This document shows, one piece after another, positions 1 to 64,000 of a DNA stretch of 64,000 nt; the stretch's first letter is position 1, and every line of letters begins with the position of its first letter. The stretch comes from Hysterangium stoloniferum (taxonomy: Eukaryota; Basidiomycota; Agaricomycetes; Hysterangiales; Hysterangiaceae): contig WHVD01000018.1 in assembly GCA_015178975.1 (NCBI GenBank), positions 660,001 through 724,000 of the forward strand, written 5' to 3'. The position numbers and the translations under genes are program-made. The notes under the pieces are model-generated. The model saw only the letters and a program-made list of their open reading frames with translations. It ran no database searches and was not told the DNA's origin.

Positions 1-35
1 GAGACGAGTCAACTCTTGAATGCACGGAGAGGCAA

Positions 36-759
36 TGTTAAGAACTGGAAACTGACTAATGTCGGTGGCCGACGGGGACCGATCGGAAGGACTTGGCTTC
101 AGCTTATGTGCTGCGCCCTCGCAAATATCCGTAGGTTGTCCTTAAATTTCAGACAGGCGAAGACTTAAATCCTAAGAAGAACCTTTCGGCGAGATACCGA
201 TCGGAACCGAAGGACAAGTCAAATGTCGGGCCAAGGGATCGGGGCTGAGAGTGGGCGAGCGCACGCGAAGGCGGAAGGGGGATTCTTCTAGTATGAGACT
301 GCTGCAGACGTATGGGGGTATTCTGAGTCGATATTCTGATTGCCTAGTAACTACAATTACAGCGGGTTCATATACAAGTAACAGGCGTCTGGAAAATACT
401 AATGGGGAGAAGGGCGGAACACGGTATTAACAATAAGCTTGACTAGGAACGGGAAGTTTATGATTAGTTCGGAGGCCGATGATAACCGAGAGCGGGATTA
501 CGATAAAAGGAAATGGTTCAAGGACTACAAATATAGATAGACATATGCGAAACATAAGATTGAACGGATCAACATAATAAAGGGGACGTATCAAAGTTTG
601 ACCAGACAATACGAGTTATTTTGACGTGGGCGTAAATGGAGTTTGATCTTCGCGAAACATTCGTCAGCTTCGGTGCCAATGGTTTCCGAGAGGATGACTT
701 GAAACATTGACAAGTGGCAATAACCTCGGGGCCGATAGGGTTGCGACATGGTCGTAACA
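36..759 (-). repeat. LTR-A copy (Ty3-type LTR, 724 bp)
   Basis: A long terminal repeat beginning TGTTAAGAAC and ending GTCGTAACA, in reverse sense. It aligns along its length with the copies at 1372, 31451 and 61326. It contains the shared LTR block GGACTTGGCTTCAGCTTATG near position 88. Bases 1-35 to its left resemble the gag/pol spacer near 40345, and the right flank is pol debris. No matching 5-bp target duplication is visible (GGCAA versus CCAGC), so this copy may be a rearranged element end rather than a clean solo LTR. Confidence 0.8.
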
Positions 760-1371
760 CCAGCCACATTTACCATGGACTCCTGGAAAGTTAATTATGT
801 ATATTCTTACCTCCTTTTGGTATCCCTCTCAAAACTCCTTCACATTGCTCTCATTGGTGTCTATCCGTAACTGAGGATTACATGATGTGAATTCTGTTTT
901 GTCCTTCTGGTTTGTAGGGTCTCCTTCATTGCTCCAAAGGGTTCTGTCAATTCATGCAGGGTTGTGAAGACTGCTCTTTTAGCTGGTTTATTTTCCCCAA
1001 GGTTTCTCATCAGTTCCTTTATTAAGAGAGGTCAAAGTAATAACTAGTAGGTTGTCTCTGGCCAGGCTTACTGAGGTCAGTATTTAAGGGAGTCTGGAAA
1101 ATGGGTTGATATTGCTGTTCATTTGTCTTGTGAAATGTAAAATGTCCCAGCCAGGGTATGCAGCCTATATCACCCTCCATGTGGCTAGTTGATTATTAGT
1201 ATTTGCTGCATGATATGTAATGAGGAGTATGTGCTCACTCTTCAAAAAGAAAGTGGACTAATCCCTCTTTTGCTGCTAGTTCTTCTTGTTCCCTGGTGGA
1301 GTAGTTAAACTGGCCTTGTTGAGTGTGTGGATCCAGTATGTGATAACATATTCTACCATAACCTTGGTATC
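760..1371 (-). pseudogene. Ty3 pol remnant (RNase H to integrase linker)
   Basis: The minus strand carries a decayed copy of the pol region that is better preserved at 22330-22820. Shared stretches include the linker before integrase (about 900-1020) and the RNase H block (about 1150-1320). No long open frame survives. LTR-A at 1372 interrupts it, and it continues at 2115. Confidence 0.65.
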
Positions 1372-2114
1372 TGTTAAGAACAGAAAACTGACTGTTGTTG
1401 GTAGACCGATGGGGACCGAACAGAAGGACTTGGCTTCAGCTTATGTGCTGTGCCCTCACAAGTTACCATCAGGTGTCCTTAAATTTCAGGCAGGTGAGAA
1501 CTAGTCCTACTGAGTACCTCATGGTGGGTTACTAATCAGAAGCTGAAGGATAAGTTGAGTGTCAGTCGAGGGGTCAGAGACCGAGGGTGGGCAAGTGCAA
1601 GCAAAGGTGGAGAGTGGGATACTTTAGAGTGAGATTATGAGAGATGTAGATAGGTGTTCTGAGTCAATATTCTGATTGCCTAGTAACTACATTTACATCA
1701 GGTTTATATATGAGTTATCAGCATCTAGAATCTACTAACTAAGGGAAGAGTGGAAATACTATTGACAACTAGACTTGACTGGAAACCAGAAGGTTACGAT
1801 AAGATCAGAAGCCGTGATTAGCTGAGATCAGGATTACGAGAAAAGGAAATAGTCCAAGGGTTACAAGTATATATGGGCATAGGTGAAACATAGAATAGAA
1901 TGGATCATCATAAGTAAAAGGGGACATATCAAAGCATAACCAGATAGTATGAGTATAACTTGACAGGGGCGTAAATGGGGTTTGATCGCTGTGAGGGTAT
2001 ATGTCAGTGTTGGGTTACTGATGGTTTCCAATACAATGACTTTGGCCAGTAACTTGAAGTGCAGGTGGATGATAGTAACATTGGGGGCTGTCGGGTTGCG
2101 ACACGGTTGTAACA
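1372..2114 (-). repeat. Solo LTR-A with target duplication GTATC (743 bp)
   Basis: The LTR starts TGTTAAGAAC and ends GTTGTAACA. A perfect 5-bp duplication GTATC flanks it at 1367-1371 and 2115-2119. The pol remnant on the left (RNase H) resumes on the right, so this is a solo LTR inserted into an older Ty3 pol copy. Any open frames inside (for example 1861-2220) are non-genic. Confidence 0.9.
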
Positions 2115-2410
2115 GTATCCTCAAGCCCAAGAGTCTGACCAAATTGACCTCATCCTTCTTGGTTTTGTACACATGAATGAATGTTGCTACATCTTGTGGT
2201 TGATCAAATTCCAGCTTCACTTGGGTGTATATGTATATTTGTGTCCTTCCAATCCCACAAGGTCATTTCATGAACCTGTTGGAGACAACATCCAAGGGTA
2301 TAGTCTGAAGCATCTGTGTACTATTGACTGGTTAAGGCTGCCTTATGACAGCCTTTCACTGTTTTTTTTGGCATTGACATCCCACCACTACTGCACACTG
2401 CCTTGACACT
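2115..2410 (-). pseudogene. Ty3 pol remnant, RNase H part
   Basis: Continuation of the pol remnant after the solo LTR. The minus strand matches the RNase H stretch at 22870-23050 of the complete chromovirus, including the regions around the first catalytic Asp. It is full of stops. Confidence 0.55.
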
Positions 2411-2811
2411 GTGAAGATCCATTCCTGGAGACTCCACAGAGTATTTCCTGGAACTCATATCAGGTTCTGAACTACCTTCTGACTAGTATCAAGATCCAGA
2501 ATCCACTGGAGCCTGACCCTCATCCCTCAGGTACCCTTCACCTCAAATCCCATTCTGGTATTCTACCCTCAACTAGACACTTTCTGTTATGACCTGGAAC
2601 CTGTTGGACTCTGCCCATCCCCAGCTAGTATCTCCAAGTGTCCTTGATCATTCCCAACCCAGACTCCAGCTGGACTCCTTGTGTTTGTTCTAGATACTTT
2701 GGTCTGTGGTCCAACTTTCACCAGATCATCCTTGTCACCTCTCTATGCCAATGTTCTGACTTGCCCGGAACCTGTGGCTTTTCCGGAAATATGCACACTT
2801 AGTCATTATAG
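2411..2811. repeat. LTR-like debris
   Basis: Two internal TGTT(A/C)TGAC starts near 2584 and 2752 and general LTR-like wording suggest truncated LTR pieces. I could not define ends or target duplications. Confidence 0.3.
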
Positions 2812-3419
2812 TGTTAGGATCCATTTCCAGATAGTATCAGATATCTGTGGATATTCCAACTCGCTTCTTTTGTCCCACATTTGGCAATTGACTGGTTGAC
2901 AGATGTTCATTCATTTGTTTATTGTTCTTGCACTTATTCCCTGATCTGTCTCCATCCTTGTATCCTCATTTATCTGACTTGATATTGTATACTTAGTTTG
3001 GAAACAGTTCCAAATAGCTTTTATTATACTCCTAGATACATATGTAGTACAATTACTGGAACAACTATATAGTCTTCCATAGTCATGTACTTACACTCCA
3101 GTTTTAATCTCAAATTAGTTTGTATCTCATTAGTCTTATCCCTTCTGTCTTTCTATTCACTCAATATCTGGAACTCTCCAGACTCCAGACATCCAGAGCC
3201 CCCAGGAACTCTGAGTATCTGTAAACACTCCAGATATATCTGCCCTCTGAAATATTGACACCTGAGTGAGTGCATGAGGGTGCAGCATATAAGCTGAAGC
3301 CAAGTCCATCTTGTACTCTGGTAATATTCTGATACTCCCCAAACTAATCCCCAGGAACTCCATGGACATATTTCCAGGAAGTTTTCGGAAATTCCACCCC
3401 AGAGATCTGGAACTTAACA
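2812..3419 (+). repeat. LTR-E copy (608 bp)
   Basis: Starts TGTTAGGATCC and ends CTTAACA, with the shared LTR block in reverse sense near 3285-3305. It aligns as a reverse complement with 15549-15960. Flanks TATAG and GACAC do not match, so this is probably the 5' LTR of a broken element whose leader follows at 3420. Confidence 0.7.
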
Positions 3420-4251
3420 GACACCCACACCATGCCTCAAATGTGCAGAAATGAGAGGGAGAACTGACCTCAGGTTACCTCCACTCCTCATGGGCTCTTC
3501 TGAAACCACAAACCCCAACCTTGCACCAGTGTCACTGTGCAGTGTGCCACTGACTCCACTACCCTTGGATGACTCCACTGACTCAGAAACTGACAGAGAG
3601 CTTAGTACTCAATCCTTCCAAAAGCCAACAGAATCCTCAGACTAATTCCATAAGATGCCCCAAGCTGACAATGCCCACACCCTGGCAGAAGTCAAGGATA
3701 GCAAACTAAAGGAGTATCCAATGCTCACAGCAGGATGCTATACCCCTCTTTTGCACCAGACCTGGTGCACTGTGTGCCATTATTATATGAAATTTGGTGG
3801 AAAGAAACTGGCCAAAATTGTCAGCTATGTCACAGATGCCATGATGGAGCTTTTATGTCTCAGGTCATATCACCCCTGATTGTGGAAAAGCAACAACAGT
3901 GTTTTCCTCACCTTTAAACAGCTTTAAGTTGTGTTTTGAGAGTGACTGGGGTGAGTGTGAAGCTTCTTGCTGAGGTAGTGAGTACAGCATTCAGATGTTC
4001 CATTTCTATCTTCTAGTTGATAAACTTCCAGTGCCCTTGATGTGTTGTAAGTATCTTTTCACAGACAAGGTGGCCCCAATTCTTTGAGGTATTTGTCCAG
4101 GGAGAGGGCACCAATGTGAGTTTGGTCCCCCTGGTACCACACCATCAACCTCGGTTCTTCCACCCTTTGTTCTTGGGGATAGCTTCCCAACTTCCCCAGT
4201 GCCTAAGTAATTGAGAAAATGTATATAAATGAGCCTACTATTGTATTGTTA
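3420..4251 (+). other. Leader and possible gag debris after LTR-E
   Basis: An ATG lies 14 bp after the LTR, as in LTR-B elements. Open stretches at 3451-3645 and 3655-3879 are rich in Ser, Thr and Pro, like the gag N-termini seen elsewhere in the window. I find no zinc knuckle or other diagnostic motif. The part from 3880 to 4251 shows nothing I can name. Confidence 0.3.
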
Positions 4252-5049
4252 TGTTATGACTGGAAAACCCACTGGACTCTGGGCACTACCCCGCACCTTA
4301 CACACTAGTTATCAGTTAACTGGAATACCCGCTGGGACCCAGACAATGAACCTGCCCATGTCCAACCTTAGTTGTCTCACGAATCAGTCACCAGAATACC
4401 CACCAGGACCCATGCACGTCATACCTGTCTATCTCTGACCCTGTCCCATGCATCAGTCAACCAGACCCCACTCAGAAAACCTGTCAGCTCTCTAACTGAG
4501 CCCCATTCCCATTATGGTCTAACAACCTGTCACATTTTGGACTTTGCCCCCATTCTGTTCCACTCCTAACACCTAATTTGGTGTTTACTTATCTCATTTC
4601 ATGATTACTAGTTTGGATTTCATTATTACTGGATTTGGTATAACATACATTCCACAGTCTATATAGTCTGGCAGATGTTGTACATACAATCCAGTCAGAA
4701 AATCAGCTTAGATTCCCCCCCAGTAATCTCAGTACATTTTCTGCTCTATTCCTCTTTTTGAAACACACTGCTAATTACCTCATTGGAGCCCATGGGCTCC
4801 AACCTATCTATTGCTCAACCTCCGACCCATCACCACCTGACCCCTCGACCTCCACAGGATTCCCACGATTGACCCTCTGACCCCTTGACCCACCAACTAC
4901 TCCTGGACTCCTCAGGATTCCCATCCACCCATCTGAAATTGGATGCCATGATCTCACGAGGGTGCAGCCTATAAGCTGAAGCCAAGTCCTACCAGCTTTC
5001 CCACAGGTTTCTCTGGAAACCCTCCAATAGCTTTGTGCACTCCTTACCA
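4252..5049 (+). repeat. LTR-B copy, 5' LTR of a broken element
   Basis: Starts TGTTATGACTGG and aligns throughout with the LTR-B copies at 29819 and 59676. The 3' end is eroded (CTTACCA for CTTAACA). A gag start codon follows at 5083, which fixes the sense orientation of the LTR-B, C, D and E families: TGTTA(C/T)GAC at the 5' end and CTTAACA at the 3' end. Confidence 0.75.
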
Positions 5050-5082
5050 GTATTTTCTAACTGAGACTCACAGATTGTCAAT

Positions 5083-5424
5083 ATGCCACCAAGAAGAAAA
5101 GCACCTATACAGGAATCATTACCTGGACCTTTAACTCTTCATTCCCCACTTACTTTGTATACCAGCCAGACACTCACGAACCAGCCAGACACCAGCAACC
5201 AAAACTCCACACAATCCAATCAGAAGAACAATAAAAACTCTTCCAACAACAACAACAACAATAACAAAGGTCAGCAGTCTGGAAAGCAAACTGGAAATCC
5301 CAACCTAACAGGCAAGCTCAGACCCAATGGCAAACTTATCCCACCACAGGAAAGGCAGCAGCATATGGACAACAGCCTTTGTCTCTTGTGTGGAAAACCC
5401 AGTCATCCAAAGACTAAGTCATAA
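5083..5424 (+). pseudogene. Ty3 gag with large internal deletion
   Basis: A 113-residue frame starts MPPRRK directly after the LTR. It passes through an Asn/Gln-rich linker and ends at a half zinc knuckle, CLLCGKPSH. The related gag at 40413-41637 has the same N-terminus, but about 250 further residues (capsid region) before the Asn-rich linker and a full CLLCGKPGHHVLEC knuckle. Here the capsid is missing and the final Cys of the knuckle is lost at the junction with the MITE piece at 5425. The protein cannot form a normal Gag. Confidence 0.7.
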
Positions 5425-5578
5425 CCCAGATAATCTTGTATAACCATGACATTTGTGCATATTTTAAAAGAGCATACAAGTCTTAAAGACATGTAGTCAT
5501 AGCCAGAGAAAATAGTCTCACTTACAAATATGAGGATTTTTCCATAAAGTTTTGTATATTCAATGAATTGTGACTATC
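5425..5578 (-). mobile_element. Truncated piece of the 14662-type MITE
   Basis: The sequence is the reverse complement of about 14670-14870, inside the MITE at 14662-15281. It ends GTGACTATC, that is, the MITE terminus minus its outermost bases, and abuts the next LTR-B. Confidence 0.6.
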
Positions 5579-6017
5579 TGTTATGACCAGAATTCCCACT
5601 GGACTCTGGGCACTAACTTATATGCACCTGCACCCTATACACACCAATTATCAGTTTACCAGAATTCTCACCAGACTCCATACATCAGACCTGTCCATGC
5701 TTGACCTTCGTTACTTCATGTATCAGTCACTAGAATACCCGCCGGACTCCATCCCTGTCTATCTCTGACCCTGTCCCACACATCAGTCACCGGTCCCCAC
5801 TTGGAAAACCCATCAGCCCTCTAACTGAGCCCCATTCCCATTATAGTCAAATGACTCATCATGATTTGGACTCTGCTCCCACCCCATTCCCATTATGGTT
5901 TTATGACCTGTCATGATTTGGACTCTGCTCCGTTCCATCCCGTTCCTAACACCAAGTTTGGTGTTTATTTATCTCGTTTCATGTTTGTTAGTTTATTTTT
6001 CATTATTACTGGATTGA
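5579..6017 (+). repeat. Truncated LTR-B
   Basis: Begins TGTTATGACCAG and follows LTR-B up to the ACTGGATT block, then breaks into unrelated unique sequence. This marks the left border of the gene-bearing unique region. Confidence 0.7.
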
Positions 6018-8500
6018 TTTAAGAACATCCACTTTTAGAGCAGAGATAGAATTACAAGTCTCATGGTAAGTAAATTTAATACAGAGGTAATTAACAAAAG
6101 TCTAATTGTCCACACGCGGTCCCAAAACGAAAATTCAAAACGGCATCAAAACGGCGCGAAAACGGCCATTGTGATACTCCCAATTGTGGAGAAGGCTTTT
6201 TACCCCCCCCCCCATAAATTTCGGGGGTCTCTCGAGTCGAGAATTTGAGCTAGTGTTATGCTCAGTATTCGCCCCACTCAGACATCCTTAGATTTGCCTC
6301 TGGTAGGTTGCATGAAATTAAGGGTGTTGCTTCAAGTTGTTTTTTTCATAGTATTTTTTTTTTAGTAAAAGAGTTTGTATAAGATACTCGAAAACTACGC
6401 CTTTGGGCATGCAGACTCTATAAAGGCTGACCCAAGTTCACCGCGTGACAAAGAAAATATTGAAAACTTGCGCTCATCTAAGTAGAGACCGACTCATAAA
6501 TGCGATAACGCTCACACCGTCACTACTGGACTCATAGCGACGTAAGATTTATGCTGCGGAAACGGTGTAACTTAGGGGATGACTTTGTGCCCTGAACATC
6601 AGCGCAATGATTTCACTGCTTCCCGTGCGGGAAAGGTAAATCTTGGATAATGGGCGGCGGTGAGAACGGCATGATGTAACGCTTCCATCCCTGCATCCAC
6701 TATGCCTCAACTGATGATATGTTGTATCCTTGTCTTCTCTATATTATAGCTAGAAATAACCTGATATATTTCAATGATGTGGCATGATAGTTGTTGATTC
6801 TGTTAAATGAGTGGAGAGAATGATTCACTGTAGCGTATAAAGTGATATAAATTAACATTAACAAAACAGTGACAAATTTCCTGATGGCCTGAGAGTGGCT
6901 AGCTACAGGCCAGGCTATGGCAGATACTAGATGATCTACTTCAAGGGCGTTTTTACATAAAATACCGCTTGGCCTGTTTATACAAATTGGCTAGGACATG
7001 TACGCATTTCCCAAATTTCCTGATGGTGCACAAGTGCTACTAAGGAATTAACAGCATCATTTAATGTAACCCAAAATATGAGTTTTGAACAACCCTTTCA
7101 TTTGATATCTAATAAAACGGTTTATGAGATGCAGTGCACACTGCCAACAAAACAAGGGCGGGCACAGAACACCTTTGGCAGCCTGATAGATTTGACTTGA
7201 TTTTGATCTTTATGTTCGGACGGGTGGCAAGGCTTCTCTGATCTTTAGTTTCGGAGAATTGTATTTGTCATGTACGACAGGCAGTAGTGTTCTCGGCGCA
7301 TATCTCCAATATATACCATGATCCAATTTCTCATTTCAACCGTACGTTGCTTGACCTTGGCGGACGAGCAAGGCTTATGTGAGCGCTGGAGATGGATACA
7401 TTATCAGGTACTTATACAGCTCATTTACACACCATGCCAGTTCATGAAATCAATATATCATTCCCAGCCTCGTTGTGCGTTCTGGTTTAATTTTCTTGCG
7501 AACGCAAACCCTGCACATTGACACATCCACAGTTCCAGCGCATATATTTTAAATCGCACGCCATTCCCTCACCTTCGCCAGGGCTCCGACCGGTGAAATT
7601 TCTAGAAATATCTCACTTTAAGGTTTAATCTTGCTTACCAATTTGAAAGAGTTTCATATTGTATAGCAGGACATCGAAAGGTAGCAACGAATACTTCGAT
7701 TCAGTGTGCGTGGTCGAAGACGTCGATGTGTGTTCGTCCTCCAACTTTCGGAAATACCCTGAACACTACTGCGGTGGTGCCTGAAGAATATGAGCGGTTC
7801 TCCATTATGACTATGGGGCCTGGGCCTTTTAGCTGTTGACGTCGCTGATGCACGCTGCTTGATCTTGGTGATATACAGGGCTGAAAACGGGTAAGCAGTG
7901 ATGCATAGGCAGTTGGGACCAAGAGGGAGGACCGGTAGCAACGGGAGCAAGTGCCAGTGAACCGCAGTGACAGAAGGTCTCTCGGCAGTGTCACGCAGGT
8001 TCTGTTCCGGCCATGGACCACCAAAACACGCACACACGCGCTTAGCAAAGGCTCCAAGGCCCACGGTTTGACTGTTCCTCTTATTTAATCGTTGCCGCAT
8101 CTGAGTTTCTGGAATTTATTTGGGATGTTTGTGAACATAAAAGATTATCCACGCGTCGACTGTCAAGGGTAACGGCGCTATGACGGCGTTATGACGTCCA
8201 GAGTGCGAACTTTAGTTTTAATATTGACCTAGATAACGACCCAGACACCGAGAGTATTCCCTGCTACCCTGCTTTCATGTCGCCGTTGAGTAGGTGCGGT
8301 GTACGTCGGTTGGGAGATCGATGTAGAAATACCTCGGCAACCAGTGTGGAAATACCTCGGCACCAGGGTTAACGTGGTATGTCAGACAAGTCAATCTTTG
8401 CTTAGTCAGACTGCTAGGCGGTATTCAATTCCCGTCAAAATATAGGCGCAAGTGGCCGCCTTTTCGTTCCGCCTTTTCACCTCAAATTCTTTATTTGCAT
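6018..8500. other. Intergenic region without a recognised gene
   Basis: Base use changes from repeat-like to mixed unique DNA. A C-run near 6204 and a short cluster of AAAACGG words near 6120-6165 are visible. Open frames at 7318-7521 (+) and 7654-8100 (-) have no recognisable domain and overlap each other's shadows. I do not call them genes. Confidence 0.5.
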
Positions 8501-8507
8501 AATTCCT

Positions 8508-8578
8508 GTCCCTATATATATAAGAGGCCGGTAATATGTTCCTGTCCTTCAATTCTTCCCTGTTCCTCACTTTGAGCA
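8508..8578 (+). promoter_or_regulatory. Core promoter of the AMP-binding gene
   Basis: A TATA-like run TATATATATAAGAGG lies at about 8512-8526, some 55-65 bp before the ATG at 8579, with a pyrimidine-rich stretch (8540-8570) between. This is a usual layout for a fungal gene. Confidence 0.5.
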
Positions 8579-11328
8579 ATGTCGACAACCACTTCGATGC
8601 CTGCTCCTCCTACCTACATTCACTTTCAGGCTCTTCGAGAACGAGTCGCGTCCCATCCTAATACTCCCGTTTTCAAACTCCCCAAGGAAGGCGCATTAGG
8701 CAAGGAATGGGTCGATGTCTCCTACACCCAGTTTCAGGCCGACATTGAGCGTACAGCCCGATACTGGCTTGGCCAACTCGCTCCTCTTAATATCCCAGCA
8801 CGTTCAGTCGTGGGCATCTGGTGCGTTGCGAACAATTATCAAGTTTCTTTTAAAGCCGGTGCTGACTTGATGAAAGGCTTCGTGGCTTCACATACGCCGA
8901 TGTTGTCACCATCTACGCCCTCAGCCGCGCCGGATTCGTCCCACAAATGTTCGGTTTCGAACTCCCCAACACTCGCCTCGTTTTCCAGCTCCTCTCCAGG
9001 TATCAAGGAAAAGCGTTCATCCACGACCACGCAAAGTCCGAGCTTCTCCGCGACTCTGGCACCGATGTTCCCTGTCACACTGCCGTTCACTATTCCACCA
9101 TTTCCGACGCCGACGTCGCCAACATCCGTCTTCCTGAGCTTCCTCCAGCCAGTGATGAGGATTTCACTTTCATTTATCACACCAGTGGATCAGTCTCTGG
9201 GATCCCCAAAGTCGTCCCCAAGACGAATAAATGGCTTTCCACCATCCAACACAAGTCTGCTGCTGCCTTTGCTATTGGTGACTACGACACTCAAGACGTC
9301 TATATCTGGACGTAGGTCATGCTTGATTTAATCTCTTTTCTTTTTCTAACCCCCAAATTAGTGAATCGTTTTCACACTCGATGGAGATCTGTCGTATGTA
9401 TTCATTGTCCTTACCCTCCCCCGTTGACCAACCCCATCTAGTGCTACAACTCATCTTCCACCGCGCCGGTTGTCTCATCCAGCCCACCCGCATCGACTTC
9501 AACTCGGAAGAGCTTGCCGCGATGATCAATGTCACCGGCGTCAACCGTGTCATTCAGTTCACCGCCATCCTCCGCAAACACCTCGAAGACGCTCGCCGTG
9601 ACCCCTCCCTCTTACAACTCTTCAAGCAGATGAGGCAAGTTACCTACGCCGGCATGCCCCTTGAGACTGAGCTGGAAGAGTGGGCTGTTGGCCAAGGAGT
9701 TCCTATCACAGTACGTGTCCCATCTCCAGTTCAATGCACAGCGTCTCTATGCTAGATTTCTCACCTCCACCCTATATATAGAACAACTTTGGCTGCACGG
9801 AATGCGGTACGCATTTTCCCCCATCATAATGCGCGCCTAACCGCTCACCCCCACTTTGGTCGCGCCCCCACATCAGGCCAGCTCTTCACCTCGGTATTCG
9901 GCGACCGCCGCCTCCAGATCCTGCCCACGATCTCCTTCAAATTCGTCCCTGTCGGCCCGACATCGATTGATGGCGCGGACTACGACCGTCTCCTCGAGCT
10001 CTGGATCCTCCCTGACTCGCCTGACCTTCCCGTGGCTGAGCTCCGTACGCCCGATGGCGGATGGCGAAGCGGCGATCTGTTTGAGGAGCCGGAGCCGGGG
10101 AGGTATATCTTCCGTGGGCGGGATGATGATTGGATCAAGAGCCTTTGGAGTGAAAAGATCGATACCAGGTCTGTTTGCTTTCTACCGCCGGTTTCTGCGT
10201 TTCTCCTCTTGAGGCTGACGTGGATGGATGTGTGATGTATGTGTGGTGTTCACAGGGCAATTGAAGACAATATCTACACCACTTGCTCGGATATCGTCGG
10301 CAACTGCGTTGTGGTGGGCAATGGCCGTCCCTTCCCTGCGCTTTTCGTCGAGCCGAGGGTCCCCACGCCGGAATCGGGCCACGCAAAGCTGAAGCTGGAG
10401 ATTCTGAGACGTACTTACGAGTTCAACTCGTTATTGTACGTCGTGTTTTGCGCCGCCTTCTCTTACAGCGCGCATATCATTTAATTAAGCGCTGAACGTG
10501 GGTACATTAATATAGATATCTCCACGAACGTATCCAAGACCCCCGCATGATCAAGATCGTTCCTGCGAAGTCTCTTCCGCGTACGGCTTCTAAAGGGAAC
10601 ATCCGGTAAGCCTAGACAAGCCACTCACCACCAAAAATTGCAACTTAAAAGCTTCTCGCTATGCTTACCCTACCTACCCCACATGAACTAACCACGCATG
10701 CATGCATCGCTCTTTCTCTTCCTCATTCTCATGTAGCCGTCGTGCCGTAGAACAAGATTTCGCAGCTGACCTGGAGGCGATGTATAACTCTGTCCCCGTC
10801 GAGGAGGTATTCGAGGCCGTGCTAGAAACCGCGTCGTCGAAGCCCGTCCTTGCCCCCGTCGACAAACGTGCAACGGGTCCAGTTGGAGTAGCGACAACTA
10901 CAAAAGCGGTCGGCGGCGTTATCCCCGTGTCGGTCCCGGTCCCGGTCCCAGCTTCCCACGACGACAACGACCCTCCCTTCTGCGCGACATGTGCGTGCTC
11001 CCACCATATCTACACCACGCCGAGCACGCGCGAGCCCGCTCGAAAGGCTACGGACCGCGGGTATGCGCGTGACGAGGAGGAGGAGGAGGAGGGGCACGTT
11101 GTCGACTCTGGGTTTGCGTCCGATGCGACGCCCGAGTCTTCGTCCCCGAAGAAGGAGCGGCACGATGCGTTCCCGGATGTTGTTGCTGCGGCCGCCGCCG
11201 CGACCGTCGCTTTGCCTACTCTTACTGCTACTTCTGCTGTGCGATGTGAGACGGGGGTGAGTAGTAGTAGTAGTAGTAGTAGTAATAGTGGGACGCAGCA
11301 GCTGCGCGGAGTCGTGGTTGCTGCTTGA
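8579..11328 (+). CDS. Adenylate-forming (AMP-binding, ANL superfamily) enzyme, nine exons
   Basis: Inferred exons are 8579-8820, 8877-9311, 9362-9393, 9442-9710, 9782-9806, 9877-10168, 10256-10435, 10516-10605 and 10737-11328. All introns are GT..AG, 48-131 nt, and the joins keep frame, giving about 718 residues. Visible adenylation motifs are: A3 P-loop-like YHTSGSVSGIPKVVPK at about residue 190; A5 NNFGCTECG; A7 GWRSGDLF; A8 GRYIFRGRDDDWIK; and A10 PRTASKGNIRR carrying the expected catalytic Lys. The A10 wording resembles fungal NRPS-like adenylate-forming reductases. However, no thiolation or reductase domain follows. The last about 180 residues are low complexity (acidic run, Ala and Ser runs). 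The expected reaction is activation of a carboxylic acid as an acyl-AMP; the substrate is unknown. The gene appears intact. Confidence 0.85.
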
Positions 11329-12660
11329 GGGTTTACGGCGCCTTTGCACGCGTCCCAACTTGCCTTTTTTTTTCACATTCAACATTTCTTCTTATTCTTT
11401 CTTTCTTTCTTTCTCTTCTTGTCACTAACTATTCTATTTTCCATTCTAAATACGTCATCACTCGCTTGCCCTTGCCTTTTTGTTTCTCGCAGACTGGACG
11501 TTAGTTTTAGAGTGCACGTGGTTGGGGTGGGTGGGTGGCAATGAGGATTATACTAAACTAAACTTGCACCATCCTCTAATGGAGATGGTGGTGACAAGAT
11601 GGGATAGAGTGCGAGCGACGTAGCCATGCACGCATGGATGCGTCGTGGGCATCGTTTTGATTCTATTCCGTGTAGATTAGCGAAAGATTAAAATATCAAT
11701 CAATCGAATTTACATTGCTGCAATTTCATGAAATAAGACAAGGGAGTGGTCGAATATTATATGTTGTATCAAATATGGGGTCGTGGGCTTTCAGACGAAG
11801 TTGTTGTAATATCCCATAGTTGTAAACCTTCGGTCACGATAGATAGATACGTTTTAGCGGCTTAGAGATAGATGGACCAGAGTATGCCGTCAAGGTGGTA
11901 GGTACCAACTTTGTAGTATTACCGTGATGCGATTCCCGATCCAGCTAAATATAACACTGACGTTACAATTCTTAGTTAAATCCTGAAGTGATTTGGCCAT
12001 ACTTATTATCATGTCTTATTGTTTGTTCGTGAGTCTGGGCAAGCAAAAGAGTTACATTGTGTCGCCACCACCTTTGGCGCGATCCAAAATTGATCGGGCC
12101 GTGCTCAAGCTGGTGCAAGCGAAATACAAGAATCGTAAGAAGTATTCCTAGGGAAAGCGGAAGGGTGGGTGCAAAATAAACAGAACTCGAAGTCTTTGGA
12201 GATTATCGAGTGCGGAATTAAGACGAGACGAGATGCGAAGAAAGGGAAACAAGTACCTATCGAGTGCAGAATTAAGATGAGACGAGATGAGGGATATGGG
12301 AGATGATGTGTAGTATATATAAAAAATAGAACAAAAGGTGATAGACAATAGGACAAGGGAACAAAGAGAACAATCGAGTGGTAGCGTGATTGCGCATTGT
12401 CAAAGACATATGTCACATTCCTCCATCAGAGACCATGTACAAATAAAGTTGTCCAAGACATGTATGTGAACGGGTGAGCTTAAAATAGAATATATACATA
12501 CAGCTGTTAACTACAAGCACAATAGACAAATAAAAAACTACAGTAAATTAACTATTCAAAAAAAAAAAAAAACATTATTCAATAAATGACTGCGATAACC
12601 GTTCGAGGCGGTGCTCTGAGGCTTGAGAGACAGACACTGCTGGGCTGATCCTCTATAGGG
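11329..12660. other. Intergenic region with a short tandem duplication
   Basis: The 3' flank of the AMP-binding gene is T/C-rich at 11360-11420. A 31-bp segment at about 12205-12235 is repeated 54 bp later at 12259-12289 with few changes. The minus-strand frame at 12105-12416 runs through this duplication and has no domain. An A-run lies at 12558-12572. Confidence 0.5.
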
Positions 12661-12830
12661 GACACTCAAAATCCTTCTCAGTGAGGTGAAATTTAAGAAA
12701 TGGATTTTGTTTGCCACAAAATTTCAAATTGATTTCCTTATAAGGAAATTAATAGAATCTTGCAGTGCACAAAATCCATTTCTTAAATTCTAACAAAATT
12801 TGACATCCCTGCAAAGGATTTTGTGGTGCT
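12661..12830. mobile_element. Palindromic MITE-like element (about 170 bp)
   Basis: The two ends are inverted copies. CTCAAAATCCTT on the left matches AAGGATTTTGTGG on the right. The inner blocks AATTTAAGAAATGGATTTTG and its complement lie around 12690 and 12770. The whole unit could fold into a long hairpin. I cannot define a target duplication with confidence. Confidence 0.6.
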
Positions 12831-13779
12831 CCAAAAGTGGTTCACCCCAGCAGTGAGAGGGATCGAGTGCGTGGATGTGATGCAAGACCATAGGCAATGG
12901 GTGAATGCAAGAATGACTGCGCGTATGTTATTGGTGGTTCAAGATCAGTGTCGAGAACAATATTGTAGGATCGGAGCGCCGTGGTACCATAGAAGAAGAA
13001 GGCACCAAGAGGAAAGGATCTATGCATATATATATATTGTGGAACTCTTTGGGATATGGTGGAGTAGCCATGGATTGAGGTACCTACCGGTCTCGACGGT
13101 TCTTTCGATGTTCATGTTCTGCCTTCAAGCTCCCTGTTTGGGTAAAATAAGTTCAAAGAGATTGTTTCGATAGATAACAGGTCCTCGGAACATACTCCAT
13201 TGGAGATGCACACAAATGTGTGGTTCATTGTCCAGATAGCTTGAAACAGTGCATCCTGGAGAGAAAACTGGAGTTTCGACGCTTCATCGCCACTCACACT
13301 TATTATGCAACTTATTCGTCCATGTCAAGCAAAGTGGCTACAGTTGAACCTTGAGGCCACTGGAACAAAAACTTGTCATTTCATTGTAAAGAAATATACT
13401 GAACTGTTCACCTTCAGATAGAACCAGAAATTATGAGCCATGCTGGTGATCGTGCAGATTCTGGCACTGTGAAAACTTCTGGACAGTTGAAAATGGAATA
13501 CTCGGTTTAAAGATTTATTGCCCCAGCAATGTATGTGCCTCACACCAGAATTACTACATATGGCTATGACACATCCACTGGCAGTCAATCAAACAAGATA
13601 GATGAGACAGTGTATGGAAATGCAGAAAATTTTATTTTGCAACTCATTTTGCTTAGGAACAATACAACTAGGTGTGTTTCATTTATTTATGGAGAGTTCT
13701 TATTGAATTATGGCTACACATGTCCCATCACCTTCCTTTCACACAGATTAACTGGCATTATTCTTAAATTTATAGGTGT
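12831..13779. other. Unassigned sequence
   Basis: Frames at 12823-13173 (+) and 13529-13807 (+) show no domain, and no splice pattern ties them together. The sequence looks like old decayed DNA rather than a gene. Confidence 0.4.
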
Positions 13780-14178
13780 TCAATTTTGGAGCATTTTGGT
13801 GCTCTGAGTCATGTGTGGGAAAGTGTCTTGGGTTTGCTGTCTTTACCTTTAGAGACTTCATCCTTGGTGCCTCCAACACTGGCATCCCCAATAATGGTGT
13901 CCTGACAGATCATACCCAAGCTATTTCCTTTTGGGTCACACTCTCCCAATCCATTTCAATGGCTCTCCATTATTCTTTGTATTATTCCCTTGGTGTTACT
14001 TGCCTTTTCACACTCCTATTGTTTTTATCTACTCATACTTTTGATCTGCCCCTTGTGTGGTCCATCCCACTCTTCTGTCACTCTTCATAATCCCATTTTT
14101 AGAACTCAGCCATGTTCCATATCACTCATCCATTCTAGTTTAGTATAAAGTCCCTACCTGTATTCTACTATGCCTCAG
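13780..14178 (-). pseudogene. Ty3 gag remnant
   Basis: On the minus strand near 13800-13890 the reading KDEVSKGKDSKPKTLS matches KDKVSKGEDGKPKTLS of the gag at 40815-41195, which is the region between capsid and zinc knuckle. The rest is too frameshifted to follow. Confidence 0.55.
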
Positions 14179-14424
14179 TGTTATGATCCATTCCTGGATA
14201 CTTCAATCTTCTGTAATTATCTGTAACTTTCCAACCTGACTTCCATCCATGGAACATTTCCAGTTCCCATACTTCCAAACCTCATCCTTATTCTGCATTT
14301 GGTAACTTGTCTGCTGACAAGTATTCATTTATTTGCTTGTTGTACTTCTGTTTCAGAATACTTTCCCTAATTTGTCTTATTGTGATCCTAGTTTATAGTA
14401 CAATAATGAAAGAATCTATATTAG

Positions 14425-15538
14425 TGTTATGACTGGGCCCACCAGGACCCAGACCCCATTTTATATGTGTTGAATCTCTGTATTGTACAAATGACACACC
14501 AGGTGCTGCCTGGACATTCCAGACCCCTTTGTTCTCAATCCGTCTTTCCCCATTTGTCATCTGGTTTATTTTACCACCATGTTTCCCTATTTGTTTGACA
14601 TCTGGTTTATTGTGTTATTGTACTCTTGATATGTCTTTTTGTATGTCTAAGTTAGTAGTACGGAGGATAGTCACAATTTATTGAATATACAAAATGTTAT
14701 GAAAAACTCCTCATATTTTTAAGTGAGACTACTTCCTCTGGCTATGACTACATGTTTTAGGGGTTTATATTTCATTACCCCAAAATTTGATCTTTAAGAC
14801 TTGTATGCTCTTTTAAAATATGCAGAAATGTCATGGTTATACAAGATTATTTGGGTTATGACTTAATCTTTGGGATGAGATGCATTCTCTAGTATCTCTG
14901 TGACTTTTAAAATGTCCACAAACATTATAGTTAACCAAAATTATTTGGGTTATGACTTAATCTTTGGAATGAGATGCATTCTCTAGTATATTATGCAAAC
15001 TTTCAAATGTAGTTCATATAATTTAAATTTATTTTGTTTAGAAAGTTAACCAGAACTATCTGGCCAACCAATCCATGTTGTGGAAGTTATCCCCAAAAGG
15101 ATAATCCATATATGTTTGTTTGACTAACTTTTGTCAGATACAAGATAAATATTAATATTTCCTGATTCTCCAGAATGTTATCTGATAGACTGAATTTGCT
15201 TAAATATTAATTTTACAACAAACAATAAAAATATATACACTTTAGTGGATAAATAACTTTTAAAGTTTTGGGTTATCCTCCTACAATAATCCACTAGTCT
15301 ATATAGTCCAGTAGTTGTTTGTACATACAATCTGATCAGAAAATTGACTTAGTTTTTACTCATCTCTTGCACTTTGCATATTCTTCGAACACACAGGTTT
15401 CCCATCTGCTCCTGTTTGAAATTGGACAATGTGGTCTGTGAAGGTGCAGCACATAAGCTGATAAGCTGAAGCCAAGTCCTTTCCTGGAACTTCCACAGGT
15501 TTCCCCTGAAGACCTACCAGTGAGCCCAGTGCTTAACA
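14425..15538 (+). repeat. Solo LTR-C with target duplication ATTAG, carrying a MITE
   Basis: LTR starts TGTTATGACTGGG and ends GCTTAACA. ATTAG is duplicated at 14420-14424 and 15539-15543. Without the internal MITE the LTR is 494 bp and aligns with the copies at 41674, 43335 and 62674. Confidence 0.85.
14662..15281. mobile_element. MITE, 620 bp, 3-bp target duplication TAC
   Basis: Ends GGAGGATA and TATCCTCC are inverted. TAC is duplicated at 14659-14661 and 15282-15284. The empty site is visible in the LTR-C copy at 43335 (GTAGTACAATAAT). Inside, a roughly 50-bp block (TTATTTGGGTTATGACTTAA...) occurs twice, at about 14846 and 14939. No transposase. A 3-bp duplication is typical of PIF/Harbinger- or CACTA-type cut-and-paste, but the ends are not the usual ones of either group. 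Confidence 0.75.
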
Positions 15539-15548
15539 ATTAGTTTCC

Positions 15549-16392
15549 ACAGTTCCCAGATCTCGAGCCATGGATTTTCCAGTAATATTCCAAACACTTT
15601 CCAGAAATGTCCCATGGAGTCCCCAGGTAATAGTCCAGGGAGTTTCTGGGGATTAGTACAAGGAGTATCAGAATAATTACCAGAGTACTGGGATGGACTT
15701 GGCTTCAGCTTATGTGCTGCACCTTCGTACGCTCATTCAGGTGTCCATATTTCAAGCTGATGGAACACATACAAGGACGATGTAGATTCTGGAGTTCCTG
15801 GGGGAGTTCTGGAAATTGAGTGTACAGACAGACAAGAGGAGTAGAGACTGGGTCAGGATGTATTTGGGGTGTAACTAGTTTGATATTTAAACTGGATTGT
15901 AAGTACATGAGTATGGGAGACTATATAGACTTTGAAAACTAATCTATTACAAATCCAGCAGAAAAAGGATAAATGAATAAACATAAATTGAGGCAGGCAA
16001 AGAGCATACTGGGAGTTAGGGATGGAACAGAATGGAAGTGGAGGTCAAATCATGACAGGTCATTTGACCATAACAGGAATGGGATTATATGGTCTGTTAG
16101 AGGGGTTCTGGGAGTCCAGTCAGAGTCTAGTGATGGGCACAGAGAGTCAGGTATAAATAGGTTGACATGCAGGTCCAGTGGAGTCTGATGACTGGTACAT
16201 GAGATGCAGTGTTGGATATACAATAGACAGGTTGATGTGTTGGTCTGGCAGAGTCTGATGACTGGTGCATATAGGGTGACATGTGGGTCCTGGTGAGTAC
16301 TCTGGTAACTGTACCTTGGGTATGATATAGAGAGTTGGGTGCATATATTGTAGGGTGGGGTCCAGGTCCCAGTGGACTTTCTGGTCCTAACA
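15549..16392 (-). repeat. LTR-G (chimeric E/B-like LTR), 3' LTR of a broken element
   Basis: The reverse-sense LTR ends GGTCCTAACA (16392). Its left part (to about 15960) follows LTR-E, and its right part (about 16050-16392) follows LTR-B. The left end is eroded. A polypurine tract lies just outside its U3 end (see 16393), which marks it as a 3' LTR of a minus-strand element. Confidence 0.6.
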
Positions 16393-16806
16393 GTACCCTC
16401 CCTTTAAGGCCAAAGTCCCATAGAGGCCATACATAGAACATGATAAAGTTTGTTGGGGGTTGCAACTAGTGCAAGGCAGTGGGATTCAAATCAGAGTCTG
16501 GGGGCAAGACAGAGAGCCCACACAGGGTAAGTGATGGGTCCATGGGGAGTTCTGGGTGTTGAAACAGTTGAATAATACTTTGCAGAACACCCCTGTGAGT
16601 GTGATTGGAAAGTAAACACTAAGGAGACTTTCCCACACCCACAGTGGACTATACTACTAGGTGCTTATCTAAGCACCTATGCACCAGTTACTGACCTAAG
16701 GTAACTGCACCTGCAGTGCTGGAAAAAATACTACAAATATCAGAAGAATATAAAGATCATAATAGACTATGTTAGAGCTGTAGTATCATACTCTAACACT
16801 GGGAAC
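16393..16806 (-). other. Polypurine tract and 3' internal remnant of a Ty3 element
   Basis: Read on the minus strand, GGCCTTAAAGGGAGGGTAC directly precedes TGTTAGGACC. A purine-rich tract touching the LTR start is the plus-strand primer of LTR retroelements. The remaining 400 bp carries no open frame. Confidence 0.55.
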
Positions 16807-17442
16807 TGTGAAGAGTGGTGGAAGTTCTAACCATTCTATATATGAAGAATATCAACCATTTAGGTATGACATGACAATGTATTGACTATCTAAGTCTAAT
16901 ACAGACCAAACACATATTGACTGTTTAGTTCAATACGGTCGAGTGAATTAGCTATCTAAAGTAGAATAGAGAGCTAAAACGAATAAAGGAGAATTGACTG
17001 TAAAGTATGATTCTGAATGACTGCTTGAGTGTTGAAGAGAATAATGAGAGAGTCAAATAACAGAGTAGTGTGGATGTAGTCCCCACAGATTGAGATAATG
17101 GTTCGAGTTTCGACTAGTATAGTTCGAAGCTCTGATTGCACTAGTAGTTAAAGCCCATTTGTGACGGTTGAGACGATACCCCAATCACAACTTACAGGAC
17201 ACTAACTGGGTGTCTGGGTAAGTTGTGGTTACAGGGTAAAAAGTGTCTGAGTTCTAACTACTGATGCTAGAATACATAAGTCTGGCACATATACACCCAC
17301 AAGAGTCAATGTACTGAATGCATAGGCCGTCAAACTAAATATATGTGTATGATAAAATAGAGAGAAAATAGAAATAATAATGGAGATATAGTGTGGGCTC
17401 TTCTGGACTATATTTTGGAGTATATTTTGCAGTATCTCTCAC
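16807..17442 (-). repeat. Older LTR-F copy
   Basis: Starts TGTGAAGAGTGG and follows the 630-bp LTR-F sequence with many transitions. Its last bases CTCAC were used as the insertion site of the complete element that begins at 17443. The old element continues after that insertion at 29306 with GTGCCCCCCAG, the sequence expected just inside the LTR. Confidence 0.8.
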
Positions 17443-18072
17443 TGTGAAGAGTGGTGGAAGTTCTAACTGTTCTATATATGAAGAATATCGACCGTTTAGG
17501 TACAACACGTAGTTGTATTGACTATCTAAGTTCAATACACGCCGATAAGTATCGACTATTTAGTTCAATACGTCCAAGCAAAGTAACTATCTAAGTAGAG
17601 TAGATAACTACAACGAAATAAAGGAATCGACCGTAGGTATGATCCCGAGTGACTGCTCAGGTGTAGAAACGAGTAATGAGAGTCAAATGATAAAGTAGCG
17701 TGGATGTCGTCCATGCGGATTGAGATATAGATAAGGTTTTGACTGGTACAGTTCGAAACCAAGAATGCATAGATAGTTGAAGCCCGTCTGTGACGGTCGA
17801 GATGATACCTCAATCACGACTTACAGGACACCTACTGTGTGTCTGGGTAAGTCGTGGTTACAAGGTAAAAAGTGTCTGAGTTTTAACTACAGGTGCTAGA
17901 ATACATAAGTCTGGTGTGTATGCACCCACAAGAGTCGATGTACTGCAAACATAGGTCGTTGAACTAATTATAAGTGTATAATAAAATAGAGAGAAAATAG
18001 AAATAATAAAGGAAATATAGTATGAGCTTATCCAACTATATTTCCCGAGTATATTTTGCTGTACCTCTCACA
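17443..18072 (-). repeat. 3' LTR of the chromovirus
   Basis: 630 bp, TGTGAAGAG...CTCTCACA. Differs from the 5' LTR at about 22 positions by eye, all transitions and nearly all at CG/TG/CA sites. Confidence 0.93.
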
Positions 18073-18090
18073 GTGCCCCCCAGGTCGAAG
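18073..18090 (-). promoter_or_regulatory. Polypurine tract of the chromovirus
   Basis: On the minus strand CTTCGACCTGGGGGGCAC immediately precedes the 3' LTR. The G-run is the likely primer for plus-strand DNA synthesis. The same motif (GTGCCCCCCAG on the plus strand) follows the older copy at 29307. Confidence 0.65.
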
Positions 18091-18097
18091 AGCTATG

Positions 18098-19467
18098 TCA
18101 AAGGAGGTGGCGAAGGACGCTTGGAACTCCTCCCCATGCATCCTGTGACGAACCTCCAAGGTGTAGGATGGCATTTCCCCAGGCGAGACGCTTGGTGCGA
18201 AAGGAAAGAACAATATCCTCCCGCTTCGAAACATCATTGGCGGATGTCAACCCATCCAGCTTCTGGATCAACGAGACCCAATGACTGTAGGCCTTCTGGT
18301 GCGTTCGAATGATGGCGCGAACACGATCAGTGGAAGCGTCTGTAAGGTGGGCAATAAGAGGAGGCCGAGGGTGTAATGATGATGGGGTAGGAGGGAGAAT
18401 TGGTGAGGAGCTCACATCTCTGGGAATGCCTCCTGAGGTGCCAGAGTCCAACAACAGTTGCTCCAACAAGTCGACGAGGTCCACAGCTGAGTGGATTGGT
18501 GTATGCTCAGGAAGAACACAAGAGGAGTTGACAAGCAGGGACCGAAACATGGAAAGCTCCACTCGTTTGATATCCTCCGCTAAATGCAGCTGTTCCTTAG
18601 GGTCATTGACGCATAAGTAAAACATACTCATATGGTCCAACAATGTGAGAGACCCGCTATACCCTTGAATATGCCCTTTAAGAAGAGGGTGCCGTAGACT
18701 CGGTCCTAGTCGCGTCAGCATGTGTCCCACAGTGAAGATGTCTGAGGGGTAATTAATGGACACACGCATCCAACTTGACTGGAAGAGACATGAGGAGCCA
18801 GCCATATCCCGAGGGTGTGAGGGAGAGGGCGGCTGTGGTGGGGGGCTGTGAATGGGGTCGGCCGAGGAAGGGTCAATGACCAGGGGCTCGTCGGCGTGAA
18901 CACAGCTTTCCGCTTCCCTTTTGCCTTTTCACTTAAGGGGGGAGTTTCCTCGAAGACATCCATTGCTGGGGGAGGTTCCTTGGAGACCTCCGTGACTGAA
19001 GGGGGTGCCTCGAGGACTTCCTCCATAGGCGTCGCGAGAATTTCCGGGGTAGGGTGATCAACATCCATTAATGAAACATTAGATAGTTGAATGGGGCTCC
19101 CCAGGGAAATGCAAGGGGAGTAGGGAGAGGCAGGCGGTGGACTCTGTGCTGATGAGGAAACAAGGGAAGTGTCCAACACCACAGGGAGCAGCGGTGTCGG
19201 GGTAGAGTGGGTGACGACAAGAGGGTCAGGTGACGTGCAAGGGGGTGGGGTTGGCTGTGGTGCTGGAGAAGGCTTGGATGCGGGTGAGGGTGGTGGTAAG
19301 AGGGAATGTCCCATGATGGGGAGGGGTAATGATATAGGGGGAAGAAAAGGTAGGTCGGTGGATGGTTCAAGACTTCCCGGCAACTCTGAAAAGGGTGTGA
19401 AGCACTGTAGTGGGGGTACAGAAGAGGTGTGTGGAGGTGGGGAGAGATGAGTGGAGCTGGATGGCAT
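18098..19467 (-). pseudogene. Extra 3' ORF of the chromovirus, proline-rich plus globular part, frameshifted
   Basis: Two long minus-strand frames overlap at 18715-18805 and together look like one protein of about 450 residues broken by a single frameshift. The first frame (19467-18715, 250 residues) is very rich in Pro and Ser with acidic PPP-containing repeats and a basic KAKGKRKA patch. The second frame (18805-18098, about 235 residues) has a balanced composition with helical stretches, such as one around EQLHLAEDIKRVELSMFRSL. I recognise no domain, and it is not env-like since there is no signal peptide or membrane segment. It lies between the chromodomain and the 3' LTR in sense orientation. 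Function unknown. Confidence 0.55.
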
Positions 19468-19524
19468 GGCAGAGTCAGCTGGATGATACCCCCTCCAAAC
19501 TCTGATGGAAGTCGGCAGTTTTCG

Positions 19525-20660
19525 TCATTGGTTAGGGTCACTTGTGAAGAAGTGGATGGTGTCAGGGAGTAGAAAACCTTCATGGCAGTCAGCGCCGAGG
19601 TACTTGCTGTCGTAGGTGGGGTAGCACGATTGATCGTCCTTTGAATCAGATGAAAGATCACCGGGCCCCATCCGGTAGGTTCGTTCCTGAGGTCCACGGT
19701 GTGAAGGGGGTCTGGGAGGTAGTGCAATTCCGTCCCCACATTGCAATACAATGTTTTGTAGTTTGATCCTTTGCACCTTGTCCCAATCGTAGAAGGTGAC
19801 TCTGTCTTTTCCTTTCCTGCTTTTCTGTCCTACACTCTGAACGCAAGGCGTGCCCCTGTCGCTGCAATCTGTCTCAGCAAAATCTGTCCATTTATGACCC
19901 GAAGGGGGAGTGATTATTGAAGGGTTGTTGTGTCCTTCCATTCTCCTCCATTCCTGTCATGTCCACCTCGAAGGGACATTATCCCTAGCACCCATCGTCC
20001 GCTGTCCTTCTAAGTACTCCTCCCATCTCTTCCGCTTGAGCGTTTTCAATTCCTCTTGGACTTGTGCAGAGAAAGCCTTGGACTGCTGTTTTTTCCTGAT
20101 CTCCTCTTTGGTAGAAGGGAAAATACTACGAGAAGGTGGGGGGTTTCACCCCATGTTACCGAAGGAGCCCCCCAAGTACCAGGGGATGGGGGTGTAGCTT
20201 TTGAAATGGAGTCCGTTCGCGTATGGTGCGTGGACGATGAGGTCTCCTCCATGTGCTCGACAATTTCTGTTCGAGGGGGTGGGGAAGGAGGAACTGTCAT
20301 TTGGGGTCAAGGTACTCTTTTGAAATTGGGAAATCGAGGTCTGGGGAGAGGAGCGTATGGAGTAACGTTCCCTGAGTTGGTGGATGTTCCCGCCATGTTG
20401 TCCTGCACGGCAGAGGGTATTGACAAATACCTTCCAGAATTAACTGTGGAGTGCTCGAACTTTTCAGTACAAGACAACGTGGTAGAAGTATTAATAGGTT
20501 GGGGTCACGGTATTGTTTTGAAATTGGGGAACTTGGGTTTAGGTTGTTGCTCCTGCGACATAGAGTACTGATTTGAGAGGTTGATGTGGAGGAAAGAGAT
20601 AGGGGGATGAAAATTTTCTTTAGCGGATTTACGTATTTTATATTAATTTCAAACTCCACT
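19525..20660 (-). pseudogene. Extra 3' ORF region, upstream part, broken
   Basis: Frames 20660-20297, 20300-20046 and 19941-19525 run on the minus strand in sense with pol. A short peptide motif of the type FPISKEYLDP / SPISKQYRDP occurs twice (about 20310 and 20510), a sign of internal duplication. The 19941-19525 frame has a charged stretch KSRKGKDRVTFYDWDKVQRI. No known domain. It probably belongs to the same accessory coding region as 18098-19467. Confidence 0.45.
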
Positions 20661-20755
20661 CGGTTATTGAGGTAAAAGCCCGAGGGGGATGAAAGCGAGA
20701 GGTAGAGCTAGAAGTAAATAAACATTGTTGTTGTCATGAGAATGTGAAACGATTG

Positions 20756-22675
20756 TTAGATTCGATAAATAGCTTTGTATGCTCTAAGAAGAGTGGGGGC
20801 GTTACAAAGGTCGTTGCTGTTTAACCAGGTGTCCTCCTCAGGTCCATAACCTTTCCATCAAACTTGGAAAAGGAGTCGATTTTGATGCTTTTTGTGCCCT
20901 ACTATAGCTTCTACTTCGTACTCCCCATCATTATGATTGAGTTCCTGAGGATTCTCAAGTAGCTCCCTGGATCCGAATTCCTTAGGGGAGAGGTGGTACC
21001 TTTTAAGATGGTCTCAGTTGATCACTGGGTGCAATTGATATTCCGAGGGAATGTGAAGTTGAAAGACTTGAGAATTGATCTTCTCCAAGACCTCGAACAG
21101 CCCTATCTGTCTTTGTATAAGTTTCCTTCCAGGTCCTTTGGCTTCGATGAGCTCGAGGGAATGGGGATTGATCAGAACATAATCTCCCTCTGAGATATCT
21201 TCCACCAATCTCCTTCTCTTATTGTAGCTGCAGGCTTGTGTTTCTTGTGCTCGTGCAATAGAATCCCACACCACCTGCTGATGGTTTTCCAATTCTAAGA
21301 TCCATTGGTTGGCTAGAGGGCTATCCGATAATTCTCTGGGAACCATGGGGTCGTCCCCTCCTAGACAGTGAGATATTCCTCTTGGTAAGTAGCCCATCAG
21401 CAAAAAGGCCAGCGCATAGCTTGTTGAGCTTTGAACCGTCGAATTGTAGGTATGAGCCACTACTTGAGTCCATTTAGACCATTCCTCCTTCAAAGAGGCG
21501 CAGTACGCTCTGAGCATTTGCTCCACAATAGCATTAGCGTTTTCCATTTGACCGTCGGTCTGAGGATGGTGGGACGAGGATACTGCAAGGGCACTTCCGT
21601 ATACTTTGCAGACTTCTCTCCAGAACCTACAGGTCCACCTCTTGTCTCGATCACAGATTATCCTTGAAGGCAGGCCGAAAGGAGTGGCTACCTTATTCAC
21701 GAAGATTCGCGCGAATCCTTCTGCAGATAGATCTGAAGTGGTGGGCTCATAAATTAAAAAACACGTGAGTTTATCCACAGTGACGAAGATGGCTGAGTAA
21801 CCGCTCTCTGCAGAAGGAGGCAATCCCATAATCAGGTCCATCGAGACAACCTCAAACGGCCTTAAGGGTACATCTGCGGGTTGAAGAGCTCCTTGTCGAG
21901 CGGAATGATCGACTTTAGTTTTCTGGCATATGTCACAGCTGCGAGCATATACCACACAGTCATGCAACATCCTCGGCCAGAAGAAACGGTCCTTCATCAG
22001 CTGAAAGAGTCTGTGACCGCCTGCGTGAGCTTCTTCAAAGGGGTTATCATGTATCAGCTTGAGTATGGTTGATGTCATGCTGCTAGGGATGCAGATTCGA
22101 CTTTTCCAGTCTGAATCTCGAAAGAACAATAGCTTATTCTTGCCGATGAAATAATGCAAAGGGGTAGCTATCATGTTCGGAGAAATAGGATCGGCAGCAT
22201 AATGATTTTTCAAAGCAGGATCCTTCTGGTATCCATCATGAAGTTCCTTAGCGTAATTTTCGTCGATTTCTATAAGCAATTGGGGATTTGAGAGAGTGAA
22301 ATTTGCCTCATCAAGTTCATCATTCCTGGGGAGGTTGTGCAAATCCCATTTCGTTTGGGGGACCTCTTCCATCGTTCCGACTGGGTCAACTAACTCGTGG
22401 GGAGTGAGAAAGATGGCCTTTTCCACTGGTTTGTTCTCCCATAACATCTCGTTGTCAGTCCAGTTGTAAGAATCCGCTTCGATTGGTAAAAGGTCGTCTC
22501 TCATGGGGCTAGCACAATCAGGCACTCGGGGAAGTCTAGACAGTGGGTCAACATTGCTGTGTATCCATCCTGCTCTATGTAAGATTTCCAGACCAGGGTA
22601 TGCAGTGTATACCACCCCCCATGTGGCCAGTCGACGATTGGTATTCTCGTAAGATCTGGCCCATTGCAATGCCAC
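20756..22675 (-). pseudogene. Integrase and chromodomain of the chromovirus
   Basis: The zinc-binding H-H-C-C part is visible (HDNPFEEAHAGGH then CVVYARSCDICQ). The catalytic core follows, with Asp in VSMDLIMGL, Asp in IICDRDKRW and Glu in DGQMENANA, then the C-terminal barrel region. The frame meets a TGA after HPVIN, where TGG (Trp) is expected. After it comes KRYHLSP and a chromodomain, YEVEAIVGHKKHQNRLLFQV-stop-WKGYGPEEDTW, whose second stop is again TGA for TGG. The chromodomain normally tethers integration to heterochromatin. Both stops would leave a truncated integrase. Confidence 0.9.
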
Positions 22676-23890
22676 ATGGCAGTGATCAGGAGGATATGTT
22701 CTCCCTCAATAAAGGGCTGGAAATGGACTAGTCCCTCTTTAGCAGCTAACGCCTCATGCTCTGTGGTGGAGTAATTACACTCTGCTTTCTTGAGCGTACA
22801 GCTCCATAGGCGATGATGCACTCAACCGTGACGCTGGTGTCATCAAAATCTGAGGCCCAGGAATCCATCCAAGTAAATTCTGGCTCCTTGGTTTTATAAT
22901 GAGTGACGAAAATGGGCATGTCTCGTGATTGATCAAAGGCTGCTCTTGCTTGGGCATATATCTTTGTATCCTTTAGGTCCTTAAGTGTCATCCTCTGTAT
23001 TTGTTGAAGACAACTTCCCAGCGTGAAATCTGAAGCGTCCATGTATAACTGATAAGGCATACCGCTCACAGGGTGTCCGAGTACAGGAGCAGAGCTCAAT
23101 GCAACCTTAATGTCTTCAAAAGCTCGGGCATGTTTGGAATCCCAGGTCCAATGAACTCCCTTTTTTAAAAGGTTGAAGAGTGGAGCAACCGTCCAGGAGT
23201 AAAATGGTATGTATGCAGAAAAGTACAAGACCATTCTGAGAAAATGTTGAAGATCTGCTATCCTAGAAGGTGTAGCTAGTTCTAGTATAGCGGCGACTTT
23301 TTCTTGATGGGTCAAAAAACTGAGTCTAGACACCTTATGTCCTAGTAAGAGAATTGAATTATACCCAACATAACACTTTTTAGGTGAGAGAGTGATTCCC
23401 GCTGCAATTATGGCTTGCAGAACCTGATCTAAATGCTCTAGATGATCGTCCCATGTCTTAGAAAAGATCACGATATTGTCAATATAAACTAGGCAGAATA
23501 TCCAAAGGTAAGGTGTGAGTACAGTCTGCATAACTCTTTGGAATATAGAAGGTCCGTTAGGAAGTCCAAAGGGCATTCTCCTGAATTGCCACAGTCCTTG
23601 ATGGGATCTGAAAGTGGTCTTCGGTTTGTCTTCCTCTAACATCTCAAGTTGGGGTAAAGCCGGCTAGTGTGTCAAAGGAAGATAGGACGTTGGATCCTGA
23701 AAGCGCTTGCATGATTTCCAATTGGCATGGTAGTGGGAATTTGTCGGGAACTGTTAGACTGTTCAACTTCCTATAGTCAATTACCACTCACAGTTTCCCG
23801 TTGCGGTAAACAACAAAGGCTGGCACCCCCCAAGGACTCTTGGACGGTTCGATTACTCCCTGTTGAAACCAAGTATCCATTTGTTCGTCA
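22501..23890 (-). pseudogene. Reverse transcriptase and RNase H of the chromovirus
   Basis: RT starts with QGVIEPSKSPWGVPAFVV near 23850 and continues from 23642 with RMPFGLPNGPSIFQR. The catalytic box reads VYIDNIVIFS, where Ty3 RT has Y-(V/L/I)-D-D, so the second Asp is Asn. RNase H follows (YMDASDFTLGS near 23040, TTEHEALAAKEGL near 22740). Frame breaks occur near 23643-23790, 22820 and 22670. The enzyme is dead in this copy. Confidence 0.9.
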
Positions 23891-25144
23891 ATGACCTTCC
23901 TATTAGCTGGGGAGGTTGTAAACATTGACATTGAGATAGGTTGCGCACCTTCCTTTAACAGAACGTTGACTTTGACATCTACTTGTCCTAAATGTCCGTC
24001 TACTCCAAAGGCTTGGACATTCTTAGTTAATACTGACTCCAAGTGGGAGGAGACGTCAGTAGGAATGTCAGGTCCTAAATTAACCAGTTTATGCAGGTCC
24101 TCCACATGAAATGTTTCCATGGTGGCCACCTCTGACATTTTAGGGCCTGCTGGGTCGAAATCGTCTGTGAATTCCCATTCTGGGTGCTGTCCAAGAGATT
24201 GAGGATTAAGGACATGCTCCTCTTCTATTCTTGATAAGCTTTCTACTAAGTGAGCGATCTTGGTCGCTGTTGACTGCATTGATGCCTTCTTGGTCGGAGA
24301 TCTAGGTGTTTGGGCCCATTTGTTCGTGTCGTGAATTAATCCAACAGTTTCCCCTCGTCTAATGATTCTTGGTGTCAGAGAGGGGTTAGCGAGAGGTATC
24401 GTGGCACTTTCCCTAGAGATAGCAGTAGTGGGAGCAGCTAATATACTTCCATCATCATTCTGCAAGACAACTCCCTCGACTATTCATTGGTCACCGATAA
24501 GGTCTCCAACAAAGATTGGTACTAGTCGAGCGGATTCCAGTTCTATAGTACAATCCTGCAAAGCCCGTGTGACTCTTTCAGTACCCACCCCTTTGTCTGG
24601 TTTGGAAGTCAATTCACGTGAGTCATTGGCTAATTCCTCAAGGGGGATCTTGCTAATCGAGAAGGTTAAAGGCTGCAGTTCCTTGGAAGAACTGGCTGGG
24701 ATGGACCCCATCCTCCCTGGTAGAATCAATCTAGAGCCCAGCGGTTGGTCTCGTAGTGTCCCGAGCTTGTAGTTCACGTGAAAGTCCTCTCTGAGAAGAA
24801 TCGGAACAGTCATAGTACATTTCAGCAGTAAATCTAAGGAGCACACCGGTGTCGTCTTCGAGATAAATGGGGAGACTGACATATCCTAATACTTTGGCAT
24901 CACCGGTAAGTTGTACGAGGTGCAGCTTGAGTCCTTGTTTGAGCTTGGGGTGGTCCTCTAATTCCTTATAGAAATCCTCCAAAATTAAGGAGAGGTCGGC
25001 CCCAGTGTCCAGCCTAATTTTAATAGGATTAGAGGCTTCTGAGTTTCCTACACATCTGAAGATGTGTAATGCTGAGATCCCAATACTGGAATATCCACTC
25101 GGGGGGTCCCTTCTGTGGTAAATAATGGTCGAATCCTCCTTCAT
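23788..25144 (-). pseudogene. Aspartic protease and RT-proximal region of the chromovirus
   Basis: The protease active-site motif LDTGADLSLI lies near 24995 in the frame 25144-24731. The linker frame 24465-23788 joins it to RT, with ATKIAHLVESL and the segment before QPISMSMF. Frames are interrupted around 24470-24730. Protease would process Gag-Pol. Confidence 0.8.
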
Positions 25145-25147
25145 GAG

Positions 25148-25850
25148 TCAACTGGATCGAGGGTATTGAACTCTGGGTCTTTTGCTTTCTTTTCTTGTAG
25201 CCAGTTTGATGTTCCTCCTGACGCATCTACCGTTAGGTATCTCGGACGTAGCATTCAGAAGGGAGTCATCCACTTCAGAGTCTGACTCGTCACAAGGAAT
25301 TAAGTTGGGTAATTGTCCTGGATTGAAGGGGAAGTTCTCCTCCTCCAATCCCTCTGACTTAGAGGGATCCTCAATAATGTAGGTCTGACTTATTTCCTTA
25401 GATCGGTTCACAAATACTTCCTCGTCGATGATTTCCTCAATGGTGGGGGGTTCAGGTCGTGATAAGGCTCCCGTCTCAGTCAGACCTTTCCAGTTCTGAT
25501 GATGAGCACCTAGCCAATCTCTTTTCTCGAGAAAATCACAGTCCAATATAGAAATATAGACTTGCGATGCCTCATTCTCATTTGAAGATGGGTTCACGTC
25601 TGAAACAACGTCATCCTCTGTTTGAGGAAGGTAGACAGAAATGAAAATTGATTCCTCATCAATGTTATGTACTTGTCCCTGTATGCTTAATCCATAAACC
25701 ATTTCATAAGCTCTCTGATCCTCCGCCTCCTGAGTTGGGTTCTGCACAGAGCATTTGTTAATAGAGACATAATGTGACATCCTACCAGCATGAGGGCAGT
25801 CAATCTTAAAATGCTCTAAACTCCCGCAAATCCAGCACTCCTTCAGAGGT
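25148..25850 (-). pseudogene. Gag C-terminus with CCHC zinc knuckle and acidic linker
   Basis: The knuckle CWICGSLEHFKIDC (C-x2-C-x4-H-x4-C) lies near 25800-25845, interrupted upstream by a stop around 25870. The frame 25780-25148 encodes an acidic linker of about 210 residues leading to the protease. Confidence 0.75.
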
Positions 25851-26032
25851 TTAGCGGCACTTTTCTTGTCGCTTCATTTGAAAAAGAACTTGCCATGCCT
25901 CTTACCCTGTTTCACATTAGTTCTCCTAAGGACGGTTTTGTCTTCGACTTCGCCAAGAAGGACATGGCCTCGACTAATGGGGTCGATTCCCCCAGAGTAT
26001 TCTTCCTCATGCTGGGAATCCGACTCTTCCTG

Positions 26033-26952
26033 TTAGGCGATCATGACTCTGGGCTTCTGAAACTGGTAATGCTCTCGATGTGTTTGGACCCAAGCATTGA
26101 TCAGAGCCTCTTGCAGATTGTTAGCATAAGTCTGTAAGCTCATGATGTCGTCAATGGGTTGTCCTTGTAGAAGGTAAAGCCATTCCATGGGTAGCATGAG
26201 GATGAGTCTACATGTTTCGTCCTTTCGATTTTGGTGGAAACCATACAAGAATTTATAAAGCTTAATTCTCCATTGAATATAGTGAACAGGTGTCTCTCGA
26301 TCGTGGCTGATTTGTTGAAATTTCATGGCTTCCCATTCTAAGGCTAAAGGCTCGCACCAACGAGTTCCAAGTAATCCCTCTACGATACCCCAGAGGAACG
26401 ATCTGTGAGATCGACTGAACTCAGTGTGATGTTCACGGTCTAAGGTGCTCCACCAGATCTTGGCATTGCCGGTGAGTCGTCTTGGCAGAGCGACTCCTAA
26501 CAATGTGCTCATGGAGTCTGAGATCTCCGAAAGACTCATGATATCCATGATGTAGTCCAAGGCCTTGGATTGAGTTCCATCATTTTTGGGAAGGTCAGAC
26601 CATTTTATCTTGATGTCGTTGGTGTTCAGAGAGATCCTTTTCTCCTTGGTAAGTCATCGATAAGTGCGCTGGCTCGAGATTGGGTCGGAGTTCGAAAGGG
26701 AGGGTTAGGTACTCCTCCATGATGCCCCCCATGTCCCGAATTCCCTCCATAGCCTGAACTACTAGAGCTCCCAGACAAACTGCTAGGGGGTTCTCCTGGT
26801 GGCAGGAAGGGATTCGAGGAGATTGGCAGGGAATGGCGGGGATTATCTGGGTTCAGAGATCCTCGACCAGTGACCTGACCAGCTATGCCCTCGGTGAACG
26901 CAGTAGAGAAGGACGGTCGACCCCTATTGGCGACCGATCTATGTCTAGTCAT
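26033..26952 (-). pseudogene. Gag capsid region of the chromovirus
   Basis: Frame 26952-26626 starts MTRHRSVANRGRPS and has a Gly/Ser/Pro-rich N-terminus. Frame 26560-26033 contains a capsid-like stretch (RRLTGNAKIWWSTLD, ETPVHYIQWRIKLYKFLYGF) typical of the retrotransposon Gag fold. A frame break separates the two. Confidence 0.75.
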
Positions 26953-27450
26953 GGGTATCTCATCACCAAGGTTAGGATGATCTGAGATTCATTCGAAAGT
27001 GACGTGAGAACGATGAGTCCCCTGAGGAGGTGCCAGGCTGGTGTCACGAACGTACAAGCTCAAATTTCGATAACATTCAATTTAATATTTCTTCGACATT
27101 TCTTCGACATTCCTTTGACTTTCCGACTCGACTTCCGATTCGACTATTCTTCGACAATATCTTCAACTTGTCTCAGGTTGATGTCATTGATGATTTCACT
27201 TTGATATCATATTATCATCATAGGTAAATGATATATAGTATATAAGGGCAATGATAGGAACGAAGGAAGTCAGTCAGAAAACCTGTATTATTTATATTAT
27301 TACTGTATTACATAATCGTCGAACTTTTCCGAGTCCTTCTTTGACTTATTTATTCGTAAGCCTCTGTGTCCTATCTTTGCCTCAAATACTTTGTTGAATG
27401 AGGCATCTTTATTCGATATTGTTGAATATTCTTCAATTGTTTATTCGACT
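26953..27450 (-). other. Spacer rich in TTCGAC/GTCGAA words
   Basis: Between the extra 5' ORF and gag, 27060-27180 and 27315-27440 hold many short (A/T)TTCGAC or GACTT words separated by AT-rich sequence, with no open frame of note. It could be an RNA packaging or translation-control leader. That is inference only. Confidence 0.4.
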
Positions 27451-28558
27451 TTATTGAGTAAAATTTGATTCATGACAGCTGGGTTCCTTCAAAATTTCTC
27501 TCTCAATCTCGGTCGTATTCAAAGGCCGACGAGGCTGAGGTTGATAGAGGGGAGTGCAGATTTCCATTCCCTTTTCCTGAAGACAGTCTGCAACTTGCAT
27601 CCTCATATCTGATGGGAAGTCTTGCAAAATAATGGGACGATTGAGCGAATGAAGGAAACAAGTGTCATGAGACCCATTCAGGGTACAAACGAACGAACTA
27701 GTTGTGGAGATGGGCGAATTGGGTACCTGGATGGAATCACCATAAGGGTAGAGCACTTCCAAAACCATCTTATCGAGTCTCCTCTGATTTCACCTTAACC
27801 GACCCCTTAGAGTAAAATATGCAAACGAAGAATTCCGAGTAATCCCGTTAAGAGATTCCTCCAACATCTGGATGTATATATACTGGTAGTCAACCTTGGG
27901 GATGATGTGATCCCCACTGAGTAGGACGTGAAGGATTTGCAATGCATCATCGTGTGCGTGGAGCACTTCGAGAAATAAAGAGAACACTTCTTGCTTAAGA
28001 ATTATCCTTCCTCCTTCCATAACAGAAGTAACCTCACTCGACCATTTGGGAATCGAGTGGGTCAGATCCTCAAGGGTTCCAGGTCAACATGAATAGATCC
28101 TGCGCCGATAAAATGGCCTGATAACGACCTAACCAGACTGCTATAGTCACCGGTAAAAGAGGGTAATCCGTATTGTACTCCTCCACAAAGGGAGTAACCT
28201 GAAATGCAGGAATTCGATCGGTGTAGTACATATCCCATTGTAAGTCAATGGGCTGAGCGTAAACCATATGGCCCCCAAAGAATTGCTTGAGGATGACCTG
28301 CCTAGGTGGGAACGAGAGAATGGGCTCAGGAGCATGGGTAGTCCCGACATTAGTTCCAGGAGTGCTCAACTGCCCAGTTGGTGGATGTTCTTCATGTGGG
28401 TCTGGGGGAGTATCCGTTGATGGTCCGGCTGCTGCTCCAGGGGAGCTTCCAGGAGGAACTGGTTTTTGAAAAGTCAACGAAGACTTCCTCATGGTGACGT
28501 TACTGGGTGGTTCCAGACTTGCAGGTCTTTGACGAGGTTTTGAACTACTTGGGGTCAT
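27451..28558 (-). pseudogene. Extra 5' ORF of the chromovirus, unknown, broken
   Basis: After the 5' LTR the minus strand has a start codon at 28558 and an S/T/P-rich N-terminus (MTPSSSKPRQRPAS). About 370 codons follow in three pieces (28558-28070, 28020-27790, 27768-27451), separated by one frameshift and one TGA. The middle has a balanced composition (HMVYAQPIDLQWDMYYTDRI, IILKQEVFSLFLEVLHAHDD). No gag, pol or env motif is seen, and gag proper begins 500 bp further on. It may be an independent accessory protein or a divergent N-terminal gag extension. Confidence 0.5.
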
Positions 28559-28653
28559 CGAAGATCTCGGTGTTTGGTTCTTGCCAGTGGTTATTTACGT
28601 GCTTAGAAGCTATTAGTCGTAAAGTATCATTTTCTTCATAGGGAAAGAGCGGT

Positions 28654-28670
28654 CCAGCCCGGATCACCAC
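28654..28670 (-). promoter_or_regulatory. Primer-binding site of the chromovirus
   Basis: Directly inside the 5' LTR the minus strand reads GTGGTGATCCGGGCTGG. TGG at offset 2-5 followed by a GC-rich stretch is complementary to a tRNA 3' end (...GGATCACCA). The exact tRNA cannot be told here. Confidence 0.6.
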
Positions 28671-29300
28671 TGTGAAGAGTGGTGGAAGTTCTAACCATTC
28701 TATATACGAAGAATATCAACCGTTTAGGTATGACACGTAGTTGTATTGACTATCTAAGTTCAATACACGCCGATAAGTATCGACTATTTAGTTCAATACG
28801 TCCAAGCAAAGTAACTATCTAAGTAGAGTAGATAACTACAACGAAATAAAGGAATCGACCGTAGGTATGATCCCGAGTGACTGCTCAGGTGTAGAAATGA
28901 GTAACGAGAGTCAAATGATAAAGTAGCACGGATGTCGTCCACACAGATTGAGATATAGATAAGGTTTTGACTGGTACAGTTCGAAACCAAGAATGCGTAG
29001 ATAGTTGAAGCCCGTCTGTGATGGTCAAGATGATACCTCAATCATGACTTACAGGACACCTACTGTGTGTCTGGGTAAGTCGTGGTTACAAGGTAAAAAG
29101 TGTCTGAGTTTTAACTACAGGTGCTAGAATACATAAGTCTGGTGTGTATGCACCCACAAGAGTCGATGTACTGCAAACATAGGTCATTGAACTAATTATA
29201 AGTGTATAATAAAATAGAGAGAAAATAGAAATAATAAAGGAAATATAGTATGAGCTTATCCAACTATATTTCCCGAGTATATTTCACCATACCTCTCACA
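28671..29300 (-). repeat. 5' LTR of the chromovirus
   Basis: 630 bp, TGTGAAGAG...CTCTCACA, equal in length to the 3' LTR. It should carry the promoter of the element on the minus strand. Confidence 0.93.
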
Positions 29301-29490
29301 CTCACAGTGCCCCCCAGTTTGAAGGGATATGCTATATGGAGTCCCAGAAAGTGTCTGGGATGTCTCCCAGGTGTCTTGTGTGGAGCCCCCAAAACTGCAA
29401 GGTGCTGAGAACCCAGTGTTTGAAGAGAGGTTGGAGGGTTTAGGGGCAATAAGGAAAAAGAAAAAAGAAAAAAAAAGGGGGGGGGGGAAA
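29301..29490 (-). other. Internal remnant of the older LTR-F element
   Basis: CTCAC is followed by AGTGCCCCCCAGTTTGAAG, parallel to 18068-18090 of the complete element. The similarity fades before a purine/G tract at 29456-29488, where RNase H debris of another element begins. Confidence 0.6.
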
Positions 29491-29818
29491 TGGATCCTCA
29501 AAAGTTTAGTGGTTGAAAAATATTCCAAATTCTTGTGATCAGTAATGACATTGACCAGAATTGCAGAACCTTCGAGATAGTGCTGCTAATGTTTGAAAGG
29601 CTTGAAGATAGCCAAAAGTTCCTTATTGTGAATGTTGTAATTGAGTTCAGAAATTGAAAGTGTCCAGGAAAGAAATGTGACCAGGTGAATTTGCCATCAG
29701 AATCTTGGATGGAAAGAATTGTGGCAATTGCATAATTGGAAGCATCAGTTTCCACAATAATTGGAACATCAGGTTCCAATGAGAAAGAAAATTGAAGGCA
29801 TTTTTTAAAGTCTGAAAG
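29491..29818 (-). pseudogene. Ty3 RNase H remnant
   Basis: Minus-strand frame 29839-29498 contains EPDVPIIVETDASNYAIATI, the RNase H start with its catalytic Asp, and further on a degenerate copy of the NLEYFSTTKLL motif. LTR-B at 29819 interrupts it. Confidence 0.75.
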
Positions 29819-30672
29819 TGTTACAACTGGAAAACCCACCAGACTCCAGGCACTAACTTATATGCATCCACACCCTACACACACCAGTCATCAGTTTACC
29901 AGAATACCCACCAGACTCCAGATGACAGACCTGTCCATGCTCAACCTTTGTCACTTCATGTATCAGTCACCAGAATACCCACCAGGACCCACACCTGTCT
30001 ATCTCTGACCCTGTCCCACATACCAGTCACCAGACCCTGCTCGGAAAACCCATCAGCCCTCTAACTGAGCCCCATTCCCGTGATGGTTAAATGACCTGTC
30101 ACATTTTGGACTCCACTCCTGCCCCATTCCCATTATGGTCTAATGACCTGTCACATTTTGGACTGTGCTCCACTCTGTTCCATTCCTAATACCAAACTTG
30201 GTGTTTACTTATCTCGTTTCATGATTACTAGTTTGGATTTCATTATTACTGGATTTGGTATGACATACATTCCACAGTCTATATAGTCTGGCAGATGTTG
30301 TACATACAATCCAGTCAGAAAATCAGCTTAGATTCTCCCCAGTAATCTCAAGTACATTTTCTGCTCTAATCTCCTCTTTGAAACACACTGCTATTTACCT
30401 CATCAGGGCCCACAGGCTCCAACCTATCTATCACTTGACCTCTGACTCATCTCCACCTGACCCCTCAACTTCCACAGGATTCCTGCAGTCAATCCTCTGA
30501 CCTCACAACCCACCAACTACTCCCAGACTTCCTGGGATTCCCATCCACCTGTCTGAAATTGGACAACACAATCTTGTGAGGGCACAGCCTATAAGCTGAA
30601 GCCAAGTCCTACCAGCTTTCCCATGGGTTTCTCTGGAAACCCTCTGATAAGCTCTGCACACACCTCTTAACA
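29819..30672 (+). repeat. Solo LTR-B (854 bp)
   Basis: TGTTACAACTGG...CTCTTAACA. Flanks GAAAG and GAATG agree at four of five bases, a slightly decayed target duplication. Pol sequence lies on both sides. Confidence 0.8.
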
Positions 30673-31379
30673 GAATGGTGGAGCAGCATTTTTCATCAAA
30701 AACCCATGGTTGAGATTTACAGGTAAGTCAAGTGAGTGGTATTGTAATATCTGAATAGTTCCAAATAAATTGATGGTAGAAATTTGCAAAGCCCATGTTT
30801 TTACTGAAAGATTCTGAGGTGGAAGCCATCAGAGTCTGGTATATATATGTGATCATCAAGTCTAATGAAACCATGCTGGTCTTGAGACCACTGGGGTTGA
30901 TCAGGTCCATGGAGTTGGTGAGATGTGCCTTGGTTACTGGGTCTAGTGGAATTGCTGATAGAATATCTTGATGTAATTTGTCAATATCCATAATGATATT
31001 TCCATGCATTACTGGATGAATGAGGTAAGTAGCACAGACTGATGTGGTAAGTTGCAAGTTTGTGAATATACATAGGTTTCAAGTTGTGTGGGTTTACCAT
31101 AGCATAGTCATTACTCCCCTCTTTGGGGTAGACATTCCATCATCTAGTCAATGCATTGGGTTTTCCACCAAGGCAGCCAGGTTGACAGTGAAAAGGGGGG
31201 AAAGGAGTGGTAATCCCAAACCATATCCATGATTATGCCCTGTAAAGTCCATATAATAATTATGCTAAAAAATCAAAATCAACATTTCATCAACTGAACT
31301 CAAGTTACTTTTAGTACTGACACAAATTGGAGAACACCTGCAATTAATATGAGCAGGGTCATAAGGAACATTTAGGCTC
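30673..31379 (-). pseudogene. Rearranged Ty3 pol remnant
   Basis: Reading the minus strand from 31250: a linker between RNase H and integrase (HGNIIMDIDKLHQDILSAIP) is followed directly by the RT thumb motif GFANFYHQFIWNYSDITIPL. In normal pol order the thumb lies more than 1 kb before that linker, so the rem­nant is scrambled. Confidence 0.6.
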
Positions 31380-31450
31380 AAATGCCGAGGTATTCCAGAA
31401 CTATCAGAAAGTCACCGGGAACTTGGAAACTATCAGATAGGGTCAGGACG
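31380..31450 (-). repeat. LTR-D piece, part 1 of 3
   Basis: Matches LTR-D in reverse sense (CCAGAACTATCAGAAAGTCA near 31395). It is interrupted after 31450 by LTR-A and resumes at 33787-33813 and again at 38096-38160. Confidence 0.65.
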
Positions 31451-32320
31451 TGTTAAGAACTGAAAACTGACTAATGTCAGTTGGCCGACAGGGACTGATC
31501 AGAAGGACTTGGCTTCAGCTTATGTGCTGCACCCTTGCAAGTTACCGTCGGGTGTCCTTAAATTTCGGGTGGGTGAAGACTAGTCCCAACGAGTTCCTCA
31601 CGGTGAGTTACCGATCAGAACTGAAGGATAAGTTGTGTGTTGGGCTGAGGGGTTGGAGACTGAGAGCAGGTGAGCACACACAAGGGTGGGGAGTGGGATA
31701 CTTAATGTAAAGCTTATGGAGATGTAAGTGGGTGTTCTGAGTTGATATTCTGATTGCCTAGTAACTACAACTACAGTGGGTTCATATACAAGTTATTGGT
31801 GTCTAGAAAATACTAACTAAAGGAAGAGTGGAAACATTATTTTGACAAATAAACTTGACTAGGAATGGGAAGGTTATGATAAGTTTGGAGGCCATGATTA
31901 ACTGAGAGCAGGATTATGAGAAAAGGAAATAGTCCAAGGGTTACAAGTATATACAGTGACTCAAAAAACCCTTCGCATGTTTTGTACTTCAGACCTATAT
32001 TCCTGATAACTCAAAGAATAAAAATGCAACAATATCAAGAATATTTGTGAATATGCTCTATCATATCTAGATTATGGAAGTATGGTGCCATTACATAAGC
32101 TCCAAATATGGAAATATTACAAATATTTATATACAAGAGACTCATGCGAAGGGTTTTTTTGCTGGCAACTTTATGACTATAAATGCTTATAGTCATGTGA
32201 CCTTGTTGATTGTTTACCTCCAATTAGGTTCATATCAACAAAATCACGTGATGTCACATGACCATGTTGTACTGGAGTATAAATATATCACCTTTAGCAA
32301 CTAGTAATACCCCAATTCCC

Positions 32321-32641
32321 AAGATGTGCACTTTGTCTCTTGCCAGCCAGAATCATATCCTCTCACTGCTTGATGCTGGTCATTCAGCTAGCCACATTGC
32401 AGTTTATACTGGTCATAGCATTGGCACAGTCTCAAAGCTTCGTTCTAAGCATTGTTCTCATCTCCCTAAGTCCATTGGTGGTCGTCCCCCAAAGCTTTCC
32501 CCTACCAACATTCACTATGCACAGCACCTCATCAGCTCTGGGAAAGCTGACACTGCTGTTGATGTGGCCAAAGCTCTTAGGAGTGTCACCAACCAGTTCA
32601 TCTGCACCCAAACTGTGTACAATAGTCTTAATATGGTTGGG
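32321..32641 (+). pseudogene. Tc1 transposase, DNA-binding N-terminus
   Basis: The frame from 32258 holds the start MCTLSLASQNHILSLLDAGH and the paired helix-turn-helix region (IGTVSKLRSKHCSHLPKSIGGRPPKLS). It matches the N-terminus of the transposase at 44411-45365 residue by residue for about 100 positions, then runs into the internal terminal-repeat copy. Confidence 0.8.
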
Positions 32642-32850
32642 AATGGCTCAATAACCCTTCTAATGTTTGGTACTTCAGATTTACATCCCTGATAACTCAG
32701 AGAATAAAAATGCAAAAATATCAAAGATATTTGTGAATATGGTCTATTATATCTATATTATGGAAATACAGTGCCATTAAATAAGCTCCAAATATGGAAA
32801 TACTACAAATATATATATAGGAGATTTATTGGAAGGGATTTTTTGTGAGG

Positions 32851-33299
32851 TTTGGAGAAGGATTTGTGATGTTATGGGCTACATGCTGTGGGAAGGACCT
32901 GGGTATTCTTTCAAGATAGATGAGAGGATGGATGGGGACCTTTATCTTAATATTATAGAGAAGGACCTTCAAGCCAGCTTCAGCTATTATAGAAAATATG
33001 TGGGTGATGTCATCTTTCAGCAAGATCAGGACCTTGAACATACCTGCAAGAAGGCCCAGACTTGGTTTCAAGATAATGATTTCAATGTTCTCCAATGGCC
33101 AGCACAGTCTCCAGACCTCAACCCTATTGAACACTTGTGGGACTATGAAAAGAGGAGGCTAAGGGATACTGGTGTTGTGGGAGAGGGTGGAGGAGGAGTG
33201 GAACAAGATTGATGCAGAGGTGTGTCAGAATTTGATTGAGAGTATGCCTAGGAGGGTTGTAGCTGTGTTGAAGGCAAAGGGTGGCTATACTAAGTACTA
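32851..33299 (+). pseudogene. Tc1 transposase, catalytic C-terminus
   Basis: The frame 32829-33212 contains GDVIFQQDQDLEHTCKKAQT and QWPAQSPDLNPIEHLWD, the second Asp and the Glu of the DD34E catalytic triad. The first catalytic Asp region is absent because about 130 residues between the two parts are missing. A frameshift follows near 33170. Confidence 0.8.
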
Positions 33300-33786
33300 A
33301 ATATAAGTAGTTTTGTGGGACAGAGTGGTCAGCAAAAAAACCCTTCACATGAGTCTCTTGTATATAAATATTTGTAATATTTCCATATTTGGAGTTTATG
33401 TAATGGCATTATACTTCCATATTCTAGATATGATAGAGCATATTCACAAATATTTTTGATATTTTTGCATTTTTATTCTTTGAGTTATCAGGGATATAAG
33501 TCTGAAGGGTGAAACATGTGAATGGTTTTTTGAGTCACTGTATGGGCATACATATGTGAAACATAGAGTAGAACGGGTCAACATAATAAAAAAGGGATGT
33601 ATCAAAGTATAACCAGATAGTATGAGTATATTTTGACAGGGGCATAAATGGGGTTTGATTGCTGTGAAGGTACACATCAGTGTCAGGTGGCTGATGGTTT
33701 CCAATGTGAGAAACTGATTAGTAACTAGAATTGTCATAACCTTGGGGACCGGAGGCTTGCAACAGAGTTGTGACATAGTCGTAACA

Positions 33787-33813
33787 GGATGTCAGCTTCA
33801 GCTTATGTGCTGC
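33787..33813 (-). repeat. LTR-D piece, part 2 of 3
   Basis: Contains GTCAGCTTCAGCTTATGTGC, the shared LTR block, up to the GCTGC duplication that marks the insertion of LTR-H. Confidence 0.65.
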
Positions 33814-33944
33814 TGTGAGGTATCAGCATTATCTCATAATTTTCTCTTAATTTTCTGTGAATTATTTAATATTTTCTCAAATTTATTGTATTTTTATTAT
33901 ATTTTTATTGTGAAATATAAGAGGCATCATATGATGAAATATGG

Positions 33945-36932
33945 GAGGTATTGAGACTCCGAATGTGGGTGTATGGTACCTCCCAAACAGGATGTGCAGT
34001 GACAGCCTGTTACCAACTTCTTTCAATATTCCCACACTGAAAAAAATGACCACTGCAGGCCAAAATGGCAGGGAAAAGAATGCAGGACAAACACTATCCT
34101 TTGATATATCTGTTGTGGACCAGTCTGCAGGCCCCTCTGTAAATGATTCTCCATCCTAAACCTTTGATATCCCTGTGATTGGTCTCAAAAGTGGCTGTGA
34201 GCATTTGCCTACAGCCAAAGAAGTGAAAATAAATTTGAGAAATCTTCCAAAACAAAAGCAGGTAATTCAGGACAGTAATAGTCTATCATTTTAAAATATC
34301 ATTAATATAATATTTATATATACATATATCTATTGTTAGTACAATCCTAATATAAATAAATAATAACAGGTTTTTCACCGTTTGATACCTGGGCCTGGGT
34401 GATTGAAGTAACACCTTCACATGTATATCCACTTCCAACTCATAGTCAGAGGTTGTTGTGCTCAACCTATGCATCAATGTAGATTGTAGTACTTTCATTC
34501 TTCTTGGAGATCCTTTTTGTCTAGTCTTTATTCAGGCTCTAAATTTGCAATTGGTGAAAGGGGGCCATGCCCTCCTTGCAACTTTACCTTCCCCCCCCCT
34601 CTTTACCTTTTCCTCTAACTTCCATACCCTCTCCCCTTCCCCTCTCAACCCTCCTGCCCCCCAACCTGCTGCTTCTAAACCTCTTTCACCCCTCCACTTT
34701 GCTTTAGGGTACTTTCACCCCTGACCACTATGTATCTTAGTTATGCAATGTGATATACAAATGTATTAAAAAGAAAGGGGGGGGGGGAATATCCATCACA
34801 TACTTAAGGTTCCGATGGCTTTATCACAGAAACTTTGAAATAGCAGCCACCCTTATCAAGACTGACCCATCTTTTGGGGCTGTAGGATTTTATTATTTTT
34901 GACCATGCAGCCCCCCTGGATGCAACTAAATTTACATGAATGGATGTCTGCCACTTCCAATCAAGAAATGGAGTTTTCTTCACTGAAAACTTGGCTGGAC
35001 TATCTATCGGGATGAACTAGTTAGAGAGACATATTTTGTCTCACACACTGGCAAGAGGGACATGATGTTTTCTGGTCTGGATGGCAGGCTTCTAGTATTA
35101 CACTGAAAACCTGTTTCCTTATATACGGACTAGTTTGAAGGAGCATTCGGATGGCATCAGAGATGCAAACTACATACACAATACCTCCATCACCAGACAA
35201 ACATTGGATGATATGATATCTGTGAATAGCACACACCCTATTTCACGGTCACCTGAGGTCCATGACAGACCTGGTAGCAAACTCCCAAGGCCCAATGAAA
35301 GATACCAATATTCTGTTTTCACAGTGCTCATAAGAATCTCCCAACACCTTCCAGATTTTTCTGTGGTCATGAACCCAGGACCCTCGTGCTCACTCCCAAG
35401 GGTTACTGTTTTATACAATAGAGCAACAGAGCTGTCCCTATTCTGAAGTAGATGATGAATTGGAATATGGCATCTACCGCATGGTGAAAGGTGACCTGCC
35501 AGTGGAGTGCCAATGAAATCACAGCAGAATGTACATAATGATATATCCTTGACTAACAAAGCACCCCACTGCAAGTTGGCCCCAGTTTGTTCTGGTGGCC
35601 TGCCATTTGATTCAAGCCTGTGAAACTAGCTTACAGCTCATAGAAATCATAATACAACCTCCCTATGTTCAAGATGACTAATACTATTTGTGCAGTGAAT
35701 GGCATTCTAGCTTGGGCTACTTGCTGTGGGTAATACTGCCAAAGTTCATCCACTCTCAAATGGTTGCTAGCTTGTGGTAGACCACATAAGTTTCTCCCAA
35801 CTTCTGGGATCATGTTTAGTTCTCTTGGTGAGGTTCACCATCTACTGTCACAATAGAATCAAATATATTTGCTAATAATGTGAGATGAGCTCAGTAGTTT
35901 GAGAACAACTTGTTGCCACCATAGTCTGTGTGGTATTCTGTGATAGTAGAAAACCAGACAAGTAAGGTAAGCAGGAGAACTCTTTTATTGCAATAACATA
36001 GTAATAAGTAGTACACACAGCGATTGAATACAAACATCCACTCCAATGCACAACCTCTCTGAGAAAATTCCTTCCTTTAATTCCATCCATCACACCACAG
36101 TACTGTTAGCCCACATCAATGGGATACTATCGATCCACCTCACAATAAGATCAGCTGCAGCCTCAGATTGATCAAAGGGAACCATGTGTCTAAAATAAAC
36201 GGGTGGGGGAGACATGAGTCAAATCCTGGGCAGGCAAAAACACCAGACAACCACATACCCCACCTCATTCACTACTACAAAGGTATAGTTGGTGCCGACA
36301 GAGTGAACATCACCTGCCTCTTTCCCACTGCTAAGTGTAACCCATTTGCTGGTCTGTGTTTTCTTGAAGGCTTTTGTGAAGGGTGGGTGACCATCGAGGT
36401 TGTGTACCCATGCCTCATTTCCCTGTACAGCACATTTTAGAAGCTATACACAGATTCTAAATATATATATATATATATACAATGAAATTGCACATGAAAT
36501 CTAGAGTGAGGAAACTTTTGAGCATTTTGTTCTCTTCATTTTTCAAAAGATGGTAACATGTGACATACCAGCTTTGCTGGCATACACCAGCAGTCTATCA
36601 AAAGTGGAACGAGCAATTCAGCTGCATTGTGCACAGAATCACCCTGCAGCATAAACGTGAGATTTACTTCTATATTACAGTCTGAAAACCAACAGGGAGA
36701 GGAGAAGGTTGGACACAATAAACCGAGTGTTAACTTTACAGGATACATACCCTCAATCCTCATAGCACAAGCTATCTTTCTTCATGTTGCATGTACGCCT
36801 GACATCATCGTGTTGTGGTTAGCCCAAAATGGAACCCCTTAGTAAGGGTGTCACGCCACAGCCCGTTTGGGAGGTACACCACAACCTGAATTGGATGTGG
36901 GAAACCTCAGGTTTTTCACCGTTCAATACCTG
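33945..36932. mobile_element. Non-autonomous DNA transposon (about 3 kb), likely 8-bp target duplication
   Basis: The left end AGGTATTGA and the right end TCAATACCT are inverted. Further inside, TGGTACCTCCCAAACAGG on the left corresponds to the complement of CCGTTTGGGAGGTACACC on the right. The flanks AAATATGG (33937-33944) and AAATATAA (36933-36940) agree at 6 of 8 bases, differing by G/A transitions. The right-end motif also occurs internally near 34369-34388. No transposase frame is present. An 8-bp duplication would fit hAT or KDZ-type transposases. Confidence 0.55.
35350..35443 (-). repeat. tRNA-derived SINE-like piece
   Basis: On the minus strand GGGACAGCTCTGTTGCTC (box A-like) is followed about 50 bp later by GTCCTGGGTTCATGACC (box B-like), the layout of a tRNA-derived RNA polymerase III promoter. 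A second box B-like word, GAGTCAAATCCTGGG, occurs near 36214 on the plus strand. The cloverleaf is too decayed to be a working tRNA. Confidence 0.45.
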
Positions 36933-38095
36933 AAATATAAGGCCTAATTCCTTTTAACTTTGCATAATAATAGCATATATGAGCTCATATAATGCTATTA
37001 TATCTTATTTATTTTATTATAATTTTTAACTAATTATTTATATTTTATTTACTTAGTTATTGCTTTTTGGCACCTTGCTGCAGGCTTGTCTTTGGAGTCA
37101 CGTGACTTATTAGATAAGCCTCTGGTGTCGGGATATCACACAAGTCACAAATGTGACTGTAACGACTTACTCGAGTCATAATTTGATTCCACCGACTCAT
37201 CAAATGCTGCTGTCCCGGGACCACGGCCTTGAACCTTCATGTTCAAGCCAAAGGTTGGAACCCTTGTCTCAGAGAGGGGAATCACATGGTAAATAAAGGG
37301 TAAAGAATAAGTAGAATATGAGGGTATTATGACCTAACTAATGACCTCATAAAATAAATAAATGGTTAAATATTTAGTTATCAAAATGTATATAAGGAGG
37401 GCCAAGTTTCCAATAAAATCATCTTATCACACACATATTTTACTGCACAGCTCAGAATCTTATCTAATCATCCTAAGGACAATAATAGCCTTAGTCTGAT
37501 ACACTAACTGCAAGCACCTACACTTGCAGAATCTTGAATCTTTGTCAGCAACTCTTAAACTTAGCTAATCATCTAAGTTCCCCCAGCCTCACAGCTACCC
37601 TTAGGCTTACTAAATACATAGTAAACCTAAAATAAGTATCCTTACTGAAATCCCTGCCAATACTAGATTATTCAAGGCCCAGCCCTAAGTTTATTGAATT
37701 AATCAAGTACAAGCACTCAAATAATCCAATGCAAATTATTTTCTCTATTAATAAATTATTTAACACCTTGTTAAATAACTATTAATAGTTACAAATAGGC
37801 ATACAAGAATCCGAAGCTTTATATCAAGTCTCTGCTAAGTTACTGCACATATATTCAGCTTCTAGCCCCTATTCTCAAGGAATAGTTCTTTTATTTGCTA
37901 AAAGAGTCATATATTGTTCTATTAAACCTTTCAATAATCAAAATAAGCATTGATTTGAGTTGTTTAAGCTTCATAGCGCAGCTCATTAATCTATCAGTAT
38001 TTAAATTACTGGACCTTTGCTTGTTTTATTGTTAAAGCTCTGTGACACTATAGCATATATTGAGCTATCTAAGAGAAACCCCTGAATACATTACA

Positions 38096-38160
38096 GCTGC
38101 ACCTCTACGCAAACACTCAGGAGTCCTTAATTTCAAAGATGATGATCATATTAAATGCAG
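38096..38160 (-). repeat. LTR-D piece, part 3 of 3
   Basis: CTGCACCTCTACGCAAAC and CCTTAATTTCA match LTR-D in reverse sense. It then stops at RNase H debris. Confidence 0.65.
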
Positions 38161-38173
38161 ATAGGTATTTGGA

Positions 38174-38445
38174 CTACCAGGCTTGCCAGCAGGTCAAAGG
38201 TTTTGTGGTCAAAAGATATTCCAGGTTTTTGTGATCTGTAACAACATCAACTGGAATTCCCATGCCCTCCAAATAGTGTCTCCACACTTTGAAGGCTTCA
38301 AAAATGGTGAGAAGTTCTTTGTCATGGACATCATAATTGGGCTCTGGTCCAGTAAAAGTCCAGGAAAGTGACTGGGTGAATTTCTCCATCAGATTCCTGG
38401 ATAGATAGAATGGCACCCAACACATAGTCCACACTGATCTTCCCT
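38174..38445 (-). pseudogene. Ty3 RNase H remnant
   Basis: The frame 38434-38174 reads PEPNYDVHDKELLTIFEAFK and VDVVTDHKNLEYLLTTKPL, classical Ty3 RNase H motifs including the catalytic Glu and Asp. The upstream sequence (toward 38460) breaks off, and the matching RT N-terminus lies at 40048-40345, on the other side of unrelated DNA. Confidence 0.85.
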
Positions 38446-39220
38446 CAGGAGTATGTGTGTGAAAGAAAGCTAGCTACAAAAGTGCCCTTGGTCACATCTA
38501 TCTACTTTAAACTAAAAGGACTATTTAATTATTTTACTGAACACCCAGTTGTTAGCTTTTTGAGCCTGATCCCAGGATCACAGGGTTGACTACCTGGATA
38601 TTTTCTGGAGAACTGAAAGCTGTCTCAAAATGAGAACCAGCCCCAACAGTTGGTGTTCCTAACTAAAAAGGTCAGAACACAAGGGAGATTTGTTGACAGT
38701 GCACAGAGCCTGAGAGGTTGATAGATGGAGGAATGGGGAATTGGATGTGGGGAGTTATTGGGAGAGAGAAAAAAGGAGAATAGATTTGTTGAGAGAGAGA
38801 GGTAGAGATGGTAGAGTTGTTAAAAGAGTTTCAATATTCTGTTAGGGCAAGACTAACAAGGCTACCAAACACAAGATAGAATATAGAAATATAAAGTGAA
38901 GAGGGGATAGCTCAATGACAGGGGAGATCACACTTGTTTTAGTGGGATTCTTAAGAGATTGGAACTAAAGACTAGCTACATATGTACATGTCCCCTATTT
39001 ATACTATTTATTTATTATTTATGAGAAATCAAAGGAAAGTGCATATATGTACATATGCACCGCTATTGAGCAAACTGGCATTTTGGTGCCTAACTGGTGC
39101 TTTGGCACTTGCATTGGCACTGACTTTGTTTGCAGTGGCAGGGCACACATTTGTGCACAGGGACAGCATTAGACACAGTGCTTTACACTGTGTGTCAACC
39201 AGGCTGTGGGCAGCAGCGGT
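38446..39220. other. Unassigned insertion between RNase H and RT remnants
   Basis: Contains a purine-rich stretch (about 38700-38830) and AT-rich sequence around 39000. No gene seen. With 39221-40047 it makes up about 1.6 kb that separates two halves of a pol gene. I could not find its terminal repeats. Confidence 0.4.
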
Positions 39221-39880
39221 GGCCTTGCAATGGTGACAGTGGCCTTGCAATGGTGACAGTGGCCTTGCAATGGTGACAGTGGCCTTGCAATGGTGACAGT
39301 GGCCTTGCAATGGTGACAGTGGCCTTGCAATGGTGACAGTGGCCTTGCAATGGTGACAGTGGCCTTGCAATGGTGACAGTGGCCTTGCAATGGTGACAGT
39401 GGCCTTGCAATGGTGACAGTGGCCTTGCAATGGTGACAGTGGCCTTGCAATGGTGACAGTGGCCTTGCAATGGTGACAGTGGCCTTGCAATGGTGACAGT
39501 GGCCTTGCAATGGTGACAGTGGCCTTGCAATGGTGACAGTGGCCTTGCAATGGTGACAGTGGCCTTGCAATGGTGACAGTGGCCTTGCAATGGTGACAGT
39601 GGCCTTGCAATGGTGACAGTGGCCTTGCAATGGTGACAGTGGCCTTGCAATGGTGACAGTGGCCTTGCAATGGTGACAGTGGCCTTGCAATGGTGACAGT
39701 GGCCTTGCAATGGTGACAGTGGCCTTGCAATGGTGACAGTGGCCTTGCAATGGTGACAGTGGCCTTGCAATGGTGACAGTGGCCTTGCAATGGTGACAGT
39801 GGCCTTGCAATGGTGACAGTGGCCTTGCAATGGTGACAGTGGCCTTGCAATGGTGATGGTGGCCTTGCAATGGTGATGGT
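39221..39880. repeat. 20-bp minisatellite, 33 units
   Basis: The unit GGCCTTGCAATGGTGACAGT is repeated 31 times without a single change (39221-39840), then twice with TGGTGATGGT endings (39841-39880). Because 20 is not a multiple of 3 and the complement has no stop word, the minus strand is open in all three frames, giving spurious 200-300-codon ORFs with CHHC words. Confidence 0.97.
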
Positions 39881-40047
39881 GGTGGCAGCCTTATGTTGGT
39901 GCCATCATTTGGCCATACCACTAATGCATTGCATTGTGGTGCAGCAGCATCGCTTTTCATGTGGGTGGCAGCACAATTATGTAATCGCACTTGCGCCTTT
40001 GCCTGTACTTGTTTTGTAGGTGCATAATAAAATAAAATAAAATCAAT
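39881..40047. other. Unassigned flank of the minisatellite
   Basis: GC-mixed sequence ending in AATAAAATAAAATAAAATC near 40040. No gene seen. Confidence 0.4.
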
Positions 40048-40345
40048 ACCCTGACAGTCTAAGGGATCCATCCTTTTTTCTGATGAAGAGAACAGGTACT
40101 CTGAAAGGAGAGTTTGATGGCCAGATAAAACCTATGGACAAATGCTCATCCAGGAAATCCTGGATTGCAGAAAGTTCCATGGAGGATGGTGGGTAAATAT
40201 ATCCAAGGGGTGGCTGGGCCCTATCTTCAAGATCAATCTTTATGTTGTACTGTCTGTGGGGCAGAAGCTGGTCAGCTGTTCACTTACTAAAAACATCTGC
40301 AAAGTCCATGATATTTCTCAGTTCAAAAAAGCAGATGTATTAAAA
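40048..40345 (-). pseudogene. Ty3 RT N-terminal remnant
   Basis: On the minus strand: a stretch matching IDLEDRAQPPLGYIYPPSS, then LDEHLSIGFIWPSNSPFRVP and VLFIRKKDGSLRL, the start of Ty3 RT. The frame breaks off exactly after SLRL, where the minisatellite-bearing insertion begins. Confidence 0.8.
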
Positions 40346-40412
40346 TAGGTGAACTCAAGAATGCACAGAGAGTTAACACAACCCTCAACCTCCACAGAGT
40401 CCAGAGGGTTGC

Positions 40413-41637
40413 TTACTCTTTCTTTGTCTTTGTATTGGAAGCCAGTTTCTCCTTCAATGGGTACTCCATGGAGGAAGTATTGGCTGCATGACCCTTGGAG
40501 TTAGCCTTCACTATCAGGCATTCCAGGACATGATGACCAGGTTTTCCGCACAAAAGACAGATGTTGTTGTCCATACAATGCTGTCTTTCTTGTGTGGTCA
40601 ATTTGCCATCAGGTCCAAGTTTGCCTGTAAGGTCGGGCTTCCTGGCAGATTTGCCAGATTGCTGACCTTTGTTGGTATTGCCAGAGTTGTTATTGTTGTT
40701 GTTGTTGGAAGATTTCTTGTTGTTCAAGTTACTGGTAGATGGGTTGTTGTTGTTGGTTTTATTCACCGTGGACTTGTTGGATTTGTCCATGGGAGTTTTG
40801 CAGGCAACTTCCACTCAGCATTCCCAATAACATGCATCTGCATTTTCAGCTTTGAGGTGCATCTGGGAAAGAGTCTTGGGTTTTCCATCCTCACCTTTTG
40901 AGACTTTGTCTTTGAGGCAGGAATGCAAACCTGAGTAGAACTGATGGCAGAGTGTGGAATTGCCCCATTGACAATGCACTGCAAGGTTATTGAATTGGAC
41001 AATATAATCCATGATGCACTGGTTGTTCTTCATGTGAAGGTTGGTGAGGCTATTCTTGGCTTCTCCAGTCAGGTTGTGCAAGCCAAAATTCATTTCTAAT
41101 TCTTCAACAAATGCATTCCAATTGTCAAGCCAAATCAGCTCTTCCTTGGTAAGTCTTCTAAAAGCCAGTTCAAACCATTTCAATGCAGATCCCAAGAGGT
41201 AAGAGAGTGCATAGTTGACTTTCCAGGAGTCTGTGGAGAATGTGATGGGTCAATTGCAGAAAATTGAAGCAACATTGCATGAGGAAGGTGGACAGTTTGT
41301 TGGGGTTGGAACCTGTGAAGGATTCTGGAGCATTGACCTTTGACTGCAGAGGTTCCTGTTCTTTCATTCTTTCATTCTTCAAGCAGGTGAGTCATAAACT
41401 TATCTATAGTACTTGCAAAAGTGGGGTCCTCAGTGTGTGGTCATTCCATAGTTGGGGGTTTTTCAATACCTTTGCCCTTGTCAGGGGCCACAGGCTCTTC
41501 CTCATGCTTGGAAGTATCTGGATTCTCTGGTATTTCTTCAAAGTGGGATTCATCCATGGTGTCTGGGTTGTGTCTGGAAGTGGTGACTGGAGTGTAGTGG
41601 GCTCTGGTTGTTCAGATGGTTTCTTTTTTGGAGGCAT
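40413..41637 (-). pseudogene. Ty3 gag of an LTR-C element
   Basis: Start codon 41637 (MPPKKK). Capsid-like stretch KWFELAFRRLTKEELIWLDNW with FGLHNLTGEAKNSLTNL at 41195-40815. Asn-rich linker. Zinc knuckle CLLCGKPGHHVLEC near 40545-40505. One frameshift near 41180-41380 and one stop at 40815 break it. It sits directly behind the LTR at 41674-42147, as expected for a 5' LTR plus gag. Confidence 0.85.
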
Positions 41638-41673
41638 GATCAAGACAATCTGTGAGATGTGATCAGAATATAC

Positions 41674-42147
41674 TGTTAAGCACAAGGCTCATGGGTGGGT
41701 CTCTGGAGGAAACCCATGGAAGTTCCAGGGATGGACTCAGCTTCAGCTTATGTGCTGCACCTTTGCAGATTGCATTGTCCAATTTCAAACAGGAGCAGAC
41801 AGGGAACCTACAGGTTCCAAGAATATGCTAGGTGCAAAAAACAAGTGGATGCTAAGTTGATTTCCTGATTGGATTGTATGTACAAATAACTACTTAGCTA
41901 TATAGACTAGTAGGTTATTGTACTACTAATTCAGACATAACAAGAGTACAATAATAAAATAAACCAGGTGTCAAAACTAATCAGGAACAAAGATAAAACT
42001 GAACCAGATGACAAATGGGCAAAGACAGATTGGGAACAAGGGATTCCATAATGTCTGTGTGGGGTCCAGTGTGTCATTCATATGATATAGAGAGTCAGGT
42101 GTATGTAGGATGGGGTCTGGGTCCCAGTGGGCTTACCAGTTGTAACA
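41674..42147 (-). repeat. 5' LTR of the LTR-C element
   Basis: Reverse-sense LTR-C: TGTTAAGCAC on the left, GTTGTAACA on the right. No target duplication (TATAC versus AGTTC), in keeping with a 5' LTR of an element that has lost its 3' end. Confidence 0.8.
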
Positions 42148-42328
42148 AGTTCAAATATCAACTTAGGTTCCCCTGCTCTCTACTTAATCTCCAACAAGAA
42201 GCCCTAGGCCAGCCAAGACTCTTACCCCTCAACCCTTAGCATTCTGGCCCTGTTGACTTTAGTTCTGTTATGTACTATTCACTTGTTTCAAAATACCAGA
42301 GAAATCTGACAGTTCATGTGAGGGCATA
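42148..42328. other. Unassigned spacer
   Basis: Pre-existing target sequence between LTR-C and LTR-D. No gene or repeat recognised. Confidence 0.4.
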
Positions 42329-42873
42329 TGTTACGACCCGTTCCCGGATGTTCCAATATCCAACTCCCGACTTCCGACCTCCAACTACAGAACATCATAG
42401 TTACCGTATCTTCTGCATTTCTTCCCTTGTTCCATATTTGGTAATTTGTCTGTTGACAAGTATTCACTCGTTTGTTTATTATATTCCCATTTTGGATTAT
42501 TGTCTCCCCGATATGTCTTATTGTATTTCAGAATACTTCTATTTCCATCTTATTATGTTCTTAGTTTGTAGTACAATAACGAAAAGACTTATATTAGTTT
42601 CCACAAATTTGTACTTTACTTTAGATCTGATATTGACTTAGTTTCTTATTCCCTCTTCTGTCTTTCTGTACGCTCGATATTCGGAACTCGTTGGAACTCT
42701 GAATATCCGTATCTTCCATCATAAGTCTCACCTCTGAAATTAAGGACTTTGAGGGTTTGCGTAGAGGTGCAGCACATAAGCTGAAGCCAATGTCCTGACC
42801 CTATCTGATAGTTCCCGACTTCCCAGTGACTTTCTGATAGTTCTGGAATAAGTTCCCGACATGGCACTTAACA
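42329..42873 (+). repeat. Solo LTR-D, target duplication GCATA (545 bp)
   Basis: TGTTACGACCCG...CACTTAACA with GCATA at 42324-42328 and 42874-42878. This is the most complete LTR-D and serves as reference for the broken copies at 14179 and 31380. Confidence 0.9.
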
Positions 42874-43334
42874 GCATAACATATTACATTGAAGCCAAGT
42901 TCCACTTGATTTGTAGAACTGGAACTCCCAGTTGAGTATGTACTAACCTTGCAGACCCCCAACATTCCATTCCCCTTTAGCTTTAGACCTTAGATCTTAA
43001 CACTTACCTACAACAGTGTGTTCATTTAGGTAGGGATACCATAGCTCCTGTCTGGCATTTTCCAGTCTGAAATACAAGGTGTATTTTTTTGCAGAAGACT
43101 TCATCTTTTGTGTCAAAAGCTTCAGTCCTGACCTGGTAATCATTAATCCCAGGATATTTGAATACATAATAATCCTATATTTCCTCAGCTTGCCACCTAG
43201 TTCTATGTAAGTCAAAGTCTTGTCCTAACATTTTCAGTGCTAATCATTATTATCTGGCACCTATGTTAAATAATCTGAACATTTGGCCTTAAATATTAAT
43301 GGGCTGCTTACATATAAGCAAATGAAGTCTTCAG
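42874..43334 (-). other. Unassigned sequence, possible old coding remnant
   Basis: A minus-strand frame at 43215-42997 (RSGLKLLTQKMKSSAKKYTL) has protein-like composition. Together with 43890-44100 it may be one old sequence split by LTR-C. No domain recognised. Confidence 0.3.
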
Positions 43335-43889
43335 TGTTAGGACTGGGAAACCTGCCAGGACCTGGAATGCACCCTATAAGTATCTGACTCTCTATATCAT
43401 GCAATCTCACCACCAGACTCTGCCTGGATAACCTGAACCCCATTCTATATGTGCCAACTCTCTGTATCTCAGGAATGATGCATCAGACCCCACCTGGACA
43501 TTCCAGACCCTCTTGTTCTCAATCCATCTTTGCCTGTTTGTCATCTGGTTCAGTTAACTGCTATGTTTCCCTATCTGTTTGACATCTGGTTTATTGTCTC
43601 ATTGTACTCTTGATATGCCTTTTTGTATGTCTAAGGTAGTAGTACAATAATCTACTAGTCTATATAGTCCAGTAGTTATTTGTACATACAATCCGATCAG
43701 AAAATCAACTTAGTTTCTACTTGTCTTTTGCTCCCTGTGTATTCTTGGAACCCATGGGTTTCCTGTCTGCTCCTGTTCAAAATTGGACAATGTGATCTGC
43801 AAAGGTGCAGCACATAAGCTGAAGCCACATCCCCCCCAGAACTTCCACAGGTTTCCCCAGACACCCACCCATGAACCCCACACTTAACA
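43335..43889 (+). repeat. Solo LTR-C, target duplication TTCAG (555 bp)
   Basis: TGTTAGGACTGGG...CACACTTAACA with TTCAG at 43330-43334 and 43890-43894. It shows the empty site for the MITE found in the copy at 14425. Confidence 0.9.
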
Positions 43890-44102
43890 TTCAGCCAAAA
43901 CTCCAAAGTGTTGCATAAATTCATTTCAAGTCTTCTACAAAAAGTACATCCTGTAGTTTGGTCAAGAATACCTTCTGAAGGTAGGATCTCCTTATGTAGA
44001 CCATCATCCCTAACCAAGAAGTAAATTCAGGCAACTCATCTGCAATTGTTCAAAGAGCATTATATACATTCACCTGATGGGACATTAGTTTTGAGAACAA
44101 TA

Positions 44103-45713
44103 CAGTGACCTCAAAAACCCTTTCCATGTTGACCCCAAATGCAGTGTTTGAAGAACACTGCCTTACAGTGTGGGAATTACACTTAACTTTGGTGGAGTCA
44201 TACATAGTACATCCTCTTGGCTACAATATTGCTCGCTGGGTCACATGATTCCAATCACAAGGCATAGAGATATGATTAATTTAAAGCAGCAATACCATGG
44301 AAAGGGTTTTTGCACTTTTGAACTGAACAGGGTATTTACATATTATCAGTACTTGGTATAACCACCTTTTGCTTTAAGCACTGCCTGAACCCTTCTAGGC
44401 ATGCTTTCAATCAATTTCTGACACTCCTCAACTGGTATTCTATCCCACTCCCCTTGAATTCTTTCCCACAATTCATGAGTTCCATTGGGGGGGTTTTCAT
44501 GCTCTGCAAGCCTTCTCTTGAGACAACCCAGAGATGTTCAATAGGATTCAGGTCTGGGGACTGTGCAGGCCAAACCATAGTCCTGAATTCCTGCTCTTCT
44601 AGCCAGTTCTTGACCAGCCTGCAGGTATGCTTAGGGTCATTATCTTGCTGAAAGATGATGTCAGAAGGATTGAGACCATAATACTCCAGGGTTTGCTGGA
44701 GCTCATCCTTCAAAATTTGAAGATAGAGATCTCCATCCATCCTACCATCAATCTTGCTAGCAAAGCCAACTCCCTCCCCAAGTCATACAACCCCACATCA
44801 TAAGAGAACCTCGTCCAAACTTCAGAGTTCCCTCTACCAGCCTATCATTAAGGCCTTCACCTGCCCTTTTCCATCCCCATTTACATCCATCTGACCCTAG
44901 GCGATTGATTTTGGTTTCATCAGACCATATAATCTTCTTCCAGTCCTCCATAGTCCAATCCTTGTGAGCATAGGCAAAGTCCAAGTGAGCTTTCCGATGC
45001 CTAGTGGAAAGAAGGGGGCATTTTGACTTGACCACAGCCTTCATACCAGCTTTCTTCAAGTGGAAGCGAACTGTACTGGCAGAGAGGGGCTGGTTGATAA
45101 TGTTGGTAAGGGCTTTGGTCACTTGGACAGCATTTTCAGCTTTGCCAGAGGTGATGAGATGCTGAGCATGTCAAATATTTGTAGGAGAAAGCTTTGAGGG
45201 ACGACCCCCAATAGCTTTGGGAAGGAGAGAACAATGTTTGGAGCAAAGTTTGGATATGGCAGATGGGCTAACACCAGTTCTCTTGGCAATAGCTTCACCA
45301 GAGTGGCCAGAATCAAGCAAGGAGAGGATGGTATTTTGTTGAGTAAGAGAGAAGGATCTGACCATGATGGTGGTTAGGAATCAAGAAGTGTGGAAGTGTG
45401 AGAACTTTTTTAAACTCAGACATACTATTTACATGTATGTACCAAAAAATAATAGCCATTATTCTATGATTTGACTGAGATCCTAGTCATCAGTTCAAAA
45501 GTGCAAAAACCCTTTCCATGGTATTGCTGTTTTAAATTAATCATATCTCTACACCCTGTGATCGGAATCACATGACCCAGGGAGCAATATTGTAGCCAAG
45601 AGGATGTACTATGTATGACTCCACCAAAGCTAAGTATAATTCCCACGCTGTAAGGCGGTGTTCTTCAAACACTGCATTTGGGGTCAACTTGGAAAGGGTT
45701 TTTGAGGTCACTG
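44103..45713 (-). mobile_element. Tc1/mariner transposon, almost intact (1611 bp)
   Basis: Inverted ends CAGTGACCTCAAAAACCC, flanked by duplicated TA (44101-44102, 45714-45715). The inverted repeats extend about 230 bp inward. It encodes one transposase on the minus strand. It belongs to the same family as the element at 31954, as both ends and protein are similar. Confidence 0.92.
44411..45365 (-). pseudogene. Tc1 transposase, DD34E, two lesions
   Basis: Starts MVRSFSLTQQNTILSLLDSG. Helix-turn-helix region with GVSPSAISKLCSK and the GRPSKLS linker. First catalytic Asp in IIWSDETKIN, second in IIFQQDNDPKHT, Glu in QSPDLNPIEHLW. The spacing from the second Asp to Glu is 34 residues, as in classical Tc1. 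Two defects are visible: a TGA after SPTNI (about 45171) and a frameshift after CMTWGG (about 44755). Otherwise full length (about 320 residues). It would cut and paste the element at TA sites. Confidence 0.9.
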
Positions 45714-45715
45714 TA

Positions 45716-46390
45716 TGGAGGGTGTTTATAATTACTATAATCTCAAATATTTACTAATAAAAGTCTTATTTTTACAAAACTCCATCTTTAAATAGTGATA
45801 TCTATTCTGAAACAATTATATCATCAAAAAACAACCATCAGAAATAGTTCTCCATATTACATCTTATACAACCCATAGTTATTTAACAAATTCTATTGTA
45901 TATAATTTCCTTCCTTTTACAGATGTCTACTAATACTTTTATTAGTACTTTGTCTTTTAAAAGCTGTAATGTAGTTATTTCCTAGTAAAATATATGAGAT
46001 GTCATTGGAAATTTTTCATCCTATTGCCTTCTTTATTAAGTGAAATTACCTATATATTCTGGGTATGTTGAATCAAGTAGAAATCTGTTCAGATTGACAG
46101 ATCCATTCCGAAGTAATACATATGTATTTAGAGGTGCCAATGATATACATATGCATGGAATGGACTATCTAAAGGTATCTACTTTTTAAAAGTATTAGTG
46201 TTTCAAACTACTAATTTTTTTTATTGTCTACTCGTGTCCAGAAAGATTCTTTAGTTTGTAATGTATGAGAGAGTTTAAAACTTTTTGAAAGTTTTAAAAA
46301 CCAAATTATGTTTGAATCACATCCCAGATGTTTAAATGACCTTTAGAGTATATTAGAATTTGGTATACTTAATAGTTTTCAGATATCCTC
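45716..46390. other. AT-rich sequence without a recognised gene
   Basis: Strongly A/T-rich, no long open frame, no repeat that I recognise. Confidence 0.5.
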
Positions 46391-46994
46391 CTATGTAATA
46401 TACATATAATGACACAAAACAATATAGGACAATTGGCTATGTACATATGTACATAGACCCACCCAGGAACAGTCAAGAACCTCCAGGTGAAGAAAAACTG
46501 ATCCATGGAAGAAGCTGAGCTCATCCATCATTATTTTGTAGGCTTTCAAGCATCCACAGCCTAGACAATTCACAAAATTGAAACATACCTAGGACATTCT
46601 TGTTCATTATATTGAAGACCACATCACTGTCTCCAGTACCACAAGAAATTGCTTTCTGATATACTTTCTTCACATCATCGACCAAGGTCCTAGCTGAGGA
46701 AGCCATATAAGACTTAGCAGTCTCCTGAAAGTCCAAATTTGGTGAAGCATCAAGCAAATGGCAACTGATGACCATGGCAGCTAAGAATTATGTGTTAAAG
46801 GGGGAAACAAGTTTGAACAAGTAAATGCAAAATACCAATGCTAAGCCAGACAACCTTGCATTGGGGTAAACAAGAACATGACTGATAAGTTAAATAAACC
46901 AATGGGAAGCATTAGCTAGATATTCAAAAAGTTATCACACCCCATATCTTGGGTGTGTTGAGATCAAGAAAAAGCATTGTTGGGAGTAGTAATC
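46391..46994 (-). CDS. Distal exons downstream of the microexon chain, unknown protein
   Basis: Likely exons: 46994-46941 (after acceptor CCCTCAG), 46780-46602 (after ATTCTTAG) and 46566-46391 (after GTCTAG; 35-nt intron GTATGT..TCTAG). The last two join in frame, with VLG then CGCLKAYKIMMDELSF, and end at a TAA. In phase 0, the phase of the microexons, exon 46994-46941 is open (DYYSQQCFFLIS...), but the next exon then meets a TGA near 46671. In the other phase (start codon inside the exon, MLFLDLNTPKIW) all three exons form one 128-residue frame. So either the chain is read through with an early stop, or it is the 5' UTR of this small protein. No domain recognised. Confidence 0.45.
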
Positions 46995-47150
46995 CTGAGG
47001 GAATAAAAGAATGAGGACAACACAATTGTCAATAAAAGAAAAGAGGAAAAGAAAAATAGAAAATAAACATCATTCCAAAATACAGGGAGATCATGCCCAT
47101 GAAGAGAAGCCATGAGAGGGAAACAAGGAGAAAAAAAATCAAAAACTCAC

Positions 47151-48185
47151 ATCCTGGAAAGAGCATGCCAAGGGAGATGAGCCATGAGAGGCAGACAAGG
47201 AAAGTCAGAAACTCACAGACTGGAAGAGCAAGCCAAGGGAGATAAGCCATGAGAGGCAGACAAGGCATTGTCAGAAACTCACATCCTGGGAAGAGCATGC
47301 CAAGGGAGATGAGTCATGAGGGGCATACAAGGAGGACACTATCAGAAACTCACTTGCTGGGAAAAGCATGCCAAAGGAGATGAGCCATGAGAGGCAGACA
47401 AGGAGGACAAAGTCAGAAACTCACTTCCTGGGAAGAGCATGCCAAGGGAGATGAGCCATGAGGGGTAGACAAGGAGGATATAGTCAGAAACTCACAAACT
47501 GGGAAAAGGATGCCAAGGGAGATGAGCCATGAAGGGCAGACAGGGAGGATGAAGTCAGAAGCTCACTTCCTGGGAAGATCATGCCAAGGGAGATGAGCCA
47601 TGAGGGGCAGACAAGGAGGACAAAGTCAGAAACTCACAAGCTGGGAGAGCATGCCAAGAGAGATGAGCTGTGAAGGGCAGACAAGGAGGATGAAGTCAGA
47701 AGCTCACATCCTGGGAAGAGCATGCCAAGGGAGATGAGCCATGAGGGACAGAAAAGGAGGATAAAGTCAGAAGCTCACATTCTGGGAAGAGCATGCCAAG
47801 GGAGATGAGCCATGAGGGACAGACAAGGGACATAGTCAGAGACTCACTCACTGGGAAAAGCATGCCAAGGGAGATGAGCCATGAGGGGCAGAAAGGAGGA
47901 AAAGGTCACAAACTCACAAAGTGGGAAGAGCATGCCAAGGAGATGACCCATGAGGGGCAGATGAGGGACATAGTCAGAAACTCACTTGCTGGGAAAAGCA
48001 TGCCAAGGGAGATGAGCCATGAGGGGCAGACAAGGAGGAAAAGGTCACAAACTCACAAACTGGGAAGAGCATGCCAAGAGAGATGAGCTATGAGGGACAA
48101 ACAAGGAGGACAAAGTCAGAAACTCACATCCTGGGAAGAGCATGCCAAGGGAAATGAGCCATGAGGGGCAGAGAAGGCAGAAAAA
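47151..48185 (-). repeat. Tandem array of 15 intron-like units with variable triplet
   Basis: Unit length is 66-71 bp. On the minus strand each unit reads GTGAG(T/C)TT...CTGACTT...CTCATGGCTCATCTCCC...CATGCTCTTCCCAG, then three bases, then GTGAG again. Triplets from high to low coordinate: 48128 GAT, 48057 TTT, 47986 CAA, 47918 TTT, 47848 TGA, 47779 AAT, 47708 GAT, 47638 CTT, 47567 GAA, 47496 TTT, 47425 GAA, 47354 CAA, 47283 GAT, 47217 TCT, 47151 GAT. The intron-like part is nearly constant; the triplet is not. One unit (47918) has CAC in place of the acceptor CAG, and one triplet is TGA. Confidence 0.85.
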
Positions 48186-48190
48186 CTTAC

Positions 48191-49632
48191 ATCCTATAAT
48201 GACCACCCCCACAATTGTTCAAGATGTCAGTTTAGTTTGTGATAATAATTCTGATTACAAGCAAGCAAGGAATCCTCGCCACCTGCAATCCCAGATGGAA
48301 ATTCCATTGAGTACCTTTCTTCAATTTGGTACAAAAAGCAAATCACATACACTCTGATTTATATCCAATCAATCAACCACTCAATGCATATCTATACTTG
48401 ACAATGAGTATGTGACTAACCTCCTAAATTGTCCACATCCTACTTAGCCATGAAATGCAACAGAGTCAGATACACTCATTCTCTGTAGGTAATCCACACA
48501 ACCAAAGAGCATAACCATTGTTATCCAGACTTTGACAATGCATTTAACCAGACAAAACATACAGTCTGTTGGTAAGATGAAAAAATATCATGAACTGGTT
48601 TCCAAATCTTAGATAGGCAGTGCTTACAGCCTATCTCCAACACAGTTTTTAATAAGCATACTATAGTTGTTTGGAAGAGACACTCACATCAACCTATTTG
48701 AGCATTACAAATATGACATTAGAATTTCTTAGTAACCAAATCCAGAGAATATTCCAGCTCACAGCCTATCAAGTCCAAGCAGGCAGAAAATTGCTGTGAG
48801 TGAATGAAGTATGTAATTAGAACTCAGAGAGAATTTACATTCTTTTCAGAATGTGGAAATCATATAAGGTTAACTTCAATATAACCATATAAGTATGCTC
48901 ACTTTCTGTGCAGTTTAAAACCAGTTGGATCATACTCTTATTAGTGTGCATCAATCATTTGTGCATTGGATGTGCATACTTACATCCTGAGTCATCCACA
49001 AGTCATTGAGGCACTAAAAGAACATGCAGTACAAAAAGACTCACCATCTGTCACATTGTAGTTTACAGAAACAGTTATGAGCCATTATATGAAAAACTGG
49101 GCAGACACTCACATCCTATCGGTAATATACCCGATGAAGCTTATACAGCCTTGAAACAACAGCAAGGGCTTACCACCTGTCAAATATGTCAGAAGTCAAA
49201 CAAAAATATGAAGAAGCCATACTCACAATCTAAAAGAGGGCAGTGGATGATAAACTAGCTTGAGCAGTATTATAAACATATTTGCTAAAATACTCACCAC
49301 CTGGAAACATAATAATAATTCAATGATTGTGAATAGAAAAAGTGAACTGCAATGGAATTGTGTTACATACATTCTGTGATGGGCAGGGAGAAGTGGAGAT
49401 CAACATAATGATAACACTTCCCAAGGTAGACCTACCTTCCGCTGAGAAGCAATGATGTTAGGTTAGATAAGGCAATCACAATCACAAGCAAGATCAACTC
49501 ACAAACTAAAAGGCCAAGATACTGGAATCAATAATCTCCGGATATTGTCAACATATGTATGGACACTCACACTCTACCAATGAAATATCAGGGAATGACA
49601 TGATAAGAGGATAGCATACAGTCACTCACGGG
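48191..49632 (-). other. Chain of 22 one-codon (3- or 6-nt) microexon candidates
   Basis: On the minus strand each site is an acceptor (..AG), 3 nt, then a donor (mostly GTGAGT, GTAAGY or GTATGT). Lowest coordinate and triplet: 49630 CCC, 49571 AGT, 49503 TTT, 49436 CGGAAG, 49371 AAT, 49298 GTG, 49227 ATT, 49174 GTG, 49113 GAT, 49045 ATG, 48984 GAT, 48903 AAA, 48839 AAT, 48763 GCT, 48688 GTTGAT, 48628 GCT, 48563 ACT, 48480 AGA (donor ATGAGT, irregular), 48421 GAG, 48351 AGT, 48280 GTG (donor GCGAGG), 48191 GAT. Spacing is 53-89 bp. The intervening sequences are unrelated to each other, so this is not a decayed satellite. Branch-like CTNAY words are present in several, such as GTTGACA and AAACTACA. 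Concatenated in phase 0, all 22 are sense codons. Confidence 0.7.
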
Positions 49633-49713
49633 CTGTTGTTACCAACGTTAAAACATGTAAGAGCAGGAGTTACAACATTCTCGTACCAAGACGTGTGGAA
49701 AACAACACATGAC

Positions 49714-51008
49714 CTTGCAGAACAAGGATTTTGCTTGTTCTTCGGAAAATATGCCTGATTCGAGAACAGCTGGGGAAAGTGATATCCATGAATTCAATAG
49801 TCCATCTTGCATTGGCCATATCCTCCCTCACCTTGGACCTGTGGTATAATTATCCTTGGATATCCATGTATTGGCAGTCTGCTTTGAAGGCGGAGAACTG
49901 GGTAGCTCACCTATTGATAACTTTTTTGATACGAGATTCAATATCGATCCGCAATACCGACAGACAGAACAGTTTCAGAGTGTCATGGTCAAGGGCCTGT
50001 GAGGTTCTCACGATCAGCTCATCACAATTAGTACCCTCTTTGTTCATGTCTGAGCAGTATGGCTGAGCGGGTTGCTGTATCATCGACAAGGAGCATACCA
50101 CGAAGCAGTACGACATAACGAGGATTGTGTTTTACTTCATCCAGTCGTTTGAGGTATTTCTCTTGAAACATGACCTTTGCCAGATTGGGAACTTGCTCTT
50201 CAATTTCTTCACAAGAAAGGTCATCGTCATTAAACATTAACTGGTTGCGTGCCACCTGGTCCAGAGCATCCATCTTCGTGAAAATGGCGATAATAGGGAC
50301 TTGGATGATAATCAGTAAACTCAGCTCATGACGCAGACACTCGCTGACCATTTCCAATGCCGCTCTCAAACAGACTCATTTCTGCATTGGTCATCCCTCT
50401 ATCGTTGCTAGTTGGCAAGCAATACCTGAACTGCAAAAGTCAGAAATTGGAAAAATAACATAGAACTTCAGCGCACCAAATGGCGTGCAATTGATCCTTT
50501 AATTGCCTACCCTTTGCTCGGTTTTCGATAAAGTCCTTGACTTTTTGCAATTCGACAGCACCACCCGCTTCGAACCCGCAGGAGTCATGAAATACGAAGC
50601 CGTGAGCAGTTGGATATTGAAACTGGTGTTCGATCTCATGGTTTCCGCGCTAAAAGATTATCATGAGTGCACCACTACTGGAGGTGTAAGTCGATCAAAC
50701 ACAGACCGAGGCCGACGGCTTTAACTTTGAATCGCTCTACATTAGGTAAGTAACAAAAGCACAAAGTAAACTGCATAGGGGATATTGCAGTTAGGTATGG
50801 CACAGATCACTTACATTTAGATAGACCGGTTCGCGACCCTGGGCATGGCACACCTTTTCCAGAATGGTTGTCTTTCCAGCGTTGGCGTTGCCAATAACCA
50901 AAATTCGAAAGCGTTCCACGTGCTATTTGGATATTAGGAAGGAAATCTGCGATTGTTATGAGCACTCCCTACAGGATTATTGGAATTTTCGAGCTGTCCT
51001 TGCGACAT
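49714..51008 (-). CDS. P-loop GTPase-type protein, conventional exons
   Basis: Inferred exons (minus strand): 51008-50973, 50922-50815, 50736-50707, 50649-50477, 50425-50349, 50299-50099, 50049-49911, 49854-49832, 49769-49714. All joins keep frame, with introns of 48-78 nt. The motifs are P-loop GNANAGKTT in exon 2, HDSCGFEAGG (switch/G3 region, usually DxxGF) in exon 4, LKDQLHAIWYCLP across the exon 4/5 join, the G4 motif FTKMDAL in exon 6, and LLRDMNKEGTNC across the exon 6/7 join. This layout is that of the large basidiomycete family of P-loop GTPase (G-domain) proteins; cellular role unknown. The last exon ends ...EEQAKSLFCK in phase 0 at donor GTCATG, whose next acceptor (AACAACAG) is that of the first microexon at 49632. 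An alternative end is a TGA at 49796-49794 if the 49831 donor is not used. Confidence 0.75.
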
Positions 51009-51139
51009 GATGTGCCCAATGTTGAATGGCTGAGATGATATGCGAAGCTACAAGGCTCTCTGATCGTGGGGGCCCCCCATCTTTTGACCACTAGATGTCT
51101 TGACCACACCCACATTAGGGGGGCGCTGTGGAACCAAGA

Positions 51140-51353
51140 GTATTCATGGCTCACATCACAACAAGTGGTCATATGCGGCCCACGACCAGTTGGTCTCTTC
51201 GCAGGAGCTTTTCTAGACCCCCATGGTGTACAGGTCCGGATTCTGGAAGTACTTCTGAGTCCCAGCGACTCCCCTTGTGCAGTCGGCTACCAGCCAGTGG
51301 TCATCAGTGAGGTTATCGAGGCGAACGTACTTAGAACTGGCTCGCCGAAGTGA
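51140..51353 (+). pseudogene. Fragment of an FAD-dependent monooxygenase N-terminus
   Basis: The frame reads VICGPRPVGLFAGAFLDPHG, the Rossmann dinucleotide-binding start of aromatic-ring monooxygenases (normally GAGPVGL, so the first Gly-x-Gly is GPR here). It then follows VQVRILE and a stretch ending AVGYQPVVISEVIEANVL. It stops at 51353 and no downstream exon matching the rest of the enzyme is visible. Probably a gene relic. Confidence 0.6.
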
Positions 51354-53402
51354 AAGCAATGTTTTCTATCCTTCTACAACATCAAAGAATGCCTCATATT
51401 CGCGTTATGATAATTCAAGGAAGCGTCTTCTGTTTAAAAGGCTCTACATATTGATCAGTTCAGTGTCAGGTCGAACAAAGACTTGAACTCATTCTCTTCA
51501 GATATTTGCAGGTGCCGCTGTAATTCCTGATTGACAGTATCATATCCACACGCCAGTGTCTGTCGCCGATCAGAGGCAATGAATATTAGTTTTTCATGAG
51601 CGTTGTTGACGTTGCGGGCTCCGGGGGCAGCCCACCTCTTCCCCCACAACTTTACTCTGCATCGAGAACACTCCCCATGGTTCACTCTAAATATTTATCA
51701 GGCGCATGGTCAGAGAGAATAAAGAAATGTATTATGGATTTGAATGCTTTTGAAAGGTTTGACAACTTTAAGTATATGTCAGGCACATGGCGTTGATCCT
51801 CACAAGGACCACAACGGAGTTGATGAGACCGAAAAGATCCATCGATATTTGAGGTTGAAAGGTATTTGCTTGAAAATTGGGAAAATTGTGGGCTGGAGAG
51901 TAAGCCCGAGCTTCTGGTCGACAGGCTATACCCATGCTTGCAGCCCCCCAAATCACTGTTAATGACCAACCAATAGAAATTATCCATCTAATCTTGCGCA
52001 GATCAGAAAAAACTGTTGGTATTTATGCTGTTTGTTTCCAGTACAAAGAAAATTATATTCTGGAGATAATAAGGCATACAAACTTTGTACATGTGTGCAA
52101 GTCGATCTTTAGCCCATTTAGGAATGTACATGGGTCTGTGGCGGGCGCCTGATGGACCTCCGTTGATAAGACGCATTGAGTGACGTGGCATTAATATATC
52201 GTATTTTAATCGTATTATACCGTGAAGAACTGAGTTGGGTAGAAAAGATGTAGCGACTAGAGACTACCTTATCAGTGGTGAATTAGAAGTTAATTGAAAG
52301 CACAGGTTCAACACACCTCCCCATATCCTCACAAGGAGTTCGACACGTATGGATGCCATGCGTGACCACCCATCTAGATCTAGGTGAATTTGACGTGAAA
52401 TCAAAAATTGACCATGCGTACAATCGAATATTTAATTCCTCCGATGTTTTCCCGAGCTCCTGGTACTTTGTTATACATGGAAATTTAACGGTGTATCTCA
52501 AGGAATAGTTTCATCATATGAAAGACATTTTCTTCGGTCCTCTTTTCTTAAAAAGATACGAAAGAGAGGGAGGACACAAGCCGGAAAGCCTCGGACGAAA
52601 ACGGAGGTGATCCGTCCATGGTCTTCCTTTGTTCCGCAAAATTCTATTAACCCTCGTCAGTTTTCACATGAATATAATAACGTGATCAGTATTGCATGGG
52701 CTGCCAAGGAGATAAACATTCAAAAGGTAGTGTAGGCGTACATTAAGGTTTAGGTTTCGAAGGCCATTTGTCGATTCGGACCTATGGCAGAAGTGCCTGC
52801 CATCACCCAACGGTCCAATTGGGTCTCCAGTGACTATGTAGATAGTTCTTCACGTAATAATGCAATAAGGTTGATTTTATTGATGTTGCCTCACCTAAAG
52901 CGCAGAGTATGATCAAGTATGATCACTACACACCCCGACCTTACGTAAGTGGCGTATTACCAAATGGAGGAGGATCGATCTGGACAACAAGGGCGATATG
53001 AAGTCTATTGAGAAAGCTTCTTGACCATTCCTGATTTTGACTGGGGCTGACGACACAATATACTACGCGGACACACTCTTCTCGTTCATTGTATTAATTG
53101 CCGATACTCGCTGTAAATAAGATCCGTGACATTCCTTATCGCTTATCTCGATGCATTCTTCTGAATATTACAAGGAATAGAATCTGTGCGAATGCTGAGT
53201 TTTCTTCTGATTTCATAATTTGTATTGGGTCGCCATGACCGGTGATCTGTGCGCGGAGCTATAACATGGGTCACACAGGTGCAGCTTTATTCTCCATCAT
53301 CTCAGAACTACTTTGAGCCATTATCACCCTCCAGTAAATCTATCATACAAACCCCCTCACCTCTACAAATCGATGGTTTCTTTGTGTTCCATCAAACCCG
53401 CC
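51354..53402. other. Intergenic region, no recognised gene
   Basis: Minus-strand frames at 51455-51685, 51682-51987 and 52003-52191 have no recognisable motifs. Clear splice chains were not found. Sequence from 52500 to 53250 shows nothing I can name. Confidence 0.5.
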
Positions 53403-56400
53403 ATGGTCCTCTTCGGAATCATGGTTGCAGTAATCAGTAAATGGTATATATTGAGAGTGGTCCTGGCCGCTTTCATCGAGTACCTGACTCCCAGCATTGG
53501 GGCAAGACTGTCTAGCGTGTTGATGGATGCCGTCCCATCAACGCAGTAAGCATATGTCTCATTCTTTCTCCACCGCCACCGCCACTTACACTTATGTTCG
53601 CCATAGGGCGTATTTCGCGACTGAGTCGCTGCGTGTGTCTGGGTCCTTCTTCACTGTACTTCTCCGCCACTTGATTGCAGCATGGCAACTCGGCTTCTTG
53701 GACAGGATGACGCAATTGTCCATCGCGTTGGAGGGGAACCTTCCTGGGATCGACACTGACGTGAGGTACAGCGTCTTCTACGTCGTGTTCACTGCGTATA
53801 GGCTCCTCTCCAATTCAAGCCTGGGTCTTAACGAGGCAAAGAGGTGGCTTCATTTGCTTCCCGATGGCACCCTCACACGCTCATTGTATGCGGTCTGTTA
53901 TGGGGATGTGTGAGTCACAGTTCCTCTATCTATATATATTATCTTGTGCTCATACAACTGTTCTTTGTTGACAGATTGTATCCACTCGCGACAGAAAGCC
54001 TTGCCACAATGGTTGCACGCGAAGATTATACAGGAAAGAGGAGCTTGCTCATCGCCCAGTTCCCAACTGTGTTGGTAAAACACATCGAGGAGACTTTCTG
54101 TCCTGAGCTCAAGAGACGGTGAGATTTTAGGCAGTCATGTATACTTGATGTTTGATGATTGATTCTATATTAATCCAGCCATGTTTCGACATTTCGCACC
54201 GCACTGCTTGTGTTTTTCTGTTGCGTGATTGTGTTCATGGTACTCATTTTTATTGTTCAATTCTTGCTGCGCCGTCTTGCAAGACTAGTATTCAAACGGA
54301 TAGCCGTCGTCGTCATCGCTTCAACCGTCCCAATAACCATGTCCATTTCACCCTCACCGCCACTTGCCTCCACCACAGCAGTGCAGTTAGGGCCGGGGTC
54401 AGAGAACGTACACGCGAAGCTTCCTACTGCGGCAGCTACACCACTCAATGCTACAGATTTGGGTGCTCCGGTCGTGAGTAGTGGTGCACCCGCTGCGAAT
54501 GGCCGCAGCGGTGACGCACAGGTCAACCCAGCAAATTCTTCGGATGCCACGAATGGAGAACATGCGGCGGGTATTAATGGCATTGCGCAAGAGGTCGATG
54601 TTCAGCACGGCGAAAGATCCGGCGATGCGGTTCCAGGTTCGTGCAGCATCGTTTATCATTTCTATCGTACACTTCTTTAAAATAATATTACTTTTGAAGA
54701 CCGCGTTGTCAGTCTCGTTCCCCGCCCCCTCCCTGCGGCTCCACTAGGGCCGTCCCTACCAAGTACCTCGGCTCATCACGACCTTTCAAGTCAGGCCGAT
54801 GGCTCTTTAGACAGGACATCGGCTCCCAAAGAGGTAGACAACTCCATAGGCGGTATTACCATCCCATGCGGTGATAACGATCATCAGGTCAAGGCATTTG
54901 GTTCGTTGTGCATCATTCCTTCCTACTATTTTTACCATAACCTTTCCGAATGCGCGATCATTGCAGACATGCCTGTGGCATCATCGGCGACGCTCCCAAT
55001 AGCATCATCGGCGACGCTCCCAATAGCATCATCGGCGACGCTCCCAATAGCATCATCGGCGACGCTCCCAATTGCATCATCGGCGACGCTCCCAATAGCC
55101 GCGTCTATTGACTCCGACGTACCACACCAGGCCGATTCGTCTTTTGACAGTGGGGATACCACGTTGGTGAACGATGAGAGGGAACAGCAAGCCGCAGAAG
55201 GTATTAATTCGGCTTCCTTTTCATTATGTGAAGTACTAACATTTGCGCTCCATATAGAAGGATCGATTCCGACGTCTGCACCGCTCAATGTTGACAAGAG
55301 ACCTGAAACGCCGATAAGGTAAGGTCTATTCACTTCTATTCAAAGAAACAGCAATATAGTTGTATATCAACAGGTCTGACGATGGGCAGCAGTCTATTCC
55401 GTAAGTGTCCTTCGTGCCCAAATTTCATAGTCACTATCTCATCACATTCTAGTGTTGGAGGACTCGTAGAAGCCATGGGTTTATTCCTCAAAAAAATGGA
55501 GATCCCTGTAAGTCGACATGTGTATAGCTCTCTGTTAACATGGCGCTAATCCACGCAAGCAACAGTTTGACTCCTTCCAGCCTGTTGACAACTCTTCCAT
55601 GGTTTCTATTACCAAGGCTGAAGACTCCTCGGATCAGATGGCCCATCCTGAGTGTGTATTCCTTCGGTTTGATTATTTGGTCATTGTCACATCTCGTTTC
55701 ACGCAGACTTCAATCCGAGCAAAAAATTCAGGATGGAACAGATAGGCATGGGAAGGAGAAGGACACTTACCCGGCTAGTTTGGAGGAACGTGTGAGTGAA
55801 ATTTTACATAGCCGTTCGTGACCATGTTATTGATGTGCCCGTAAAGCAAAGGATCGGGAAAGCAAGCCAAAACTCGGCCTCTGCATTACCGACCACTTCC
55901 CCAGCTGAGGAAGCTGCCCCGCATCTGATCGAACCTGGAAGAAGGCGTCGGAATTTGACCCGTGTCAGTGACAATCCCCACAAAACTCACCCTCCCTTGG
56001 ATCTTTCGGCCTTGGCAAGTGGATTTGATAATGCTGTCCCCGGAAACTTATAAAACTTGATTTCTGTAAACAATATAGACTCCTCGGCCCGCGTCGACCT
56101 ACTTTGCACATCCATTCCCGGCGATGGAGAGGGTCGCTGCACCGTCACAATTTGTGCCACTGGTGAGTTTCGTCACGAAATCTCGGAAGAATTATCTCAC
56201 GGCTGCCCCCCCAGTTGGGACCCGTGGCCGGGTCTTCATCGATCCAGACTTCAGAGCCTCATGGATCGCCCCAGAATGTGGTCGCGCCGCCTCCGTCTCC
56301 GTCACCGCCTGCGTCCGAAGATCTTCAGGACGAATCCCAGTCCCTTATCCCAACTCCGAGTTTGCGCAAGGCTAGACCGGTTCCCGTCACGAAGAAGGGT

Positions 56401-56418
56401 GGGAGGAGGCGGAAATGA
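53403..56418 (+). CDS. Unrecognised multi-exon membrane protein
   Basis: Inferred exons: 53403-53545, 53607-53909, 53975-54118, 54179-54636, 54700-54900, 54967-55200, 55258-55318, 55374-55400, 55453-55507, 55566-55651, 55707-55791, 55847 to about 56035, 56083-56163, 56213-56418. Joins keep frame. The last internal donor (GTCCCC, about 56036) is weak, and without it the protein ends at 56053. The start MVLFGIMVAVISKW is a possible signal or membrane anchor; an upstream in-frame ATG exists at 53313. Residues after the fourth exon start form a strong membrane segment (LLVFFCCVIVFMVLIFIVQF) followed by Arg/Lys. The N-terminal part of about 180 residues is likely globular (AKRWLHLLPDGTLTRSLYAV). 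The rest is a long Ser/Pro/Asp-rich tail with five SSATLPIA repeats and a basic end, KKGGRRRK. I do not recognise a family. Confidence 0.65.
54978..55097 (+). repeat. Five 24-bp repeats inside the membrane protein gene
   Basis: GCATCATCGGCGACGCTCCC plus four bases is repeated five times, in frame, encoding ASSATLPI repeats in the intracellular or luminal tail. Near-perfect copies point to recent slippage. Confidence 0.9.
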
Positions 56419-56640
56419 AGGATCTTCTTTGTTCTTTTTAAGCTTTCTCTCTCTCTCTTTCTCTTTTTCTTCTTTTTCAATGTGTGCATCTTATTTCGTA
56501 CCTTTCTTATTTTGAGTTGGGGCTCTGAAGGCTTAATTTTCGTCTTTGAGGATATAGTAAGCCCATCTCCGCTATCACAACTCCCAGCTAAACCTGCATT
56601 GCATAGCTTGGTCTATAAGAAGTCAACAAGTTAAATAGTT
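56419..56640. terminator. 3' flank of the membrane protein gene
   Basis: A CT-rich run (56444-56480) follows the stop codon. No clear AATAAA. Probable 3' UTR. Confidence 0.35.
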
Positions 56641-57700
56641 TATGATCCCGAGTTGCGAGGCGGTACGGACCATGATGAGGATGATATGCCACTGGATGTG
56701 CAAATGTAAGCCCTTATTCCACTCTTCCCGCACACTTTGTTGATTATATGACTTGCTGGCTGCTTTCTCCCAGACGTTCTGGATGTATGGAGTGTCGTGA
56801 AAGGAATAACGGTGGAGGAATCCGTAATGGCTGGTGTATGTACCATTCTATTTCTTTCTATCACTGTCCCTAACGCCGCTTATTGTTACAGACCAGAGGT
56901 GATTCCAGGACAACGACAGTTCAGATCGTTCACATTCGGCAATATTTGCAAGAAAATTGGGTCGAGTTCCAAAAGGAACAATAGACAGATCACCCAAAAC
57001 CATGTCATGTAGGTTTTCCGGGCTCTCCTTGTCATGTGACGCAATACTAACACTCGTATACTCCAGTATATCTGACCACAGGAATTCAAGATGGCCGATA
57101 ATTGTGATGCCAACCTCCCTTTTAGATTATTTGGTGTTGATATTGGCAACTGTGAGCTGATCGGCGTTCTTCGCACAATTGTAAGTGAGGGTCTTCACCA
57201 CACCTTTTACTGTTCTCACGTTATACATAGGGTGTCGACATCTTCTATACCAGTCAGCACGTTTGGTGTTGATATTGGCAACTATGAGCTGATCGGCGTT
57301 CTTCGCCCAATTAGTAAGTGAGGGTCTTCACCACACCTTTTACTGTTCTCACGTTATACATAGGGTGTCGACATCTTCTATACCAGTCAGCACGTTTGTT
57401 GTTGATATTGGCAACTATGAACTGATCGGCGTTCTTCGCACAATTAGTAAGTGAGGGTCTTCACCACGCCTTTTACTGCCCTCACGTTATACATAGAATG
57501 TCGACATCCTTCTATGCCAGTCAGCACGAATACGCATTCCTTGCAGCGATACAAGTGTGAGTTGTTGTTCGCTCAATTCACTGTCACGAACTCTTGCTTA
57601 TACCTAGCCGTTAGCCATTGTGTCCAACTTATTTGCCATTCGGTCTCATTCCTCTTTCGGTTCCGGATGCTATGCTCTAGGATTATTGTGTGAGAGAAGC
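56641..57700 (+). pseudogene. Unrecognised gene fragment with several spliceable exons
   Basis: Short open stretches joined by GT..AG introns are visible (for example YDPELRGGTDHDEDDMPLDV ending at a GTAAGC donor at 56707, and an exon after TTACAG at 56892). The downstream part is the triplicated unit at 57131-57528, whose 83-nt exon length would shift the frame at every copy. No domain. Likely a broken gene. Confidence 0.4.
57131..57528 (+). repeat. Triplicated exon-intron unit (about 133 bp each)
   Basis: Three head-to-tail copies, each containing TTGATATTGGCAAC...CTGATCGGCGTTCTTCGC, then a 50-nt intron (GTAAGTGAGG...ATACATAG), then GTCGACATC...CCAGTCAGCAC. Introns lie at 57181-57230, 57314-57363 and 57447-57496. 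The exon between is 83 nt. Confidence 0.85.
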
Positions 57701-58655
57701 CATCGTGCTTTATTCTATCCGTTACTGACCTTCGTTCAGACTATCCGGACGCAACTGATTTCATTACCCTTGCAGTTTATACCTCAAAGAACTGACGATG
57801 TACTGCTGACGAGGAGCCCATCATACCTCTCTTCTTCATCTTTCATTTTATCTGTTCTTTTTGCCTTTTGCCTCAGCTTGACTTCTCCCTATTGTCTGCC
57901 TTTCGCCTATTGTCTTCATCTTGTACTGAATAGCTTGTGTATATTGTAACAAACAGAACACTTGAAATTAACCTGCATCCAACCTACTGCAAGCTAATTT
58001 TACTTTCGGCCGCGTGTCACTACCACACCCGTTTACCCGTTTATTGAGGGAGCTATCAAGCTCGTCAAAGTCAATGGTGACTGTTGCCCATTGTCTGTTA
58101 AACCTTCTGCAGCCTAAAAAGGACATCGTTCCTTTAACCGTTGTGCTATAAAGTCACAGATTCAATTGTATCCTATTCTCTTTGTCTCGCATACGTATAT
58201 AATGATTTTGGAAGTACCACTAGAGGCACCGAAGATTTTCAGAGTTCGACGAATCATGCAGTGTCCTCCAAATAAAATTTCTCATGTTTCTAACTTATAG
58301 ATGTCGACCGTGAGGCTGCCCAAATCCTTCCTTCAGTCGGGATCCGAGTCTGTTAGTCCAGCCTTCAATCTCTGAGCTTATCTTAGCCAGCGTACTTTCT
58401 GTGCTGTTGTATTTCTTGCTTCCAATAGTGCACGGTATAGGCTGGATTGCATAGTCCCTTTTAGCTTCACTCCTTCTAAACAGAGTTCTTCCGGTATGTC
58501 AAGTCTTAGTAGATTTTCTGGATACCTTCGTCAGCCAGCAGCCTGCCAGCCTGCACCTTCGTTTCCCGCGACACCACTATGCCCTTTCACCTTTACGAAG
58601 GTCATCACAGCAGTTCTTCCGTGCTATGGTGCACCTCATGATCATTGATAATTTT
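57701..58655. other. No recognised gene
   Basis: Mixed unique sequence with pyrimidine-rich stretches. A frame at 57620-57949 is hydrophobic but looks like read-through of T/C-rich DNA. Confidence 0.45.
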
Positions 58656-60523
58656 TGAGGTCATTACATTGAATATGAGCCAAAAAACATACACATCAAG
58701 TATTTCAAGCCAAATCTCACCTTTGTGCAGCCATTTGATGCAGGAATAATCCACTGCTTCAAAGCACATTACTGTGGCATTTTTTGTTGTTGTGAAATTG
58801 ACCTCCTTGAAGCAATGCAAATGGCTGATGCAGCCTGGGAGGTAGTAACCACTGAGACCATTCAGCATTGTTGGAACCACCAAAATTCAAAGGTTTATTC
58901 TTTTCACTCTCTTCATGCAGTTACTAGTTATTATGTTTGCATTTATAAAAGACTGCTCTGAGAAAACTACTTCACAGGTGGCTTCTGATCCTGGTGCATG
59001 GGATATCTTGTGAAGATTTGCAAGCAGTGACATGACACTTCCACAAGGAGACATGGCACCAATTCAGCATCTTAGTGATCAATACAAGGATGCTGACTGG
59101 CATCCAGCTCTTAAAGTTGTAATGGAAGCTGAGGGTGATGTTTCAAAGGCACATGAAGCCATTCAGGCATTGTCTGCTGCCTGTAGAAGGCCCAAGATCA
59201 CCATCAAACTCCCAACATTCCTTCCTTCCCAGCTTGTAACAACTGAAGAAAATCTTGGGAGCTTCATCAAAATTCTTCATCAAAAGAACTGTATCTTTGG
59301 TCAATTACCAACCATTGAAGAACTAATCAACCCCATTGAAGAAAAAGAAAATAGTGGAGATGAATCTCTCTATGTATTTCTTGGTGGAGACAAGGATATT
59401 GTGCAACAGGTAGTACATGAACAGCAAGTGGAGAAGGAGGAAATCATGGAAATTGATGAATCTGACAATGATGATTCAGACCCAACTGGCAATATCAGTT
59501 GACATGACACAATAAAATTGGTAAAACAACTGGAACAATTGGTAATCAAGTATGGGACAAGTCCATCTGACAATCTTGAGTTGAATCATCTGCTGTGCAA
59601 ATTTCATGCCCATTTGGTCCATGAAGTCTCTATTAACTCAAAACAAACCACTCTTGACACCTTGTTCAGGCACACTGTTACGACCAGAAATCCTGCTGGA
59701 CTCCAGGCACTAACTTATATGCACCCGCACCCTACACGCACCAATTATCAGTTTACCGGAATACCCACTGGACTCCATATGTCAGACCTGTCCACTCTCG
59801 ACCTTTGTTACTTCATGTATCAGTCACTGGAAAACCCGCTGGACTCCATTCCTGTCTATCTCTGACCCTGTCCCACACACCAGTCACCAGACCCCACTCA
59901 GAAAACCTGACAGCTCTCTAACTGAGCCCCATTCCCATTATGGTCAAATGACCTGTCACAATTTGGACTCCACTCTCACCCCATTCCCATTATGGCTTTA
60001 CAACCTGTCATGATTTGGACTCCGCTCCATTCCATCCCATTCCTAACACCAAGTTTGGTGTTTATTTATCTCGTTTTATGTTTGCTAGTTTAGTTTTCAT
60101 TATTACTGGATTTGGTATGTTATTCATTCCACAGTCTATATAGTCTGGCAGATGTTGTACATACAATCCAGTCAGAAAATCAGCTTAGATTCTCCCCAGT
60201 AATCTTAGTATATTTTCCACTCTAAACTCCTCTTTGAAACACACTGCTCTTACTTGTCAGAGCCCATGGGCTCCAACCCATCTATCACTTGACCTCCGAC
60301 TTATCTATCTCAACTCCCCAACCTCTCAACCCACGAACCCCTCCTGGACTCCCCGGGATTCCCATCTGCCCATTTGAAATTGGACAAGATGATCTCACAA
60401 GGGCACAGCCTATAAGCTGAAGCCAAGTCCTACCAGCTTTCCCACAGGTTTCTCTGGAAACCCTCCCATAAGCTCTGTGCATGCAACTTAACACACACTA
60501 TGGCAAGAGCCCATACTACATAG
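58656..60523 (+). pseudogene. pogo/Fot1-type (DDE_1) transposase, C-terminal part, split by LTR-B
   Basis: The frame contains FVQPFDAGIIHCFKAHYCGI (the conserved block around the third catalytic Asp in pogo/Fot1 transposases), then INLLEAM-like DLLEAMQMADAAWEVVTTET and IQHCWNHQ. A tail of about 200 residues follows (59032-59502) with an acidic stretch EIMEIDESDNDDSDPTGNIS. The reading TTLDTLFRHT is cut by LTR-B at 59676 and, once that is removed, continues MARAHTT to a TAG at 60521. Several stops and frameshifts occur and the N-terminus is missing. Confidence 0.7.
59676..60493 (+). repeat. Solo LTR-B, target duplication CACAC (818 bp)
   Basis: TGTTACGACCAG...CAACTTAACA with CACAC at 59671-59675 and 60494-60498. 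The best-preserved LTR-B, inserted in the pogo-like transposase. Confidence 0.92.
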
Positions 60524-60930
60524 ACAATGGAATATGTATTCATTATCAATGGTTTCTAATCTAGAGAAAAATATAGTAGAAACAATCTATTACCCTCTTG
60601 AAACTAAATCACTGTTGAAATTGTCTTTTTACAAAAAATAATGCTCTAATAAAATAATATTCACATTAAAAATGAGTACATGTCACATATTGTCACATAT
60701 ATGTGACACTTCTGGTGTTGCATAAATCTCATAATGCATTGGCTGAGGGTGGGGATGAGCATTATGCATTATGACCTAATCTACTGTAGTTTAAAAAGAA
60801 TGTGAATTAACTTATATGATAGAAAGTTAGTAGCTTTCTCAATTTAAATGATAAAAATACCAGATAAATTGTATAAATTCAAGGTAATTCTGGAGAAAAT
60901 TGTACATAATTTTTCTGTGATATAATTACA
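60524..60930. other. AT-rich sequence without a gene
   Basis: Contains a short inverted word GTCACATATATGTGAC near 60699. No open frame of note. Confidence 0.45.
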
Positions 60931-61063
60931 TTTTAAGTGCTCTTTTTGGTTATTTCTTTGGGGAAAGTGAGGAGAAAAATGGAAAAAACCAAAAAATACA
61001 TAACACCAACCATTCAAAAGAACCATAGTGTGTATGGAAAGCAGTCTTCACTTGTTGCCTTCA
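60931..61063 (-). pseudogene. Ty3 RT remnant, palm region
   Basis: Minus strand reads KTAFHTHYGSFEWLV, the RT motif before the FGLTNAP block, then decays. It joins across LTR-B (61064-62652) and LTR-C (62674-63158) with the upstream RT part at 63159-63440. Confidence 0.75.
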
Positions 61064-62652
61064 TGTTAAGGAGTGCACATGGAGCTTATCAGAGGGTTTC
61101 CAGAGAAACCTGCAGGAAAGCCAGTAGGACTTGGCTTCAGCTTATAGGTTGCACCCTCGTGAGATCATGGTGTCCAATTTCAGACAGGTCAATGGGAATC
61201 CCAGGGAGTCCAGGAGTAGTTGGTGGGTTGTCAAGAGGTTGGAGGGTTGATTGTAGTGATGGGTTGGAGGTCAAGTGATAGGTAGGTTGGAGCCTGTGGG
61301 CTCTGATGAGGTAATTAGCAGTGTGTGTTACGACCGTGTCGCAACCCAATGGTCCCCAAGGATATTACCATTGACTGACATTTCTAGTTATTGATCAAGT
61401 CATTGTATCGGAAACTGTCAGTCACCCGACACAGACGTATACCTTCATGGCGATCAAACCCCATTTACACCCCTGTCAAGTTATACTCGTACTATCTGGT
61501 TATGCTCTGATATGTCCCCTTTTATTATGATGATCCATTCTACTCTGTTTCACATATGCCTGTATATACTTGCAACCTGTGGACTATTTCCTTTTCTTGT
61601 AATTCTGCTCTCAGTTAATTCACGGCCTCCAAACTTATTGTAACCTTCCAGTTCCTAGTCAAGCTTATTTGTCAATAGTATTTTCTACTCTTCCCTTAGT
61701 TAGTATTTTCTAGACACTGATAACTCGTATATAGACCCACTGTAATTGTAGCTACTAGGCAATCAGAATATCGACTCAGAACACCCACATACATCTCTCA
61801 TAAGCCTCACCTAAGTATCCTGCTCCCCACCTCTGTGTGTGCTTGCCCACCCTTGGCCTCTGACCCCTTGGCCTGACACTCAGTTTATCCTTTGGTTCCG
61901 ATCGGTAACTCACCGTGAGGAATTTGATAGGACTAGTCTTTGCCTGCCCAAAATTTAAGGACACCTGATGGTAACTTGCAAGGGTGCAGCACATAAGCTG
62001 AAGCCAAGTCCTTCTGATCGGTCCCCGTCGGCCTACTGACATTAGTCAGTTTTCTGTTCTTAACAGTGTGTTTCAAAGAGAGGAATAGAGTGGAAAATGT
62101 ACTGAGTTTACTGGGGGGGAATCTAAGCTGATTTTCTGACTGGATTGTATGTACAGTACAACATCTGCCAGACTATATAGACTGTGGAATGTATGTTATA
62201 CCAAATCCAGTAATAATGAAATCCAAACAAGTAATCATGAAACGAGATAAGTAAACACCAAATTAGGTGTTAGGAGTGGGATGGAATGGGGGCAGAGTCT
62301 GAAACGACAGGTCATTAGACCATAATGGGAATGGGATGGGAGTGGAGTCTGAAATGTGACAGGTCATTTGACCATAATGGGAATGGTGCTCAGTTAGAAA
62401 GCTGAGGAGTTTTCCGAGTGGGGTCCAGTGACTGATGCATGGGACAGGGTCAGAGATAGACAGGTACAATGTGCACGGGTCCTGGTGGGTATTCTGGTGA
62501 CTGATTCATGAGACAACAAAGGTCGGACATGGGCAGGTTCAATTTCCGGGTCCCGGAGGGTATTCCAGTTACATAACTGATAACTGGTGTATATAGGGTG
62601 TGGGTGCATATAGGGTAGTGCCTGGAGTCCAGTGGGTTTTCTGGTCATGACA
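61064..62652 (-). repeat. Solo LTR-B interrupted by LTR-A, target duplication CTTCA
   Basis: Reverse-sense LTR-B from TGTTAAGGAG to GGTCATGACA, with CTTCA at 61059-61063 and 62653-62657. Removing the inner LTR-A leaves about 844 bp. Confidence 0.9.
61326..62065 (+). repeat. Solo LTR-A inside LTR-B, target duplication GTGTG (740 bp)
   Basis: TGTTACGACCGTG...GTTCTTAACA with GTGTG at 61321-61325 and 62066-62070. Opposite in orientation to its host LTR. Confidence 0.92.
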
Positions 62653-62673
62653 CTTCAGCAATTTGGACAAGTG

Positions 62674-63158
62674 TGTTAAGCATGGGGCTTACAGGTAGGT
62701 CTCTGGGGGAAACCCACAGAAGTTCTGGAAAAGGATGTGGCTTCAGCTTATGTGCTGTACCATCACAAGATCATGTTGTCCAACTTCAGATGGGTGTGGA
62801 CAGGAAACCCATGGGTTCTGAGAATATGCAGGGGCAAACTACTAGAGAGGTATGTAGTTGATTTTCTGATCAGATTGTTATGTACAGATATGTAACTACT
62901 TGACTATATAGACTTATAGACTATTATACTACTAATTCAGAGATACAAAAAGACATAACAGACATACAATCAAACAATAAACCAGATGTCAAACAGATTG
63001 GGAACAAGGGGTAGATGTCAAACAGGCAAGGATGAGTTGGGAACAAGAGGGTCCAGAATGTCTGGTCAGAGTCTGGTGACTGGTTCATACAGTATAGAGA
63101 GTCAAGTGCATATACATAGGATGGGTTCCAGGTCCTGGAGGGTTTCCCAGTCCTAACA
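62674..63158 (-). repeat. Solo LTR-C, target duplication AAGTG (485 bp)
   Basis: TGTTAAGCAT...CAGTCCTAACA with AAGTG at 62669-62673 and 63159-63163, in the same RT remnant as LTR-B next door. Confidence 0.9.
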
Positions 63159-63440
63159 AAGTGATAGGCATGTTTAAGGTCTATCTTGATGTAAATTCAG
63201 ACTTCATGGGGCATCAAGTAAATCTGTAATGAACAGGAGCAGATATTTTTCTTTCCATGTTATGGAATTGAGGCCTCAGAATCAACACAGAAGCAAAGGG
63301 ATCCATCCTTCTTTTTGACAAAAAGGACAGGTGCTCCAAATGGAGACTTGGAGGGTCAGATAAAACCCACTGACAAATGTTTGTCCAGGAACTCTCAGAT
63401 AGCAGAAAGTTCTGATTGGGATAATGGGTAGGTAGTTCCT
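63159..63440 (-). pseudogene. Ty3 RT remnant, N-terminal region
   Basis: Minus strand near 63290-63410 carries the FLDKHLSVGF... and KKDGSL region in broken frames, then KIDLKHAYHL near 63175-63205 just before LTR-C, all RT landmarks in the correct order. Confidence 0.75.
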
Positions 63441-63469
63441 GATGTGGTCTGCAGTGACAAACGACAAAG

Positions 63470-63673
63470 TCGACTATGACTCCTACAACCACGACTCACA
63501 CTCTGGGTGAGGTATCAAGGATTATCATCATTATTCTCGCTGCCAATCCCTACGATATCTATATTTCCGCTGCCCCACCATCCTTCCTTCCCAAATTGGT
63601 CCTAGAGCACAGACTGGACTATTTCTCATCCCCGTTCTGTTTCAAAATTGTATATTTTTCATTTCTGTACTAG
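63470..63673 (+). CDS. Possible 5' exon of an unidentified gene
   Basis: After the TE debris ends (about 63440) the sequence becomes unique. A frame starts MTPTTTTHTLGEVSRIIIII at 63479 or nearby and contains LAANPYDIYI, faintly like the start of a J-domain (NPYDIL), but the HPD signature is not seen. CTGTACTAG at 63664-63672 could be an acceptor. Very tentative. Confidence 0.25.
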   Translation, partial: STMTPTTTTHTLGEVSRIIIIILAANPYDIYISAAPPSFLPKLVLEHRLDYFSSPFCFKIVYFSFLY

Positions 63674-64000
63674 ATCTCTTCGTTTGATAAAAATAATGAA
63701 GGACTGAATTCAATGTGTTCACTATTGAGGATGAGGAAGCTGTGAAAAACCATTATGTCATGAGTTTTATTAATTATTTAATTGACCCGTAGACTAATAC
63801 CCCCCGACATGCAGCAGACATTCACTAAAAATAGCATCGCTATACATCGTGGTGTCTACTGAAAGGGTTTGATGTACTGGCAGACCATACCATTCCTCTG
63901 GAGTCCCTCCATACGAGTCTACGCCATCGATTACCAGTGACCTTTATCCGCCAAATTACCTGTCGTATAAATATCACAGTATTTACTTCAACAAATATAT
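63674..64000. other. Unassigned sequence at the window end
   Basis: No open frame or repeat recognised in the last 330 bp. Confidence 0.4.

Follow-up and report, generated by a model that had tools for sequence, protein, structure and literature searches.

Hysterangium stoloniferum is an ectomycorrhizal basidiomycete, and we analysed a 64,000-nucleotide stretch of its genome (the window) that carries, on the minus strand, GTPase exons followed by a long chain of codon-sized exon candidates. The genome of this species is mentioned in PMC7550596. The borders of the GTPase exons were taken from alignment columns across the copies of the gene, and the gene model of the window copy comprises the following features:

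50973..51008, minus strand: N-terminal exon 1, start ATG, MSQ... (alignment of 20 copies)
50815..50922, minus strand: exon 2, P-loop GNANAGKT (alignment of copies)
50707..50736, minus strand: exon 3 (alignment of copies)
50477..50649, minus strand: exon 4, switch region HDSCGFEAGG (alignment of copies)
50349..50425, minus strand: exon 5 (alignment of copies)
50099..50299, minus strand: exon 6, FTKMD (alignment of copies)
49911..50049, minus strand: exon 7 (alignment of copies)
49832..49854, minus strand: exon 8, 23 nt (alignment of copies)
49687..49769, minus strand: exon 9, ending ...CFPHVL, donor GTACGA (GTGCGA in other copies; alignment of copies)
48191..49632, minus strand: 22 modules, peptide PSF..VIVDMDKNAVDATRESVD (the same set of modules in 21 copies; inter-module introns dissimilar by Tandem Repeats Finder)
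47151..48130, minus strand: 15 array units of 71 bp, each one codon plus a 68-nt intron, degenerate in the window copy (AC acceptor, TGA; Tandem Repeats Finder and alignment)
46941..46994, minus strand: tail exon 1, DYYSQQCFF... (alignment of tails)
46836..46881, minus strand: tail exon 2 (alignment of tails)
46589..46780, minus strand: tail exon 3, AAMVISCHLLD...NVL (alignment of tails)

The window copy lacks the last tail exon, which elsewhere in the family reads DFAISSQY-stop; tails ending in SQY and a stop were found in 12 of 16 aligned copies. TRAFAC-like GTPases, with the fungal G domain proteins, are recognised by the motifs G1 (GxxxxGK[ST]), G3 (DxxG) and G4 ([NT]KxD), and an alignment of 36 proteins revealed all three, as GNANAGKT, HDSCG or HDSRG, and FTKMD. 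General GTPase profiles matched weakly, the best Pfam and NCBIfam scores lying under their cut-offs. When the first 313 residues were scanned against Pfam, NACHT stayed below threshold (14.7 bits against a cut-off of 26.7) and ankyrin repeats gave no match. Of the 20 aligned copies, 18 kept an open GTPase frame, whereas L015 and L027 were shifted. The exon preceding the chain closes with CFPHVL, followed by the donor GTGCGA or GTACGA, which sets module 1 in phase 0.

From 49632 to 47151 on the minus strand, each module is made up of an acceptor, three bases (six bases twice) and a donor. Alignment-guided positions confirmed the count of 37 modules given in a first-pass annotation, 22 of them spread over 49632-48191 and the other 15, the array units, over 48130-47151, as well as its intervals of 53–89 bp for the upper half of the chain. 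That annotation had also described the upper-half introns as mutually unrelated and the upper-half triplets as sense codons in phase 0; Tandem Repeats Finder reported no array in the upper half, placing the 71-bp tandem array at 47108-48177, and the sense-codon reading holds in the window copy. A scan of 2,500 minus-strand bases with the strict pattern AG-N3-GTRDGY returned 30 matches, compared to a mean of 0.35 and a maximum of 2 in 300 dinucleotide shuffles. Against dinucleotide shuffles, the upper half gave 15 (mean 0.23, maximum 3) and the array half 14 (mean 0.12). The remaining 61.5 kb of the minus strand held 12 matches and the entire plus strand 11. Several modules of the window copy deviate from the pattern: the donor is AT in module 18 and GC in module 21, the acceptor of array unit 4 is AC, array unit 5 reads TGA, and 6 nt are spanned by module 15 and, on its best reading, by module 4 (CGGAAG). 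This copy looks like a decayed, degenerate member of its family, other members of which are longer. Early regex listings placed a TGA between AAA and GCT; this was an overlap artefact, AG TGA GT within AAAGTGAGT, and vanished in the alignment.

The family was then defined across the genome. The upper chain had 31 genome matches with 73–100% identity, grouped into about 27 loci, and a protein search added at least one further family locus, on C529. A pattern of three linked modules had 645 occurrences in the genome, compared to 41 when the pattern was reversed as a control, and among the matches listed it fell in family loci and on C38. Six matched loci lie on the window's own contig, in a span of about 350 kb (C90, about 613–960 kb), so that the family is partly clustered, and C38:226305-227139 holds an extra run of the three-module pattern that the chain DNA search missed. 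Twenty-seven loci were collected, and modules and array units were counted in 21; L026, L031, L032, L033, L034 and L035, being split or fragmentary, were left out. A naive scan had returned stops in L026, L031 and L032, some of which are overlap artefacts. All 21 copies examined have the same 22 modules followed by 5–68 array units, so that a gene can contain as many as 90 tiny exons. Similarity at the 5′ side begins near the ATG in most copies and about 370 bases further out in some, and mobility of the copies is possible. A transposon or satellite reading of the copies was set aside, the shared part being the gene body.

We next examined the 22 modules. Twenty-one are one-codon exons and one is a two-codon exon, making a 23-residue link, and the peptide read from the 21 copies was PSFNKVIVDMDKNAVDATRESVD, with conservative changes. 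Usable AG and GT/GC sites were present at all 22 modules in fourteen copies, at 21 in five, and at 20 in the window copy and L027; in some copies module 4 is not counted as usable, its reading there being 6 nt. Across 19 copies, divergence per site was 0.009 for AG, 0.012 for GT, 0.058 for the four donor bases that follow and 0.157 for introns, so that the splice dinucleotides diverge about 15-fold less than the introns. Stops were absent from phase 0 of the modules (0/436 codons, with L009 and L027 also omitted) and occurred at 29/417 and 99/417 in the other phases, a clear result against both. In the link, pN was 0.135 and pS 0.102, indicating that amino-acid constraint is weak; the GTPase exons gave 0.053 and 0.148 in 12 copies, each exactly 870 nt long and stop-free. 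Judged from DNA and protein sequences, the single-codon exons are very probably spliced into one frame.

An environmental protein, P0008, provided an independent view of the link. It has 449 amino acids, reads openly through all junctions, comes from a contig of 1,800 nt and is known as protein sequence alone; from its length and absence of introns, we infer that the contig is a cDNA. In P0008 the GTPase is followed by PSFDKLINDMDKNAVNAMRESVD, then by a 37-residue stretch rich in L, D, H, R and F, and then by a tail from YLQQC. Its link is identical to the predicted Hysterangium peptide at 19 of 23 positions, gap-free, compared to 7 for the best of 2,000 random 23-mers. Among the eight environmental proteins examined, identity was 16/23 for P0004, 14/23 for P0010 and 9/23 for P0016, and P0005, P0012, P0021 and P0025 depart early from the predicted peptide. 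The tail of P0008 resembles Hysterangium tails weakly (best E 0.54); when the later portion of P0008 served as query, P0010 and P0004 were the only hits, and no additional protein came up with a profile built from seven predicted tails. P0010 and P0025 continue with VS, the residues that an in-frame GTGAGT would give, and retained introns are likely in both, as far as protein letters can tell. The public Hysterangium models (P0001, P0002, P0003, P0007 and P0019) end in VINR, VINE or VINK, before the chain. Some Amanita muscaria and Russula models extend to VRICS, a read-through of the GTGCGA donor and its neighbours, which suggests that the chain starts at the same place in those genes.

A rival reading makes alternative splicing the main use of the chain, whole-codon exons being skippable in frame so that one gene could yield many proteins. 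All modules except one are 3 nt and phase 0 is kept throughout, several environmental proteins end shortly after a few microexons in a way readable as retained introns, and a precedent exists by citation in the Tuber NACHT-ANK genes, for which alternative splicing has been reported. We consider this somewhat unlikely as the main use, and it is compatible with the explanation we favour, a coding chain with a hypervariable segment.

To characterize that segment, we turned to the array. Unit counts ranged from 5 (L027) and 7 (L014) through 15 (window) to 68 (L025), and the lengths are minima: the end lies beyond reach in several copies (for example L016, L021, L022 and L025), and L014 and L029 run off their contigs. 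Each 71-bp unit is one codon plus a 68-nt intron with a GTGAGT donor and a pyrimidine-rich end. About 24 bases upstream of the AG there is a CTCAT motif whose A and T are near-invariant; it looks branch-like, and each array intron looks complete by these signals. Phase 0 contained one stop in 905 triplets from 19 copies (L009 and L027 again omitted), where about 67 were expected from base frequencies; the sole stop is a TGA in L024, an intact copy. Phases 1 and 2 held 4/886 and 134/886 stops, so the array phase test is strong against phase 2 and weak against phase 1. Furthermore, T was the first base of 207/447 NNT codons but of only 1/404 NRA codons, where a T creates a stop.

Codon use in the array was close to one codon per amino acid: TTT 167 against TTC 1, GAA 133 against GAG 7, CAA 97 against CAG 0, GAT 94, CGA for 109 of 125 arginines and CTT for 89 of 102 leucines. 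Change therefore affects amino acids and not silent letters. Within each of the 18 copies tested, heterozygosity was higher at codon positions (0.50–0.66) than in introns (0.05–0.21), by a factor of 2.6–12; L014 was additionally omitted from the 852 units. Neutral simulations of arrays subject to block copying, conversion and uniform mutation were carried out at three mutation rates, and of 400 runs 0, 1 and 10 attained a codon diversity of 0.496; these lower rates were adopted because an earlier simulation of 60 runs had left introns more diverse than observed. These data suggest that diversifying selection is likely to act on the array residues. The order of residues is near random. In the ten most closely related pairs of copies, the array peptides aligned no better than shuffles (z −1.5 to 1.1), although two of these pairs are 97% alike in the module part; hydrophobic and charge autocorrelation stayed within about 2 SD of shuffles at lags 1–15, revealing no helical or heptad order; and no codon–intron linkage was seen column by column. 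In L030, the most divergent full copy, the array codons mainly end in T and specify L, H, R, D and G, which are also the residues of the P0008 variable stretch.

The way codons travel with their introns was informative for a second alternative, that codon differences arise not from selection but from mutation or replacement aimed at exon positions, or from introner-like gain of near-identical introns between existing codons. Where both flanking introns are identical, the codon is the same in 27 of 32 pairs, showing that units get copied. The codon nonetheless differs in the other 5 of these pairs, and pairs with one identical intron share it in just 36% of 280 (15% by chance), so that unit copying alone is insufficient for the array; both observations would suit such a process. 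It would, however, have to keep the codon in the recent block copies, and blind mutation would not spare the third positions, which are near-fixed for each amino acid. The almost exclusively A- or T-ended codons are also, in our judgement, unlike an ordinary coding stretch later cut up by introns. We therefore regard this alternative as improbable.

Least plausible of all, at a very low probability, is that the region leaves as one long intron or that transcripts end earlier, yielding a short GTPase with the chain as a splice-site-rich relic and the intact peptide elsewhere coming from an older, less divided gene; the public Hysterangium models stopping before the chain and the degenerate window copy fit it, but neither the better-kept splice dinucleotides nor the avoidance of phase-0 stops is expected in skipped DNA.

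Taken together, the chain probably encodes the central part of a GTPase and contains a hypervariable segment under diversifying selection, with one codon per exon. The first-pass annotation had offered three options, and its single-codon coding chain stands on the 20 further copies, the phase-0 stop avoidance and P0008; the last two rule out its heavily spliced untranslated region. Its third option, a ratchet, survives as a possible stepwise order of intron removal. In the favoured model, nine ordinary exons would encode the G domain and a helical extension, the 22 tiny exons would add the 23-residue link, and the tandem 71-bp units would add a variable segment of about 24–68 residues in the longer copies, followed by the C-terminal tail. 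The introns would be recognised individually and excised, perhaps in successive steps. Breaks or exchanges inside introns could add, drop or swap entire codons without frameshift, with selection maintaining codon diversity and exchange homogenising the introns. The variable segment may be used for recognition, a role we put forward tentatively because of its likeness to fungal non-self receptors. More speculative still, the chain could be a codon-cassette generator, a segment rewritten letter by letter, frame-safe and from a fixed, limited set of residues (mainly F, E, R, L, Q and D), such that near-random peptides on a GTPase would serve as recognition tags of individuals or species in ectomycorrhizal and other Agaricomycetes, with splicing choice perhaps multiplying the forms.

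Serial codon-sized exons have a precedent. The first-pass annotation knew of no described gene with dozens in series; however, Tuber melanosporum NACHT-ANK genes have dozens of 3-bp exons according to four papers citing Iotti et al. 2012 (PMC3689799, PMC4986451, PMC10197012 and PMC9815663). As far as these citing accounts go, both cases show serial codon-sized exons by the tens in an expanded, variable P-loop NTPase family of an ectomycorrhizal fungus, whereas the Hysterangium genes belong to a different family (GTPase) in a basidiomycete, below the NACHT cut-off and with no ankyrin match. The exon style is thus common to the two and the gene family is not, so the Hysterangium chain is not a first. 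The Hysterangium arrays have homogenised introns and nearly one codon per amino acid; the comparison with Tuber is limited to exon style. The literature searched, which left most subscription papers and preprints outside, listed no description of such exons in this GTPase family.

Other systems share single aspects, as the cited passages describe them. Schistosoma mansoni micro-exon genes have 10–20 exons per gene of 3–81 or 6–81 bp and introns of 0.1–5 kb (PMC10526429), likewise building a protein from many short whole-codon exons, whereas a Hysterangium gene can have as many as 90 exons, each 3 nt long, and its introns are near 68 nt. In fungal NLR repeat domains, for example Podospora WD repeats, near-identical repeats undergo concerted exchange and diversifying selection at few positions (PMC4986451); Hysterangium arrays are also near-identical repeats with exchange and few diversified positions, but the NLR repeat is protein, whereas a Hysterangium unit is intronic in 68 of 71 bases and varies at a single codon. 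Human UBC uses tandem dual-specific splice sites to splice whole ubiquitin units in or out (PMC10809524), with splice signals at every tandem-repeat border inside a coding gene as here; Hysterangium, unlike UBC, has single codons between ordinary short introns. Introner-like elements are near-identical introns dispersed over unrelated genes. Those of fungi and sister stwintrons supply many near-identical introns per genome (PMC4457414, PMC9024468), a feature shared with Hysterangium, where those seen here are instead tandem within one gene family.

Genes with up to 90 three-base exons offer a probe of how the spliceosome handles exons far below its footprint. Since the array parts the coding letter from its carrier repeat, the introns provide an in-gene neutral yardstick for selection on the letters. 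If the variable segment serves recognition, the same device would have been reached in each of two unrelated NTPase families, from separate fungal phyla. Gene models end at or before the chain, and similar segments may therefore go unseen in other genomes.

Repetitive elements were also noted around the window copy. A Tc1/mariner-type transposon at 44100-45716 on the minus strand lies immediately downstream of the decayed gene copy; its transposase pieces match DDE_3 and HTH_Tnp_Tc3_2, and its flanking inverted repeats of 227 bp are 94% alike. Elsewhere in the window, Tandem Repeats Finder reported a 20-bp unit repeated 33 times at 39219-39876 (99% alike), and a 133-bp unit occurs three times at 57130-57528 (95% alike), possibly within a gene.
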